This document shows positions 1-64,000 of a DNA stretch of 64,000 bases, one piece after another (position 1 is the stretch's first letter; each line of letters starts with the position of its first letter). The notes beneath the pieces are model-generated. The model was not told the DNA's origin and searched no databases. It was given only the letters and a program-made list of their open reading frames with translations. The translations under genes and the position numbers were made by a program. This DNA comes from Thauera aromatica K172 (lineage in GTDB: Bacteria > Pseudomonadota > Gammaproteobacteria > Burkholderiales > Rhodocyclaceae): assembly GCF_003030465.1 (NCBI RefSeq), contig NZ_CP028339.1, positions 1,426,001-1,490,000 of the forward strand. The letters run 5' to 3'.

Positions 1-85
1 GTTGTTTACCGGCATCCTCGGCGCCATCCTGTGGCCGCTGATCGCCGGCTTCCGCTACCTGCTCTCCCTCGTTTTCGGTCTCTGA
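1..85 (+). CDS. C-terminal end of a membrane protein, possibly a site-2 protease (partial)
   Basis: The frame starting at base 2 is open and ends at the TGA at 83-85. The 27 visible residues are hydrophobic and look like a last transmembrane helix. No motif is present. In related betaproteobacteria an M50 site-2-protease-like gene often precedes trpS, so that identity is a guess from gene order. The rest lies outside the window. Confidence 0.4.
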   Translation, partial: LFTGILGAILWPLIAGFRYLLSLVFGL

Positions 86-94
86 GTTCCGCCC

Positions 95-1297
95 ATGTAT
101 GCAGAACGCGTCCTTTCCGGCATGCGCCCCAGCGGCCGCCTGCATCTCGGCCATTATCATGGTGTCCTCAAGAGCTGGGTGAAGCTGCAGGAAGAATATC
201 CCTGCCTGTTCTTTGTCGCCGACTGGCATGCGCTCACCACCCATTACGACACCCCGCAGGTGATTGCGGACCATGTCTGGGATATGGTGATCGACTGGCT
301 TGCGGCCGGCGTCGACCCCGCCCAGTCCACTCTCTTCATCCAGTCCCGCGTGCCCGAGCATGCCGAGCTGCACCTGCTGCTGTCGATGATGACGCCGCTC
401 GGCTGGCTCGAGCGCGTGCCGAGCTGGAAGGAGCAGCAGGAAAGGCTGGAGGGGCGCGACCTGTCCACTTACGGTTTTCTCGGCTATCCCCTGCTCCAGT
501 CGGCCGATATCCTGCTTTACCGCGCCGACAAGGTGCCGGTGGGCGAGGACCAGGTCCCGCACGTCGAAATCACACGCGAAATCGCCCGCCGCTTCAACCA
601 CCTTTACGGGCGCGAGGCCGGCTTCGAGGATAAGGCGAAAGACGCGGTGAAAAAGCTCGGCGCCAAGCGTGCGCGGCTTTATCAGGAGCTGCGTACCCGC
701 TTCCAGCAAGAAGGTGACGAAGATGCGCTGGAGCAGGCCAAGGCTCTCCTCGATGAAACCCAGAACCTGAGCCTGGGGGACCGCGAGCGCCTTTACGGCT
801 ATCTCGAAGGCAGCGGCAAGATGATCCTGGTCGAGCCGGAGGCCCTGCTCACTTCGGCGGCGCGCATGCCCGGGCTGGACGGGCAGAAGATGTCCAAGTC
901 TTACGGCAACACGATCAACCTGCGCGAGGACGCCGACGGCGTCACGCGCAAGATCCACACCATGCAGACCGATCCGGCGCGCATGCGGCGCACCGACCCG
1001 GGCGACCCAGAGCGCTGCCCGGTGTGGCCGCTGCATGCGATCTATTCGGACGAAGCGACCCTGGCCTGGGTGCAGCAGGGTTGCCGCAGCGCCGGGATCG
1101 GCTGCCTGGAGTGCAAGCAGCCCCTGCTCGAGGCCATCCTCGAGGAGCAGGAAATCCTGCACGAACGGGCCCAGCCTTATCTCGACGATCCGACGCTGGT
1201 GCGCAGCATCCTTGCCGACGGCTGCGAGCGCGCGCGCAAGCTGGCGCAGGAAACGATGCGCGACGTGCGCGAAGCGATGGGCCTGGATTACGGCTGA
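95..1297 (+). CDS. trpS: Tryptophanyl-tRNA synthetase
   Basis: Class I aminoacyl-tRNA synthetase that charges tRNA-Trp in the cytoplasm. The HIGH-type signature is HLGH at residues 17-20 and KMSKS is at 265-269, both in the Rossmann catalytic core. At 400 residues it is longer than the roughly 330-residue E. coli enzyme. The extra length lies around residues 180-240, between the two signatures, a known variant form. It starts 9 bases after the upstream membrane-protein gene and is followed closely by scpA, so it probably heads or belongs to a trpS-scpA-scpB-rluB operon. Confidence 0.96.
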   Translation: MYAERVLSGMRPSGRLHLGHYHGVLKSWVKLQEEYPCLFFVADWHALTTHYDTPQVIADHVWDMVIDWLAAGVDPAQSTLFIQSRVPEHAELHLLLSMMTPLGWLERVPSWKEQQERLEGRDLSTYGFLGYPLLQSADILLYRADKVPVGEDQVPHVEITREIARRFNHLYGREAGFEDKAKDAVKKLGAKRARLYQELRTRFQQEGDEDALEQAKALLDETQNLSLGDRERLYGYLEGSGKMILVEPEALLTSAARMPGLDGQKMSKSYGNTINLREDADGVTRKIHTMQTDPARMRRTDPGDPERCPVWPLHAIYSDEATLAWVQQGCRSAGIGCLECKQPLLEAILEEQEILHERAQPYLDDPTLVRSILADGCERARKLAQETMRDVREAMGLDYG

Positions 1298-1334
1298 TGG
1301 ACGGACGGATTCACCTCCACCGGCCGGGGCGCCG

Positions 1335-2165
1335 ATGAGCCTGCCGTTGCCGCTGGCGCCTCCCGAAACCGCCGAAGCACTGGATGTGCTCGCCCGCATC
1401 TACGGCGAACCCCTGCTCGAACTGCCCAAAGACCTGTATATTCCGCCCGATGCGCTGCAGGTGTTCCTCGAGGCGTTCGAGGGGCCGCTGGATCTGCTGC
1501 TGTACCTGATCCGCAAGGCCAACCTCGACGTCCTCGACATTCCGATGGCGCCGCTTACCGCGCAGTACCTCGAATACGTCGAGGCGATGCGGGCCACGAA
1601 CCTGGAGCTGGCCGCCGAGTATCTGCTGATGGCGGCGATGCTGCTCGAAATCAAGTCGCGCATGCTCCTGCCGCGGCCGCCGCGCGAGCATGCCGAAGAG
1701 GAGGATCCGCGTGCCGAGCTGGTGCGCCGCCTGCTCGAATACGAGCAGATGAAACTTGCTGCCGTGCGGCTCGACACCCTGCCGCGGGCCGAGCGCGATT
1801 TCGAATGGGTGGGCGTGTTCGTCGCCGAGAAAGTGGTCGAGCGCCTGCCCGACGTCAGTCTGCACGACCTGCAGCTGGCGTGGCTGCGGATCATGAAGAA
1901 AGCCCGGCTCAGCCAGCACCACCGTGTCGGCCGCGAGCAGCTGTCGGTGCGCGAACAGATGACGGCGATCCTGCGCATGCTGGGCGATGGCGCCTTCGTG
2001 GTGTTCGACACCTTGTTCGAGGTGCGGCTCGGGCCGTCGGGGCTGGTGGTGAGTTTTCTCGCCGTGCTCGAGCTGGTCAAGGAAAGGCTGCTCGAAGTGA
2101 CTCAGAACGAGGCTTTTGCGCCGATCTACGTGAAACTCGCCGATGCCAGCCGCAACGACACCTGA
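1335..2165 (+). CDS. scpA: Segregation and condensation protein A (kleisin)
   Basis: Kleisin subunit that bridges the two heads of the SMC dimer in bacterial condensin. The frame is open from 1035, but homology to ScpA begins near the ATG at 1335, which gives 276 residues. The sequence has the typical ScpA start ([14 protein letters not shown] at roughly residues 48-61) and the helical segment containing [11 protein letters not shown]. The C-terminal winged-helix part follows. The 3' end overlaps scpB by 23 bases, suggesting translational coupling. No smc gene is in the window. Confidence 0.93.
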
Positions 2166-2745
2166 GGCCTACCTGCGCATCGTCGAAGCAGCGTTGCTGG
2201 CCGCGCCGGCGCCGCTGCCGGTATCGGAGCTGCGTCGGCTGTTCGACGAAGATCCCGGGCCGGAACTGGTTCGCCGCCTGCTCGACGAGCTGTGCGCGCA
2301 GTGGCGCGCCGCCGATCGCGGCGTCGAGCTGGTGCAACTGGCTAGCGGCTGGCGCTTCCAGACGCGGGCGCAGTACCAGGTCTACCTGGACCGGCTGAAG
2401 GAGGAAAAGCCGCCGCGTTATTCGCGGGCGGTGATGGAAACCCTGGCGATCATCGCTTACCGTCAGCCGGTCACCCGGGGCGATATCGAGGAGATCCGGG
2501 GCGTGGCGGTGTCGCCGAACATATTGAAGACGCTGGAGTCGCGCGGCTGGGTGGATGTCGTCGGCCACCGCGATACGCCCGGTCGGCCGGCCTTGTTCGC
2601 CACCACCCGGCGTTTTCTCGACGACATGGGGTTGCGCAGCCTGACCGAGCTGCCGGCGCTCACCGAAATTGAAAAAATCATGGACTTAGTCGATGTCTCG
2701 CAAAACGAACCGGCCCTTGCGCCCACCCCTGAAGAAGAAGTCTGA
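2143..2745 (+). CDS. scpB: Segregation and condensation protein B (kite subunit)
   Basis: Kite-family partner of ScpA with tandem winged-helix domains. The motif [21 protein letters not shown] and the following [17 protein letters not shown] segment are hallmarks of ScpB. Length (200 residues) is normal for the family. It overlaps scpA by 23 bases and rluB by 53 bases, so all three are probably made from one mRNA. It presumably works with a housekeeping Smc encoded elsewhere. Confidence 0.93.
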
Positions 2746-3853
2746 CGCGGTCGAGATCCTCGATCGCGACCCGCGCTCAGGGCGTGCGGCTCACCGCGAA
2801 AGCCCCGCCCACGATGACGACGCCCAGCCGCGCCACAAGGACGCTCACCTCAATGCCGATCCGCGCGGATCGCGGGCGCCGCGTCCGGGGGCGGCGGGCA
2901 GGGAGGCGGGGCGGAGCCAGGACGACCCGGCGCGCCGGCCCGACGCCTATCATTCCGCGCTCGGCCGGCCCGAACGCGGCGAGCGGGCACCGCGAGGCCG
3001 CCCCCAGGGAGGCGGGCGTGCGGCACCGACCACCCTGAGCGAGCCCGAGCGGCTGCAAAAAGTGCTGGCTCAGGCCGGCGTCGCTTCCCGGCGCGAGATC
3101 GAGGAATGGGTGGTGGCCGGGCGCATCTCGGTCAACGGCCTGCCCGCCGCCCTGGGGCAGAAGGTCGGCCCCGGCGATCGGGTCAAGGTCAATGGCAAGT
3201 TGGTGCCGCTGCGCTTCACCCAGCGTTCGCCGCGGGTGCTGATGTACCACAAGCCGGAAGGCGAGATCGTCTCGCGCGACGACCCGGAAGGCCGTCCCAC
3301 CGTGTTCGAGCGCCTGCCGCTGCTGCGCAAGGGGCGCTGGCTGGCGGTCGGCCGGCTCGATTTCAATACTTCGGGGCTGCTGCTGTTCACCAACGACGGC
3401 GATCTCGCCAACAAGCTGATGCACCCGCGCTACGAGCTCGAGCGCGAATATGCGGTGCGCCTTCTCGGCGAGCTCACCGAGGAGCAGGCGAAGTCGCTGA
3501 CCGAAGGCATCCAGCTCGAAGACGGTCCGGCGAAGTTCACCGGCTTGCGCGACGAAGGCGGCGAGGGCGCCAACCATTGGTACCGGGTGACGATCTCCGA
3601 GGGCCGCAACCGCGAGGTGCGGCGCATGTTTGAGGCGGTCGGCCTCACCGTCAGCCGGCTGATGCGGGTGCGCTACGGCAGCGTCGAGCTTCCGGCCCGC
3701 CTCAAGCGCGGGATGTGGATGGAAATGCCCGAGGCCGATGCCTGCAGCCTGGCCGGCCTGCCGGTGCCGCAGGGGCGCAGCCAGGACGAGCGCGCCAAGC
3801 GTCCCACGAAGATGCATCGTACCCAGCCGCACGGTGCGGCGAAAATGCGCTGA
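2693..3853 (+). CDS. rluB: 23S rRNA pseudouridine synthase, RluB type
   Basis: RsuA/RluB-family enzyme that isomerises a uridine of 23S rRNA (U2605 in E. coli). After a basic, low-complexity N-terminal extension of about 115 residues comes an S4 RNA-binding domain ([19 protein letters not shown]). The catalytic segment [18 protein letters not shown] follows, with the active-site Asp. The C-terminal tail is also basic. The start at 2693 lies inside scpB (53-base overlap). A later start is possible because the N-terminal extension is not conserved in kind. Confidence 0.9.
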
Positions 3854-3955
3854 CCGCCACGACCGGGCTCGATCCGCGGCCTTGCCGCGGCGGGACGGCC
3901 GCGCTCACCCCCATTTCTTCCGCTGCTTCCAGGCGCGGCCGTTGCTTGCGACGGT

Positions 3956-3985
3956 TTGCCTGGACAGCGGCTTTCGCGCTATAAT
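3956..3985 (+). promoter_or_regulatory. Sigma70-type promoter of the rimP-nusA-infB operon
   Basis: TTGCCT (3956-3961), an 18-base spacer and a perfect TATAAT (3980-3985). It lies in the noncoding gap after rluB and upstream of the rimP leader. It is the best candidate for the start of the operon transcript. Confidence 0.7.
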
Positions 3986-3991
3986 CTCAAA

Positions 3992-4161
3992 GCTTTGATG
4001 AGTGGCTTTCCGGCTGCGCGCTTCAGCTGCCGCCGGCCTCGTCAGTTATCCGGTTGTGGGCAGTGACGTGTTTCCGGCGGGATCAATCGTTTGATGGGCG
4101 TTTCGCCCATTTTTTATTTGTGGCGCCGGTCGTGGTGCCGGTCGAAGAGCGGGTCGAGTAC
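3992..4161 (+). ncRNA. rimP-type leader with attenuator hairpin
   Basis: About 170 bases of untranslated leader separate the promoter from the rimP start. Inside it, ATGGGCG (4094-4100), loop TTT and CGCCCAT (4104-4110) form a perfect 7-bp hairpin followed at once by a T run. This is an intrinsic terminator placed before the first gene. A rimP leader is a known candidate cis-regulatory RNA upstream of rimP-nusA in proteobacteria. Assignment here rests on position and the hairpin, not on a covariance search. Confidence 0.6.
4094..4116 (+). terminator. Intrinsic terminator / attenuator ahead of rimP
   Basis: Perfect 7-bp stem with a 3-base loop followed by six T residues (4110-4115). It is upstream of the first gene of the operon, so it would act as an attenuator. 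NusA, made by this operon, acts on pausing and termination, so autoregulation is plausible. Confidence 0.65.
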
Positions 4162-4596
4162 ATGCGTGCAGAAGTCGAGCAACTGATCGAACAGGTGGTG
4201 AGCGGTCTCGGGTACGAACTCGTGGATATCGAGTTTTCCCCCAAGGGCCGCCTGCTGCGGGTGTTCCTCGATATCGAGCGCGGCATCACGGTGGATGACT
4301 GCGCCACGGTGAGCAATCAGCTGCAGCGCGTGTTCGAGGTCGAAGGCGTCGATTATGACCGCCTCGAAGTGTCGTCGCCGGGACTCGACCGCCCGCTCAA
4401 GAAGCTCGCCGACTTCGAACGTTTCCGCGGCAGCGAGGCCCAGGTGCGCCTTTCGCTGCCGATCGGCAATCAGCGCAATTTCGTGGGCGTGATCGAAGGG
4501 GTGCGCGATGCCGTGGTCGTGCTCGCCACCGAGAAGGGCGAAGTGCTGCTGCCTTTCGAAGACATCGAGAAAGCACGCCTTGTACCCAAATTTTAA
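4162..4596 (+). CDS. rimP: Ribosome maturation factor RimP
   Basis: Cytoplasmic factor needed for 30S subunit maturation. The frame is open from 4054, but the upstream part covers the leader hairpin, and family homology begins at the ATG at 4162 (MRAEVEQLIEQVV), giving 144 residues. The N-terminal GYELVDIEF and the central VSSPGLDRPL motif are typical of RimP (YhbC). First gene of the rimP-nusA-infB-rbfA-truB operon; 27 bases separate it from nusA. Confidence 0.93.
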   Translation: MRAEVEQLIEQVVSGLGYELVDIEFSPKGRLLRVFLDIERGITVDDCATVSNQLQRVFEVEGVDYDRLEVSSPGLDRPLKKLADFERFRGSEAQVRLSLPIGNQRNFVGVIEGVRDAVVVLATEKGEVLLPFEDIEKARLVPKF

Positions 4597-4623
4597 GACT
4601 GTGGATGTGGAGGTATTCTTGAA

Positions 4624-6099
4624 ATGAGCCGCGAGATCCTGCTGCTTGTTGATGCGCTGGCACGCGAGAAGAACGTCGCCAGGGACATCGTTTTTGCCGC
4701 GCTCGAAACCGCGCTGGCCTCCGCCACCAAGAAGCGCATCCATGACGACGCCGACGTGGTGGTGTCGATCGACCGCGAGACCGGCGACTACACCTCGCGC
4801 CGGCGCTGGCTGGTGATGCTCGACGAAGACGTGGCCAACGACGAAGCCGAGATGGGCATCATCGATGCGCGCGAAGTCAATCCGGACATCCAGCTCGGCG
4901 ACTATGTCGAGGAAGCGCTCGAGCCGATCGATTTCGGCCGCATCGGTGCGCAGGCGGCCAAGCAGGTGATCCTGCAGCGCATCCGCGATGCCGAGCGCGA
5001 GCAGGTCCTCAACGACTTCCTCGAGCGCAAGGAATTCCTCGTTTCCGGCTCGATCAAGCGCATGGAGCGTGGCAGCGCGATCATCGAAGTGGGGCGCATG
5101 GAAGCGGTCCTGCCGCGGGATCAGCAGATCCCGCGCGAGAACCTGCGCGTGGGCGACCGCGTCAAGGCCTTCCTGCTCAAGATCGATCGCGGCGCCCGCG
5201 GCCCGCAGCTGATCCTGTCGCGCACCGCTCCCGAATTCCTGATGAAGCTGTTCGAGCTCGAAGTCCCCGAAATCGAGGATGGCCTGCTCGAGCTCAAGGC
5301 CTGCGCCCGCGACCCTGGGCTGCGCGCCAAGATCGCAGTGAAGTCGAACGACCCGCGCATCGACCCGATCGGCACCTGCGTCGGCCTGCGCGGTTCGCGT
5401 GTCACCGCGGTGCGCAACGAGATCGGCGGCGAGCAGATCGACATCATCGTGTGGGCAGCCGATCCGGCCCAGTTCGTGGTTGCCGCGCTGCAGCCGGCCG
5501 AAGTGGTGTCGATCGTCGTCGATGAGGAAGCGCACGCGATGGACGTCGTCGTCGACGAGAACAACCTCGCGATCGCCATCGGGCGCAACGGCCAGAACGT
5601 CAAGCTCGCTTCCGAACTGACCGGATGGACGATCAACCTGATGAGCGAGCAGGAGTCGGCCGAAAAGACCGCGCAGGAGCAGCAGGGGCTGCGCAAGCTG
5701 TTCATGGAAAAACTGGACGTCGACGAGGATATCGCCGACATCCTGATCGAGGAGGGCTTCTCCTCGCTCGAAGAGGTCGCTTACGTACCGCTGGCCGAGA
5801 TGCTGGACATCGAGGCTTTCGACGAGGACACGGTGAACGAGCTGCGCAATCGCGCTCGGAACGTGTTGCTGACCGAGGCGATCGTCACCGAAGAGCAGCT
5901 GGAGAACGTCTCCGACGATCTGCTCAATCTCGAAGGCATGGAGAAATCCCTTGCCGCAACCCTGGCCCAGAAGGGCATTCGTACCCGTGACGACCTGGCC
6001 GACCTCGCGGTCGACGAACTGGTCGAACTGGCCGGGATCGACGAAGAAAGAGCCAAGGCGCTGATTTCCATTGCGCGCGCCCATTGGTTCGAAGAATGA
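4624..6099 (+). CDS. nusA: Transcription termination/antitermination factor NusA
   Basis: RNA polymerase-binding elongation factor that modulates pausing, termination and antitermination. The 491 residues hold the N-terminal polymerase-binding domain, an S1 domain (around 135-200), two KH domains (with [17 protein letters not shown] and [13 protein letters not shown]) and two C-terminal acidic repeats (about 365-490), as in proteobacterial NusA. A Shine-Dalgarno-like GGAGG lies about 10 bases upstream of the ATG. Confidence 0.96.
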
Positions 6100-6112
6100 T
6101 GGGAGGGCAGTA

Positions 6113-9001
6113 ATGGAACAAATGAGCGTGACCCAGTTTGCCGGCGAACTGAAAATGCCGGCCGCGGCGCTGCTCGAGCAGTTGAAGCGTGCGGGCGTGG
6201 AAAAAACCGGCCCCACCGATCTGCTCACCGAACAGGACAAGGCGAGGCTGCTCGAATACCTGCGCCGGGCGCATGGCGATGTCCAGCCCAAAGGCAAGAT
6301 CACCCTGACGCGCAAGCAGACGAGCGAAATCCGCGCGACCGATTCGACCGGTCGCGCGCGCACGGTCCAGGTCGAAGTGCGCAAGAAGCGCACCTTCGTC
6401 AAACGCGATGATCTGCAAGGGGAAGCGGGCGCAGAAGCGAGCGAAGCGGCTGCCGTGTCTGAATCGGTGCTTGCCGCTGCAGTCGCACCGGAGTTCCCGG
6501 AGGAAGCGCTCGAGCAAGCGCAAGCCGGGGTGGTGGCCGAAGTGCCTGCGGAAGCCGTCGCCGAGGTTCCGGTGCAGTCCGAAGTCCACGTGCCAGCACC
6601 TGTCGAAGCTCAGGCGCCGGCCCCTGCCGAAGCGGTGACGACCGAAATGGTTGCCGCGCCCGAGGCCGCTGAACCGGTGCCGGCGGAAGCGTCCGCCAGC
6701 GGCAATGAAGCGGCTGCGCCGGTTGCCGAGCTGCCGCAGGCGGCACCGACGACGACCATCGTCCTGACCAAGCCCCTGCCGCTCAGTCAAATTCTCGGCG
6801 ATGAAGAAATCGCCGCCCGCAAGCGCGATGACGAACGCCTGCGGGCCCTGAAGGAGCGCCAGGCGGCCGACCTGCGCGCACGCCAGGAACGTGAAGCGGC
6901 CGCGCGCGCGGCGGCCGAAGCCCGCCGCGCCGAAGAAGAAGCCCGCATCCGTGCCGAGCAGCAGAAAAAGGAAGAGCCCGCGAAGCCGGCCAAATCCACC
7001 ACCGGCACCCTCCATCGACCGGCGAAGACCGAAGACAAACCGGCCGCCAGTCGCGACGCGCGGCGTGGTGCGGCGGCGCCGGCGCGCGAGGCCGACAGCG
7101 GCAGCAAGCGTCGCGGCGGCCTGAAAACGCGCGGCGAAGTGGGCGCGACCACGGGTAGCAACTGGCGCGGAGCGGGCAAGGGCGGCGGTCGTCACGGCCG
7201 CCATCAGGAAGATCGCTCGTCGTTCCAGGCGCCGACCGAACCGATCGTGCGCGAAGTCCATGTGCCCGAAACCATCACCGTCGCCGATCTCGCCCACAAG
7301 ATGGCGGTGAAGGCGACCGAGGTCATCAAGGCGTTGATGAAGATGGGCTCGATGGTCACGATCAACCAGGTGCTCGACCAGGAGACCGCGATGATCGTGG
7401 TTGAGGAAATGGGTCACAAGGCGCTCGCCGCGAAGCTCGACGACCCCGACGCTTTCCTCGAGGAAAACGAGGAGCTCAAGGATGCCGAGCTGCTGCCGCG
7501 TGCGCCGGTGGTCACGGTCATGGGCCACGTCGACCACGGCAAGACTTCGCTGCTCGACTACATCCGGACGGCGAAGGTCGCGGCCGGTGAATTCGGCGGC
7601 ATCACCCAGCACATCGGCGCGTATCACGTCGAGACCGCGCGCGGCATGCTGACCTTCCTCGACACTCCGGGCCACGAGGCGTTTACCGCGATGCGTGCCC
7701 GTGGCGCCAAGGCCACCGACATCGTCATCCTGGTGGTGGCGGCCGACGACGGCGTGATGCCGCAGACGCGCGAAGCCATCCACCACGCCAAGGCGGCGGG
7801 CGTGCCGCTGGTGGTGGCGATCAACAAGATCGACAAGCCCGACGCCAACCCCGAGCGCGTCACCCAGGAACTGATCGCCGAGTCGGTGATTCCCGAAGCC
7901 TACGGCGGTGACACGATGTTTGTGCCGGTGTCGGCGAAGAAGGGGACCGGCATCGACGAGCTGCTCGAAGCCGTTCTGCTGCAGGCCGAAGTGCTGGAGT
8001 TGACCGCCGCGGTCGACATTCCAGCGAAGGGCCTGATCATCGAGGCCCGCCTCGACAAGGGGCGCGGCCCGGTCGCTTCGCTGCTGGTGCAGTCGGGCAC
8101 CCTGAGGAAGGGCGACGTGCTGCTCGCGGGCGCGACCTTCGGCCGCATCCGCGCCATGCTCGACGAGAACGGCAAGCAGATCGACGAGGCCGGCCCCTCG
8201 ATTCCGGTCGAGATCCTCGGCCTGTCCGATGTCCCGGCGGCCGGTGACGAGGCGATCGCCCTCGTCGACGAGAAGAAGGCGCGCGAAATCGCGCTCTTCC
8301 GCCAGGGCAAGTTCCGCGACGTCAAGCTCGCCAAGCAGCAGGCGGCCAAGCTCGAGAGCATGTTCGAGCAGATGGGCGAAGGCGAGGTCAAGACCCTGGC
8401 GCTGATCATCAAGGCCGATGTCCAGGGCTCGCAGGAAGCCCTGGTGCAGTCGCTGCAGAAATTGTCCACCGACGAGGTACGGGTCAACGTGATCCACGCT
8501 GCGGTGGGGGCGATCTCCGAGTCGGACGTCAACCTCGCACAGGCCTCGGGCGCGGTCATCATCGGCTTCAACACCCGGGCCGATGCCGGTGCACGCAAGC
8601 TGGCCGAGAGCTTCGATGTCGATATCCGCTACTACAACATCATCTACGACGCAGTCGACGAGGTGAAGGCGGCGCTGTCCGGCATGCTCGCGCCCGAGAA
8701 GCGCGAGGAAGTCACCGGCCTGGTCGAGATCCGCCAGGTGTTCACGATTTCCAGGGTTGGCTCGATCGCCGGCTGCTACGTGCTGGAAGGGGTGGTGCGA
8801 CGCAATTCGCATATCCGCCTGCTGCGCAACCACACCGTGATCTGGACCGGCGAGCTCGAGTCGCTGAAACGCTTCAAGGACGATGTCAAGGAAGTCAAGT
8901 TCGGCTACGAATGCGGCCTCCAGCTCAGGAACTACAACGACATCAAGGAAGGCGACCAGCTCGAGGTGTTCGAGATCAAGGAAGTGGCGAGGACGCTGTA
9001 G
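6113..9001 (+). CDS. infB: Translation initiation factor IF-2
   Basis: GTPase that brings fMet-tRNA to the 30S subunit and drives subunit joining. I chose the ATG at 6113, preceded by GGGAGGG, giving 962 residues; an in-frame ATG at 6122 is also possible. The N-terminus has the IF2N fold, then a long Ala/Glu/Pro-rich and Arg/Lys-rich linker (about 115-380). A second IF2N region and the G domain follow, with GHVDHGKTS at 471-479, DTPGHE and NKID. Domains II, III and IV come last. Confidence 0.96.
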
Positions 9002-9004
9002 ACG

Positions 9005-9427
9005 ATGCCCAAGGAGTATTCCCGCAGTCAGCGCGTGGTCGAGCAGATCCGCCGCGAGCTGGCCGAGCTGATCCGGCTCGAAGTGAAGGATCCGCGCGTC
9101 GGCTTCATCACCCTGACCGATGTCGAGATCACGCCCGATTACGCCCACGCGAAGGTGTTCTTCACTTCGATGACCGGCGCCGGCGATGTCCCCGAAATCC
9201 TCCAGGGGCTGCGCCGCGCGAGCGGTTTCCTGCGCCGCGAGCTGGGTCGGCGGATCCGTATCCACACCATTCCCGAGCTCCATTTCCAGTACGATCGGTC
9301 GGTCGAGGAGGGCGCCCGCCTTTCGCAGCTGATCGACACGGTGGTCCGCGAGGACGAAGCGCGCCACCAGGACGGGGCCGCTCCGGCGCCGGACTCCGCC
9401 AGCGATGATGACGGCAAGCACGCCTGA
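9005..9427 (+). CDS. rbfA: 30S ribosome-binding factor A
   Basis: Small KH-fold protein that binds immature 30S subunits during late assembly and in cold adaptation. The start MPKEYSRSQRVVEQIRREL and the segment DPRVGFITLTDVEITPDYAHAKVFF match RbfA. Length is 140 residues, with a short charged tail. It begins 3 bases after infB and overlaps truB by 23 bases, so translational coupling is likely. Confidence 0.95.
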   Translation: MPKEYSRSQRVVEQIRRELAELIRLEVKDPRVGFITLTDVEITPDYAHAKVFFTSMTGAGDVPEILQGLRRASGFLRRELGRRIRIHTIPELHFQYDRSVEEGARLSQLIDTVVREDEARHQDGAAPAPDSASDDDGKHA

Positions 9428-10394
9428 GGCGGCCGCGACCTCGCGTCCGCGTCGACCGCAGCGGGTGCAGCGCAAGATCGTGCGCCGGGTGGTCGACGGC
9501 GTGCTGCTGCTCGACAAGCCGCAGGGGCTCAGCTCCAATGCCGCGCTGCAGACCGCGCGCCGCCTGCTCGGTGCGGCGAAGGCCGGCCATACCGGTACGC
9601 TCGACCCGATGGCGAGCGGACTGCTGCCGCTGACCTTCGGCGAAGCGACGAAGTTCTCGCAGATCCTGCTTGATGCCGACAAGACTTACGAGGCCGTTGT
9701 CCAGCTCGGCATCGAGACCGATTCGGGCGATGCCGAAGGTGCGGTTGTCGCCACCCGCCCGGTGGCGGTCGCGGGAGCGCAGCTCGAAGCCGTGCTCGCA
9801 TGCTTTCGCGGTGAAATCGAGCAGATCCCTCCGATGTATTCCGCGCTCAAGCGCGACGGCAAGGCCTTGTACGAATACGCCCGGGCCGGCATCGAAGTCG
9901 AGCGTGCGCCGCGCCGGGTGTGCATCCATGCCCTCGATCTGCTCTCCTTCGATGCCGATCGGTTCACGCTTCGCGTTGCCTGCAGCAAGGGCACCTACAT
10001 CCGCAGCCTGGCGATGGATATCGGCACCGCGCTCGGTTGCGGTGCCCACCTGTGCGGGTTGCGGCGCACCGCGATCGGCCGTTTCCGGGTCGATGAAGCG
10101 GTCACGCTGGCGCAGCTCGAAGCCGCGGCCGAAGTCGAGCGCGACCGCCTGCTCGCCCCGGTCGATGCGTTGGTGGCGGATTTCCCCGCGCTCGAACTCG
10201 ATGCCGACGCCGCCCGCGGGCTGCTGCAGGGGCGCGTGCTGAGCCTGGCGACAGGCACTTCCGGCGAGGCCGGGAAAATATCGCGCGTGTATGGGCCTGC
10301 CGGTTTTCTCGGCCTCGGACAGTGGCAGGACGACGGCCGGCTCGCGCCGCGCCGCCTGATCGCGACCGGCGACGAGCCGCGTGCCGGTGCTTGA
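9405..10394 (+). CDS. truB: tRNA pseudouridine-55 synthase
   Basis: Makes pseudouridine 55 in the T-loop of elongator tRNAs. The catalytic motif GHTGTLDPMASGLLP places the active-site Asp at residue 67. The segment SKGTYIRSLAMDIG is also diagnostic. At 329 residues it includes the C-terminal PUA-like part. The first about 25 residues are basic and not conserved, so a downstream start is possible; two adjacent ATG codons occur at 9405 and 9408. Last gene of the rimP operon before the rpsO promoter. Confidence 0.95.
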   Translation: MMTASTPEAAATSRPRRPQRVQRKIVRRVVDGVLLLDKPQGLSSNAALQTARRLLGAAKAGHTGTLDPMASGLLPLTFGEATKFSQILLDADKTYEAVVQLGIETDSGDAEGAVVATRPVAVAGAQLEAVLACFRGEIEQIPPMYSALKRDGKALYEYARAGIEVERAPRRVCIHALDLLSFDADRFTLRVACSKGTYIRSLAMDIGTALGCGAHLCGLRRTAIGRFRVDEAVTLAQLEAAAEVERDRLLAPVDALVADFPALELDADAARGLLQGRVLSLATGTSGEAGKISRVYGPAGFLGLGQWQDDGRLAPRRLIATGDEPRAGA

Positions 10395-10413
10395 AGCGCA
10401 GGCACGATTTCGA

Positions 10414-10443
10414 TTGAGTTTATGGCGCCGCTATGGGTATAAT
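10414..10443 (+). promoter_or_regulatory. Sigma70-type promoter of rpsO
   Basis: TTGAGT (10414-10419), an 18-base spacer and TATAAT (10438-10443), 42 bases upstream of the rpsO ATG. This gives rpsO-pnp a promoter of its own after truB. Confidence 0.7.
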
Positions 10444-10484
10444 CCGCGGCTTCTGATTGGCAGAAAATACGAGTAAAGACACAC

Positions 10485-10754
10485 ATGGCTCTTGATACCG
10501 CATCCAAGTCGAAGATCGTCTCCGACTTCCAGCGCGCCCAAGGCGACACCGGTTCGCCGGAAGTCCAGGTCGCGCTCCTGACCGCCCGCATCAACGGGCT
10601 CGCCCCCCACTTCAAGGAGCACGGTAAGGATCATCACTCCCGCCGCGGGCTGCTGAAGATGGTCAGCCAGCGCCGCAAGCTGCTGGATTACCTCAAGGGC
10701 CGCAACGCCGACAGCTATCGCAATCTGATCGAGCGTCTCGGCCTGCGCAAGTAA
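10485..10754 (+). CDS. rpsO: 30S ribosomal protein S15
   Basis: Primary 16S rRNA-binding protein of the small-subunit platform. The 89-residue length and the segments [18 protein letters not shown] and [21 protein letters not shown] are typical of S15. It is flanked by its own promoter and by an intrinsic terminator in front of pnp, the arrangement known from E. coli rpsO-pnp. Confidence 0.97.
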
Positions 10755-10805
10755 TTGCCGCCCGTGACCAGCCCGACAGTGCCGATCAGGGCGAAGTAAG
10801 CCAGG

Positions 10806-10843
10806 AAAGCCGGTGTGTGCCCAGGCGGCCGCACCGGCTTTTT
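10806..10843 (+). terminator. Intrinsic terminator after rpsO
   Basis: AAAGCCGGTG (10806-10815) pairs perfectly with CACCGGCTTT (10832-10841) to form a 10-bp stem with a 16-base loop, followed by further T residues. It lies 52 bases downstream of the rpsO stop. Confidence 0.75.
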
Positions 10844-10950
10844 GCCGTTTGGCGTCCGGGTTTCGACGCCGCCTTTCCGCGCCGCCCTTCTCGGGGAAGG
10901 GCGCGGCATGCAGTTGTAGTCCGCTGCAATCAACGATAAAGGAATTCATC

Positions 10951-13047
10951 TTGCCTACTGCAATCAAGAAAACATTCGCCTATGGGGCGCACACCGTCAC
11001 CCTGGAAACCGGCGAAGTCGCCCGTCAGGCCGGTGGCGCCGTCATTGTCAACATGGACGAAACCGTGGTGCTGGCCACCGTGGTCGGTGCCAAGGAAGCC
11101 CGCCCGGGCCAGGATTTCTTTCCGCTCACCGTCGATTACGTCGAGAAGTTCTACGCCGCAGGGCGCATTCCCGGTGGCTTCTTCAAGCGTGAAGGGCGTC
11201 CGAGCGAGAAGGAAATCCTCACTTCGCGCCTGATCGACCGTCCGATCCGCCCGCTCTTCCCCGAAGGCTTCATGAATGAAGTCCAGGTCATCGTCACTGT
11301 GCTGTCGCTGAACCCGGAAATCGATTCCGACATTCCGGCGATGATCGGTGCTTCGGCCGCCCTGGCGATTTCCGGCCTGCCCTTCAATGGCCCGGTGGGC
11401 GCTGCCCGCGTCGGCTACCTCGACGGCCAGTACGTCCTCAATCCGACCGCGACCGAGCTGCAGACGAGCCAGATGAACCTGGTCGTGGCCGGCACCCACG
11501 CCGCGGTGCTGATGGTCGAGTCCGAAGCGAAGGAACTGCCCGAAGATGTCATGCTCGGTGCAGTGGTGTTCGGCCACGAGCAGATGCAGACCGCCATCCG
11601 TGCCATCAACGAACTGGTGGAAGTCGCCGGCAAGCCCGAGTGGGACTGGCAGGCCCCGCCCGCCAACGCATCGCTGATCGCCCGTGTCACCGAACTCGCC
11701 AAGGCCGAGATGGAAGAGGCTTTCCGCATCACCAGCAAGCAGGAGCGCTCGGCCCGCCTGTCCGAGATCCGCAAGCGCACGATGGCGCAACTGGTTGAAG
11801 GTGCCGACGCTCCGCCGTCGATCAACGAGATCAAGGACATCTTCTTCACCCTCGAAGCCGGCATCGTGCGCAGCCGCATCCTCGATGGTGAACCGCGCAT
11901 CGACGGCCGCGACACGCGCACCGTACGTCCGATCGAAATCCGCACCGGCGTGCTGCCGCGCACCCATGGTTCGGCGCTGTTCACCCGTGGCGAGACCCAG
12001 GCCTTGGTCATCGCGACTCTGGGCACCGGCCGCGACGAGCAGATCATCGATGCGATCGCCGGTGAGTACAAGGAACGCTTCCTGCTGCATTACAACTTCC
12101 CGCCGTTCTGCACCGGCGAAACCGGTCGCTTCGGTATCACCAAGCGCCGCGAAGTCGGCCACGGCCGCCTCGCCAAGCGCTCGCTGGTGGCGATGCTGCC
12201 GAAGCCGGAAGAGTTCTCCTATACCGTGCGGGTGGTCTCCGAAATCACCGAGTCCAACGGCTCGAGCTCGATGGCCTCCGTTTGCGGCGGCTCTCTGGCG
12301 ATGATGGATGCCGGCGTGCCGCTGAAAAACCACGTCGCCGGCATCGCCATGGGCTTGATCAAGGAAGGCAACCGCTTCGCGGTGCTGACCGACATCCTGG
12401 GCGACGAGGACCATCTCGGCGACATGGACTTCAAGGTTGCCGGCACCGAGAACGGCATCACCGGCCTGCAGATGGACATCAAGATCCAGGGCATCACCAA
12501 AGAAATCATGCATGCCGCGCTCGAGCAGGCCAAGGAAGGCCGTCTGCACATCCTCGGCTTGATGCAGCGCTCGCTGGGCAGCAGCCGTGGCGAGGTCTCG
12601 GAGTACGCGCCGCGCATGATCAACATGAAGATCAACCCGGAGAAGATCCGCGACGTGATCGGCAAGGGCGGCGCGGTGATCCGCGCGCTGCAGGAAGAGA
12701 CCGGTACCGTGATCGAGATCGAGGACGACGGTGCGATCAAGATCTCCTCGGTCAGCGCCGAAGGTGCGCAGGCCGCGAAAGCCAAGATCGAAGCGATCAC
12801 CGCCGAAGTCGAGATCGGCAAGGTCTATGAAGGTACGGTGCTGCGCCTGCTCGATTTCGGCGCAATCGTTAATATCATGCCGGGCCGCGACGGCCTGCTG
12901 CACGTTTCCCAGATCGCCAACGAGCGCGTGAATAACGTCTCCGACTACGTCAAGGAAGGCCAGGTGGTGCGCGTCAAGGTGCTCGAGACCGACGAGCGCG
13001 GCAAGATCCGTCTGAGCATGAAGGCGCTGCTGAGCGAAAACGCCTGA
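10951..13047 (+). CDS. pnp: Polyribonucleotide nucleotidyltransferase (PNPase)
   Basis: Phosphorolytic 3'-5' exoribonuclease of mRNA turnover and a degradosome component. The frame is open from 10813, but the family N-terminus ([11 protein letters not shown]) follows a TTG at 10951 with an AAAGGA Shine-Dalgarno about 8 bases upstream, so a TTG start is the likely one (698 residues). Two RNase PH domains, the KH domain ([20 protein letters not shown]) and a C-terminal S1 domain ([18 protein letters not shown]) are all present. It ends before a strong bidirectional terminator. Confidence 0.95.
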
Positions 13048-13121
13048 CCGCCCGGGCGGAGCCGGATCTTCGCCGCCCGGGCTGTACGGGCGGCGCTTGC
13101 CCTTCGCGCACATGAAGCACA

Positions 13122-13157
13122 AATGAAAAAAGGACGCCGCGGCGTCCTTTTTTCATT
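13122..13157. terminator. Bidirectional terminator between pnp and dksA
   Basis: A 36-base perfect palindrome. The stem GGACGCC/GGCGTCC is flanked by a run of six A on one side and six T on the other, so it forms a terminator hairpin with a U tract on both strands. It sits between the convergent pnp (+) and dksA (-) genes and serves both. Confidence 0.88.
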
Positions 13158-13190
13158 GCACTCAAGCCTGTATCCGCAGGCGCATTGCGC

Positions 13191-13616
13191 TTACTTCGCC
13201 ACCTGACGTTCCCGCATCTCTTCCAGCGTCTTGCAGTCGATGCACATGGTCGCCGTCGGACGGGCCTCCAGGCGCTTCAGGCCGATCTCTACGCCGCAAC
13301 TGTCGCAGTAGCCATACTCACCCTCGTTGATGCGGCCCAGCGCCTCGTCGATCTTCTTGATCAGCTTGCGCTCACGGTCGCGGTTTCGCAGTTCGAGGGC
13401 GATGTCGGATTCCTGGCTGGCGCGGTCATTGGGGTCGGCGAACACCGTGGCTTCATCCTGCATGGTGTGCACGGTGCGCTCGATGTCCTCCATCAACTCA
13501 CCCTTCAGCGAGCTCAGGATCTCGTGGAAGTGGGCCAGCTGCTTTTCGCTCATGTATTCCTCGCCGGCCGCAGGTACATAGGGCGGGAATTGCTTGTGCA
13601 GGGTATCGTCAGCCAT
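13191..13616 (-). CDS. dksA: RNA polymerase-binding transcription factor DksA
   Basis: Secondary-channel regulator of RNA polymerase that works with ppGpp, for example on rRNA promoters. It has 141 residues with a coiled-coil hairpin; the tip motif DPNDRA carries the conserved acidic residues (D61, D64). The C4 zinc finger is formed by C104, C107, C125 and C128, so this is the canonical zinc-binding form. It has its own promoter candidate upstream and converges on pnp. Confidence 0.95.
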   Translation of the reverse strand: MADDTLHKQFPPYVPAAGEEYMSEKQLAHFHEILSSLKGELMEDIERTVHTMQDEATVFADPNDRASQESDIALELRNRDRERKLIKKIDEALGRINEGEYGYCDSCGVEIGLKRLEARPTATMCIDCKTLEEMRERQVAK

Positions 13617-13619
13617 GAA

Positions 13620-13928
13620 TCAACTTCCGTGTTGGTGAATGAAGAGACCCGACTTAATAGCAGAATCGGGCAGGCACGGCAAGAAAAGGCGCCGGGCTTC
13701 GGCGCCGCGAGGCTGCGCTGTCCCGGACAGGGCGGACCAGCGCAGCCAGTGGCCGCAGGCATTGCGCACGCCACGGATGCTGCGGTGCCACGGTCCGTGG
13801 ATGCACAGCCCTCTGGTGGCGTTCGATTCGACTTCCACCGCGTCGGCTTCGCTGGCTGGTTTTCGGCGGCCGTGCCAGCGTTCGCAACTGATGCAGCGCT
13901 TGTCACTGACGGCTTGAAGTAAGGGCAT
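13620..13928 (-). CDS. Small Cys/Trp-containing hypothetical protein
   Basis: Open frame of 102 residues just upstream of dksA, ending 3 bases before it. The first 65 residues show the spaced pattern C-x2-C-x-x-W-x-G-x-R ... G-x-C-x-x-GPW ... AC-x-HW-x-x-W, which looks like a small metal-binding or redox motif rather than random translation. I have seen similar small unnamed proteins in proteobacteria but cannot name a family. The tail of about 35 residues overlaps the dksA promoter and is unlike the rest. Confidence 0.45.
   Translation of the reverse strand: MPLLQAVSDKRCISCERWHGRRKPASEADAVEVESNATRGLCIHGPWHRSIRGVRNACGHWLRWSALSGTAQPRGAEARRLFLPCLPDSAIKSGLFIHQHGS
13654..13682 (-). promoter_or_regulatory. 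Promoter candidate for dksA
   Basis: Read on the - strand: TTGCCG (13677-13682), a 17-base spacer and TATTAA (13654-13659), 38 bases upstream of the dksA ATG. It overlaps the 3' end of the uncertain ORF at 13620-13928. Confidence 0.6.
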
Positions 13929-14030
13929 GGACCCTTTTGCACTCCTTGTGGTTCGATCGGGCTGCGTGCGGCAAGACGCTTCGCGGTATGGCGGGTGCGG
14001 CTCGCTAGGAAACGTAACGCCCCGTTTGGG

Positions 14031-14312
14031 TCAGGCGGTGAGTCGGTTGGTGAAAGGGTAGCCGAATCTACGCAGCAGGTGTTTGAATGCTTTGGAGCTC
14101 GCCCTGGGGTCGTTGCCGGCGAAGAGCGCCTTCTGGCGGTCGTGCGTCGCAGTGGGCAACGAGGCCAGTAGCATTTCACGCTCATCAAGGATGTCGTCGC
14201 ACATTCTGTCGGTGACGAACAGAAACGGAATCGGATGGTACAGGCCGTCCTTCCGCAGGCGGTGATAACGTGGGCTCGTGTTCTGGATGCTCTCGGTGGG
14301 GTGGTTTTTCAT
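14031..14312 (-). CDS. Hypothetical protein of 93 residues
   Basis: Read from the ATG at 14312, which separates a sensible C-terminal part from an implausible translation running through the tRNA region. The product is hydrophilic (MKNHPTESIQN start, central YHPIPFLFVTDRMCDDILDE). The flanking bases at 14320-14370 are more AT-rich than the neighbourhood. No domain is recognised. It lies downstream of the tRNA cluster on the same strand. It could be a spurious ORF. Confidence 0.35.
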   Translation of the reverse strand: MKNHPTESIQNTSPRYHRLRKDGLYHPIPFLFVTDRMCDDILDEREMLLASLPTATHDRQKALFAGNDPRASSKAFKHLLRRFGYPFTNRLTA

Positions 14313-14604
14313 GGGCTCCGTGGGGCGAATGCGAAGTTTGTATTTATAGCGGAAAATTGTAACGCACCTATTACGCCGTGCTGGATGTCGGCGTGGCCGG
14401 AGCGGAATGGCGCCAGGCGCACAACCGGGGACGGGCGTTGCAGAAGCGTGCGTGGATGAGAAAGACAGATCCGCCCGAGGGGACGCTGGGCAGGAAGCGA
14501 TCCAAGTATCGGCACCGGAGCGTAGCCCCCCGGGGCGGGGGCTTGCGGGGATGGCGGCGTTTTTCTGCGCCTGCCGGGTACCGCTTTCGGCTGCTTGAAT
14601 TCGA
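14313..14604. other. Intergenic stretch between hypothetical ORF and tRNA-His
   Basis: About 290 bases with no convincing gene. It includes a GC-rich inverted repeat AGCCCCC/GGGGGCT (14524-14543, 6-base loop) that could help stop tRNA transcription, although no T run follows it on the - strand. An AT-rich patch lies near 14336-14362. Confidence 0.4.
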
Positions 14605-14681
14605 TGGGGCGACATACCGGTTTCGAACCGGTGACCTCTGGAGCCACAATCCAGTGCTCTACCAACTGAGCTAATGCCGCC
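14605..14681 (-). tRNA. tRNA-His (GTG)
   Basis: 77 nt with CCA encoded. The anticodon loop TTGTGGC between CTGGA and TCCAG gives anticodon GTG. The acceptor GCGGCAT/ATGTCGC pairs over 7 bp, and the extra G at position -1 opposite C73, specific to tRNA-His, is encoded. The T loop has GGTTCGAA. Confidence 0.96.
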
Positions 14682-14720
14682 ACTGATGAGCCGCGGTGAA
14701 TCCACAGCTCGAAACTTCTC

Positions 14721-14797
14721 TGGCCTGCCCGGCAGGGATCGAACCTGCAACCCCCGGCTTAGAAGGCCGGTGCTCTATCCAATTGAGCTACGGGCAG
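14721..14797 (-). tRNA. tRNA-Arg (TCT)
   Basis: 77 nt with CCA encoded. The anticodon stem CCGGC/GCCGG encloses CTTCTAA, giving anticodon TCT. Acceptor CTGCCCG pairs with CGGGCAG, with discriminator G. Middle gene of the Pro-Arg-His cluster. Confidence 0.96.
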
Positions 14798-14824
14798 CTT
14801 CCTGCGGGCAATCGGGGTGCGAGC

Positions 14825-14901
14825 TGGTCGGGGTGGAGGGATTCGAACCCCCGACATCTTGCTCCCAAAGCAAGCGCGCTACCGGACTGCGCTACACCCC
14901 G
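14825..14901 (-). tRNA. tRNA-Pro (TGG)
   Basis: 77 nt with CCA encoded. The anticodon stem CTTGC/GCAAG encloses TTTGGGA, giving anticodon TGG. Acceptor CGGGGTG pairs with CACCCCG. First gene of the cluster in the direction of transcription. Confidence 0.96.
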
Positions 14902-14994
14902 AGAGCCGCGAACTATACAGTCCGAAAGAGCCGCCGTCAAACATCTTTTCGAGAATTTTCGATGCCGGGCGGGCAATCGCCAAAATGCGCCGGA

Positions 14995-16317
14995 TCACCC
15001 ACCGGCGCGGCTTTCAGCTCGAGTGGGCGCAGCCAGCAGGGCGGCGCGGCGTGCGCGCACGACACGGGTCAGATTGAGTAGCAGCCAGCCGAACTCGACC
15101 ATCAGCGAGGCTCCGGCAAGCGGTGCGAGGAACGGTACGAAGACGGCGATGCAGAGCGCACCGAGACTGAACGTACGTGCCTTCAGCTGCCTGCGAATAT
15201 GGACATCGGGGAGCAGCTTTTTCATGTTGGGCGCCTTCACGCCACTCTGGGTCAGGTGCAGCCAGGCGAGGAAGGGCACGATCTTGTAAAGCATCGCGGT
15301 GATCGTGCCGCCGAAACCCCCGTGCAGTACCAGGATCCCGGCGAGCACCGACCAGTAGTCGGCATCGGTCCAGAGTGCGACGAGCAGGACGACGATGCCA
15401 GCCAGCGCGGAATACATCGCCTGGCGGAAGGCGAGGAAGGGGGTGTCGAGCTTGCTGCGGCGCGAACCGGCCTGCAACCGCAAGGTCATCCCGGCATAGC
15501 TCGCACCGAGCAGCATGAGGGCGATCAGCGCGGCGATGCCGGGCCAGGTCGCTCCGAAAAATGCGCTGGCCGACCACGCAAGCAGCAGTGCGGTTACTGC
15601 GGGGGCCCAGAACGTGGTGAAGCGCTGCGGGTAGGGGGCGGTGATCTGGAACATCGGCACGACGACCCAGCTCGTGGCGGCGAGCAGCACTGCGGCCCAG
15701 CCCATCCAACCCCAGCCGGCGTGCAGGTTGACCAGCGTGGTCAGCGGCAGCGGCAGCTGGAGGCCGCGGCCGAGCGTCAGCGACAGCAACAGACCGAGCG
15801 TGGCGGTGACGGTGAGCCCGAAGAAGGCGAGCCGCAGGTCGCGCGGCGTGCGCGTATTCGTTCCGGTGGTCGCCCCCTTGCGCAGGCCGACGGCCGCGGC
15901 GCCGAGAAAGGTGGCGAGGCCGAGCAGGAGCATTCCCGCCCCGGCCAGCAGGACGTCGGGATGGCCTGCGCCGAGCCCGTATGCCAGCGAACCCGTACCC
16001 AGCGTCATCAGGACGTGGGTGGTGCCGGCAGTGCGAAGCGGCGCGGGCATGTTGGCGCCGGCGACCACGGGCATGACCTGCACCAGGGCGCCGAGCATGA
16101 CCTGGAGCATGAACCCCGCGGCGAACAGGTGCACGATGGCGAGCGTGCCCGGGGTCCAGCGCGAAACCAGAATGTCGCCGCCGAACAGCAATACTGCGCC
16201 GGCGGCGATGGCGAACAGCGGTGCGGTCAGGAAAAACCGCAGTGGCGCCGAGAAGGGGGGGGTGTCATCGTAGGCGAGGCCGGGATTTGCGCCGCCCATG
16301 GCGGGACGGGCCATCAT
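14995..16317 (-). CDS. Polytopic membrane protein with conserved histidines (NnrS/oxidase-like, unnamed)
   Basis: About 440 residues, nearly all hydrophobic, with around 12 predicted membrane helices. Several histidines and tryptophans lie in or near helices (HLFAAGFMLQ, LHAGWGWMGW, LYKIVPFLAWLHL), which recalls heme-binding families such as NnrS or cytochrome oxidase subunit I relatives, but no metal-site signature lets me name it. Its ATG overlaps the stop of the DUF2249 gene (ATGA), and it is third in the hemerythrin operon behind an FNR/Dnr-like box. A role in NO or oxygen stress is inferred from context. A C8 tract lies near codon 20. Confidence 0.75.
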   Translation of the reverse strand: MMARPAMGGANPGLAYDDTPPFSAPLRFFLTAPLFAIAAGAVLLFGGDILVSRWTPGTLAIVHLFAAGFMLQVMLGALVQVMPVVAGANMPAPLRTAGTTHVLMTLGTGSLAYGLGAGHPDVLLAGAGMLLLGLATFLGAAAVGLRKGATTGTNTRTPRDLRLAFFGLTVTATLGLLLSLTLGRGLQLPLPLTTLVNLHAGWGWMGWAAVLLAATSWVVVPMFQITAPYPQRFTTFWAPAVTALLLAWSASAFFGATWPGIAALIALMLLGASYAGMTLRLQAGSRRSKLDTPFLAFRQAMYSALAGIVVLLVALWTDADYWSVLAGILVLHGGFGGTITAMLYKIVPFLAWLHLTQSGVKAPNMKKLLPDVHIRRQLKARTFSLGALCIAVFVPFLAPLAGASLMVEFGWLLLNLTRVVRARRAALLAAPTRAESRAGG

Positions 16318-16532
16318 GGCTGGACGATGCGGATTTCGACTGCGCCGTCGTCACGATAGACTTCGTCGTGACGATAGCCGTCGCGGTCGAGGATGCGCAG
16401 CAGCGGATGCGGCATGCGGTCGAGGATCAGCAGCATATCTTCTCCCTTGGCCAGTGTCAGCAGTACTTCCATCGCGCGCTCGAAGGGCTCCGGCGGCTCG
16501 AGGCCGCGCGCATCGACGACACGGCCGCTCAT
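16314..16532 (-). CDS. DUF2249 domain protein
   Basis: 72 residues with the family pattern: VVDARGLEPPEPFERAMEVL near the start, then LLILDRMPHPLLRILDRDGY. DUF2249 proteins are small and of unknown function. They frequently sit beside hemerythrins and denitrification or NO genes. Start ATG at 16532 overlaps the hemerythrin stop by 4 bases and its own stop overlaps the next ATG, so the three genes are translationally coupled. Confidence 0.85.
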   Translation of the reverse strand: MSGRVVDARGLEPPEPFERAMEVLLTLAKGEDMLLILDRMPHPLLRILDRDGYRHDEVYRDDGAVEIRIVQP

Positions 16533-16987
16533 GCGCTCCGCGCCTCGCTCAGCTGCTTGCCGACGGCGGTCGACAGGTTTTGCTGCTCTTCGGTCGGAAG
16601 GCGGGTGTCGAGCATCGGGTAGATCACGCTCTCTTCCTTCATGTTGTGCTGCTGCATCATGATCAGCAGAGTCTCGGCTTCGCCGGAGAAGTCGTCCGCG
16701 TCCTGCTTGTCGAGCGCATACTGCAGCGCGGCGAGCACTTCGCGCATGCCCTGGTGTTCGCTGCGCATCATCGCGGTGGGGCCATGGGTCATGCCGGTGG
16801 CCGCTTCGAAAGCCGGGAAAAGCTTCGTCTCTTCGGCCTCGAAATGGGCGTTGAGCGCATTCGAGAATTCGTTCAGCGCTTCTGCCGCGCCGCCCCAGTC
16901 GCCGTCCGATGCGAGCTCTTCGGCGCGCGCGAAAACGTGGTCGCAGTCGCGGTGGTCGTGGGTCATCAGCTCGGAAATCGTGGTCAT
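16529..16987 (-). CDS. Hemerythrin HHE domain protein
   Basis: 152-residue cytoplasmic four-helix protein with a di-iron site that binds O2 or NO. The ligand set fits the family: H12, H48 and E52 (HFEAEE), H78, and H114 and E118 (HNMKEES). The start at 16987 is chosen from two adjacent ATGs because AGGAGG lies 5 bases upstream of it. First gene of an operon with DUF2249 and a membrane protein. The FNR/Dnr-like site upstream points to control by low oxygen or NO. Confidence 0.92.
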   Translation of the reverse strand: MTTISELMTHDHRDCDHVFARAEELASDGDWGGAAEALNEFSNALNAHFEAEETKLFPAFEAATGMTHGPTAMMRSEHQGMREVLAALQYALDKQDADDFSGEAETLLIMMQQHNMKEESVIYPMLDTRLPTEEQQNLSTAVGKQLSEARSA

Positions 16988-17041
16988 CATTACCTCCTGT
17001 GGTCGATGGGCTGCATTCTCCGCAGCGACCGTGGAAGGGCA

Positions 17042-17055
17042 TTGATGCAAGTCAA
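17042..17055. promoter_or_regulatory. FNR/Dnr-type binding site
   Basis: TTGAT-GCAA-GTCAA matches the CRP/FNR-family palindrome TTGAT-N4-ATCAA at 9 of 10 positions. For the hemerythrin gene on the - strand, a weak -10 (GAGAAT, 17015-17020) places the predicted transcription start near 17007-17008. The site is then centred near -41, the class II activator position. The MFS gene is divergent and about 100 bases away. Confidence 0.65.
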
Positions 17056-17156
17056 GAGCGTTTGGGCATCAACAGTTTGCATGGCATCATCCTTGCACGC
17101 GGCATGGTGCGGGGGGCGTACGGGGATGATGATTTGTCTTGCTGTGGATGATTCGC

Positions 17157-18410
17157 ATGGTCGATGACGATCGGGTCGGCGCCGGCGATTCCCGCGCATG
17201 GCTGCGGATTTTCCTGCCGTTCGCGCTCGGGTATTACCTCTCCTATCTGCTGCGCACGGTGAATGCGGTCATTTCCCCTGCCCTGACTGAAGCGCTGGGT
17301 TTGACGGCGGCCAGCCTGGGCCTGCTCACCAGCACCTATTTCCTTGCCTTTGGACTGGCGCAGATCCCGGTCGGAATGGCGCTCGACCGCTTCGGGCCGC
17401 GCCGGGTGGAGGCGGCGCTGCTGCTGCTTACCGCGCTCGGCTCCGGCCTGTTCGCGCTCGGCGACTCGCTCGCGGGCCTCGGTCTCGCCAGAGCCCTGAT
17501 CGGCGTCGGCGTATCGGCCTGCCTGATGGCGGCGCTGAAGGGCTTCGCGCTGTGGTATCCGCCGGAGCGCCAGAGCTCGATGATCGGCTTCATCATGGCC
17601 GCGGGTGCTCTCGGCGCACTCACCGCGAGCGTGCCGGTGGAAGCGGTGTTGCCGTTTCTCGGTTGGCGCGGCGTGTTCTGGGCGATTGCCGCAACTGCGC
17701 TCTTCGCATCGGTGCTGCTGTGGCGTTCGCTGCCCGAGGCCGGCGGTGGCGGCATCGCGCCGCGGGGCTCGCTCGGCGATGCGCTGCGCGTGGTGGCGGG
17801 AATCTACGTGACGCCGGCGTTCCTGCGCTTTGCCGCCTCGTCGACGTTCTTCGTCGGTGGATTCATGGCGCTGCAGAGTCTGTGGGTCGTGCCTTGGCTG
17901 ATGCACGTCGACGGCTTCGACCTGGGCCAGGCCGCAGCGATGCTGGTGGTGCTCAACCTGGGCAGCCTGTGCGGCCAGCTGTCGATCGGGCTGATGGGGG
18001 TGCGGCTTGCCCACAGGGGCATCGGGGCGCTCGCGCTGCTGCGCTGGGGCTATGCCGGTGTGCTTGCGGTGCAGGTCGCGATCCTGTTCTCGGCCGGGCC
18101 GGCGCCGCTGCTGTGGTTCGTGTTCGGGCTGCTTTCCGCGGCCAATTCGCAGACCTACCTGGCGGCGTCGCGCGCCTTTCCTCCGAGCCTGTTCGGGCGC
18201 GTGAGCACGGCGATCAACCTGATGGCCTTCACCGGTGCGTTCGTGGTCCAGTGGGGGCTGGGGCTCGCGCTCGATCTGCTGCAGTCGCAGGGGCATGGCT
18301 TGGGCGCCGCGCTGCGGTTCGGTTTCACGGGCCTGATCGTGCTCCAGGCGCTCAGCTTGCTGCCGCTGCTGCGCAGCTCCGGCCGCCATCCGGGGGGCGT
18401 GGATGGGTGA
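17157..18410 (+). CDS. MFS transporter
   Basis: 417-residue major facilitator with about 12 membrane helices. The loop 2-3 signature is present (GMALDRFGPRRVEA), as is the motif around GLARALIGVGVSACLM. I use the ATG at 17157, preceded by GGATGA; ATG 17148 and TTG 17139 are alternatives. The substrate cannot be told from sequence. It is divergent from the hemerythrin operon and could share the FNR/Dnr region. Confidence 0.88.
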   Translation: MVDDDRVGAGDSRAWLRIFLPFALGYYLSYLLRTVNAVISPALTEALGLTAASLGLLTSTYFLAFGLAQIPVGMALDRFGPRRVEAALLLLTALGSGLFALGDSLAGLGLARALIGVGVSACLMAALKGFALWYPPERQSSMIGFIMAAGALGALTASVPVEAVLPFLGWRGVFWAIAATALFASVLLWRSLPEAGGGGIAPRGSLGDALRVVAGIYVTPAFLRFAASSTFFVGGFMALQSLWVVPWLMHVDGFDLGQAAAMLVVLNLGSLCGQLSIGLMGVRLAHRGIGALALLRWGYAGVLAVQVAILFSAGPAPLLWFVFGLLSAANSQTYLAASRAFPPSLFGRVSTAINLMAFTGAFVVQWGLGLALDLLQSQGHGLGAALRFGFTGLIVLQALSLLPLLRSSGRHPGGVDG

Positions 18411-18652
18411 GCGGGGCGGTGTCCGGAGCGGACGGGCTTGCTATGCTGGAAAGGCTGGTCCTTTGGCGGAAATCGACTTCGTGACGCTGGCCAAGACCGA
18501 TAGAATCGCGCCCGGCAGCCAAGCCGCAGGACGGCGTTGCCGAGCCGCCTCCGCCCGGGGCCGGGTGCGCGATGCGGGCGCATGTGGAACGGCATCCGGG
18601 ACGGTGCCTGCCGTGGCGGCGTGCCTTACAAACTTACTCGTTGGAGCCTTTC

Positions 18653-21600
18653 ATGTCTGATACCACCACCGACTCGAGCGCCGTCCCGCACCGGCGGAGC
18701 CGGGGCCGGCGGGCCCTGTGGGGCATGGGGGCGGTGCTGGCCGTCGCCGCCATCGCCTACTTGGCGGTTCCACCGATTGCCCGGCATTACGGGCAGAAGC
18801 TGCTCGCCGATATGCTCGGCCGCGAAGTCCGCATCGATCGGGTGCTGGTCAATCCTTTCCGCCTGAGCGCCGAGATCGGCGGGCTCGAGGTGATGGAGTC
18901 GGGAGGCGAGGGCGAAGCGCTGGCTTTCGATTCCCTGCGCGCCAATTTCGAACTCGAGTCGATCGTGCGCCGGGGACCGGTGCTGCGCGAACTGGAACTG
19001 GTCGGGCCGCGCCTCAAGCTCGTCCTCGACCAGGACGGCCGGCATAACTGGGCCGATGTCGCCGCGCGCATCGCGGCCGTGGAGGGAGAGGAGCGCACGG
19101 CCGGCGACGGTCGGCCGCTGCCGTTCTCGATCGGCAACATCCGCATCCGTGGGGGGCAGATCACGGTCGAGGACCGGCCGCGCGCCCTGACCCACGAACT
19201 GGCCGACATCGATCTCGGCGTGCCTTTCGTGTCGAATCTGCCGGTGCGGGTCGAGACCTTCGTCCAGCCTTCGCTGTCGGCGACGCTCAATGGCGACCCG
19301 CTGCTGCTCAGCGCGCGCACCAAACCTTTCGCCGAGAGCCAGGAAACCGTGGTGGACGTCGTCCTCGAGGCGTTCGATCTGGCTCCCTGGCTCGCCTACC
19401 TGCCCGGCGAGCAGCGTTTCCGCCTGCCTTCGGCCTTGCTCAGCACCAATCTCGAACTGTCGTTCCGCCAGATGCCGGACGCCGCGCCCGAGGTCGTGCT
19501 GCGTGGCCCGGTCCGCGTCGACAAGCTCGTGCTCCAGGACCGCCGCGGCGCGCCGCTGGCGGCCGCAGCCGAAGCCGAACTCGAACTCGCCGACGTTCAG
19601 CCCCTGGCCGGACGCTGGCACTTCACCCGCTTGCGCCTGGTGCAGCCCGAATTCGACATCGTCCGGCTCCAGGACGGAGGGCTGAACGTGCTCGACCTTC
19701 TGCCCCCGGAACCGGCACGGCGGAAAACGGACGAGGCGGGCGCCGCGCAGGAAGACGGCAGCGCCGGTGCCGAAGCGAAGGCTTCGGGGAGCGGAGCGGA
19801 TGCCGGGCCCCCGGATTTCCTCCTCGCCCTGGCGCGTATCCGTGACGGCGTGATCCGCTTCGAGGATCGCAGCCTGGCCACGCCTTTCCGCACCCGCATT
19901 GAGGCGATCAACCTCGACGTGCGCGATCTGGCGACGGTCAGCGACCTGCCCGCCGGGATCCGCCTCGACTACGCCAGCGATGCCGGCGAAAGCTTCCACC
20001 ATGAGGGCCAGCTGCGCCTGCAGCCCTTCGAACTCGATGGCCAGCTCCAGTTCGAAGCGCTGCAGCTTGCGCGCTATGCCCCCTATCTCGCTGATGTTCT
20101 GCCCGGTGCCGAGGTGCGCACCGGCCGCCTCGGCGGCAGCGTCCACTACCGCGCCGCGCGCGGGGCCGAGGGCGAGCCCGTATTCGGATTCGGCGCCCAG
20201 GCGCTGTCGCTGCGCGATTTCGCCCTCGCGCTCAAGGGCAGCAAGGATGCCGCGGTGAAACTGCCCGAGCTCGACGTGCGCGAGGCCAGCGTCGACCTCG
20301 CCGGGCGCAAGCTGGCGGTGGCGGGGATCGATGTCAGGGGCGCGGCCGTGTCCGCCGTCCGCCAGAAAGACGGCGAATTCGACCTGATGCGCCTGTTTGC
20401 CGCCGCGCCGGGCGGCTCCCGCAACGGCGCCGGCAAGGGCGCCGGCAAGGGCGCCATCAAGGGGGGCGCAGCGAAACCGGTGGCTCCGGAGTGGACGGTG
20501 GCGGTGGACAAGCTCGCGCTGCAGGCCGCCTCGCTCCGGGTCGAGGACCGGACGGTGGCGAAGCCGGTGGTCACCACGGTCAACGACATCCAGTTCGAGC
20601 TCGACGGTTTTTCCACCGCAAAGGGCAACAGCAGCCGGATCAAGCTCGATTCCCGCCTCAACCGGCGCGGCCGCGTCGGTGTCTCGGGAGCGTTGGCGCT
20701 GGAGCCGCTGAAGGCCGACCTGCGCCTGGACCTGCGCAGCGTCGACCTGCTCCCGCTGCAGCCCTACGTGCTCGAGCAGACGAGCGTCGCCATTTCGCGC
20801 GGCAGCCTCACCAGCCAGGGCCGGCTCACGCTCCGGAGCGGGCGCCGGGGGCAGTTGCTGGGCGCTTTTCGCGGCGACCTGGGAGTGGCCGGCTTCGCTT
20901 CGGTCGACCGCCTGAATGCGACCGATTTCGTGCGTTGGCGGACGTTGCGCGTGGGCGGGATCGATGCCCGCCTCGAACCTTTCTCGCTCGCCATCGAGCG
21001 CGTCGCGCTCGATGATTTCCATACCCGGCTGATCCTGGACGAGAACGGCCGGCTCAACTTGCGCGAGATCGGCGCCGTGCGCGGTGAAGCGCCCGCCGGC
21101 GCTGCGCCGTCTTCGGCGCCTGCCGAGCCCGGAAGCGACGGCGCCGTGGCCGGGACCGGACCGGCGGCGGCCGCCCGCAGCGTCGAGCTGGCGCCACCGG
21201 CTTCGCCTCCGCCGCCGGTGCGCATCGAGCGCATCGAGGTCACGCGCGGCAACGTCGCCTTCAGCGACCGTTTCATCCAGCCGAACTACGATGCCAACCT
21301 GACCGATCTGGCCGGCGCGCTGGTGGGGCTGTCGACCGCCGAGGACACGATCGCCCGGCTCGACCTCAGCGGCAAGGTGGATAAGGCCGCACCTTTGAGC
21401 ATCACCGGCGAACTCAACCCCTTCCGCCAGGACGCCCATCTCGACCTCCTCGCCACGGTGAAGGATTTCGAACTCACCGGGCTGTCGGGTTATTCGGGCA
21501 AGTACGTCGGCTATGGCATTTCCCGCGGCAAGCTGTCGGCCGAGCTGAACTACAAGATCGAGGACCGCCGGCTGACGGCGACCAACCGGATCTTCCTCGA

Positions 21601-22390
21601 TCAGCTGACTTTCGGCGACAAGATCGACAGTCCGGACGCGGTGAACCTGCCGGTGCAGCTGGCGGTATCCTTGCTCAAGAATGGTCGCGGCGAGATCGAC
21701 CTGCGCCTGCCGGTCAGCGGCACGCTGGACGACCCCGAGTTCAGCGTTTTCGGCCTGGTGGTGAAGATGCTGTTCAACCTGATCGGCAAGGCCCTCACTT
21801 CGCCGTTCGCGCTGCTTGGTGCGGCGCTGGGGGGCGCAGAGGATCTGGCCACCCTCGAACTTGCGCCCGGCCACGCCCGCCCCGGCGAGGCTCAGCAGGA
21901 CAAGCTCGCCACCCTGGCGCAGGCGCTGATCGACCGGCCGGCGCTGCGTCTGGACGTTACCGGCCGCGCCGATCCGGCGGTCGACAGCGACGGCCTGCGC
22001 CAGGCTGGCCTCGACCGGGCGGTGCGCGCACAGAAGCTGAAGGCGCTGATCGCACGCGGAGAAGAAGCCCCGTCGATCGAGGAAATCGAGATCGGCGCCG
22101 GAGAGTATCCCGAGCTGCTGAAGAAGGCTTACCGCGAGGCCGACTTCAAGAAGCCGCGCAACCTGATCGGCCTGGCCAAGGATCTGCCGGAGGCGGAAAT
22201 GGAAGCGCTGATGCGCGCCAACGTCGCCGTCGGTGATGCCGAACTGCACGCGCTCGCCCGCCAGCGGGCACAGGCGGTGCGCGACTGGCTGGTGGAAGAA
22301 GGCAAGGTGCCGGGCGAGCGCATCTTCCTCCTCGAACCCCGGGTCGAGCCGGCCGGCGAGGGCGGCCAGGTGAAGTTCTCGCTGCGCTGA
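18653..22390 (+). CDS. Very large DUF748 (AsmA-like) envelope protein
   Basis: 1245 residues. I use the ATG at 18653 (MSDTTTDSS) because the upstream in-frame extension is not protein-like. An N-terminal membrane anchor (GAVLAVAAIAYLAVPPIA, about residues 23-40) is followed by a repetitive beta-rich region with recurring patterns such as VEDR, LDLRSVDL and LNLREI. This is typical of DUF748/AsmA-like proteins thought to span the periplasm and help outer-membrane lipid or protein homeostasis. The C-terminal about 180 residues resemble the OmpA-like end seen in this family. A Gly-Ala-Gly-Lys tandem repeat lies near residue 597. Confidence 0.82.
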   Translation: MSDTTTDSSAVPHRRSRGRRALWGMGAVLAVAAIAYLAVPPIARHYGQKLLADMLGREVRIDRVLVNPFRLSAEIGGLEVMESGGEGEALAFDSLRANFELESIVRRGPVLRELELVGPRLKLVLDQDGRHNWADVAARIAAVEGEERTAGDGRPLPFSIGNIRIRGGQITVEDRPRALTHELADIDLGVPFVSNLPVRVETFVQPSLSATLNGDPLLLSARTKPFAESQETVVDVVLEAFDLAPWLAYLPGEQRFRLPSALLSTNLELSFRQMPDAAPEVVLRGPVRVDKLVLQDRRGAPLAAAAEAELELADVQPLAGRWHFTRLRLVQPEFDIVRLQDGGLNVLDLLPPEPARRKTDEAGAAQEDGSAGAEAKASGSGADAGPPDFLLALARIRDGVIRFEDRSLATPFRTRIEAINLDVRDLATVSDLPAGIRLDYASDAGESFHHEGQLRLQPFELDGQLQFEALQLARYAPYLADVLPGAEVRTGRLGGSVHYRAARGAEGEPVFGFGAQALSLRDFALALKGSKDAAVKLPELDVREASVDLAGRKLAVAGIDVRGAAVSAVRQKDGEFDLMRLFAAAPGGSRNGAGKGAGKGAIKGGAAKPVAPEWTVAVDKLALQAASLRVEDRTVAKPVVTTVNDIQFELDGFSTAKGNSSRIKLDSRLNRRGRVGVSGALALEPLKADLRLDLRSVDLLPLQPYVLEQTSVAISRGSLTSQGRLTLRSGRRGQLLGAFRGDLGVAGFASVDRLNATDFVRWRTLRVGGIDARLEPFSLAIERVALDDFHTRLILDENGRLNLREIGAVRGEAPAGAAPSSAPAEPGSDGAVAGTGPAAAARSVELAPPASPPPPVRIERIEVTRGNVAFSDRFIQPNYDANLTDLAGALVGLSTAEDTIARLDLSGKVDKAAPLSITGELNPFRQDAHLDLLATVKDFELTGLSGYSGKYVGYGISRGKLSAELNYKIEDRRLTATNRIFLDQLTFGDKIDSPDAVNLPVQLAVSLLKNGRGEIDLRLPVSGTLDDPEFSVFGLVVKMLFNLIGKALTSPFALLGAALGGAEDLATLELAPGHARPGEAQQDKLATLAQALIDRPALRLDVTGRADPAVDSDGLRQAGLDRAVRAQKLKALIARGEEAPSIEEIEIGAGEYPELLKKAYREADFKKPRNLIGLAKDLPEAEMEALMRANVAVGDAELHALARQRAQAVRDWLVEEGKVPGERIFLLEPRVEPAGEGGQVKFSLR
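20426..20461 (+). repeat. 12-base tandem repeat in the DUF748 gene
   Basis: The unit GGCGCCGGCAAG occurs twice in tandem, followed by a third copy altered to GGCGCCATCAAG. It encodes Gly-Ala-Gly-Lys repeats in a linker. Copy-number change would keep the frame. Confidence 0.75.
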
Positions 22391-22435
22391 GCGCCCGCTG
22401 CGAAACCGCCGCCGCGTGTGCCGGCTGCGCCGGGT

Positions 22436-22945
22436 TCAGCGTGGCCCGATCGGCTCGCCCACGTTCAGGTTGCCGACGCCGTCACGGCCCCGGATCAGGA
22501 ACTTTCCCGGCGCCTGGCCGGCCTTGCAGGGGCCGAGGCGGCGCCCGTCGATTGCCAGCCGGGTGGCCGCGCTGCCGGCGGTCGCCGGCTCCGGGGTGAC
22601 GGTGAGTTCGCCCTGGAAGTTGTACATGAAGTCGCCGCCGAAGCGGCCTTCCACCCGGCTGCTGCGGCCATCCGCGGTACAGCTTGCGCTGTAGTAGGTG
22701 TAATGCGCGTCCCGCGTCCAGCGTTGCTCGCTGCAGTGCGCGAAGGGATTGCCCGGACGGCGCAGGACGTCGTCCTCGCCGCTGCCGACGCACAGGTGAA
22801 AGCCGGGCACGCTCGCGGCCGATTCGGCCGGCGCGGTGTTGATCATCCACAGCCCGGGCATGCGCTGCGGCGGGTCGATGGCGGGCGGGGCGGCAAGGGC
22901 CGCGCTGCCGAGCAGGCTTGCGGCGAGGGTGAGGGTGAGACGCAT
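22436..22945 (-). CDS. DUF3617 periplasmic protein
   Basis: 169 residues with a clear Sec signal peptide (MRLTLTLAASLLGSAALAA, cleavage near residue 19). The mature part starts with a PGLW segment and has spaced cysteines (HLCVG, FAHCSEQRW, ASCTADG, LGPCKAG), with the SxVEGRFGGDF-like segment expected of DUF3617. Function unknown; expected in the periplasm, probably with disulfides. It is convergent with the DUF748 gene and is followed by nothing on its strand for more than 5 kb. Confidence 0.78.
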   Translation of the reverse strand: MRLTLTLAASLLGSAALAAPPAIDPPQRMPGLWMINTAPAESAASVPGFHLCVGSGEDDVLRRPGNPFAHCSEQRWTRDAHYTYYSASCTADGRSSRVEGRFGGDFMYNFQGELTVTPEPATAGSAATRLAIDGRRLGPCKAGQAPGKFLIRGRDGVGNLNVGEPIGPR

Positions 22946-23102
22946 GGTGTCCGTCCGGTGGCAAGGCAGGCAAAACGGGAACGATTACGGCACGGGAACG
23001 ACCGGAATTCGCGGTTTCCGGGTGCGGCGGCCGACTGCGCGAGCATAGCAGCGCCGCTCCGGGGCGGAACTTGAGCGGGCGCAAGGATGGCGCATCGGCG
23101 CT

Positions 23103-23669
23103 TCAGTACAGCCCCATTTCCAGCCGGGCGGCTTCGCTCATCATCTCGCGGCTCCACGGCGGGTCCCACACCAGGGTGACGTCGGCTTCGGCGACGCCGG
23201 GAATGGCGAGCAGCTTGGTCCGCGCCTCGTCGGCGATCAGCGTGCCCATGCCGCAGCCGGGCGCGGTCAGGGTCATGCTGACCGCCAGCCGGTAGCGGCC
23301 GTCGCCCAGCGCTTCGGCCGTGCAGGCATAGACCAGGCCGAGGTCGACGATGTCGATCGGAATTTCGGGGTCGTAGCAGGTGGCCAGCTGTGCCCACGCC
23401 GCGCGCTCGATGCTCTCGGCGTCGAGCGCGCCGGTGCCGGCCGGGAGCGTGGCGAGGGGCTGCGGCTCGAGGCCGAGGGCGTCGGCGTCGCCTTCGTCGA
23501 TGCGATACAGATTGCCGCCGCTCATCACCGTGATCGAGCCGCCCAGGCGCTGGGTGACCAGCGCGAAATCGCCTGCCTGCAGCGTTTCCGCCTGTCCCCA
23601 AGGGACGCTGACGGCCGCGCAGTCGCGCTGCAGCACGCGGGATTCGGTTTCGCCGTAGTGCTCGCCCAT
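23103..23669 (-). CDS. sufT: Iron-sulfur assembly protein SufT (MIP18/DUF59 family)
   Basis: 188 residues. The ATG at 23669 is preferred over 23687 because AGGAGG lies 8 bases before it. The C-terminal half is a DUF59/MIP18 domain (CYDPEIPIDIVDLGLVY, then MTLTAPGCGMG with the conserved Cys). The N-terminal about 80 residues are the extra domain of long SufT. SufT helps mature Fe-S proteins under high demand. Last gene of the suf operon, about 100 bases after sufU. Confidence 0.9.
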   Translation of the reverse strand: MGEHYGETESRVLQRDCAAVSVPWGQAETLQAGDFALVTQRLGGSITVMSGGNLYRIDEGDADALGLEPQPLATLPAGTGALDAESIERAAWAQLATCYDPEIPIDIVDLGLVYACTAEALGDGRYRLAVSMTLTAPGCGMGTLIADEARTKLLAIPGVAEADVTLVWDPPWSREMMSEAARLEMGLY

Positions 23670-23766
23670 GGTCCGTTCCTCCTTCATTCCGGGCGCCGGT
23701 TTCGCCTGCCGCGATCCGGTGCCCTCCGTTCATTCCTGCCCCGTTTTCCGGGCCGGAAACGCCCTG

Positions 23767-24227
<461 letters not shown>

Positions 24228-24231
<4 letters not shown>

Positions 24232-25514
24232 CCGGGCCTCCTCGTGCCGAACAGATCCTGCGCCTTGTGGATGGCCGCGACCAGGGCGTCGATGTCGCCG
24301 ATGTCGTTGTACATCGCGAACGAGGCGCGGGCCGTGCCGGGAATGCCGAAGCGCGTCATCAGCGGCATCGCGCAGTGGTGGCCGGCGCGGATCGCCACCC
24401 CTTCGGCATCCAGTATTGTGCCGAGGTCGTGGGGGTGGATGCCATCGACGAGGAAGGACAGGATGCCGGCCTTGTCCCGCGCCGTGCCCACCAGGCGCAC
24501 GCCGGGGATGTCGCCGAGCGCAGCGCTGGCGTGCCCAAGAAGGGCGTGCTCGTGGGCGGCGATGCGTGCCAGACCCACCCGGTCGACATAGTCGATCGCC
24601 GCCGCCAGCCCGATCGCGCCGGCGATGTTGGGGGTGCCGGCCTCGAAGCGCTGGGGCGGCTCGGCGAAGGTGCTGCGCTCGAAGGCGACGGTGCGGATCA
24701 TGTCGCCGCCGCCCTGCCACGGCGGCATCGCGGCGAGCAGTCCGGCGCGGCCGTAGAGCACGCCGATGCCGGTCGGGCCGTACAGCTTGTGCCCGGAAAA
24801 AGCATAGAAGTCGCAACCGATCGCCTGCACATCGACGCCCTGGTGGGCTACCGCCTGGGCGCCGTCGATGAGCACCACCGCACCGGCGGCGTGTGCCCGG
24901 GCGGTGAGGGCGGCGACCGGGTTCACCGTGCCGAGCGCGTTCGACACGTGGGTGATCGCCACCAGCCGGGTGCGCTCCCCGAGCAGGGCGTCGAAGGCGG
25001 CGAGCTCGAGCGTGCCGGTCTCATCGACCGGCGCCACCTTGAGCACCGCGCCGGTCTGTTCGCACAGCAGCTGCCAGGGCACGATGTTGGAGTGGTGTTC
25101 GAGGGTGGTGAGCAGGATCTCGTCGCCGGCTTCGAGCTGGCTGCGTCCCCAGCTGTGCGCGACCAGGTTGATCGCTTCGGTGGTGCCGCGGGTAAACACG
25201 ATCTCCTCGGCGTGCGCAGCGTTGAGGTAGCGCTGCACGGTGGCGCGCGCGGCGTCGTAGAGCTCGGTGGCGTGCTGCGACAGCCAGTGCACGCCGCGGT
25301 GGATGTTGGCGTTGGACTCGCGGTAGAAGCGGCGCTCGGCTTCGATCACCGCTTCCGGCTTCTGCGTGGTCGCGCCGTTGTCGAGGTACACCAGGCGGTG
25401 GCCCCGCAGCGGGCGGGCAAGAATCGGGAAGTCGGCGGCGATTCCCGGCAGGGCGGCGCCTGTCGGCGTCGCCGGGCGGGTGCCTGTGTGGGTAGGCGGG
25501 AGCGGGGCGTTCAT
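24228..25514 (-). CDS. sufS: Cysteine desulfurase SufS
   Basis: PLP-dependent enzyme that removes sulfur from cysteine and passes it on as persulfide. Start ATG at 25514 with GGAGGAG upstream gives 428 residues. The first about 22 residues are a nonconserved extension. The PLP lysine is in AFSGHKLYGPTGIG, and the catalytic Cys is in RAGHHCAMPLM, the short-loop group II form. It overlaps sufD by 4 bases and sufU by 4 bases. Confidence 0.95.
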
Positions 25515-26833
25515 GACAGCTCCTCCAGGCGGGCGGCGCCGGGCAGGCGGGTGAACAGGGCGGCGCGGCCGAGCGCGCGCAGCGGCGGTTGGGCGATGCG
25601 TTCGAGCACTTCGGCGGCGAAGGCGTAGGTCAGCAGCTGGCGCGCGTGTTCGCTGTCGACGCCGCGCGCGCGCAGGTAGAACAGTGCGTCCTCGTCGAGC
25701 TGGCCGACGGTGGCGCCGTGGGCGCACTTGACGTCATCGGCGTAGATCTCGAGCTCGGGGCGGGCGTCGGCCTCGGCCAGCGGCGACAGCAGCAGGTTGT
25801 CGCAGCGCTGCAGGGCATCGGTGCGCTGGGCGTCCTGGGCGACGATGATGCGGCCGGCGAACACGCCGCGCGCGCTGCCGTCGAGCAGGCCGCGGTAGTA
25901 CTCACGGCTGGTGCCCTGCGGCGAGGCGTGGTCGATGCGGGTGTGGTGATCGACATGGCGGCGGCCGTCGGCATGGTAGAGGCCGTTGAGCAGCACTTCG
26001 GCGCCTTCGCCGGTGAGCCGGGTGCGGATGTCGGTGCGCGCGAGGCGGGCGCCGAAGGACAGCGAGTGCGAGGCGAACACGGCGCCGCGCGCTTGTTCGG
26101 CTTCGATCGTGGCAAGGTGGATCGCCTGCTCGCCTTCCTCCTGCAGCTTGAGGTGGGTGAGCCGGCTGTCCTGCGCGGCGAGCACGCGTGTGACCGCCGT
26201 GCTCAGGGTGCTGCCCGCGGCGCCGGCCGGATAGTGCTCGACGATGGTCGCCTGCGCGCCGGCCTCGGCGATGACGAGGTTGCGCAGATGCTGGTCGGCG
26301 GCGCCCGCGGCGATGAAGACGAGGTGGATCGGCGCTTCCACGACGCTGCCGCGCGCCAGGCGGATCCAGGCGCCGTCGGCGGCGAGGGCGGCATTCAGCG
26401 CGGCCGGCGTCTCGCCGTCGGCGGCCTGGCCGAAGGCCGCTTCGACGGCTTCGGGGGTTTGCGCCAGCGCGTCGGCGAGACTGCCGAGCCGCACGCCGCC
26501 AGGCAGCTCGGCGAGCGTGGATAGCGCGGGGGCGAAGCGGCCGTCGATGAACACGAGCCAGTGCGCGGCGGCCGGGCTTGCGGCGTCGAAACGCGCGCGC
26601 AGCGCGGCGAGGATGCGTTCGGGGGGCACGGCTTCGCCCACCGCCAGGGCCTGTTGCTCCATGAAGGCGAGCGAGGTGTGGCGCCAGTTCTCGCGCCGCG
26701 TCGTGGGCCAGCCTTCGTCGGCGAAGCGGGCGATTGCGTCCGTGCGCAGGCGGGCGAGCCAGGGGATGTCGGCCCCGGGCAGCGCGGCGGCGGTGTCGCG
26801 CTGGCGTGCGACCCAGAAATCGAGCGCGCTCAT
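25511..26833 (-). CDS. sufD: Fe-S assembly scaffold subunit SufD
   Basis: 440 residues starting at the ATG at 26833 (MSALDFWVARQRD). It pairs with SufB in the SufBC2D scaffold. The right-handed beta-helix core is visible in the middle, and the C-terminal segment with CAHGATVGQLDEDALFYL contains the conserved His of SufD. It overlaps sufC and sufS by 4 bases each. Confidence 0.93.
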   Translation of the reverse strand: MSALDFWVARQRDTAAALPGADIPWLARLRTDAIARFADEGWPTTRRENWRHTSLAFMEQQALAVGEAVPPERILAALRARFDAASPAAAHWLVFIDGRFAPALSTLAELPGGVRLGSLADALAQTPEAVEAAFGQAADGETPAALNAALAADGAWIRLARGSVVEAPIHLVFIAAGAADQHLRNLVIAEAGAQATIVEHYPAGAAGSTLSTAVTRVLAAQDSRLTHLKLQEEGEQAIHLATIEAEQARGAVFASHSLSFGARLARTDIRTRLTGEGAEVLLNGLYHADGRRHVDHHTRIDHASPQGTSREYYRGLLDGSARGVFAGRIIVAQDAQRTDALQRCDNLLLSPLAEADARPELEIYADDVKCAHGATVGQLDEDALFYLRARGVDSEHARQLLTYAFAAEVLERIAQPPLRALGRAALFTRLPGAARLEELS

Positions 26834-27630
26834 GGCTGGGCTCCGGTGGGTTGGACTCCCGGGGACGCGGCGCCGGCCTTGCCTCCCGGCGCGGCGTCGA
26901 TCCACCCATAGCCGTGCGCTTCGAGTTCGAGCGCCAGCTCGCGCCCGCCCGAGCGCACGATGCGCCCCTGCGACAGCACATGCACCTGGTCGGGCACGAT
27001 GTAGTCGAGCAGACGCTGGTAGTGGGTGATCACGATCATCGAGCGCTCCGGCGAGCGCAGCCGGTTGACGCCTTCGGCGACGACCTTGAGCGCATCGATG
27101 TCGAGCCCCGAGTCGGTCTCGTCGAGCACCGCCAGGCGGGGCTCGAGCAGGGCCATCTGCAGCACTTCGTTGCGCTTCTTCTCGCCGCCGGAAAAGCCTT
27201 CGTTCACCGAGCGGTAGAGGAACTCCTCCTTCATCCCGACCGCCTTCATCTCGGCCTTCACCCTGGAGAGGAAGTCCATTGCGTCGTATTCGGGCAGGCC
27301 GCGGTGGCGGCGGATCGCGTTGACCGCGGCCTTCAGGAAGTAGGCGTTGGAGACGCCGGGAATCTCGACCGGATACTGGAAGGCGAGGAACAGTCCGGCG
27401 CGGGCGCGCTCCTCGGCGGGCAGGGCGAGCAGGTCGCTACCGTCCCATTCCACGCTGCCTTCGGTGACGGTGAAGGTTTCGCGCCCGGCCAGCACCTGGG
27501 CGAGCGTGCTCTTGCCCGAACCGTTGGGCCCCATGATCGCGTGCACTTCGCCGTCCTTCACTTCCAGGTTGAGGCCCTGGAGGATCGCCTTGCCGTCGAT
27601 TGCAGCGTGCAGGTTTTTGATTTTCAGCAT
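26830..27630 (-). CDS. sufC: Fe-S assembly ATPase SufC
   Basis: ABC-type ATPase that drives the SufBC2D scaffold. Of its 266 residues, Walker A GPNGSGKST is at 34-42, the signature FSGGEKKR at 146-153, and Walker B LAVLDETDSGLD at 167-178. The last about 20 residues extend beyond the usual end. It lies between sufB (20-base gap) and sufD (4-base overlap). Confidence 0.96.
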   Translation of the reverse strand: MLKIKNLHAAIDGKAILQGLNLEVKDGEVHAIMGPNGSGKSTLAQVLAGRETFTVTEGSVEWDGSDLLALPAEERARAGLFLAFQYPVEIPGVSNAYFLKAAVNAIRRHRGLPEYDAMDFLSRVKAEMKAVGMKEEFLYRSVNEGFSGGEKKRNEVLQMALLEPRLAVLDETDSGLDIDALKVVAEGVNRLRSPERSMIVITHYQRLLDYIVPDQVHVLSQGRIVRSGGRELALELEAHGYGWIDAAPGGKAGAASPGVQPTGAQP

Positions 27631-27650
27631 GTCCGTTCTCCCGTTGTTCC

Positions 27651-29117
<1,467 letters not shown>

Positions 29118-29121
29118 GTGC

Positions 29122-29622
29122 TCAGTCCTCCTGGTGGTCTAGCCTGGTCAGGCGTGCCGTCCCCGGGTGAGGCTCGGGGCCGTGCACCCGGTGTTCGGTG
29201 ATGCTGGACGCCGGGCCGTGGGGGTGGATCATGTCGGCGACGCTGACATCCTCCAGCGCGCGCCGGACGACGCCGTTGATGCGCTGCCAGTTGTCGCGGA
29301 TGCGGCAGCCCGTTTCCAGCGAACACAGTCCGCTGCCGGCGCTGCACTCGGTAAGGCCGAAAGGCTGCTCCTCGAGCGCATCGACGATGTGCGCCATGTT
29401 GATCTGCTGCGGCGGGCGCGCCAGCGCATAGCCACCGCTGGCGCCGCGGTGGCTGTTTACCAGGGCATGACGGCCGAGCGCCTTCAGCACCTTGCTCACG
29501 GTCGGTACACCCAGCCCCAGCGTTTCGGCCAGCTCGGTGGCGCTGTGCAGGCGTTCGGGACGACTGGCCATGTGGGCCAGGATCAGGGTGCCGTAGTCGG
29601 TAAGCTTGCTAATGCGCAACAT
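29122..29622 (-). CDS. Rrf2-family SUF operon regulator
   Basis: 166-residue winged-helix transcription factor ([15 protein letters not shown] start). Three cysteines at 93, 100 and 106 are placed for binding an Fe-S cluster, with spacing C-x6-C-x5-C as in the SUF-linked subgroup rather than classical IscR. It heads the suf operon and most likely senses Fe-S status and represses its own promoter. The C-terminal 30 residues are variable. Confidence 0.92.
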
Positions 29623-29650
29623 GCCGGGGTGTCCGCTTGTGTTCGTGGTT

Positions 29651-29668
29651 AAACAGTACTAAAACAGT
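29651..29668. promoter_or_regulatory. Candidate operator: direct repeats in the suf promoter
   Basis: AAACAGT occurs at 29651-29657 and again at 29662-29668, 11 bases apart, about one helical turn. Both overlap the spacer and -10 region of the suf promoter. A binding site for the Rrf2 regulator is inferred; it does not match the E. coli IscR consensus well. Confidence 0.4.
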
Positions 29669-29681
29669 TCCGTATGGTCAA
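29653..29681 (-). promoter_or_regulatory. Promoter of the suf operon
   Basis: On the - strand: TTGACC (29676-29681), a 17-base spacer and TACTGT (29653-29658). It lies 31 bases upstream of the regulator ATG. The weak -10 suits a regulated promoter. Confidence 0.65.
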
Positions 29682-29814
29682 GCATGATTCACCCAACAGC
29701 AGGATTCGCCCTTTGCGGCGCGCGCTGCCGCCTTGCACACTGCCCGTGTCCGCATGAGGGGCTGCGGCGCGCAGGGCTGCGCCGGGCCGGTGGTGCGATC
29801 TATGATGGGAAGGG

Positions 29815-30108
29815 ATGAGGCGGAGTGTCCGGCAGCGGATGCGGGATCGCCTTCTTGAAATCGGAGCCGGTTCGACGATGGAACTCATGTGCGGTCATGT
29901 CTATGCGGTTCGCCTGTGCAGCGGCGAGCTGCGGCGCTGGCGCTTCGACGGGGTTGACGGCGGCGGGCTCGCCTGGTGGCGGGACGAAGAGACCGGACTC
30001 GGTTTTTCCGAGGCCAGCCTGATGTACGCCTGGGAAATCGCCACCGCGGAAGGCGCCGGAGAGGCGCATGGTGGAGGGGCGCACGGCGGGGAGGGCGAGC
30101 GTGAATGA
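29815..30108 (+). CDS. Hypothetical protein before the fatty-acid-hydroxylase gene
   Basis: Up to 97 residues; an in-frame ATG at 29878 (MELMCGHVYAV) would give 76. The core VRLCSGELRRWRFDGVDGGG, followed by LAWWRDEETGLGFSEASLMYAWEI, looks like a real compact domain, while the C-terminus is Gly/His-rich. No family is recognised. It overlaps the next gene by 41 bases (or 8 if that gene starts at GTG 30101), indicating coupling. Confidence 0.55.
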   Translation: MRRSVRQRMRDRLLEIGAGSTMELMCGHVYAVRLCSGELRRWRFDGVDGGGLAWWRDEETGLGFSEASLMYAWEIATAEGAGEAHGGGAHGGEGERE

Positions 30109-30643
30109 GCCGGGGTTCGACCGGATCGCGCTCGCGTATCCGGCTTCGCTGATCGTGCCTGCCGCCGGCTTCGTCGTCGTTGGCGGCAACGTCTTGCGGG
30201 CATCAATGGGCAGCGCAAGGCTGGTAGCGATGTTTGCCGCCGGCCTGGCGCTGTGGACGCTGGTGGAGTACGTGCTCCACCGTTACCTGCTGCACGGCGT
30301 CGAGCCTTTTCGCCGCTGGCACATGGCACACCATCTCGACGCCGACCTGCCGATCCGCATTCCGTTGCCGTTCAGCCTGGTGCTGGTGCTGGCGCTGATC
30401 GGCCTGCCGTCGGTGCTGGTGTGGAACAAGGCCTTGGCCAGTGCGCTGTCGGCGGGGCTGCTGCTCGGCCATCTGGCCCAGGAAGTGGTGCACCATCGTC
30501 TGCACCGGAATGAGGATGGTGGCGGCTGGTGGGCGGCGCAGCGGCGGCATCACCGGCATCACCACTTCAACGACCCGGAGCGTGCGTTCGGCACCCTGAC
30601 CGCCTTCTGGGACCGGATCTTCGGCACCCTGCCGCGGCCTTGA
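30068..30643 (+). CDS. Fatty acid hydroxylase / sterol desaturase superfamily membrane protein
   Basis: 191 residues with about four membrane helices. The histidine clusters expected for a di-iron site are present: EYVLHRYLLH, WHMAHH, VVHHRLHR and RRHHRHHHF. These fit the sterol desaturase/fatty acid hydroxylase superfamily, which oxidises lipids or carotenoids at the membrane. The substrate is unknown. ATG 30068 has GGAG upstream; GTG 30101 is an alternative. It lies upstream of bphO with a 130-base gap, so a link to the photoreceptor genes is uncertain. Confidence 0.82.
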   Translation: MVEGRTAGRASVNEPGFDRIALAYPASLIVPAAGFVVVGGNVLRASMGSARLVAMFAAGLALWTLVEYVLHRYLLHGVEPFRRWHMAHHLDADLPIRIPLPFSLVLVLALIGLPSVLVWNKALASALSAGLLLGHLAQEVVHHRLHRNEDGGGWWAAQRRHHRHHHFNDPERAFGTLTAFWDRIFGTLPRP

Positions 30644-30774
30644 GGCCGGCCCGGCGGTTGCGGCCTCCCCTGAACCGTCGTCATTTACGTATCATGCACT
30701 GGCGCCGTCGCGCGACTCCGGCCACCGCCGGCAGGGTTGATGCCCGTTTCCTTTCTCCAGGATCGCCGTTTTCC

Positions 30775-31362
30775 ATGACTCGGGACCTGCACGCGCTGCT
30801 CCGGCAGCAGACCGCCGACCTCCACCGCCGCCTCGACAGCGCACCGGCATTGCTCGCGCTGATGCGCCCCGGGCTGACGCCGCGGGCTTATGCCGAGGCA
30901 CTCCGACGCTACGAAGCGGCCCATGCCGGCGTCGAGCCTGCCCTCCAGGTGCTGGCGCCGGCCTGCCCTCCTGGCTTGCCGCCCTACCGTTCGCGCCTGC
31001 CGGCGCTGCATGCCGACCTCGCCTGGCTGCAGGCGCCTCCGCCGGCCCCGCCGGAGCGGAGTGGGGCGGGGCCGGCGATGGGGCCTGCCGCCTACCTCGG
31101 CATGCGCTATGTCCTCGAAGGCTCGACGCAAGGCGCGCGAGTCATTTCCGCCCGCCTCGCCCGCCATCTGCCGCAGGCCTGCGAACAGGCCTCCGCGTTC
31201 TGGCGCCTGCAGGCCTGTGCGGCAGCGGGCTGGCCCGCCCTGTGCGCCTGCCTCGACCGCCCTCCCCGCGATGCAGTTGAGCAGGCGGACATCCTGCAGG
31301 GAGCGCGGTTCGCTTTCGCTACGTTCATCGACGTGTTCCTTGCCGCGGAGCCGCCATCGTGA
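30775..31362 (+). CDS. bphO: Heme oxygenase, biliverdin-producing (BphO type)
   Basis: 195 residues from ATG 30775. The N-terminal HALLRQQTADLHRRLD holds the proximal His, and the segment YLGMRYVLEGSTQGARVI matches the distal helix with its Gly-rich bend. Heme oxygenase opens heme to biliverdin IX-alpha, the chromophore of bacteriophytochromes. It overlaps the phytochrome gene by 4 bases (GTGA), so both products are made together. The N-terminal catalytic fold is complete; the reductant is not encoded here. Confidence 0.9.
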   Translation: MTRDLHALLRQQTADLHRRLDSAPALLALMRPGLTPRAYAEALRRYEAAHAGVEPALQVLAPACPPGLPPYRSRLPALHADLAWLQAPPPAPPERSGAGPAMGPAAYLGMRYVLEGSTQGARVISARLARHLPQACEQASAFWRLQACAAAGWPALCACLDRPPRDAVEQADILQGARFAFATFIDVFLAAEPPS

Positions 31363-33371
31363 TCAACGCCCCTTTCGGCGACTGCAAGAGCGCCGCGCTT
31401 CACCTCGCCGACAGCATCCAGCCGTCCGGTGCGCTGCTCGTCATCGAACGCCGGGGTGGGCAGATCTGCGCGCTGTCGGCCAATGTCGAAGCCTGGCTCG
31501 GCCTGCCCCCGCAGGCCTTGCTCGGCGCGCCATCCTCCGCGGTCCTGCCGGTCGCAATCCGGCCGCTGCTGGCGGCGCTGCCGGGAGCGACGGAAGGGCG
31601 GGACGCTCCCGGGGCGGCGCAGGTGCGGCTGTGCGCGGCCGACTGCAACGGGCGCAGCCTGATCGCCGCGCTGCATTTCGCCGGGCCGCACCTCGTCCTC
31701 GAACTGGAAGCGGGAAGCGTGCCTTCGTTCGGCCAGCGGGAGCAGGTGCTGGCGGCCGGCATGGCGGCCCTGGCGGCGACCGATTCCGAGGAGGCCGCGG
31801 CGCAGGTCCTGATGCAGCAGGTGGCCGACGTCACCGGCTACGATCGGGTGATGCTCTACCGGTTTCTGCCCGGCTGGCACGGCAAGGTCATCGACGAGGC
31901 GCTGCGGCCCGGCGTGGAAGGTTTCCTCGGCCTGCATTTCCCTGCCGGGGATGTGCCTGCCAACGCCCGCCGCCTGTACTTGATGAAACGCCAGCGGGTC
32001 ATCGCCGATGTCGATGCCGAGCCGGTGCCGGTACTCTCCGCGGTCGATGGGCTGAGCGTCGATCTCACCCATGCCGAACTGCGCGCGGTGCATCCGGTGC
32101 ACGTCCAATACCTCAGGAACATGGGGGTGGCGGCTTCGTTCAGCGTATCGGTGGTGGCCGCAGGCCGGCTCTGGGGCCTGATCGCCTGTCATCACCTGGA
32201 GCCGAAGACGGTGTCCTTCGCCGACCGCCAGCTGTGCGAGCAGCTGGCCACGGTGACCTCGATCCACATGAGCGATCTGCAGCGCTTGGCGCACGAGCAA
32301 GCCCGCCATGCCCATCATTCGGCCCGTGCCGAGGCCAGGATGATGCTGCAGGCGGGTGGTGGCGGCAAGCAGGCCATCGCCACCCAGCTCGTGCATATCC
32401 GCACCGCTTTCGGCGCGCACGGGGGCTGGGCCCGGCTCGACGGGCGCAACCACTACAGCGGCGATGTCCCCGACACCAGCAGTCTGGACGTGCTGAAAAA
32501 CTGGCTCGACGGCTGCGCGCGCGAGCAGGTTTCGTCCTACGACGCGATCCCCGCGGCACTGGAAACCTGCCCGGCGCTGCTCCGCCTGGCCAGCGGCCTG
32601 CTCTACATCCCGCTGGACGGGCAGGATTTCATCGCGCTGTTGCGCGCCGAACAGCCGGAAAACGTCGCCTGGGCCGGCAGGCCGTCATCACATTCGGCAG
32701 GCGCCGATCCGCAGCATGCACTCGGTCCGCGGACTTCGTTCCAGATCTGGCGTGAACAGACGCACGGCCAGGCGAATCCCTGGCGGGACATCGACATCGA
32801 GGCTGCCGGCCTGCTGCGTGAAATGCTGCTCGAGCATGTCGAGCGCCTCGACCTGGAGCGCATGGCGCTGACCGATCCGCTGACCGGATTGGGCAACCGC
32901 GCCATGTTCGAGCGCACGCTGCAGGAAGCGGTGGACATCGGCCTGCGCGACGACACCCTGTCGGCGCTCCTGATGATCGATCTCGACCGCTTCAAGCCGG
33001 TCAATGACTGCTATGGCCACCCGGTCGGCGACGCGCTGCTGGTCGAGGTCGCCGAGCGTCTGCGCCGCCACGTACGCGGACGCGACGTGGTCGCCCGGCT
33101 CGGCGGCGACGAATTCGCCGTGATCCAGTTCCACGCCGGCAGCGAGCGCGACGTCGAAGCCGCCGCCGCCCGCATTCTGGATGCGATCCGTGCGCCTTAC
33201 GCGGTGCTCGGCCACCGCGTCGAGATCGGCGCCAGCATCGGCGCCGCGCTCTGCCCGCGGGATGGCTCCGCGCCGCTGGCGCTGGTGGAACGGGCCGATC
33301 TCGCGCTCTACCGGGTCAAGCACGGCGGTCGGGACGGTTTTCGCCTGTTCGATGCCGGCATGCTGCCCTGA
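31359..33371 (+). CDS. bphP: Bacteriophytochrome with diguanylate cyclase output
   Basis: 670 residues, GTG start overlapping the bphO stop. Architecture is PAS-GAF-PHY-GGDEF. The chromophore-attachment Cys is C9. The GAF domain has the DIP-like motif GDVP (D198) and conserved H248 and H278. The PHY tongue motif PRTSF is at 457-461. The output domain has an intact GGDEF at 582-586 and an inhibitory I-site RGRD at 573-576. It should make c-di-GMP under control of red/far-red light. The usual IQPHGALL is IQPSGALL here. Confidence 0.94.
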   Translation: MINAPFGDCKSAALHLADSIQPSGALLVIERRGGQICALSANVEAWLGLPPQALLGAPSSAVLPVAIRPLLAALPGATEGRDAPGAAQVRLCAADCNGRSLIAALHFAGPHLVLELEAGSVPSFGQREQVLAAGMAALAATDSEEAAAQVLMQQVADVTGYDRVMLYRFLPGWHGKVIDEALRPGVEGFLGLHFPAGDVPANARRLYLMKRQRVIADVDAEPVPVLSAVDGLSVDLTHAELRAVHPVHVQYLRNMGVAASFSVSVVAAGRLWGLIACHHLEPKTVSFADRQLCEQLATVTSIHMSDLQRLAHEQARHAHHSARAEARMMLQAGGGGKQAIATQLVHIRTAFGAHGGWARLDGRNHYSGDVPDTSSLDVLKNWLDGCAREQVSSYDAIPAALETCPALLRLASGLLYIPLDGQDFIALLRAEQPENVAWAGRPSSHSAGADPQHALGPRTSFQIWREQTHGQANPWRDIDIEAAGLLREMLLEHVERLDLERMALTDPLTGLGNRAMFERTLQEAVDIGLRDDTLSALLMIDLDRFKPVNDCYGHPVGDALLVEVAERLRRHVRGRDVVARLGGDEFAVIQFHAGSERDVEAAAARILDAIRAPYAVLGHRVEIGASIGAALCPRDGSAPLALVERADLALYRVKHGGRDGFRLFDAGMLP

Positions 33372-33430
33372 ACGATGGAGCGGCCCGCACTGGCCGGGGA
33401 GCGCTTCGCCCCGGCCTCCGGCGCAACAGC

Positions 33431-34036
33431 TCAGAGCAGCCCTTCCGCCTTCAGCGCGGCCTGCACCGCCGGGCGGCGGCCGACGCGCTCCAGGCAGGCG
33501 GTCACGTTCGGCCACGGCGCAAGATCGAGGCCGATGTATTTGGCCCAGCTCAGCACGGTGAACAGATAGGCGTCGGCGACGCTGAAATCCCCGCCCAGCA
33601 GGTAGGCGCGGCCGGCGAGCTGGCTATCGGCGTAGCCGAGCCGGCGCTCGATGTTGGCGCGTGCGGCCTGCTTCCAGTCGTCTCCCGCGGCCGGGTTGAA
33701 GAAGGGGCTGAAGGACTTGTGCAGTTCGGTGCCGATGAAGGTCAGCCAGCTTTGCAGGCGGTAGCGTTCGAGCGTGCCGTTGGCCGGTGCGAGCTTCTTT
33801 TCGGGGGCCAGATCGGCCAGGTACTGGACGATTGCCGGCAGCTCGGTCAGCACTTCGCCGCTGTCGAGCTGCAGCGCCGGCACGTAGCCCTTGGGGTTGA
33901 TCGCGGTGTAGTCGGCGCCGCCGGCGGTGCGCCGGGTGCCGAGGTCGACGGTCTCGGTGGTGTAGGGGAGACCGGCTTCCTCGAGCACGATATGCGGGGT
34001 CAGCGAGCAGGCACCGGGCTTGATGAACAGTTTCAT
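33431..34036 (-). CDS. Glutathione S-transferase, beta-class-like
   Basis: 201 residues from ATG 34036 (MKLFIKPGACSLTPHI); the ORF is open further upstream but that part is not GST-like. The thioredoxin-like N-terminal domain has the beta-class Cys (PGACS, C10), and ELPAIVQYLAD binds glutathione. The C-terminal domain is all-helical. Likely detoxification or redox role. Convergent with the phytochrome gene. Confidence 0.92.
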   Translation of the reverse strand: MKLFIKPGACSLTPHIVLEEAGLPYTTETVDLGTRRTAGGADYTAINPKGYVPALQLDSGEVLTELPAIVQYLADLAPEKKLAPANGTLERYRLQSWLTFIGTELHKSFSPFFNPAAGDDWKQAARANIERRLGYADSQLAGRAYLLGGDFSVADAYLFTVLSWAKYIGLDLAPWPNVTACLERVGRRPAVQAALKAEGLL

Positions 34037-34095
34037 GTGAGAGTCCTTTTCTGGGTGGAGCGGGATCATCCGGGTGCTGACCGAGGGGGGAGGTT

Positions 34096-34133
34096 CGTAC
34101 CCGATGGTGGACGAAATCGGGGTACGTCCCCGA
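34096..34133. repeat. Overlapping inverted repeats between GST and toxin genes
   Basis: CGTACCCGAT (34096-34105) pairs with ATCGGGGTACG (34116-34126) with one bulged base. The second arm can also pair with the next bases (TCGGGG 34117-34122 with CCCCGA 34128-34133). The two hairpins exclude each other. It may be a REP-like element remnant or a terminator without a T run. Confidence 0.5.
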
Positions 34134-34139
34134 TAACAC

Positions 34140-34559
34140 TTATCTGTCCCAGGGATCGATGACAGCCAGGCCGGCAGCCTGGAATGGCCTCGTGTTGCGT
34201 GTGGCGACGATCATGCCGCGTGCGGCTGCGGTGGCTGCGATGTAGCCGTCTGCCTTGCCGATGGCCAGACCCTCTGCGCGTGCTCGCGCCATCAGGTCGG
34301 CATAGGATTTTGAAGCATCCAGATCAAAAGGCAAAACGCGCCCGGTGAAGGTCGGCAGCACTTCGCGTTCCATGCGCTCCTGGTAGATCGTGCGACGCTT
34401 GCCTTGCGGCATGGCTGCCAGACCAAAGCGCAACTCAGCCACGGTAATGGCGGACAGGAAAAGGGTTTCCACGATCTGGGCATCCATCCATGCCAGCACG
34501 TTGCGATCGGGTGCAAGCCTCCACAACTCCGAAAGCACGTTGGTATCGAGAACGATCAT
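34140..34559 (-). CDS. PIN-domain toxin (FitB/VapC type)
   Basis: 139-residue RNase toxin. The PIN acidic residues are visible: D5 in MIVLDTNVLSEL, E43 in VAELRFG, and Asp in KADGYIAA and a more degenerate fourth position (TRNTRPF). The last part resembles FitB. Its ATG overlaps the antitoxin stop by 4 bases. Toxicity would be through cleavage of RNA, usually tRNA; not shown here. Confidence 0.92.
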   Translation of the reverse strand: MIVLDTNVLSELWRLAPDRNVLAWMDAQIVETLFLSAITVAELRFGLAAMPQGKRRTIYQERMEREVLPTFTGRVLPFDLDASKSYADLMARARAEGLAIGKADGYIAATAAARGMIVATRNTRPFQAAGLAVIDPWDR

Positions 34560-34813
34560 TCAAAGCTCAGCGGCGCAGCCGGGGTTCTGTCGCGCACGTT
34601 GTCGAAGAGGGCGAATTCTTCGTCGGTCAAGCCGCCTGCCTCGCGGGCGATGGAAGCCAGCAGTGTCCCGAGTTTCAGGCGCCCTTCGGGCTTCGCTGCT
34701 TGTTCAAGGATGCTGCGAACTTCAGCCTCGGTGCTGCACCCGTGCATGGCGGCGCGAACACGGATGGCGCGGTGCACCTCGTCAGGGATGTTTCGTACGG
34801 TGATGGAAGGCAT
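34556..34813 (-). CDS. Ribbon-helix-helix antitoxin (FitA type)
   Basis: 85 residues. The N-terminus SITVRNIPDEVHRAIRVRA is a ribbon-helix-helix DNA-binding fold like FitA/Arc, and the C-terminal part, ending in PLSFE, would wrap around the toxin. It lies directly upstream of the PIN gene with a 4-base overlap and should repress the operon with the toxin. Confidence 0.9.
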   Translation of the reverse strand: MPSITVRNIPDEVHRAIRVRAAMHGCSTEAEVRSILEQAAKPEGRLKLGTLLASIAREAGGLTDEEFALFDNVRDRTPAAPLSFE

Positions 34814-34846
34814 ATTGCAAAGCCTCGTGCCGATTGATTTGATTGC

Positions 34847-34875
34847 ACTTTATGATTGTGAGATCAAAAAAGCAA
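34847..34875 (-). promoter_or_regulatory. Promoter candidate of the FitAB-like module
   Basis: On the - strand: TTGCTT (34870-34875), a 17-base spacer and TAAAGT (34847-34852), 34 bases upstream of the antitoxin ATG. GATTGC (34841-34846) and GCAATC (34872-34877) form an inverted repeat that brackets it, a possible operator. The region is AT-rich compared with the surroundings. Confidence 0.5.
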
Positions 34876-35071
34876 TCGGGACATCGCGGCAATCGTGGCC
34901 CGTGACCGAGGCTGCGGCCAGCCAGGCACTGCGCTTGGTTGCCGAGAAGTATTTCTGTGCGTATTTGGGGTCATGACAACTGTCATGGGGTGCGCGGGCG
35001 TATCCGGCCATGGCGGAGCAGGTCGTGCACGAACTACGGTACATGTACGAACAACGACACCAGGGGGCGCC

Positions 35072-35902
35072 ATGAAACCCAGTTATGCAGTGCTCATCCC
35101 GATCGCGGCCGCCGTTGTCGGCTGCGCATCGCCGGTACCGGTTGCGCAGAACTTCGAACTGACGCGCCAGAAGGTCGCGCGGGCGGCGCACCACTGGGAC
35201 GTGGTGGCCGAGGATGTGGTCAGCCAGACGCTGCAATCGGTGGCCGAGAAGCCGCAGCTACAGGGCCGCGGCTTCTTCGTTACCCCCACGCGCAATACGG
35301 CGTTCGAGGTGGCCTTTCGCGACTTCATGATCACGCACCTCGTGCAGCGTGGGGCGACCGTCAGCGAATGCAAGATCGGCTCGCCCGCGGTGCCTGGCTT
35401 TGCCCGCGACGGGGCGGATGTCGAGGTCCGCTATCACACGCAGATCATCGTCCATAGCGGAAGAGGGTGGGATTATCAGCCGCCGCGGCTGACGCTCCTG
35501 GCTTCCGGTGTCGCGGTGCTGCGCGAGATCTTCCTCGACGATCACGAGGTCGCCGGAGCGCTCACCGGCGTCGCACTCGCGGAGTGGTGGGCCGGTCACA
35601 TGGCGCGCCCGACCCGGACGGAACTGATCGTCACCACCACGGTGGTCGAGAACAACCGCTTCGTGATGCGGACAAAGGACATCTACTACGTGCCCGATGG
35701 CGATGCGCCCCTCTTCACGCAGAAGGTCGCGCGGCGCTCCATGTGCCCCGAGGACAAGACGATGGCGGCCGACGACACCGCCGAGCGGTTGCCGCAGGAG
35801 ATCGTGACCGAGCTGGCGCGACAGGAAATGCTCGAGCGCGACATGCGCCGGACCAACTCCCAGTGGAAGCCGACCACGCAGCCGCCTGCATATTCGTTCT
35901 GA
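35072..35902 (+). CDS. Lipoprotein of unknown function
   Basis: 276 residues from ATG 35072; the longer open frame upstream is not credible because the signal sequence begins here. A short lipoprotein signal, SYAVLIPIAAAVVGCAS, has a lipobox with Cys at about residue 18. The mature part is soluble, with FFVTPTRNTAFEVAFRDFMITHLV and ELIVTTTVVENNRFVMRTKD. No family recognised; a role in envelope or surface-structure assembly is only a guess. It stands alone between the FitAB module and metY. Confidence 0.78.
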   Translation: MKPSYAVLIPIAAAVVGCASPVPVAQNFELTRQKVARAAHHWDVVAEDVVSQTLQSVAEKPQLQGRGFFVTPTRNTAFEVAFRDFMITHLVQRGATVSECKIGSPAVPGFARDGADVEVRYHTQIIVHSGRGWDYQPPRLTLLASGVAVLREIFLDDHEVAGALTGVALAEWWAGHMARPTRTELIVTTTVVENNRFVMRTKDIYYVPDGDAPLFTQKVARRSMCPEDKTMAADDTAERLPQEIVTELARQEMLERDMRRTNSQWKPTTQPPAYSF

Positions 35903-36051
35903 GTGTGCGCCGAGGGGGCGGTCCCCTCGGCATCTCTTTGGCCAGCTTGTCGTACCGCACGCATGGGAGCGGCCCGCTGCTGCTGCACTGCTGCCTGCGG
36001 TCTTTAGCAATCGTGGCCTGATCCGTGTTGCTGATTGGATGAGCCGTTCTG

Positions 36052-37323
36052 TCAGGCGGCGGCCAGGGCCTGGTCGAGGTCGGCGATCAGGTCGTCGATG
36101 TGCTCGATGCCGATCGACAGGCGCACCATGTCGGGCGACACCCCGGCCTTGGCCATTTCGGCGGGCGAGAGCTGGCGGTGGGTGGTCGAGGCCGGGTGGC
36201 AGGCGAGCGACTTGGCGTCGCCGATGTTGACCAGGCGGGTGATCAGCTTCAGCGCGTCCTGGAAGCGCCCGCCGGCTTCGAAGCCGCCCTTCACCCCGAA
36301 CGACAGAATGCCCGAGGCGCGGCCGCCCATGTACTTCTGCACCAGGCCGTGGTCGGCGTGGTCGGACAGGCCGGCGTAGTTCACCCACTCGACCTTGGCG
36401 TGCTGCTTCAGGTACTCGGCGACCTTGATCGTGTTGGTGCAGATACGGTCCATGCGCAGCGCCAGGGTCTCGATTCCCTGCAGGATCAGGAAGGTGTTGA
36501 ACGGCGAGATCGCCGCGCCCATGTTGCGCAGGGGCACGACGCGCGCCCGGCCGATGTAGGCGGCGGCACCCAGGGCCTCGGTGTACACCACGCCGTGGTA
36601 CGACACGTCGGGTTCGTTGAGGCGGTGGAAGCGGGTCTTGTGTTCGGCCCACGGGAACTTGCCGGAATCGACGATGATGCCGCCGATCGAGTTGCCGTGG
36701 CCGCCGAGGTACTTGGTCAGGGAATGGACGACGATGTCGGCGCCGTGCTCGAAGGGGCGGCACAGGTAAGGCGAGGGGACGGTGTTGTCGACGATCAGGG
36801 GGATGCCGGCGCGGTGGGCGATCTCGGCCAGGCGGCCGATGTCGGTGATGTTGCCGAGCGGGTTGCCGACCGACTCGCAGTAGATCGCCTTGGTGCGCTC
36901 GTCGATCAGCGCGGCGAAGGAATCCGGGGTGCGGTAGTCGGCGAAGCGCACTTCGATGCCCAGTTGCGGGAACGTGTGGGCGAACAGGTTGTAGGTGCCG
37001 CCGTACAGCGTCGCTGCCGAGAGGATGTTGTCGCCGGCTTCGGCGATGGTCTGGATGGCGTAGGTGATCGCCGCCATGCCCGAGGCCACCGCGAGCGCGC
37101 CGACGCCGCCTTCGAGCTGGGCCACGCGCTGCTCGAGCACCGCGGTGGTCGGGTTCATGATCCGGGTGTAGATGTTGCCCTGCACCTTGAGGTCGAACAG
37201 GTCAGCGCCGTGCTGGGTGTCGTCGAAAGCGTAGGAAGTGGTCTGGTAGATCGGCACCGCGACCGCCTTGGTGGTGGGGTCGGGCGAATAGCCGCCGTGG
37301 ACGGCGATGGTTTCGAGCTTCAT
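36052..37323 (-). CDS. metY: O-acetylhomoserine sulfhydrylase (Cys/Met metabolism PLP enzyme)
   Basis: 423 residues from ATG 37323 with GAGGAG upstream. It has the typical MetY start (METIAVHGG-like KLETIAVHGGYSPDPTTKA) and the PLP lysine in HSLTKYLGGHGNSIGG. It also has the long insertion of OAH sulfhydrylases, which separates it from MetB/MetC. It makes homocysteine from O-acetylhomoserine and sulfide. It has its own promoter and lies alone. Confidence 0.93.
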   Translation of the reverse strand: MKLETIAVHGGYSPDPTTKAVAVPIYQTTSYAFDDTQHGADLFDLKVQGNIYTRIMNPTTAVLEQRVAQLEGGVGALAVASGMAAITYAIQTIAEAGDNILSAATLYGGTYNLFAHTFPQLGIEVRFADYRTPDSFAALIDERTKAIYCESVGNPLGNITDIGRLAEIAHRAGIPLIVDNTVPSPYLCRPFEHGADIVVHSLTKYLGGHGNSIGGIIVDSGKFPWAEHKTRFHRLNEPDVSYHGVVYTEALGAAAYIGRARVVPLRNMGAAISPFNTFLILQGIETLALRMDRICTNTIKVAEYLKQHAKVEWVNYAGLSDHADHGLVQKYMGGRASGILSFGVKGGFEAGGRFQDALKLITRLVNIGDAKSLACHPASTTHRQLSPAEMAKAGVSPDMVRLSIGIEHIDDLIADLDQALAAA

Positions 37324-37354
37324 GGGGTAGGTCTCCTCGTTGGAAATGCCGGGG

Positions 37355-37382
37355 AGTATAGCCAGCGTGCAGCGGATGTCGA
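37355..37382 (-). promoter_or_regulatory. Promoter of metY
   Basis: On the - strand: TCGACA (37377-37382, 5 of 6 matches to TTGACA), a 16-base spacer and TATACT (37355-37360, 5 of 6). It is 31 bases upstream of the metY start. I saw no SAM-riboswitch-like structure in the short leader. Confidence 0.65.
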
Positions 37383-37455
37383 AACAGGCCGGGTCCAGGT
37401 GTTCTGACCTGATGGTGGGGCTCTGGCCGATTCGTCGTCCGGCACCTGCCCAATC

Positions 37456-37484
37456 TTGAGTGGTGTGCACAAATGGCGCACAAT
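37456..37484 (+). promoter_or_regulatory. Promoter and candidate operator of tacAT
   Basis: TTGAGT (37456-37461), a 17-base spacer and CACAAT (37479-37484). The inverted repeat TGTGC (37464-37468) / GCACA (37478-37482) lies between and over the promoter boxes and is a likely operator for the TacA-TacT complex. Confidence 0.55.
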
Positions 37485-37510
37485 GAACGCGTTTTTTGAG
37501 GAGATTCCGA

Positions 37511-37786
37511 ATGAGCTCCCTGACCAAGGACACGCGTTTGCACATTCGTTGTGATCAGGAAGTCCGGCGCCTGCTCGACAAGGCGGCCGCGTACGCGCAC
37601 ATGAGTGTGTCGGAGTTCGTTCTGCGCACCGCCGTTGAGCAAGCCCAGACGCTGGTTCGGCAGCACGAGGCGGTCACCTTGTCGTCGCAGGATTTCGCCG
37701 CCTTTCTCGATGCGCTGGATGCGCCGGCTGAGCCCGCTCCAGCCCTGCAGCGGGCGTTTGCCCGCCACGCCAAGCAGGTGCGCTGA
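37511..37786 (+). CDS. TacA-type antitoxin (DUF1778)
   Basis: 91 residues from ATG 37511, preceded by GAGGAG. The N-terminal ribbon-helix-helix (TRLHIRCDQEVRRLLDKAAAY, then MSVSEFVLRTAVEQA) matches DUF1778 antitoxins that pair with GNAT toxins. The C-terminal LSSQDFAAFLDALDAP segment is the toxin-binding tail. It ends directly against the GTG of the toxin gene. Confidence 0.92.
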   Translation: MSSLTKDTRLHIRCDQEVRRLLDKAAAYAHMSVSEFVLRTAVEQAQTLVRQHEAVTLSSQDFAAFLDALDAPAEPAPALQRAFARHAKQVR

Positions 37787-38287
37787 GTGGAGTACTGCAT
37801 TCGTGCGCTGGACAGCGAGGTCGAGACAGCCGGTTTCCGGTGCGGGGAGGTGGCGCTGGACGAATATCTGCACCGTTATGCCAGGCAGGACATCAAGCGT
37901 GGGGTGGCGCGGGTGTTTGTGGCGAGCCCCGCTGAGCAGGCCCGCGTGCTCGCAGGCTTCTATACCCTCAGCGCCGCCAGTGTTGCCGCTGAGCAGTTGC
38001 CCGAGGCACTGCGAAAAAAGCTGCCGCGTTACCCCGTCCCTGCGGCCTTGCTCGGCCGGCTTGCGGTCAGTGAAACGGCGCAGGGGCAGGGGTTGGGTTC
38101 GATCCTGCTCGTCGATGCGTGCAAGCGTGTCGCTGCCGCCAGCCAGACGCTCGCGGTGGCGGCCATCATCGTCGATGCCAAGTCGCCGGCTGCGGCCGCG
38201 TTCTATCGACATTTCGGCTTTGTCGAACTGCCCGGCCAGCCAGAACGCTGGATGTTGCCGCGAGCCCGTTTCGCCTCACTGGTTTGA
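37787..38287 (+). CDS. GNAT acetyltransferase toxin (TacT type)
   Basis: 166 residues starting at a GTG adjacent to the antitoxin stop. The acetyl-CoA loop is in AQGQGLGSILL, and the family features FYTLSAASV and AAFYRHFGFVEL are present. TacT toxins acetylate the amino group of aminoacyl-tRNAs and block translation. Together with the DUF1778 gene it forms a type II toxin-antitoxin pair. Confidence 0.92.
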   Translation: MEYCIRALDSEVETAGFRCGEVALDEYLHRYARQDIKRGVARVFVASPAEQARVLAGFYTLSAASVAAEQLPEALRKKLPRYPVPAALLGRLAVSETAQGQGLGSILLVDACKRVAAASQTLAVAAIIVDAKSPAAAAFYRHFGFVELPGQPERWMLPRARFASLV

Positions 38288-38307
38288 GTACTCTTGCGAG
38301 TTCTGCG

Positions 38308-38703
38308 ATGAACCGTATTTTTCTTTTCATCGGTGCGCTGTCGGCGTGCATCGCCGTGGGGCTGGGCGCGTTCGGCGCCCATGGTCTGCGCGGGCGGCTG
38401 GAAGCGGACATGCTGGCGGTGTTCGAGACCGGGGTGCGCTACCAGATGTACCACGCGCTCGCGCTGGTCGCGCTCGGCCTGGCGCGGCGGCCCGAACCCG
38501 GCCGCCTGGCCGCGGCGGCGGGCGGCCTGTTCGTTGCCGGCTCGCTGTGCTTTTCCGGCAGCCTGTACCTGATCGCGCTCGCCGGTGCGCGGGGCATCGG
38601 CCTGGTGACGCCGGCCGGCGGCCTGATGCTGCTTGCGGGCTGGCTGGTGCTGGCGCTGGCGACGCTGAAGCCCGTGCCCGCGGCGCCGCCACCGGGCGGC
38701 TGA
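38308..38703 (+). CDS. DUF423 membrane protein (YgdD type)
   Basis: 131 residues with about four membrane helices. The start MNRIFLFIGALSACIAVGLGAFGAHGL with the GAFGAHGL motif, and YQMYHALALVAL, identify DUF423/TMEM256. Inner-membrane protein of unknown function. I use ATG 38308; the upstream frame is the shadow of tacT. Confidence 0.92.
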   Translation: MNRIFLFIGALSACIAVGLGAFGAHGLRGRLEADMLAVFETGVRYQMYHALALVALGLARRPEPGRLAAAAGGLFVAGSLCFSGSLYLIALAGARGIGLVTPAGGLMLLAGWLVLALATLKPVPAAPPPGG

Positions 38704-38831
38704 GGGCGGCGTGCCTCGCCGCGGCGTGCGGGTTTGCGCGCAGGCTATGTTTGTACGCAGGCTATGGGCGGGCGCGGTGCGAGCCGGTACACTGCGCCGC
38801 CTTACCTTGTGCGATATCGCCCGGAGCCCGC

Positions 38832-40022
38832 ATGGCCCAACTCATCCTCAAGCCCGGCAAGGAGCGTTCGCTGTTCCGCCGCCATCCCTGGATCTTCGCC
38901 GGCTCGGTCGAGCGCCTCGAAGGGCGTGCGCGGCCGGGCGACACGGTGACGGTGCTGTCGGCCGAGGGCAAGGCGCTGGCCCGTGCCGCGTTCTCGCCCG
39001 CTTCGCAGATCCGCGCCCGGGTGTGGAGCTTCGAGCTCGAAGCGGCGATCGACCATGCCTTCTTCAAGCGTGCGGTGGCGGCTTCGGTGGCGCGGCGGGC
39101 GGCGATTCCGGCGCTGCGCGGGCAGGAAGGCGTGCGCCTGATCCACGGTGAATCGGACGGCCTGCCGGGCGTGATCGCCGACCGCTATGGCGATGTGGTG
39201 GTGCTGCAGCTGACCAGCGCGGGCGCGGACAAATGGCGCGAGGCGATCGTCGCCGGGCTGGTGCAGGCGACCGGCTGCGCGGCGGTGTACGAGCGTTCCG
39301 ATTCCGAGGTGCGCGCACTCGAAGGGCTGGAGCCGCGCACCGGCTGCGTGCATGGCGGGCTGCCTGAGGGCGGGCTCTCCATCGTCGAGCACGGCGTGCG
39401 CATGGAAGTGGACGTCGAAGGCGGGCACAAGACCGGCTTCTACCTCGATCAGCGCGACAACCGCCTGCTCACCGGCCAGCTCGCTGCCGGGCGCGAGGTG
39501 CTCAACTGCTTCTGCTACACCGGCGGGTTCTCGCTGCAGGCGCTCGCCGGCGGGGCGAAGTCGGTGCTCTCGATCGATTCCTCGGCCCCGGCGCTGGCGT
39601 CGGCGCGGCGCAATCTGGCGCTCAACCCGCAGCTCGATGGCGCCCGTGCCGAATGGTGCGAGGCCGACGTGTTCAAGGCCTTGCGCGCGCTGAAGGAGGA
39701 GGGCCGGCGCTTCGACCTGATCGTGCTCGACCCGCCCAAGTTCGCCCCTTCGGCGGCGCATGCCGAGCGCGCCGCGCGTGCCTACAAGGACATCAACCTG
39801 TTCGGCTTCCGCCTGCTCAACCCGGGCGGCATCCTGATGACGTATTCCTGCTCGGGCGGCATCGGCCAGGAGCTGTTCCAGAAGATCGTCGCCGGTGCCG
39901 CGATCGACGCTGGCGCCGATGCGCGCATCCTCTACCGCCTGGCGGCCGCGCCCGACCACCCGATCGGGCTGGCGGTGCCGGAAGGCGAATATCTGAAGGG
40001 GCTGGCCTGCCAGGTGGGGTGA
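38832..40022 (+). CDS. rlmI: 23S rRNA cytosine-C5 methyltransferase, RlmI type
   Basis: 396 residues from ATG 38832. An N-terminal PUA domain (LILKPGKERSLFRRHPWIFAG) is followed by the RlmI/YccW RNA-binding part and a SAM-binding Rossmann domain. That domain has VLNCFCYTGGFSL, DLIVLDPPKFAP and a TYSCSG motif. E. coli RlmI methylates C1962 of 23S rRNA; the exact target here is inferred. Confidence 0.92.
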   Translation: MAQLILKPGKERSLFRRHPWIFAGSVERLEGRARPGDTVTVLSAEGKALARAAFSPASQIRARVWSFELEAAIDHAFFKRAVAASVARRAAIPALRGQEGVRLIHGESDGLPGVIADRYGDVVVLQLTSAGADKWREAIVAGLVQATGCAAVYERSDSEVRALEGLEPRTGCVHGGLPEGGLSIVEHGVRMEVDVEGGHKTGFYLDQRDNRLLTGQLAAGREVLNCFCYTGGFSLQALAGGAKSVLSIDSSAPALASARRNLALNPQLDGARAEWCEADVFKALRALKEEGRRFDLIVLDPPKFAPSAAHAERAARAYKDINLFGFRLLNPGGILMTYSCSGGIGQELFQKIVAGAAIDAGADARILYRLAAAPDHPIGLAVPEGEYLKGLACQVG

Positions 40023-40129
40023 GACCATCGCCAGCGGCCGGCCCCGCGGCCCCGGGCGAAGCCGAAGCGCGCCGATCGGGCGGCGCAGGAGGGGCGGGCG
40101 GGGGGGGTAGCGAAGTCGGGTCGTCGGTG

Positions 40130-40165
40130 AATTTTCGCACGACGGCGGAGTGTCCCCGGAAAATT
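40130..40165. repeat. Inverted repeat over the stop of the double-receiver gene
   Basis: AATTTTC (40130-40136) and GAAAATT (40159-40165) are a 7-bp inverted pair with a 22-base loop. The right arm includes the stop codon of the receiver gene. The 140-base gap beside it also has an unusual run of G-rich sequence (40091-40108). It could be a weak terminator. Confidence 0.35.
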
Positions 40166-41324
40166 AGCCGAGGAGCTTGTCGAGCTTGGTCAGCAAGGTG
40201 GCGCGATCGAACGGTTTGGCGATGAAGTCATTGGCGCCTGCCTTGAGGCTGACTTGGACGGTGTGCTTGTCGCTCTTGCCGGTGAGCATGACGAAAGGAA
40301 TTTTTTCCAGCGCCGGCATCTTGCGGAAGCGGGGCAAGGCCTGCACGCCGCTGATGCCCGGCATCAGGATGTCGAGCAGCACGAGGTCGGGCGTGGTGTC
40401 ACGGAGAATCCGCAATGCCTCGGTGACATCGTAGGCCACGGTCAGTTCGTATGCGGACGGTTCGAGCTGGTGGGCGACCGTCTTGTGCACGAACTCGTCG
40501 TCATCGATCAGGAGGATGCGTGGGCGCACATCCTTGACCATCGCCTTGAGGGCGCGGGCCGACTCGATGTGCGGCGTGCAGTCGTGCTGCAGTTGCTCGG
40601 CCCACCGGCGCACCGGCCGGACCGCTTCGGTGAGGCCCTTGAAGTACTCGCGCAATTCGTTCTGCTTGAGTTGGGCGATGTCTTCCTGCAGGCTCTGGAG
40701 CGCTTCGGGGTCGTCATGGGCGGCCTGGTCGGCGCGACGGTGGAGGTGATCGAGCGCGCTGCCGATACTTTGCTCGGCCAGGGTGACCGCGTCGTCGACC
40801 GAAGCGATGTGCCGGTCGCCTTCGCTCGCTTGCTGCTGGAGCAGTTCTTCGAGGCCGACGATGGATCGCGCCTGCCGGGCGAACTCGCCGAGTACCGGGG
40901 GGGTACGCTTGAGCGCCTGCTGTTCGCGCAGGGCGTTATGGACCGACATGCGCAGACGCGGGACGTCATACGTCATCGGCCAGAACATCACGTAGTCGTC
41001 GAAGACCGCCTTGCGGCACAGTTCGTAGGCGTCCTGAACGCCGAGCTTGTTGCACAGGACGATAGTGCGGTGTGGCTGCAGATGGATCTTTTCGCTTAGC
41101 CGGTACAGTTCCAGGTAGAACTGCTCGGATTTGCTCAGCGTCTTGAAGGCCAGCACCAGGACGTCGGGCGGTCGCAGCTCGAAGAACCCGACGCGCTGCT
41201 CCGGGTCCAGCGACAGCAGGACATGCTCGAACTCCGGCGCGAGCTGCTTGCCGATGATGGTGGCGTCGTTGTGATCGTCGGTGACGATCATGATCGTCGC
41301 AGGAATCTTCTTGGCGGGGGGCAT
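40164..41324 (-). CDS. Double receiver protein with degenerate first domain
   Basis: 386 residues. The first about 130 form a receiver-like fold (IMIVTDDHNDATIIGKQL) where the phospho-Asp position is lost (VLVLAFKTL) and the usual Lys-Pro is Trp-Pro, so it is probably a pseudo-receiver. A helical linker (140-260) follows. The C-terminal receiver (from about 268) is canonical: RILLIDDDEF, DLVLLDILMPG, VMLTGKS and IAKPF. No output domain is present. Last gene of the signalling operon, after the free Hpt protein. Confidence 0.88.
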   Translation of the reverse strand: MPPAKKIPATIMIVTDDHNDATIIGKQLAPEFEHVLLSLDPEQRVGFFELRPPDVLVLAFKTLSKSEQFYLELYRLSEKIHLQPHRTIVLCNKLGVQDAYELCRKAVFDDYVMFWPMTYDVPRLRMSVHNALREQQALKRTPPVLGEFARQARSIVGLEELLQQQASEGDRHIASVDDAVTLAEQSIGSALDHLHRRADQAAHDDPEALQSLQEDIAQLKQNELREYFKGLTEAVRPVRRWAEQLQHDCTPHIESARALKAMVKDVRPRILLIDDDEFVHKTVAHQLEPSAYELTVAYDVTEALRILRDTTPDLVLLDILMPGISGVQALPRFRKMPALEKIPFVMLTGKSDKHTVQVSLKAGANDFIAKPFDRATLLTKLDKLLG

Positions 41325-41382
41325 CTATACAGTCGTTCCGACAGGTTGGCAGGACGCTCCGGTCCTGCTGGGCAGGGGGTGT

Positions 41383-41739
41383 TCAGGCAAGCAGCCGGTC
41401 GATCTCGCCGGCCACGGTGCGTAGTTCGTGCGCGAGCGCTTCGATCGAGGTCTTCAGCTGTGCGATCGGCCGGCCCTGCGCAGCCTCGTCTTCGAGACGC
41501 TCGCTCGACGCTCCGAGGGCCATCGCGCCGACCATGCGGGCGTTGGACTTGAGGCGATGGGCGAGGCCGGCGATGCGCTCGACCTCTCCGGCCTGGAGCG
41601 CGGCGTGCAGCGCTTCGAGGGTCGTGGTCGCCACCCGGCGGAAGTCGGTCAGGAAGTCGACGACGATTTCCGGCTCATCGCCCACCACGGCCTTGAGGAT
41701 GTCGAGGTCGAGCGTATCCGTTGTTGGCGGTTGCATCAT
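41383..41739 (-). CDS. Free-standing histidine phosphotransfer (Hpt) protein
   Basis: 118 residues from ATG 41739, preceded by AAGGAG at 6 bases. It is a four-helix Hpt domain with the phosphorylatable His in LAHRLKSNARMVGA. It should carry phosphate between the hybrid kinase and the stand-alone receivers in the operon. Gaps on both sides are about 60 and 107 bases. Confidence 0.9.
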   Translation of the reverse strand: MMQPPTTDTLDLDILKAVVGDEPEIVVDFLTDFRRVATTTLEALHAALQAGEVERIAGLAHRLKSNARMVGAMALGASSERLEDEAAQGRPIAQLKTSIEALAHELRTVAGEIDRLLA

Positions 41740-41845
41740 GTGGTTCTCCTTGGCGAGGCTGGGCACGCGCTGTGCGAGGGCATTTCGCGAAAGGGGGCAC
41801 GGCCGTCCCATGTCATCGCAGCCGCGGTGGCTGCCGAATGTGTTT

Positions 41846-43069
41846 TCAATAGAGGTGGTGGGCCGGATTGAAGGAGGCGCGGCCGACCTCCCTGTCGTGG
41901 AGCCAAGTGAGCAACTGCTCGACCGGCAGCGCCCGGGCGATGAACCAGCCTTGGGCGACGTCGCAGCCGGCTGCGCGCAGATGGTTCCAGTCGTCGTGGT
42001 CTTCGATGCCTTCGGCGACGGTCTTCATCCCCAGCTTGCGGGCCATCTCGAGGCTGGCGTCGAGGATGGTGCGCAGGGCGCCGTCGCGCCAGGCGCCATG
42101 GACGAAGCTACGGTCGATCTTCAGCTCGGTGAAAGGGATGTCGCGCAATTGGGTGAGGGAAGAGTGGCCGGTGCCGAAATCGTCGATCGACAGGCCGACG
42201 CGCTTGAGGCGCAGGCGGGTGAGGATGTCCAGTGCCGCCTCACGGTTCTTCATCAGATGGCTCTCGGTGACTTCGAAGATCAGCGTGCCCGGCGCCACCC
42301 CGGCCCTCGCCGCTTCCTCCTCGACGAACTCGGGGAAGTCCAGGCGCACGAGGTTATCCATCGACACGTTGACCGCCAGTTGCAGGGCGTGGCCCTGCCG
42401 CTCCCAGCGCCGGGCGTCGTCCAGCGCGCAGCGCAGCACCGCGCGCATCAACGCGTCGATCAGGCCGTGATCCTCGGCCGTCGTGATGAAGCGATCCGGA
42501 TAGATCAGCCCGTCTTCCGGGTGCTGCCAGCGCACCAGGGTTTCCACGCCGACCACCGCGCCACTGTGCATGTCGACCTTGGGCTGGTAATGGTTGACCA
42601 GCTGGCCGGCGGCGATGCCGTGCGCCAGCGCTTCCGCGCCGTAGGGGGGGGTGGGGGAGGTGCGCTCCTGGCGGGGGTTCGGCAGCGCCTGCAGCAGGTG
42701 CTGCAGCTGCCTGCTCGATACCGGCTTGTAGAGCGTGCCCGCGACCTGCAGCTGGTGGGCGCGCGCCAGACGCTCGGCGCTTTGCAGGATGCGCTCGTCC
42801 TCGCCGCTGACCAGCACCAGTGCGCCGCGGTAGCCGAGGCGGACGAGGTGGCGGATGAACTCGACGCCGTCCATTTCCGGCATCTGCAGATCGCAGAAGA
42901 TCAGCCCGGGCGTGTCGGGCTCGTGCTCCAGACGTTCGACCGCGGCGCGGGCGCGCTCGCAAAGCTCGATCTGGGCGAAACCGAGGGTGTGCAACTGGCG
43001 GCTCATCAGCCGACAGATGAAGGGGTCGTCATCGACTACCAGGATTCTCATCGGTATTGCCTCGTTCAA
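41846..43069 (-). CDS. REC-EAL response regulator (c-di-GMP phosphodiesterase)
   Basis: 407 residues. The receiver domain (MRILVVDDDPFICRL, phospho-Asp in FCDLQMPEMDG, LYKPV) is followed by an EAL domain. In it, EAL reads ETL (GVETLVRWQHPE). Other active-site residues stand: VNVS, FEVTES, DDFGTGHSSL, KIDRSFV and EGIED. It likely degrades c-di-GMP when phosphorylated. It overlaps the kinase gene by 4 bases. A C8 tract lies in the linker between REC and EAL. Confidence 0.93.
   Translation of the reverse strand: MNEAIPMRILVVDDDPFICRLMSRQLHTLGFAQIELCERARAAVERLEHEPDTPGLIFCDLQMPEMDGVEFIRHLVRLGYRGALVLVSGEDERILQSAERLARAHQLQVAGTLYKPVSSRQLQHLLQALPNPRQERTSPTPPYGAEALAHGIAAGQLVNHYQPKVDMHSGAVVGVETLVRWQHPEDGLIYPDRFITTAEDHGLIDALMRAVLRCALDDARRWERQGHALQLAVNVSMDNLVRLDFPEFVEEEAARAGVAPGTLIFEVTESHLMKNREAALDILTRLRLKRVGLSIDDFGTGHSSLTQLRDIPFTELKIDRSFVHGAWRDGALRTILDASLEMARKLGMKTVAEGIEDHDDWNHLRAAGCDVAQGWFIARALPVEQLLTWLHDREVGRASFNPAHHLY
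42645..42652 (-). repeat. C8 homopolymer in the REC-EAL linker
   Basis: Eight G on the + strand (C8 in the gene) encode a Thr-Pro-Pro-Tyr stretch between the receiver and EAL domains, with a further run of five nearby. Slippage would cut the protein after the receiver. Confidence 0.6.
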
Positions 43070-46000
43070 GCGGTCTGTTCAGTGCTCAGCTGCTGTTCTA
43101 TGTGTTGCCGTGTGGCAGCGTGAATGCTGCGGAATTCGCTGATGCAGCGCGCCAGGGAGGCGATGTCGGCGGCCTTGGCCGCCTGCTCCAGCTCGCCGCA
43201 CAGCTGTTCCAGGTGCAGGGCGCCGACGGCCTGGGAGGACGATTTCAGGCGGTGGGCGATGGCGCTGATGGCGGCGTGGTTACCGCAGCCGCAGGCGTCT
43301 TCGAGCTGAGCGGCAAGGAGGCCGAGGGATTCGATGTAGTCGCGCAGGACCTCGCCGATCATCTGGCGGTCGCCTCCGACCAGGCTGGCTAGGGCCTGCC
43401 CGTCGAGCAGCGCAGCGCCGGTCTGCCCGGCCGTGCCGCCGGTCTCGGTGCTGGCTGCCACGTGCGGCAGCCAGCGCGTGAGCTCCGCCTCCAGGGTGGC
43501 GAGGCGGATCGGTTTGGTCAGGTAAGCGTCCACTCCGACCGCTTCGGCTCGTACGGCCTCGTCGCGCAAGGCATTCGCGGTGAGGACGAGGATCGGGAGG
43601 TGCTGCGAGCCGTTCTCCTCGTAGCGGATGCTCTGGGTGAGCTGGTAGCCATCCATTTCCGGCATGTGCAGATCGGTGAGCAGCAGGTCGTAGGAGCCAT
43701 GGCGCCACATTTCCAGCGCTTCGGCCCCGTCGCGGGCGATTTCGCAGTGGTGGCCGAGCAAGGCCAGCTGGTGCCGGATGACCTTGCGGTTCACCGCATC
43801 GTCTTCGGCGACCAGGATGCGATGGCTGCGCCTGTCGCCCGCTGCCGACGCCGCTGCCGGCGGGGCGGGATCGATGCTGGTCGGGGGGCTGGCCAGTTCC
43901 AGCGGCAGGCGGACGCTGAACAGCGCGCCACGGCCGGGGTGGCTGTCGACGCCGATCTCGCCGCCCATCAGGTCGACCAGGCGCTTGCAGATCGCCAGGC
44001 CCAGGCCGGTGCCGCCGAAGCGGCGGGTGGTCGAGCTTTCGGCCTGGGTGAAGGGAGTGAACAGGTTGCGCTGATGCTCGGCAGCGATGCCGATACCGTT
44101 GTCCTCGACTTCGATGAGGAACTGCAGCGGTGTGGTGGCGAGCGCCCGGGCGCGCACCTCGACCCGCCCGCGGCCGGCGGCGGGATTGCGTTCGCGGGCT
44201 GAGAACTTGATCGCGTTGCCGACCAGGTTGCAAAGGATCTGCCGCAGGCGCAGCGGCGCGGCGTGGACCCAGCGCGGCATCGCAGCGTCGATATCCACGC
44301 CGAGATCGACCCCCTTGGCCGCGGCGAGCGGCATCAGGGTGCGGCACTGATCTTCGATCAGGACCGGGAGGTCGAGGGCCTCCCGGTCGATCTCGAGCTT
44401 GCCGGCTTCGATCTTGGAGAAGTCGAGGATGTTGTCGATGATCCCGAGCAGGGTGCTCGCCGACTCGCGGATGCTCTTCACCAGATCGGCCTGGTGGAGG
44501 GGCAGATCATCCTGGGCGAGCACGTCGGCGAGGCCGATCACGCCGTTCATCGGCGTGCGGATTTCGTGGCTCATGGCGGCGAGGAAGGCCGACTTCGCCC
44601 GGCTGGCCTGCTCGGCATCCTCGCGGGCCTGGGTGAGGCTGGCGATCAGCGCCTGGCGCTCGCGGATGTCGCGCAGGGTGCCGAGGAACAGGCACTCGCC
44701 GTCGATGTAGTACTCGGACACGCTCAGTTCCAGGCCGACCGCCGCGCCGCTCTTGTGGCGTCCGGTCACTTCGCGCGAGGAGCCGATCATGTGGCGTTCG
44801 CCGCTCTGCAGGTAGCGCGCCAGGTAGTCGTCGTGCTGCTCGCGGTCGGGACTGTCCATCAGGCAGGAGACGTTGCGCCCGAGCAGTTCTTCGGGGGTGT
44901 AGCCGAGCAGCGGTTCGATCGCCGGATTGACGCGGCGGATGGTGCCGTGGCGATCGATGGTGATCACGCATTCGAGCAGGTGGTCGAGAATCGCGCGGAT
45001 TTCCTCCTTTTTGGCTTCGAGCTCGGTCAGGGCCCGGCTGCGCTCCTCGATGCGCTGCTGCAGCTCGGTATTGAGATCGGTGAGCTGTCGTGCGGCGCGG
45101 TGCTGTTCGGTCATGTCCCGCGCGGTGGCGAACACCAGCTGGCCCGGTTGCGGCAGGGCCTTCCAGCTCAGCCAGCGCCAGGCGCCGTCCTTGCAGCGGT
45201 AGCGGTTCTCGAAGCCCAGCGTGCTGCTGTCGTTATGCGCCAGGCGCTGCAGCTCGTGGCGGGTGGCGGGGATGTCGTCGGGATGGACGAAGTCGAACAG
45301 CGGGCGACTGAGCAGTTCCTCCTCGCTCCAGCCCAGGATCCGGGTGAAGGCGGGGTTGACGCTCTTGAAGTAGCCGTCGGTGGAGGCGATGCAGAACAGG
45401 TCGAGGGAGAGGTTGAAGAAGCGGTCGTGCTGCTCTTCGGCACGGATGCGCGCGCTGATGTCGTTGAGCAGGATCAGCGAACCGAGGCGGCCCCCGTGCA
45501 GGTAGGCGACCGAGGTGAGCTCGGCCCAGGAATAGGAGCCGTCCAGGCGGTGGTAGTGGATCACCGTCGGGTTGGGAGCGGACAGCCCTTTGCTGCGCAG
45601 TTCGGTGCGCTCGCGAATGATGTCGCGGCTGTCGGGGTGAACGAAATCGATGAGGGCGCGGCCCAGCAGCTGATCGGCGGAACGGGCGCCGAACATCGCC
45701 AGGGTGCGGGCATTGACGAACATGAAGCGGCCATCGCACTGGACGAGGATGCCAAGGGGCGAGAGCTCGATCAGCTGACGGTAGCGTTCTTCGCTCAGGT
45801 GCAAGGCGCGCTCGGCTGCCGAACGGGCCTCCAGCTCGCTGCGCAGCTGGGCCGTGCGCTCGCTGACCTCGCGGCTGATCGACGCGTGGCGACCGGCACT
45901 GCTGAGGGTGGCGAAGGCCGCGAGCAGCGCGGTGAGCATGATGAAGCCGAGGAAGAGACGCTCCTCGCTGCTCGGGCCGGGTAGCCGGGGCGGGCCGTCG

Positions 46001-47451
46001 GGCTCCATTTCCAGGCGCCAGCTGCGGCCGCCGAAGTGGAACTCGCGCCGCCAGTCGGGGCTGGCGCCGCTGCGCAGGCCGTCGATCAGCGGGTGTGGCG
46101 GGTTGCCCGCGGTGGTGTCGGTGATGCGCACGGCGAGGCCTTGTGCGCGGGCGCGCTCGACCAGCGGGGCGAACAGCTGCGGGATGTCGAGGACGCCGGC
46201 CACGTAGCCGGTGGGGTGCTGCGGCCGTTCGCCGCCGGCCTGTCGCCACACCGGGATGTAGGCCAGCGAGGCGTGGCGCCCGGTATGCGGCAGGCGGATC
46301 CGGTCGGAGGCGACGGCGATGCCGTTGTCGCGGGCAGCGGCCATCGCCTGCTGGCGCAGTGGCTCGAAGCCGTGGTCGAGGCCGAGCACGTTGCGGCTGA
46401 CGGCGAACGGCTCGCTGTACAGGATCGGAAAGTATTCGGCGCGGCGACCGGCGGGCTGGAGTTCTCCCTGATCGTCCAGTTCGGCGATGCGGAAGGTGTC
46501 GAAGCCTTCGGCGAGCATCGATGCTTCGAAGGCGCGGCGCTGCGCGGCGGTGATGCGCGGTGCCCAGTCCACCGAAAGGATCGCCGGGTGATCGAGAAAG
46601 CTGTGGGCGTATTCGCGGAATTCTTCGCGCGTGACCTCACGGCTGGCGGTGAAGAAGTGGGCCAGTCCCTGGAGTGGCAGCAGCGTTTCGACGATGGCCT
46701 GGGTTTCATTGTCGCTGATGACTTCCATCAGGGCGTGGGTCTGGCTGCGCGCGCGCAGGTCTATGAGTTGCGCCAGACCGAGATGGCCGAGCACCAGCAG
46801 CGTCGTGGTGGCGATCAGCGGCAGGGCGAAGCGGTAGCTGCCGCTGCCAAGCACCCGGAAGGGGTGGGTGCCCGGCCACAGCAGCAGGCCCAGCGGGGCG
46901 AACAGCAGCACGCCGAGGGTGTCGCCCGACCACCAGCGCAGCCATTCGTCGACCAGCGCGGCCTCCTCGAGCCGGCCCCCGAAGAAGCGGATGGCGGTGC
47001 TCAATGAGGCGGAAAGGAGGCAGGCCAGCGGTCCGGCGCCGATCAGGACGCGGCCCAGCCTCCAGTCGTGGGCGAACGGCAGGTCGTCCTCGAAGTAGCG
47101 CCGTGCCAGCCAGGCGCCGAGCAGGGCCTGGGCGGTGACTCCGCTCGCGATCAGGGCCGCGATTCCGGCGCCGGCAAGGGAAGGGTCGAACCACAGGTTG
47201 GTCGACAGGCCGCCGAGCCAGACCCCCGGCCAGCAGCGCGGCCCCCAGATCAGCAGGGCGGCCACCGCCACTCCGGCGGCGGGCCACACCGGGGAGGCGT
47301 AACCCGAGGAAAGGGGCAGTACCATCGCGGCGCCCCCGGTGAGGGCGTAGAGGAGGGCGACGATCAGGCCGCGGCGCAGGTGCACTTTCGGGGAAAGGGG
47401 CGTGCCGGCTGGCCCCGCCCCCTCCGCCGCCTTGATCGCGTTGTCATTCAT
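43066..47451 (-). CDS. Membrane hybrid histidine kinase MASE1-CHASE-PAS3-HK-REC-Hpt
   Basis: 1461 residues from ATG 47451. Order: MASE1-type membrane domain (roughly 25-240, about eight helices), periplasmic CHASE domain (about 250-470) and a further membrane helix. Three PAS domains follow, then HisKA with the His in [11 protein letters not shown] (H962), HATPase ([14 protein letters not shown]), a receiver ([25 protein letters not shown]) and an Hpt domain ([14 protein letters not shown]). It should sense small ligands in the periplasm and redox or other cues through PAS. It starts a four-gene phosphorelay operon ending with the double receiver. Confidence 0.92.
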
Positions 47452-47565
47452 GCATGGCCTGCCGGTCGTCTTCACGGATCATATCAAGCATGTCCGCGGA
47501 TGCCGAAGGGCATTTTTCACGGCAGTGGACTCGGCGTTGGCGGAATCCGCCTGCGACCGGGCCGT

Positions 47566-49473
47566 TCAGAGCTCGATCTGGGTGCCCAGCTCGATGACCC
47601 GGTTGGGCGGGATCCTGAAATAGTCCGCGGCGCTGCCGGCGTTGCGGAACATGACGATGAAGAGCTTTTCACGCCACCGCGCCATGCCCGAGCCCATCCG
47701 GGACACGAGCGCCTCGCGGCCGAGGAAGAAGGATGTCTCCATCATGTTGATGGACAGGCCCAGTTCACGGCAGCGGGCGAGTTCCACCGGGATGTTGGGT
47801 TCGTCCTTGAACCCGTAGTGCACACTCAGCTGATGGAAGCCGAAATCGAGCGGGGTGAGCCGGAGCCGCTCTTGCGGCGGTACGTACGGAATGTCGGCCG
47901 TCTCGACCTTGAGGAGGAGCACTTGCTGATGGAGAACCTTGTTGTGCAGCAGGTTGTGGAGCAGCGCCCGCGGCACGCCATCGAGCCAGGTGGTCATGAA
48001 GACCGCCGTCCCCGCGACCCGGGGCGGGGGGTCGTTGAACAGGGAGTGAATGAACAGTTCGAGCGGCATCGTGTCGCTGCGGATGCGTTCATTGAGGAGG
48101 CTGCGGCCGCGCTTCCAGGTCGTCAGCAAAGTGAAGATCACCGCACCGATGAGCAGCGGGAACCACCCCCCGGCCAGTACCTTGGTCAGGTTGGCGGAAA
48201 AGAACGCCATGTCGGTGATCAGGAAAACGAGGATGAACGCCAGTGCCGGCAGCATCCCCCATTCCCATAGCCGGCGCACGACCACGAAGGCGAGCACGGT
48301 GTCGATCATCATCGTCAGCGTCACCGCGATGCCGTAGGCCGAGGCCAGCGCGCTCGAGGACTGGAAGCCGACCACGAGGGCGACGACCGCACCGAGCAGC
48401 ATGCCGTTGATGCCGGGAACGTAGATCTGGCCGATCTCCCTTTCCGAGGTGTGCAGCGTTCGCATCCGCGGCGCGTAACCGAGCTGGATCGCTTGCTGGG
48501 TCAGCGAGAAGGCGCCCGAGATGACGGCCTGGCTGGCGATGATGGTGGCCAGGGTCGCCATGCCGACCATCGGGTACAGCAGCGGCTCGGGCACCAGCAT
48601 GTAGAAGGGGTTGCCGACGTTCTCCGGATGGTCGAGGATCAGCGCGCCCTGCCCAAGGTAGTTCAGGTACAAGGCCGGGAAGACGACGAGAAACCAGCCC
48701 AGCTTGATCGGCTTCCGGCCGAAATGTCCCATGTCGGCATACAGGGCCTCGCCACCGGTGATGGCCAGGACGACGGCACCGAGGGCGAGCCAGCCCAGCA
48801 GCGGGTTGTGCCACAGGAAGGCCGCCGCCCAGGCTGGGTTCAGGGCGCCGAGGATTTCCGGGTGAAGCCGGATGCCATTGATGCCGAGCGCGGCCAGGAT
48901 CGCGAACCAGCACAGCATCACCGGCCCGAAAATGGCGCCCACGCTTGCCGTGCCCCGGCGCTGCATCATGAAGAGGCCGACCAGCACCACCAGCGCGATC
49001 GGGATCACGAAAGGGCGCAGCGCAGGGGTGGCGACTTCGAGCCCCTCGACCGCCGACAGCACCGAGATCGCCGGAGTGATCATTCCGTCACCGTAGAACA
49101 GCGCCGCCCCGAATACGCCCAGCAGCGACAGCAGCGTCGCCTTGCGGCCAGGCTCGACGACCCGCAGCGCGAGCGACATCAAGGCCATGATGCCGCCTTC
49201 GCCGCGGTTGTCGGCGCGAGTGATGAAGATCACGTACTTCACCGAGACGACCAGCACCAGCGCCCAGAAAACCAGCGACAGGATGCCGTATACATTGGCG
49301 GGCGTGACCGGCACCGCATGGTGGCCGTTGAAGACTTCCTTCAGCGTATACAGGGGGCTCGTGCCGATGTCTCCGTACACGACGCCGATGGCGGCGACGA
49401 CCATGCCCGGAAGGTTTCCGTGCCTATCGGTGGGAGGGGGGCCGGGAGTGTTCGTCGAGCCAGGTGTCTGCAT
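47566..49473 (-). CDS. kup: KUP-family potassium uptake transporter
   Basis: 635 residues with about 12 membrane helices and a cytoplasmic C-terminal domain. The N-terminal VVAAIGVVYGDIGTSPLYTLKE and later FYGDGMITPAISVLSAVEGLE are hallmarks of KUP/HAK/KT proton-coupled K+ uptake. The C-terminal part contains YFRIPPNRVIELGTQIEL at the end. It is a single gene transcribed towards the kinase. Confidence 0.95.
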   Translation of the reverse strand: MQTPGSTNTPGPPPTDRHGNLPGMVVAAIGVVYGDIGTSPLYTLKEVFNGHHAVPVTPANVYGILSLVFWALVLVVSVKYVIFITRADNRGEGGIMALMSLALRVVEPGRKATLLSLLGVFGAALFYGDGMITPAISVLSAVEGLEVATPALRPFVIPIALVVLVGLFMMQRRGTASVGAIFGPVMLCWFAILAALGINGIRLHPEILGALNPAWAAAFLWHNPLLGWLALGAVVLAITGGEALYADMGHFGRKPIKLGWFLVVFPALYLNYLGQGALILDHPENVGNPFYMLVPEPLLYPMVGMATLATIIASQAVISGAFSLTQQAIQLGYAPRMRTLHTSEREIGQIYVPGINGMLLGAVVALVVGFQSSSALASAYGIAVTLTMMIDTVLAFVVVRRLWEWGMLPALAFILVFLITDMAFFSANLTKVLAGGWFPLLIGAVIFTLLTTWKRGRSLLNERIRSDTMPLELFIHSLFNDPPPRVAGTAVFMTTWLDGVPRALLHNLLHNKVLHQQVLLLKVETADIPYVPPQERLRLTPLDFGFHQLSVHYGFKDEPNIPVELARCRELGLSINMMETSFFLGREALVSRMGSGMARWREKLFIVMFRNAGSAADYFRIPPNRVIELGTQIEL

Positions 49474-49661
49474 GGTCTGCCTTCGTACGGGAGGGCTGTG
49501 CGGGAAGGGTGTTGCCCCCGATGTCAGGCGTGGGTGTGGGCGGCGGGGCGGATGCTACACAGGAAGCGCATAAAAAAAGTGTAAAGATTGCCCTCTGACC
49601 GGGCCTCCCTTGGCATGCGTCGGCTGGCTGCGCTGAGGGCCAGCCATTGCTGCATCGGGGT

Positions 49662-49667
49662 TAGAAT
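49662..49667 (+). promoter_or_regulatory. Possible -10 box for gltX
   Basis: TAGAAT lies 79 bases before the gltX ATG. No good -35 hexamer is present 16-18 bases upstream, so this is weak. Confidence 0.3.
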
Positions 49668-49745
49668 CGCCCCTTTCTGCCGGGACGTGTTGACTCGCGC
49701 CCCGGAACCTCACGCCTCCTTTCTTCTGCCGATTTTCCGACATCC

Positions 49746-51158
49746 ATGCCCGCAACGCCCGCTTCCCGTCCCGTCCGCACCCGCTTCGCTCCCAGCCCGA
49801 CCGGCTACCTGCACATCGGCGGCGCCCGCACCGCGCTGTTCTCCTGGGCCTACGCCCGGCGCCACGGCGGAGCCTTCATCCTGCGCATCGAGGACACCGA
49901 CGTTGCCCGCTCGACTCCCGAAGCGGTGCAGGCCATTCTCGACGGCATGCGCTGGCTCGGCCTCGCCCACGACGAAGGCCCGTTCTACCAGATGCAGCGC
50001 ATGGATCGCTACAAGGAAGTGATCCGCCAGATGCTCGCGGCCGGCACCGCCTACCCCTGCTACATGGCGGCGGAAGAACTCGACCGCCTCCGCGAGGAAC
50101 AACGTGCCCGCGGCGAGAAGCCGCGCTACGACGGGCGCTGGCGTCCCGAGCCGGGCAAGATCCTGCCGCCGCCGCCCGCAGGCGTGCAGCCGGTGGTGCG
50201 CTTCCGCAACCCGGGTGACGGCGCCGTGGTCTGGGACGACCTGGTCAAGGGCCGCATCGAGATCGCCAACACCGAGCTCGACGACTTCATCATCGCCCGC
50301 GCCGACGGCACCCCGACCTACAACTTCTGCGTGGTGGTCGACGACCAGGACATGGGCATCACCCACGTCATCCGCGGCGACGACCACGTCAACAACACTC
50401 CGCGCCAGATCAACGTGCTGCGCGCGCTCGGTGCCGAAGTGCCGCTGTACGCCCACCTGTCGATGATCCTCGGCGACGACGGTACCAAGCTCTCCAAGCG
50501 CCACGGCGCGGTGAGCGTGATGCAGTACGACGATGACGGCTACCTGCCCGAGGCGGTGATCAACTACCTCGCGCGCCTGGGCTGGAGCCACGGCGACGAC
50601 GAGGTCTTCAGCCGCGAGCAGTTCGTCGAATGGTTCGACCTCGACCACATCACGCCCTCGGCGGCGCAGTTCAATACCGAGAAGCTGAACTGGCTCAACG
50701 CCCAGTACCTGAAGAAGTCCGACGATGCCTTCCTCGCCGCCGAAGTCGCCAGCCGCCTGGCCCGGCGCGAAGTCAATCCGGAAACCGGCGTCTCCCTGGA
50801 GGCGGTGGTCGCGCTGTACAAGGACCGGGTTGCCAACCTCAACGAATTGGCCGACGCGGCCGAGCTCTTCGTCGCCGAGGTGCATCCGGCGCCGGAAGTG
50901 ATCGGCCAGCACCTGACCGAAACCGCCCGCGCCGCACTTGCCAGCCTGCGCCGCCGCCTGGCCGAGGTCGCCTGGGACAAGGCCGCGCTGGCGCAGGCGA
51001 TCAAGGACACGATGGCCGAGCACGGCCTGAAGATGCCGCAGGTGGCAATCCCGCTGCGCGTCGCCGTGCTCGGCGTGGCGCAGACGCCTGCGATCGACGC
51101 GGTGCTCGAAGTGCTGGGGCGCGAACGCGTGCTCGCGCGCCTCGATCGCCACCTCTGA
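49746..51158 (+). CDS. gltX: Glutamyl-tRNA synthetase
   Basis: 470-residue class I synthetase that charges tRNA-Glu, or tRNA-Glu and tRNA-Gln if non-discriminating. HIGH-type motif HIGG at 23-26 in [19 protein letters not shown] and KLSKR at 248-252 are both present, with the C-terminal anticodon-binding domain. Start ATG at 49746. It is monocistronic, with kup divergent on the left. Confidence 0.96.
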
Positions 51159-51333
51159 CGCCCGGCCGCCCAGCACTGCCGAAGGCCCTCTGTCCGTACG
51201 TCTGAATCCCGCTTTTGAATACCCGGTTTTGAATACGATCTCGCCCCCGACTATGGTGACAGGATAGGCAGGGGCGTTTTTCGCTTCAGCGGGAAACCCC
51301 GCGCCGGGCGCGATGTGGGCGCAGACGGCGAAC

Positions 51334-51347
51334 AAAAAAAGGGGGGG
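51334..51347 (+). repeat. A7G7 homopolymer at the translation start of the Sel1-type gene
   Basis: Seven A (51334-51340) run straight into seven G (51341-51347), and the G run itself is the Shine-Dalgarno of the next gene, 1-4 bases from its two ATGs. Slippage would change ribosome-binding strength or spacing. Confidence 0.6.
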
Positions 51348-51351
51348 AATG

Positions 51352-53001
51352 ATGAAGCGCATCCTGGTTGCAGTGTGGGTTCTGCTCGCCGCCGGCGCCG
51401 GGCCGGCCGTCGCCGATCTCAACACCGGGCAGCGGGCGCTCGATCTGAGCGACTACCCGAAGGCCCTGGCCGAGCTGCGCCCGCTCGCCGAGCGCGGCAA
51501 CAGCAAGGCGCAGTTCCTGCTCGGGAAGATGTACACCTTCGGCTGGGGCGTCGCCCAGGACAAGGAGGAAGGCCTGCGCTGGTACCGCGAGGCCGCCAGC
51601 CGCGGGCTGCCTGAAGCGCGCGCGCTGCTGATCCGGCTCTGCGAGCGCGACAGTGATGCCGCTTCCGTCGCCGCGCAGACGGAGCGGCTGAACGGGCTCG
51701 GGCCGCTGGAACTGCTCCGGAACGGGCGCAGCCTGTGCGCCAAAGCCGCGCTCCAGCTGGAAGCGAGGCTGGAAAAAGACCCCGCCGAAGCGACCTCCCG
51801 CTACCGCCTGCTCGGCTACTACTATTTCAACGCGGCGGGCGAAATCGGCGCACCGAAAACCATCGAAGCCCGCCGCCGCCACATCCTGTGGCTGATCGCC
51901 GAGGATCCCGGGAGCGAGCTTGGCGGCGCGGTCGAGGCGCGCATCGCACCGGCCGGAAACGCACTCGCCGACCCCCAGGGCTATGCCGAAGGCAGCCGTC
52001 TGTGGTTGCAGCAGGTGGACCGGGCGTCGGCTTCCGCGACGGTATTCGCACACGCTGCGGCCTACCACCAGATTCATGACAAGCCCACCGCCGAGCGCAT
52101 CCTGCTGGCGGCGAAGTCGCGTTTCCCCGCGGCTGCCGAGCACTACGACGCCAGCCTCGGTTATCTCTACGCGCTCGCCGTTCTCGGCGTGTCCGGGCTC
52201 AACCATACCGGCATCCCGGTCGCCGCCAGTCCGCAGGAGGCGTCCAGCCCCTTTGCGGCGAAGGCGCGCAAGGCCCTGGAGCAGTCGGAGAGCGCAGCAC
52301 TGGCGGGGGTGGCGGGCAAGATCCTCAGCCAGTACGGGGCGATGATGCAGGCCTTCGGCACCTCGGCGACGGGGGAAAGGACACTGGCAGAAAAACTGCT
52401 CACGCGCGCCGAGCGCCTGCAGCCGGGCAATCCACTCTGGGCGGAGACGCTCGGCCAGCATCTGCTGATGATGGCCAAGCCGGGCCGCGCCGGCGGCGGC
52501 GATGGACGCGCGATGCAGCGCGCGCTGGGCTACCTGGAAAAAAGCCTGGCGCAGACGGGCGAGCCGGAGTGGCGCATGAGCCGTCTCCAGGAAGTTGCGA
52601 AGCTCGCGCTCAAGCTCGGTGAGCAGGCAAAGGCGGAGCGATACGCGCGGGAACTGCTGGCGCTCGCCGAGCCGCATCCGCAGGATGAGAAATACGGTCC
52701 GGCCTGGCACGACGGGCACATGGTGATGGGGCAGCTGGCGCTGCAGCGTGGATCGGTGGCCGAGGCACGCGAGCATCTGCGGGCAGCGGGTGAGACTGCG
52801 GGCGGCGGGACGCTGACCTCCTTCGGGCCGAACATGGGGCTGGCCAGGGACCTGCTGCAGCGGGGCGAAAAGCAGGCCGTGATCGACTACCTGAGGCAGT
52901 GCCAGAACTTCTGGACGGGAGCGCAAGTCCCGATCGAGCGCTGGATTCAGGACATCGAGCATGGACGTACGCCCGAATTCGGTGCCAACCTGGAGTACTG
53001 A
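51352..53001 (+). CDS. Secreted Sel1/TPR-like repeat protein
   Basis: 549 residues from the second ATG (51352), which is better spaced from the G7 Shine-Dalgarno than the ATG at 51349. A signal peptide (MKRILVAVWVLLAAGAGPAVA) is followed by one clear Sel1 repeat pair (AQFLLGKMYTFGWGVAQDKEEGL and onwards) and a helical, TPR-like remainder up to the C-terminus. Probable periplasmic scaffold protein; function unknown. Confidence 0.8.
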   Translation: MKRILVAVWVLLAAGAGPAVADLNTGQRALDLSDYPKALAELRPLAERGNSKAQFLLGKMYTFGWGVAQDKEEGLRWYREAASRGLPEARALLIRLCERDSDAASVAAQTERLNGLGPLELLRNGRSLCAKAALQLEARLEKDPAEATSRYRLLGYYYFNAAGEIGAPKTIEARRRHILWLIAEDPGSELGGAVEARIAPAGNALADPQGYAEGSRLWLQQVDRASASATVFAHAAAYHQIHDKPTAERILLAAKSRFPAAAEHYDASLGYLYALAVLGVSGLNHTGIPVAASPQEASSPFAAKARKALEQSESAALAGVAGKILSQYGAMMQAFGTSATGERTLAEKLLTRAERLQPGNPLWAETLGQHLLMMAKPGRAGGGDGRAMQRALGYLEKSLAQTGEPEWRMSRLQEVAKLALKLGEQAKAERYARELLALAEPHPQDEKYGPAWHDGHMVMGQLALQRGSVAEAREHLRAAGETAGGGTLTSFGPNMGLARDLLQRGEKQAVIDYLRQCQNFWTGAQVPIERWIQDIEHGRTPEFGANLEY

Positions 53002-53116
53002 CGCGGAGCCGGGCGGGCAGGGGCGGAGCGACCTTTCCCGGCCGCATCTTCCTGGCCACCCTGTCCCCGGCAGCTGCCTCCTGACGGCGATCTTTCCGGA
53101 CTTTCGTCCGACTGCG

Positions 53117-55054
53117 TCAGCCGGTGGCCCGGCTGCGGGGCGGGCGCAGCAGGAAGCGTGCCGGATCGAGCGCCTCGCACAGGTCGCGCTCAAGCGGTAG
53201 CGGGTCGCCGTCGAGCGTGCTGGCGAGCAGCTCGGCGGCGATCTCCGACCACACCAGGCCGCGCGCGCCGTAGCCCGACAGCACCCAGGCGTCTGGCTGG
53301 CGCGGGATGGCGGCGAGCGGAGTGGCCGTGGCGGCTGCGGATGCGGCGGGAAGGGCGCCGACCATCGGCAGGCGGTCGGGCGAAGTCGGGCGGAAGCCGA
53401 CGCGGCCGCCGACATCGGCGGGGGCGAGCCCGGCGGTGATTCCCGGCAGCATGGCGTCGAGCCGGGCGAGGTTGTCGGCGTGGTCGCGCAGGCGTGGCGC
53501 CGCATCCTCGTCGTCGATGTCGAAGGTGGCGCCGGTGCAGTGCTGGCCGTCGACTTCGGGGCTGACGTACCCACCGCGGCACACGACCACGCGCGGCGCG
53601 CTGCCCGGTTCCGCCGGCAACAGCGAGACCTGGCCGCGCGCACTGCCGATCGGCAGCAGGCGGGCGGCAACGAAGTCGCGCACCGCGGTGCCGATGGCAA
53701 GCACCAGGACGGCCGCGCCGGCGATCTTCGTGCCCTGTTCGTCGAGGGCGCACCAGCCGTTTTCGTCGCGCTGCAGGGCGCCGAGCTTGCGGCCGAAATG
53801 GGGGCGGACCCGATCGCCGTGACGGGCGAGGTTGGCGGCGCACAGGCTGGGCGGGTGCACCCAGCCGCTGTCGCCGAACCACCAGCCGCCGATCGGCACC
53901 GGCCAGCCGGCAAGGGCGGAAGCTTCGTCGGCGGTGAGGTAACGGAGATGCTGCACGGGCAGGCCGAGCCGCTCGACCACGGCGCGCATCTTCGCCGCCT
54001 GGGGGGCGTCGTGCGCCAGATGCAGCACGCCGCACGCTGCGGCCTTCACCGACTCACCCGCGGCGCGCAGGCGGGCGATGTGGCGCCAGCCGTAGAGGGT
54101 GCCGGCGCGCGTCAGCCGGCTCATGCGGTTGTCGTCGACGCTGGGAAGCGGGCGCAGCACCCCGGCGAGGTTGCCGGACGCGCCGCGGGCGGGCCCGGCG
54201 GCGGCGTCGATGAGCTCGACGCGCCAGCCGCGGGCGGCGAGGCGCTCGGCCAGGGCGCAGCCGGCGAGACCGGCGCCGACGATCAGGGCATGGCGGCGGG
54301 GGGCCGCATCCGGCGTTCCGCCCGCGGGCTGCGGCGCCGTGCCGGCGGCGCCCGGCAGGCGTCCGCGCAGCATCTGGCGCTTGCCGCCGAAGCCGGCGGC
54401 TTTCGCAAGCTCGAAACCGGCGTCGTGCAGGTTCCGGCGCACCGCGCCGGCAACCGACCAGGTGGCGAGCGTGGCGCCCGGCGCGGCGAGGTGGGCGAGT
54501 TGCCGGCAAAGCTGCGGCGACCACAGCTCGGGGTTCCTGGCCGGGGAAAAACCGTCGAGGTAGAAGGCGTCGGCCCGGGCGACGAGCTGCGCCAGGCCTT
54601 CGCGCGCATCGCCCAAATACAGCGTCAGGGTGATGCGCTCGCCGTCGAGGTGGAGGCGGTGCAGGCCGGGGGCGAGCACCGGCCACTGCGCGCGCAGCGC
54701 CGCGGACAGTTCGGCGAACTGCGGCCAGCGCCGGTGGAGGCGGGCGAGATCGTCGGTGCCGAACGGGTGGAGTTCGCAGGAAACGAAGTGGAGCCGCCCG
54801 CAGCGCTCGGGATCGTCACGCCAGGAAGCCCAGGTGGCGAGGAAATTCAGCCCCAGGCCGAAGCCGGTCTCGAGCACCACGAAGCGCTCGCGGCCGCGCC
54901 AGCGCTGCGGCAGGCCGTTGCCGGCGAGGAACACGTGATGCGCCTGGCCGAGCCCGCCGTCGGTGGAGTGATAGACGTCGCCGAAGGTGTCGGACCAGGG
55001 CGTGCCGTCTTCGGCGAAGGCGAGGCGCGCCGGAACGAGGGGTTGTGCTGCCAT
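53117..55054 (-). CDS. mnmC: Bifunctional tRNA mnm5s2U34 biosynthesis protein MnmC
   Basis: 645 residues with two enzymes in one. The N-terminal methyltransferase has WSDTFGDVYHSTDGG and a SAM-binding ETGFGLGLNFLATW. The C-terminal FAD-dependent oxidoreductase begins at ALIVGAGLAGCALAERLA with the dinucleotide-binding glycines. Together they complete 5-methylaminomethyl-2-thiouridine in the wobble position of certain tRNAs after MnmEG. The gene is complete. Confidence 0.94.
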   Translation of the reverse strand: MAAQPLVPARLAFAEDGTPWSDTFGDVYHSTDGGLGQAHHVFLAGNGLPQRWRGRERFVVLETGFGLGLNFLATWASWRDDPERCGRLHFVSCELHPFGTDDLARLHRRWPQFAELSAALRAQWPVLAPGLHRLHLDGERITLTLYLGDAREGLAQLVARADAFYLDGFSPARNPELWSPQLCRQLAHLAAPGATLATWSVAGAVRRNLHDAGFELAKAAGFGGKRQMLRGRLPGAAGTAPQPAGGTPDAAPRRHALIVGAGLAGCALAERLAARGWRVELIDAAAGPARGASGNLAGVLRPLPSVDDNRMSRLTRAGTLYGWRHIARLRAAGESVKAAACGVLHLAHDAPQAAKMRAVVERLGLPVQHLRYLTADEASALAGWPVPIGGWWFGDSGWVHPPSLCAANLARHGDRVRPHFGRKLGALQRDENGWCALDEQGTKIAGAAVLVLAIGTAVRDFVAARLLPIGSARGQVSLLPAEPGSAPRVVVCRGGYVSPEVDGQHCTGATFDIDDEDAAPRLRDHADNLARLDAMLPGITAGLAPADVGGRVGFRPTSPDRLPMVGALPAASAAATATPLAAIPRQPDAWVLSGYGARGLVWSEIAAELLASTLDGDPLPLERDLCEALDPARFLLRPPRSRATG

Positions 55055-55090
55055 GCCGCGACCGGGCGCAGGAGGTTCGCCGGGCGCCGT

Positions 55091-56011
55091 TCAGTGAGCG
55101 GCCGTCCGCGCGGGCAGGATGCGCCTGGCGAGGCTGACGGCCACCAGCACCAGCGCGCCGGCGACGATGCCGAACACGCCGTCGAGCAGGCTCGGCAGCA
55201 GGGCGCCGCTCAGGCCGTCCAGGTCGGCGGTGAGGGTTTCGATCAGGTGATGCACCGGCGGCAGGCCGTGCGTCAGGATGCCGCCGCCGACGAGGAACAT
55301 CGCCACCGTGCCCAGCACCGAGAGCGTGCGCATCAGCCACGGCGCCAGCCACAGGATCGCCCAACCGATGCCGCGCGCAACGGCGTTGGCCCGGCGACTG
55401 AGGAACAGCCCGGCGTCGTCGAGCTTGACGATGCCGGCGACGAGGCCATACACCCCGATCGTCATCATCACCGCGATGCTGATCAGCACCGCAACCTGGG
55501 TGCCGAAGGCCAGACCGCCGACGACACCGAGCGCGATGACGATGATTTCCGCCGAGAGGATGAAGTCGGTCCGCACCGCGCCCTTGATCTTGTCCTTCTC
55601 CAGCGCGACCAGATCGGTGTCCGGATCGACCAGTGCCTTCACGACCTCGCGGTGGTGTTCGGCATCTTCCTTGCCATGCAGGAACTTGTGCACCAGCTTC
55701 TCGAAACCTTCGAAGCACAGGAAGGCGCCGCCCAGCATCAGCAGCGGGGCGATCAGCCAGGGGATGAAGGCGCTGATCGCCAGCGCCGCCGGCACCAGGA
55801 TCGCCTTGTTGATCAGCGAACCTTTCGCCACCGCCCATACCACCGGCAGTTCGCGCTCGGCCTGCACGCCGGTGACCTGCTGGGCGTTCAGCGCGAGGTC
55901 GTCGCCCAGCACACCGGCGGTCTTCTTGGTTGCGACCTTGGTCATCGTGGCGACGTCGTCGAGCACGCTCGCGATGTCGTCGAGAAGCAGGAACAGGCTG
56001 CCGCCGGCCAT
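55091..56011 (-). CDS. DUF808 inner-membrane protein (YedI type)
   Basis: 306 residues. The start MAGGSLFLLLDDIASVLDDVATMTKVATKKTAGVLGDDLA carries the DUF808 hallmark, and GAFLCFEGFEKLVHK follows. About six to eight membrane helices. Function unknown. It lies 8 bases downstream of the lysS stop on the same strand and 36 bases before mnmC, so lysS-DUF808-mnmC may be one transcript. Confidence 0.92.
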   Translation of the reverse strand: MAGGSLFLLLDDIASVLDDVATMTKVATKKTAGVLGDDLALNAQQVTGVQAERELPVVWAVAKGSLINKAILVPAALAISAFIPWLIAPLLMLGGAFLCFEGFEKLVHKFLHGKEDAEHHREVVKALVDPDTDLVALEKDKIKGAVRTDFILSAEIIVIALGVVGGLAFGTQVAVLISIAVMMTIGVYGLVAGIVKLDDAGLFLSRRANAVARGIGWAILWLAPWLMRTLSVLGTVAMFLVGGGILTHGLPPVHHLIETLTADLDGLSGALLPSLLDGVFGIVAGALVLVAVSLARRILPARTAAH

Positions 56012-56019
56012 GGTGGGGA

Positions 56020-57519
56020 TTACTCCGGGCGCATCTGGGGGAAGAGGATGACGTCGCGGATCGAGGGCGAATCGGTCAGCAGCATCACCAGGCGGTCGAT
56101 GCCGATGCCGCAGCCGCCGGTCGGGGGCAGGCCGTATTCGAGCGCGCGGATGTAGTCGGCATCGAAGTACATCGCTTCCTCGTCGCCGGCTTCCTTGGCC
56201 GCGACCTGGGCGCGGAAGCGCGCGGCCTGGTCTTCGGGGTCGTTGAGTTCGGAGAAGCCGTTAGCGATCTCGCGGCCGACGATGAAGAGCTCGAAGCGCT
56301 CGGTGATCTCGGGATCGGTGTCGGAGGCGCGCGCCAGCGGCGAGACCTCGACCGGGTAGTCGATGATGAAGGTCGGCTCCCACAGCTCGGCTTCGGCGCA
56401 GGCTTCGAAGAGCTGCAGCTGCAGGCTGCCCAGCCCGCCCGGCTTCACCTTCTCGCCGAAGGCGACGATCTTGTCCTTGATCCACGCGGCGTCGGCCAGC
56501 TGCGCTTCGGTGAAACCCGGGTGGTACTTGCGGATCGCCTGGACGATGGTGAGGCGGTGGAAGGGCTTGGAGAGGTCGAGCTCGCGGCCCTGGTAGACGA
56601 AGGACTCGGTGCCGAGCGCCTCGCGCGCGGCCTGGCGGATCAGGCCTTCGGTGAAGTCCATCAGCGTGCGGTAGTTAGCGTACGCCTCGTAGAACTCCAT
56701 CATGGTGAATTCGGGGTTGTGGCGGGGGCTGAGGCCTTCGTTGCGGAAGTTGCGGTTGACCTCGAAGACCTTCTCGAAGCCGCCCACCACCAGACGCTTG
56801 AGGTAGAGCTCGGGCGCGATGCGCAGGAACAGCTCCATGTCGAGCGCGTTGTGGTGGGTGGTGAAGGGTTTCGCCGCGGCGCCGCCGGGGATGGGGTGCA
56901 TCATCGGCGTCTCGACTTCGAGGAAGCCGTGGCCGGTCATGTAGTTGCGGATCGACTGGACCATGCGGCTGCGGGCGACGAAGGTGAAGCGCGTCTGCTC
57001 GTTCATGATCATGTCGACGTAGCGCTGACGGTACTTCTGCTCGACGTCGGTGAGGCCGTGGAACTTGTCCGGCAGCGGACGCAGGCTCTTGGTCAGCAGG
57101 CGGATCTCGGCGGCCTTGACCGAGAGCTCGCCGGTCTTGGTCTTGAACACGGTGCCGACGCAGCCGACGATGTCGCCGATGTCCCAGTGCTTGAATTCGG
57201 CATAGACGCCCTCGCCCACGGCGTCGCGCTGGACGTAGAGCTGGATGCGCCCGGAAAGGTCCTGGATGGTGACGAAGCTCGCCTTGCCCATCACCCGCTT
57301 CAACATGATGCGCCCGGCGACCCTGACCTCGACCGGGGTGGCTTCCAGCTCTTCGGCCTCCTTCTCGCCATACAGCTCGTCGAGCTTGCCGGCGGTGTTC
57401 TCGCGCGAGAAGTCGTTGGGGAAGGCGCGGCCACTGGCGCGCCAGGCGGCGAGTTTCTCGCGGCGCTCGGCGATCAGGTGGTTTTCGTCCACGGGCGGGG
57501 TGTTGGTCTGTTCGGACAT
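56020..57519 (-). CDS. lysS: Lysyl-tRNA synthetase (class II)
   Basis: 499 residues from ATG 57519 ([13 protein letters not shown]). The N-terminal OB-fold anticodon domain ([21 protein letters not shown]) is followed by class II motif 2 ([21 protein letters not shown]) and motif 3 ([11 protein letters not shown]). All signatures are intact. It lies 130 bases downstream of the SMC-like gene and has its own promoter candidate. In E. coli lysS directly follows prfB. Confidence 0.96.
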
Positions 57520-57580
57520 GGCGTCTGCTTCGATTTTGTGGAAAGTGCGAGCGCGTGCCGCAGCGCGCGCGAAAGGCGTA

Positions 57581-57609
57581 ATTGTGGCAGGGCGGCGAGG
57601 GTGGGGCAA
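57581..57609 (-). promoter_or_regulatory. Promoter candidate of lysS
   Basis: On the - strand: TTGCCC (57604-57609), a 17-base spacer and CACAAT (57581-57586), 62 bases upstream of the lysS ATG. It lies in the gap after the SMC-like gene and lets lysS be expressed apart from that block. Confidence 0.6.
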
Positions 57610-57649
57610 TTCCGGGTGCGTCCGGGGGGCGTCCGGAATGCCTCCGGGC

Positions 57650-60442
57650 TCAATCCAGCGCCCGCTGCAGGACGCCGATGGTCGGCGCCCAGTCGTCGCC
57701 GGGCGCCTTCTTGCGTGTGACCAGGGTGAGCTGGGCGGGGGCGAAGACGTTGGCGTTGTGGGTGACCGGAGTGGTGATCAGGTACTGCGCGCGGGTGGCG
57801 CGGAGGAAGGTGCCGACGCGGTCGATGTTGGCGACGTCCAGATGGGCGAAGGGCTCGTCGATGAAGACGAAGCCGCCGGGGCGGGCCTCGTCCATCAGCA
57901 GGCCGATCAAGAGGATCAGCGACTTCATCACCTGCTGGCCGCCCGAGGCCTCGCCGTCGTTGAGGCCGACCGCGCCCTTGCGATCGAAGTCGAAGCGCAC
58001 TTCGAGCCCGGCCTGGGCGAGCGAGAGGTCGTCGTTTTCCAGATGCGGAGTGGGGCAGTCGACGCCGACGTTGGCCAGCTCGCCGAGCGCTTTCAGGTTT
58101 TTTGCGTACTGGCGCACGGTGGCGCGCAGCTTGGCGATGTAGGCGGCGCGGGCGTTGTCGCTATGCAGCCGCGCGGTGGCGCAGTAGCCCTGGCGGTTCA
58201 GGTAGTCGCGCTCGCGCACGACGACGTCGGCGGCGAGGCGGTCGCGCACGACCAGCACTGCGGGATCGGTGATCCAGTCGCCTTCGTCGAGATGGCGGCG
58301 CAGGCGCTCGAACTGCAGGCGGGCGCCGCGGGCGTCGCCGTAGCGGTCGACGAGGAGCGCGAGTTCGGCGGTGTCCAGCCCGTGCGCCGGGATGGCGTGC
58401 CGGCGACGGCGCAGCCGGACGATGCGCTCGGCCTGGGCGTGGCGGCGCGGGCCGTGCTCGCGCGCGAGCTCGGCCAGGCGCAGCTCGATGGCCTTCAGCT
58501 CGCGGGTGCGGCGGTCGAGTTCGATCTGGATGCCGTTGATCTTTTCGGTGAGGCGGTCGAGCTCGCCGCGGGTTTCGCTGCGCGCGCCGATCGCTTCGGT
58601 CAGGGCCTTGCGTGCGGCGGGCAGCTCGGCCTCGGCGCTGGCGTAGGTCCCGGCCTTGGCGGCGAGCAGTTGGGCCGACTGCAGACCGAGCAGGCGCTGG
58701 CGGATCGTGGTGAGTCCGGCGGCGGCGGTGTCGAGCCGGGGGCGCAGGGCCTGGAGCTGCTTGTCGAGCGCGGTGATCTCGTCTTGCAGCGCGGCGATGC
58801 GTGACTGGCGGGCGAGTTCGCCGAAGTGGAATTCCTGCGGCCGGCCGAGATGGCGGGCGCCGCGGCGCTCGCGGTGGTAGCCGTCGCGGGTGATCCATTC
58901 CTGCTCGCGCGGCAGCGCGCGGGCGGCGTCGGCGTCGTCGACGCGGCGGATGCGGTTGAGCAGGTCGGCGAGCCAGCGCGGCACCGGGGCGCTGAATTCG
59001 ACCACCTCGGCCAGGCTCAGCGGCCGCGGCGGCGGGGCGGTTTCGCGCTCGGGGACGATGAAATGGCGGAAGCGCTCGCGCTCGCCGAGCGCCCAGGCGG
59101 CATGGCGGTCGGATTCGCGCTCGAGCAGGATCAGGTGGCGGTAGGGGCGCAGGATGGCTTCGAGTGCGCCCTGCCAGGCGGGGTCGGTGACTTCGACCAC
59201 CTCGGCGAGGCTGTGGTGGGCGATCCCGTCGGCGTTCAGGCGGACGCGGAAGCGCGCGACTTCGGCGTCGCCCGGCGGGCCGGCGCGGTTGCGTTCGGCG
59301 CGCAAGGCGGCGGTCTTGTCCTCGAAGGCAGCGACCAGTTCGCGCTCCTTGCGGCGCAGCGCGGCAAGCGCGGCGTCGGCTTGTTCGTGCTCCTGTTCCA
59401 GCGTGAGGGCGTCGGCACCGTGCTCGCTGGCGAGTTGGGCGCGCAGCGCGTCGCGCTCTTCGAGCAGCTTGTCGAGGTCGCGCAGGCGGTCGTGGGCGGC
59501 GAGGTAGCGTTGTTCGGTGCTGCCGTCGGACGCCTTCAGCCGTTTGCGCTCGGCCTGAGCGGCGTCCTGCTCGGCGCGCACCGCGTCCAGGCGCTGGCGC
59601 GCTTCGCGCTGTTCGGCGAGCTGTTCACCGCGCTCGTGGCCGGCGCGGTGCAGGGCTTCGCGCTCGGTGGCGATCTCGCGCTCGAGTTCGGCGAGTTCCA
59701 GGCGCGGCACGATCTCGGTGTCCAGCGCCCGGGCCTCGTCGGCGAGCCGCTTCCATTCGAGGAAGCGGTTGGCCTCGGCCTTCTTTTCTTCGGCCTGGGT
59801 CTTCAGGCGTTCGAGGTCGATGCCGATCTCGCCGAGTTCGCGCTCGGCCGATTTCTGCTCCTCGCGCGCGGCCTGGTAGTTGTCCAGCACTTCCTTGTCG
59901 CCGAAAACGTCGAAGACGAGCTCGAGCAGCGCCTTCGGCGAGTATTCGCACAGCTTGTCGGTGTCGCCCTGTTCCAGTGCCAGCACCTTGGTGATCGCCG
60001 GCGTCAACCCGCCCCAGGCGAGGCGGTGCTGGTAGTCGCGCAGGCCGATCCAGTCGTTGGTGGTTTCGAGGGTCTCGATCGGCTGATCGCCGTCGACGAT
60101 CGTGTAGTCGCGGATCCAGTCGCCGCCGGCCTTGCGGATGCGGCAGGCGAGCGTGACCTCGTCGGCGAGGCAGGGGAAGAAGGGGCGCCTGCCGCTGTGG
60201 CCGGGCTGGTTGGCGACGACCGCGCGGATCCAGGCGAAGCTGCGCTCGGCGCGACGCACGTAGCGGCGGTAGTCGCGCTTGCCCGAGCAGCGCAGCGCGA
60301 AGAGGGTGCGCAGGGCGTCGAGCAGGGTGGTCTTGCCCGAGCCGTTGGGGCCGACGATGGTGATGATCTGCGCGTCCAGCGGCAGCGAGAAGCGGCGCCA
60401 GAAATCCCAATGGACGAGTTCGAGGGTCTTGATGTGGAACAT
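57650..60442 (-). CDS. SMC/MukB/MksB-like coiled-coil ATPase
   Basis: 930 residues. Walker [10 protein letters not shown] (31-39) is at the N-terminus. The ABC signature (SGGQ, 833-836) and Walker B (FVFIDEP with D862, E863) are at the C-terminus, so the head is assembled from both ends as in SMC proteins. Between them are two long coiled-coil stretches (about 190-390 and 590-720) around a globular hinge-like centre. Length and neighbours fit MksB or JetC better than housekeeping Smc (about 1170 residues). It starts 21 bases after trmA. SbcC/RecN-like ATPase is an alternative. Confidence 0.8.
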
Positions 60443-60463
60443 GGATGGCCGGTTGCGTCGTGT

Positions 60464-61552
60464 TCAGCGCCGCTGCAGCAGCAGCCCGCACTCGAGGTGG
60501 TGGGTGTAGGGGAACTGGTCGAACGCCGCCGCCGCCGCGATGCGGTGGGTGGCGGCGAGGGCGGCGACGTTGGCGCGCAGCGTGTCCGGGTTGCAGGAGA
60601 TGTAGAGAAGGTTGTCGAAGCCTTTCGCCAGCGCGATCGTGCCTTCGTCCAGCCCGGCGCGCGGGGGGTCGACGAACAGCGTGGAAAAGCGGTAGCCGGC
60701 CGGATCCACCCCCTGCATGCGGCGGTATTCGCGCCCGCCGGCGAGGGCGTCGCTGATCTCCTCGCTCGCCATCCGCACCAGGGTCACGTTGGCGACGCCG
60801 TTGTCGGCGAGGTTGGTGTGGGCGGCACGCACCGAAGTCTTGCTCAACTCGGTGGCGAGCACGCGGCCGAAGCACGGCGCCAGCGCCACGGTGAAGTTGC
60901 CGTTGCCGCAGTAGAGCTCGAGCAGATCTCCTCCCAGGCCCTTCGCCTGCGCGCGCGCCCAGCTCAGCATGTGCTGGTTCACACCGCCGTTGGGCTGGGT
61001 GAAGCTGCCCTCGACCTGCTGGTAGCGCAGGCGCGCGCCGTCGACCTCGAGCACCTCCTGCACCCAGTCGCGTTCGAGCACGATCTTCTGCTTGCGGCTG
61101 CGGCCGATGAGCTGGATGTCGAGCGCGGCGGCGAGCGTGCGCGCGGCGGCCTCCCAGGCTTCGTCGAGCGGGCGATGGTAGACCAGGCTCACCAGGCATT
61201 CGCCGCTCAGGGTGGCGAGGAACTCGACCTGGAAGATCCGGCGCCGCAGCGGCTCGCTGGCCTGGATCGCGTCGCGCAGGCGCGGCATCAGCGTGGCGAT
61301 GGGCGCGGCGACGGCGGGAAAGGTGTCGAGCAGGACGGGCTGCTTCGGCTCGGCGCTGTCGAACATCGCGTAGTCGATGCGGCCGTCGTGATGCCACAGG
61401 CGGAACTCGGCGCGCAGGCGATAGTGCAGCGGCGCGGAGCGGAAGACTGCCGGTTCGGGCAGGTCGAATGCGGCGAAGTCGGCACGGTAGCGTGCGAGCT
61501 TGGCGGCGAGCTGTTCCTCGTAGCGGGCGGGGTCGATGACGGGCAGGGGCAT
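60464..61552 (-). CDS. trmA: tRNA (uracil-54-C5)-methyltransferase TrmA
   Basis: 362 residues from ATG 61552, which lies 4 bases after the stop of the small kite-like gene. It makes ribothymidine (m5U54) in the T-loop. SAM-binding LLELYCGNGNFTVAL, the catalytic Cys in YISCNPDTLRAN, and VDPPRAGLD are present. There is no N-terminal TRAM domain, which separates TrmA from RlmD/RlmC. It is embedded between two genes of the SMC-like block and shares their transcript. Confidence 0.95.
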   Translation of the reverse strand: MPLPVIDPARYEEQLAAKLARYRADFAAFDLPEPAVFRSAPLHYRLRAEFRLWHHDGRIDYAMFDSAEPKQPVLLDTFPAVAAPIATLMPRLRDAIQASEPLRRRIFQVEFLATLSGECLVSLVYHRPLDEAWEAAARTLAAALDIQLIGRSRKQKIVLERDWVQEVLEVDGARLRYQQVEGSFTQPNGGVNQHMLSWARAQAKGLGGDLLELYCGNGNFTVALAPCFGRVLATELSKTSVRAAHTNLADNGVANVTLVRMASEEISDALAGGREYRRMQGVDPAGYRFSTLFVDPPRAGLDEGTIALAKGFDNLLYISCNPDTLRANVAALAATHRIAAAAAFDQFPYTHHLECGLLLQRR

Positions 61553-61556
61553 GGGC

Positions 61557-62267
61557 TTAGTGCTCCTCGTCCATCGCTTCGGTCTCGTCGGGCAGGATCT
61601 CGGCGAGCTCGAAGGCATTGTGTTCGGGCGGCGGGTGGCCGGCGGCGTCGAGGATCTCGCCCAGGGTGCCGTGGATGATGCGGTCGGCCATCACCCGGTA
61701 GTCGAGCGCGAGGTCGAGCAGCGGGCCTTCGCTGATCAGGCCGTTGCGGCGTTCGATGAAGCCGAGGCGGGCGAGCTTGCCGAGCATGAAGTTGCGCATC
61801 TTGGTGCGCCCGCCCAGGCGGGGGCCGAAGTCGGCGATCAGCGAGGCCTCGGTGAGCGTGCCCGAGACCGACTCGCCGTGCGCCACCGGCTTGTCGCTGC
61901 CGAAGAGGTCGCTCTGGCCGTCGTCGACCAGCTCGCGGCGGGTGACCTGGCGTTCGCGCTTGGGCAGCACGATCAGCGCCCAGAGGATCACCAGCAGGGC
62001 GATCTCGTCGCGGGTCAGGCCCAGGTTGCTGGCGGCGTACTCGCGCCCGGCGCCGAACACGGGCTCGGCCAGTTCGGGCTGGAGGGCGACGCCGACGTGG
62101 GCGGCGTAGGGGTTGTCGAGCAGGCGCAGGCCGACGTCGGCCAGCCTCCGGTCGAGTTCGTGGCGGAAGGTCTCGTCCACCAGCGCGCGCCGCACCAGGC
62201 GGTCGCCGCGTGGCAGCCAGCGCTGGGCGAGCAGGCGGGCGGTGAGGGTTTTGAGTTCGTATTCCAT
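61557..62267 (-). CDS. Small kite-like subunit of the SMC-type block (MksE/JetB-like)
   Basis: 236 residues, acidic at the C-terminus. The central part (LTRDEIALLVILWALIVLPK, then GGRTKMRNFMLGKLARLGFIERR) looks like winged-helix domains, and the size equals MukE/MksE/JetB kite proteins. I recognise no strict motif; the call rests on size, fold-like pattern and position between a kleisin-like gene and an SMC ATPase. The gap to the upstream gene is 26 bases, to trmA 4 bases. Confidence 0.6.
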   Translation of the reverse strand: MEYELKTLTARLLAQRWLPRGDRLVRRALVDETFRHELDRRLADVGLRLLDNPYAAHVGVALQPELAEPVFGAGREYAASNLGLTRDEIALLVILWALIVLPKRERQVTRRELVDDGQSDLFGSDKPVAHGESVSGTLTEASLIADFGPRLGGRTKMRNFMLGKLARLGFIERRNGLISEGPLLDLALDYRVMADRIIHGTLGEILDAAGHPPPEHNAFELAEILPDETEAMDEEH

Positions 62268-62293
62268 GGGGGCGTGATCCGGAAAGGGCGGGC

Positions 62294-63604
62294 TCAGGCC
62301 CGGGCGGCCGGTGCGCTGGCCGCGGGCGGCGCAAAGACCGGCGCCGGCGTGCGTGGGCGTGCTTCGCCCTGCGTGATGGCGGCGATTTCGTCCGCGCCGA
62401 CCGCGCTCAGCGTGTCACCGAACTCGATATCCACCGGCAGGCGCATGAACGTGCCGACCGGGCCGTCTTCCGGGCCGGCCTGGGCGCCGTCGGCGAGCAG
62501 GGCGAGCAGCGACAGGCGGTAGCTGGCGAGGGCGAAGCCGCCGCCGGCAACGACGCGGTGCAGCGGTTGTGCTTCGGGCAGCGCGGCGAGGCGGTCGGTG
62601 AAGTGTTCGAGCAGGCGCAGGTCTTCGCTCTGCAGCGCGACTTCTGCCCTGGCGTCGCCGGGGGGCGGCAGGCGGGTATCGGCTTCGGTGGCGGCCGGGC
62701 CGCCTTCGAGCAGGGCCTCGGCGCGGTCGAGCAGTTCGTGGCCGCCGGCGAGCAGCGGCAGTTCGGGCACCGCGGCAATGGCTGCCGCCGCGAGGCCGGA
62801 AATGGCGCCGGCCTCCAGGCTGCGCAGCCAGGCCGCGACGTCCGAGGACGAGACGCCGGAGGCGCCGAGGGTGACGCGCTGCGCTTCGATCTTGTTGAGC
62901 GCGCGCTGGAAGGCGGCATCCACCCGTGCCAGGCGCGACTGGGCCAGGCCGATGCGCTGGGCGATGCGGGCGATGTCGAAATCGACTTCGGGGTCGGCGA
63001 GCAGCGTGTTGAGCAAGTCGGTGCCGCGTGCCAGCCAGCGCCCGTTGGCCGACAGGCGGCGGCGGGCGTCGAGGATGCGGAACTCCGAGCCGGAGGCGAT
63101 CGCTTCCTCGAAGTGCCAGCTGAGGTCGTTGAGCTTGGACAGCAGATGGCCGAGCGCTTCGGGGGTGATGCCGCCCACCGCCTGCAGGCCGGCGAGCTGG
63201 GCGGTGAGAAAGCCGAGCTCGGCGTCCTCTTCCTCGCCGAAACGCAGCAGCATCGCGATTGCCGCCACCGCGTTGCGGCCGATGTCGGACAGCGCGTAGT
63301 GGCCGTCCTCGCCGATCGCCAGCAGGGCGTTGTCGCGCAGGCGCTTCAACACGGTCTCGAACTTGACCGGATCGAGGTAGGTGAAGCGCGCGCGCAGCGC
63401 TTCGGGCGGCCAGCGCGGCGAATCCGCTTCGCGGCCGATTTCGCGCAGCACCAGAAGGCGCATCAGCACCTCGGCCTCGGTGCCGCGGAACAGCGTGATG
63501 AAAGCGTCGAGCAGCGGGCGCGCCGACGCCAGCGCCGCCAGCTCGGGCACTTCGTCGGCGTCGACGCCGGGGGCGAGGAAGTCGGAGAGGATGGGGTCGG
63601 TCAT
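62294..63604 (-). CDS. Kleisin-like subunit of the SMC-type block (MksF/JetA-like)
   Basis: 436 residues from ATG 63604. The first about 130 residues look like a winged-helix domain (AEVLMRLLVLREIG, then FETVLKRLRDNALLAIGEDGHY). A long helical segment (about 150-260) and a second domain follow, then an Ala/Pro-rich tail. MukF/MksF/JetA have an N-terminal winged helix and helical middle of this kind and a similar length. No sequence motif proves it. It begins 101 bases after prfB and runs with the next three genes. Confidence 0.6.
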   Translation of the reverse strand: MTDPILSDFLAPGVDADEVPELAALASARPLLDAFITLFRGTEAEVLMRLLVLREIGREADSPRWPPEALRARFTYLDPVKFETVLKRLRDNALLAIGEDGHYALSDIGRNAVAAIAMLLRFGEEEDAELGFLTAQLAGLQAVGGITPEALGHLLSKLNDLSWHFEEAIASGSEFRILDARRRLSANGRWLARGTDLLNTLLADPEVDFDIARIAQRIGLAQSRLARVDAAFQRALNKIEAQRVTLGASGVSSSDVAAWLRSLEAGAISGLAAAAIAAVPELPLLAGGHELLDRAEALLEGGPAATEADTRLPPPGDARAEVALQSEDLRLLEHFTDRLAALPEAQPLHRVVAGGGFALASYRLSLLALLADGAQAGPEDGPVGTFMRLPVDIEFGDTLSAVGADEIAAITQGEARPRTPAPVFAPPAASAPAARA

Positions 63605-63705
63605 CGTCAGTACCGGCGCCTGGGCAGATCGGGCGCCGCAGGCGGGTGGGGGGTGGAGCCGGCGGAACCGATGCGCCGCCCGCCTGCAGGGGCGGCGCCA
63701 GCGGA

Positions 63706-64000
63706 TCAGACGCCCTGCTTCAGGCTTGCCGCGATGAAGTCGTCGAGGTCGCCGTCGAGCACGGCCTGGGTGTTGCCGACTTCGTAGTTGGTGCGCAGAT
63801 CCTTGATGCGCGACTGGTCGAGGACGTAGCTGCGGATCTGGTGGCCCCAGCCGATGTCGCTCTTCGAGTCTTCGAGCTTTTGCTGCTCGGCCTGGCGCTT
63901 GCGCAGCTCGAGCTCGTACAGGCGTGCCTTCAGCATCGACATCGCCTCGGCCTTGTTCTTGTGCTGCGAGCGGTCGTTCTGGCACTGCACGACGATGCCG
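63706..64000 (-). CDS. prfB: Peptide chain release factor 2, C-terminal part (truncated by window)
   Basis: The frame stays open to the window edge; 97 residues are visible. [15 protein letters not shown] and [22 protein letters not shown], ending in DLDDFI, match the RF2 C-terminal domain. RF2 reads UGA and UAA. The GGQ motif lies just upstream, outside the window, as does any programmed frameshift site near the start. In many bacteria prfB is followed by lysS; here four genes intervene. Confidence 0.93.

Follow-up and report, generated by a model that had tools for sequence, protein, structure and literature searches.

What kind of machine is encoded between prfB and lysS in Thauera aromatica K172, and what does it do there? 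On the minus strand of the window (the whole stretch of 64,000 nucleotides that was analysed), this housekeeping pair encloses a kleisin-like gene, a kite gene, trmA and the gene of an SMC ATPase, in that order (Table 1). An earlier note on this DNA read the run as an SMC complex of the Mks/Jet class that fits no described gene set. Judging from sequence, we hold it probable, on balance, that the complex is a nuclease-less, Mks-like second condensin belonging to a divergent Wadjet-like lineage; its role on the chromosome is one that we infer.

Table 1. Features of the locus, in positions of the window.
Feature	Position	Strand	Remark
prfB, 3' part, upstream flank	63706..64000	-	gene end at 63706; runs on beyond the window
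kleisin-like subunit (JetA/MukF role), 436 aa	62294..63604	-	leads the conserved trio
kite subunit (JetB/MukE role), 236 aa	61557..62267	-	
trmA, housekeeping gene between kite and SMC	60464..61552	-	second ATG of the 60464-61618 frame taken
SMC ATPase (JetC/MksB role), 930 aa	57650..60442	-	SMC_N 55.4 bits
Walker A GPNGSGKT, SMC residues 31-38	60329..60352	-	invariant in 33/33 rows of A4
SMC hinge-like domain, residues 410-510	58913..59215	-	PF06470 20.5 bits, below the cut-off of 22.5
ABC signature SGGQQ, SMC residues 833-837	57932..57946	-	invariant in 33/33 rows of A4
Walker B FVFIDEP, SMC residues 858-864	57851..57871	-	33 rows of A4
SMC-lysS spacer, 130 bases	57520..57649	-	aligned with G009 and L047
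lysS, downstream flank	56020..57519	-	

Gene order and subunits

The genes lie where the earlier note placed them, all on the minus strand, with gaps of 26 (kleisin to kite), 4 (kite to trmA) and 21 bases (trmA to SMC). Its view that they interrupt a housekeeping pair agrees with eight complex-free genomes, in which prfB and lysS are 33 bases to 4.7 kb apart (9 of 12 chosen genomes scored as lacking the complex were examined). The conserved unit is kleisin-kite-SMC. A genome scan retained 80 of 153 relatives, some loci ending before or inside the expected place of JetD; among these 80 kite-bearing loci a kleisin match is present in 78 and an SMC match in all 80, so the trio is not a chance assembly. 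The gene between kite and SMC is a TrmA equivalog (TIGR02143, 486.5 bits; cut-off 334.65) and occupies this place in 9 of the 80 loci, all from one subclade. It is a local insertion of that subclade, which rules it out as a functional member of the complex and takes it out of the new gene set proposed earlier.

The ATPase carries the split Walker A, signature and Walker B motifs that had been read from the sequence, all three invariant across the 33 rows of the A4 alignment (the window plus 32 of 72 loci); within Walker B this applies to V859, F860, D862, E863 and P864, with F858 and I861 nearly invariant. Positions 343-594 of the A4 profile align to the Smc construct 4rsj, and profile matches along the arms indicate coiled coils. 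A single-sequence search put Rad50 (3qf7) on top at E 4e-7, as would be expected if the protein were a repair ATPase of the Rad50, SbcC or RecN kind accompanied by two unrelated small proteins. The A4 profile, however, places JetC (8dk2) first in the PDB (E 5.2e-11) and Rad50 behind it (E 8.9e-7), and the firm grouping with SbcC/RecN repair ATPases that the earlier note had weighed against its own reading did not appear. Taken with the predicted JetB fold of the partner kite and the JetD-like gene of relatives, both described below, this makes a repair ATPase scarcely credible. Among the neighbours typed, which cover part of the flanks, there was no Mre11/SbcD partner gene. The MukB N-terminal model matched the ATPase only at E 0.0055.

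The kite subunit was modelled with AF2 at pLDDT 80.8, and the top three Foldseek matches of the model are the Wadjet chains 8as8_C (E 3e-5), 8dk1_F and 8dk1_E, followed by Nse1/Nse3 and ScpB entries. The predicted fold is thus that of JetB, and the lack of a winged-helix fold, which would have spoken against the complex, was not observed. By sequence, DUF4194 matches the kite at E 0.024 and 14.8 bits, below the cut-off of 32.7, and finds nothing in a search of the genome. The profile of the kite alignment (A2, the window plus 44 of 80 loci) compares with the DUF4194 set at P 0.016, and also with an unrelated kleisin set at P 0.035.

The 436-residue protein is probably the kleisin of the complex. 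Its AF2 model (pLDDT 80.5, pTM 0.44) draws MukF or MukBEF-entry chains as nine of its ten top matches among PDB folds, yet the best of them reaches only E 0.0089. Family libraries returned no meaningful match to the protein, and its profile (A1, the window plus 38 of 74 loci) scored no better than shuffled controls against DUF3375-type kleisin sets (P 0.22 and 0.26); the JetA and JetB comparison sets were cut automatically, and starts may be misjudged in them. NCBIfam likewise gave no telling match to the subunits, a silence that is uninformative because MksE/MksF-like controls also went without a match. The Jet/Muk class assigned earlier therefore stands for the SMC, by its JetC profile, and for the kite, by its JetB fold, and is probable only for the kleisin. 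Together, kleisin, kite and SMC ATPase would form a ring-shaped, ATP-driven complex of the Jet/Muk class.

A JetD-like nuclease in some relatives

In some relatives, the SMC gene at the same chromosome site is followed by a gene for a JetD-like Toprim nuclease. It was found in the fetched flank of 16 of the 80 loci, a lower bound given that loci L052 and L071 end early and their genomes do have JetD. Three of the proteins match the PADLOC JetD1 model at E 3.9e-12, 2.6e-14 and 4.2e-15. Sequence profiles of JetD (A3, 14 of 16), kite and kleisin gave no relevant match in the PDB, and the identity of JetD therefore rests on PADLOC and Pfam. A sample of 199 family genomes has the kite in 63 and JetD in 17, all 17 within the 63; the kite counts are lower bounds, as G026, scored kite-less, has an SMC gene at a contig edge.

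No gene for the nuclease was found in T. aromatica K172, and its lack next to the trio had already been noted. None lies beside the trio, and neither PF09983 nor A3 found one in the genome; a PF09664 search also gave no match, though it gave none in control genomes either. The nearest relatives, G009 and L047 (SMC about 90% identical), carry a JetD-like gene where the window has its SMC-lysS spacer, and alignment of the spacer with both uncovered no JetD remnant. Since relatives at the same site carry the gene, we describe the complex as a Wadjet-like operon without its nuclease.

How JetD came to be so unevenly distributed can be read in two ways. On the SMC tree (FastTree, long branches flagged, several genomes present twice, built without the L110 row and without family rows having fewer than 850 SMC residues matched), JetD presence changes at least 15 times, a count by which gain and loss are not distinguishable; for rows outside the family, absence was judged from the fetched flank alone. 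We tentatively suggest a fourth, unmodelled Wadjet-like lineage that may have been disarmed many times in one family, mostly at one site, with loss of JetD leaving a resident condensin. The reverse history, with a three-gene condensin as the ancestor and JetD gained late and repeatedly, would be equally compatible with the change counts and with a condensin role today, and it gains from the 27 losses that an all-loss history costs on the midpoint-rooted tree. One transfer is indeed visible, the JetD of L050 and G022 grouping with other genera, so JetD is not purely inherited. We nevertheless consider an ancestral condensin rather doubtful: over 23 rows, JetD distances track those of SMC (Mantel r 0.52, with 0 of 2000 permutations as high), and the nuclease is found not just in the family but also in several deep branches.

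Broken copies of the nuclease were seen in two genomes, as an in-frame stop in G158 and an internal deletion in G014. The wider breakage that stop flags had implied was refuted, since the other matches read are open. An apparent SMC-JetD fusion in Thiobacillus (L110) proved to be a frameshift inside the SMC gene that produced one long frame.

Chromosome work, defence or decay

Without its nuclease, the complex may still load on DNA and translocate or extrude loops. The endpoint that we favour would be chromosome folding or segregation beside Smc-ScpAB, as for MksBEF in Pseudomonas aeruginosa, and not plasmid cleavage.

A nuclease-less core might still serve defence, compacting plasmid or phage DNA so as to restrain or silence it, or borrowing another cellular nuclease, and the JetD-like gene of some relatives speaks for this, as does a patchy distribution. 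The complex was found in 2 of 369 genomes of a class sample, one of them T. aromatica K172 itself; the kite is absent from 136 of the 199 family genomes, and two genomes of the same genus lack the complex with prfB and lysS intact. These absences mark the complex as dispensable, which suits an auxiliary condensin and a defence system alike. Most comparisons with lysS or prfB, but not every one, also show the trio evolving faster. Against defence, prfB lies upstream in 52 of the 58 family genomes fetched (from the 63 with a kite, leaving out G000, G020, G154, G228 and G233), rather than the complex occupying scattered sites. Plasmids seldom carry it, with SMC matches in 2 of 72,556 records, both partial, and a kite in one record; the kite matched 0 of 50,697 records of a phage collection. 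A replacement nuclease after the SMC gene was rejected, the recurrent neighbours being GGDEF and chemotaxis (MCP) proteins as far as the partial typing goes. We therefore regard continued defence as unlikely.

Decay to a remnant without present function would account for the missing JetD here and its broken forms in G158 and G014, and the SMC of G097 does look internally short. The rest of the machine is well kept, however: SMC is covered over at least 99% of its length in 54 of the 58 genomes, the ATPase motifs are invariant, and dN/dS in 12 pairs without JetD is 0-0.39 for the trio and 0.06-0.26 for SMC. The trio is under purifying selection in nuclease-less relatives, and a remnant is very improbable.

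Relatives about 90% identical in SMC that differ in JetD at the same site make it possible to study how a defence SMC acts on the chromosome without its nuclease. They provide a natural setting for following the conversion between defence machines and chromosome-folding ones, in either direction; were the lineage indeed disarmed many times, species with the nuclease, species without it and a few with a half-broken form would stand side by side. A review proposes that MukBEF and MksBEF arose from Wadjet by loss of JetD, and calls the relationship unresolved (PMC10586767). What looks new here is a dense natural series in which JetD is present, absent or now and then broken, for the most part at loci that follow prfB.

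Likeness to known complexes

Wadjet, or JetABCD, is also known as MksBEFG and EptABCD and restricts circular plasmids. It shares with our locus the order kleisin-kite-SMC, with a JetD-like gene after SMC in related loci, and its JetB and JetC are the closest counterparts of the window's kite fold and SMC profile. It differs in its nuclease, in an SMC of 1096-1119 residues in full JetC chains, and in JetA and JetB models (PADLOC) that recover a type I control (4.5e-174 and 7e-89) and match neither kleisin nor kite of the window up to E 1; the kite of one divergent relative reached only E 0.07 with PADLOC JetB. The lineage has thus been overlooked by the PADLOC JetA/JetB models and by Pfam DUF4194. 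No paper describing it was recognised in the literature searched, and an earlier mention is possible in the 2011 paper on MksBEF families.

MksBEF of P. aeruginosa is similar in having three subunits, no nuclease and an Smc beside it, with the window's kleisin probable. In contrast, the kite here falls below the DUF4194 cut-off, and the kleisin shows no profile similarity to two DUF3375-like clusters. As several distant MksBEF families are mentioned in one source, which also has SMC and MksBEF sharing chromosome work (PMC7485682), the window's complex may be one of them.

MukBEF is approached weakly by the kleisin model, which resembles MukF, and differs in that the window's complex coexists with an Smc and matches the MukB N-terminal region poorly; MukB is also much longer than the window's SMC. 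The architecture with a hinge-like domain is shared with Smc-ScpAB, but the kite is nearer to JetB than to ScpB. The earlier note had placed ScpA and ScpB in the window: an ScpA motif is present at position 1482, and the motif scan found no ScpB. Its suggestion that the strain may have two SMC systems is supported by a sequence taken as the canonical Smc, encoded elsewhere in the genome in two halves at G000:C1:2217212-2220700.

Locus and subunit identities

The tight four-gene cluster between prfB and lysS described in the earlier note was reproduced, with intergenic gaps of 26, 4 and 21 bases from the 436-residue gene to the ATPase gene.

Features of the locus in transcriptional order (window coordinates) and of three relatives' loci
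Feature	Position	Strand	Remark
prfB	end at 63706	minus	flank of complex
436-residue, kleisin-like gene	62294-63604	minus	probable kleisin
236-residue gene	61557-62267	minus	kite
trmA	60464-61552	minus	insertion at kite-SMC junction
930-residue ATPase gene	57650-60442	minus	SMC
lysS	56020-57519	minus	other flank of complex
DUF808 gene	55091-56011		directly past lysS (371 bits)
JetD-like gene, Pseudogulbenkiania	L080:11697-12920		Gln for Glu in EN motif
JetD-like gene, Pseudogulbenkiania	L081:11692-12915		Gln for Glu in EN motif
SMC, Thiobacillus sp. 63-78	L110:8648-12505		frameshifted

In a family-library search the ATPase matched SMC_N (55.4 bits), with a sub-threshold hinge match and all three ATPase motifs; every one of the 33 aligned rows carries these motifs unchanged. 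Searched as an alignment profile, it had JetC as its top match (E 5.2e-11), with Smc1, Rad50 and Smc ranked lower; this is not the firm grouping with SbcC/RecN repair ATPases that would have refuted the earlier note. The single-sequence search, unlike the profile search, placed Rad50 at the top. The predicted structure of the 236-residue protein (pLDDT 80.8) is nearest to two Wadjet JetABC entries (E 3e-5 to 5e-5), followed by Nse1/Nse3 and ScpB entries (E 0.003 to 0.04). We identify these proteins as SMC ATPase and kite. For the 436-residue model (pLDDT 80.5, pTM 0.44), nine of the top ten fold matches are MukF/MukBEF chains, though E is no better than 0.0089; the fold proposed for the small proteins held for the kite, and its partner is a probable kleisin, assigned by gene position and a weak fold match.

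A conserved trio with changing neighbors

A kite scan of genome contigs returned 153 relatives, 80 of which were retained. The kleisin was matched in 78/80 loci and the SMC in all 80, in hosts from Thauera, Azoarcus and Zoogloea to Luteibacter, Dyella, Pseudogulbenkiania, Acidovorax and Geobacter. The earlier note had included trmA in the gene set; this did not hold, as it lies between kite and SMC in just nine of the 80 loci, which form one subclade with the window and genome G009. The kite-SMC junction has received repeated insertions, among them PIN-domain and glutamine-amidotransferase genes in Thauera butanivorans (L050) and inserts of ~0.9 kb (L195) and 6 kb (L232), and the SMC is distant in L200; the kleisin-kite junction, in contrast, is mostly tight.

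The kite was detected in 63 of 199 family genomes, and every one of the 17 genomes with the nuclease belongs to these. In the class-level sample of 369 genomes, two carry the kite, counting the window's own, and the JetD-like alignment (A3, 14 of 16 proteins) has four matches, one strong and kite-bearing and three weak. In the 58 family genomes with fetched loci, prfB lies upstream of the complex in 52, lysS falls inside the fetched stretch in 27, and SMC coverage is at least 99% in 54; three of the other SMCs are cut by stretch or contig and one (G097) is apparently internally short. The prfB-lysS pair occurs without the complex in two same-genus genomes and six of other genera (spacing 33 bases to 4.7 kb). 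Beyond the family, upstream neighbors vary (an Obg-type GTPase, GTP cyclohydrolase I and an RNA methyltransferase, one example each).

The JetD-like nuclease and its history

Within the fetched flanks, 16 of the 80 loci carry a ~400-residue gene downstream of the SMC, usually within 0.8 kb (~5.5 kb in G201). All three members tested matched PADLOC JetD1 models (E 3.9e-12 to 4.2e-15) and two of the three matched DUF2399, one above cut-off. Most rows retain the EN and CDPDPxG motifs, whose Glu and Asp are presumably equivalent to those of MksG, reported to be impaired when its Glu and Asp are changed (PMC10123090). In the two Pseudogulbenkiania rows the nuclease may be present yet inactive, judging from the Gln substitution. 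The nuclease genes read include one in-frame stop and one internal deletion. In L110, a single long frame from the SMC enters the JetD gene, which may be an assembly error.

The proposed absence of a JetD neighbor was borne out: searches of the window's own genome gave no match to JetD_C, A3 or DUF2399 (for which control genomes were also silent), nor a DUF4194 gene. This genome includes a second contig of ~54 kb (3,711,792 total versus 3,658,031 for C1), which may be a plasmid. In G009 and L047, whose SMCs are ~90% identical to the window's and which share the trmA insertion, JetD separates the SMC gene from lysS; a stretch of 130 bases occupies this site in the window. Similarity restarts ~34 bases past the window's SMC stop and, in G009, ~80 bases past the JetD stop, and alignment to both relatives found no JetD remnant in the spacer.

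JetD presence changes at least 15 times across the 118 rows of an SMC tree (28 carry JetD, 88 lack it, 2 open), and an ancestral JetD requires 27 losses under midpoint rooting. JetD and SMC distances are concordant overall (Mantel r 0.52, 0/2000 permutations as high, 23 rows), but the JetDs of T. butanivorans and G022 cluster with other genera; the history is therefore one of loss mixed with some transfer, with loss favored, though not proven, as the main trend. Across 12 JetD-less pairs, trio dN/dS is 0-0.39 (SMC 0.06-0.26); it stays below 1 and, with some exceptions, exceeds the values for lysS and prfB in most comparisons, indicating that the trio is maintained without the nuclease.

Relation to Wadjet and MksBEF

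The complex shares its build with Jet and Mks but does not pass the sequence tests of either. In profile comparisons, for which the comparison sets were cut automatically, the kite gave P 0.016 with DUF4194 proteins, where five shuffled controls gave 0.16-0.94. Because the kite also reached P 0.035 with an unrelated kleisin set, support for DUF4194 kinship is slight; the kleisin (P 0.22 and 0.26 against kleisin sets) did not outscore shuffled sequences. PADLOC models left the window's kleisin and kite unmatched and recovered the type I positive control (4.5e-174 and 7e-89). Several distant MksBEF families exist, as described in PMC7485682, and the complex may be one of them. The most likely reading is a nuclease-less second condensin related to a Wadjet-like operon, and probably derived from one; the earlier proposal of an Mks/Jet-class complex without JetD stands, with the kleisin as its probable member. 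Kleisin, kite and SMC would assemble into a complex that would extrude DNA loops and serve a chromosome role. Derivation of MksBEF from Wadjet by JetD loss has already been suggested in a review (PMC10586767); the present work adds a replicated natural series in which this route can be tested.
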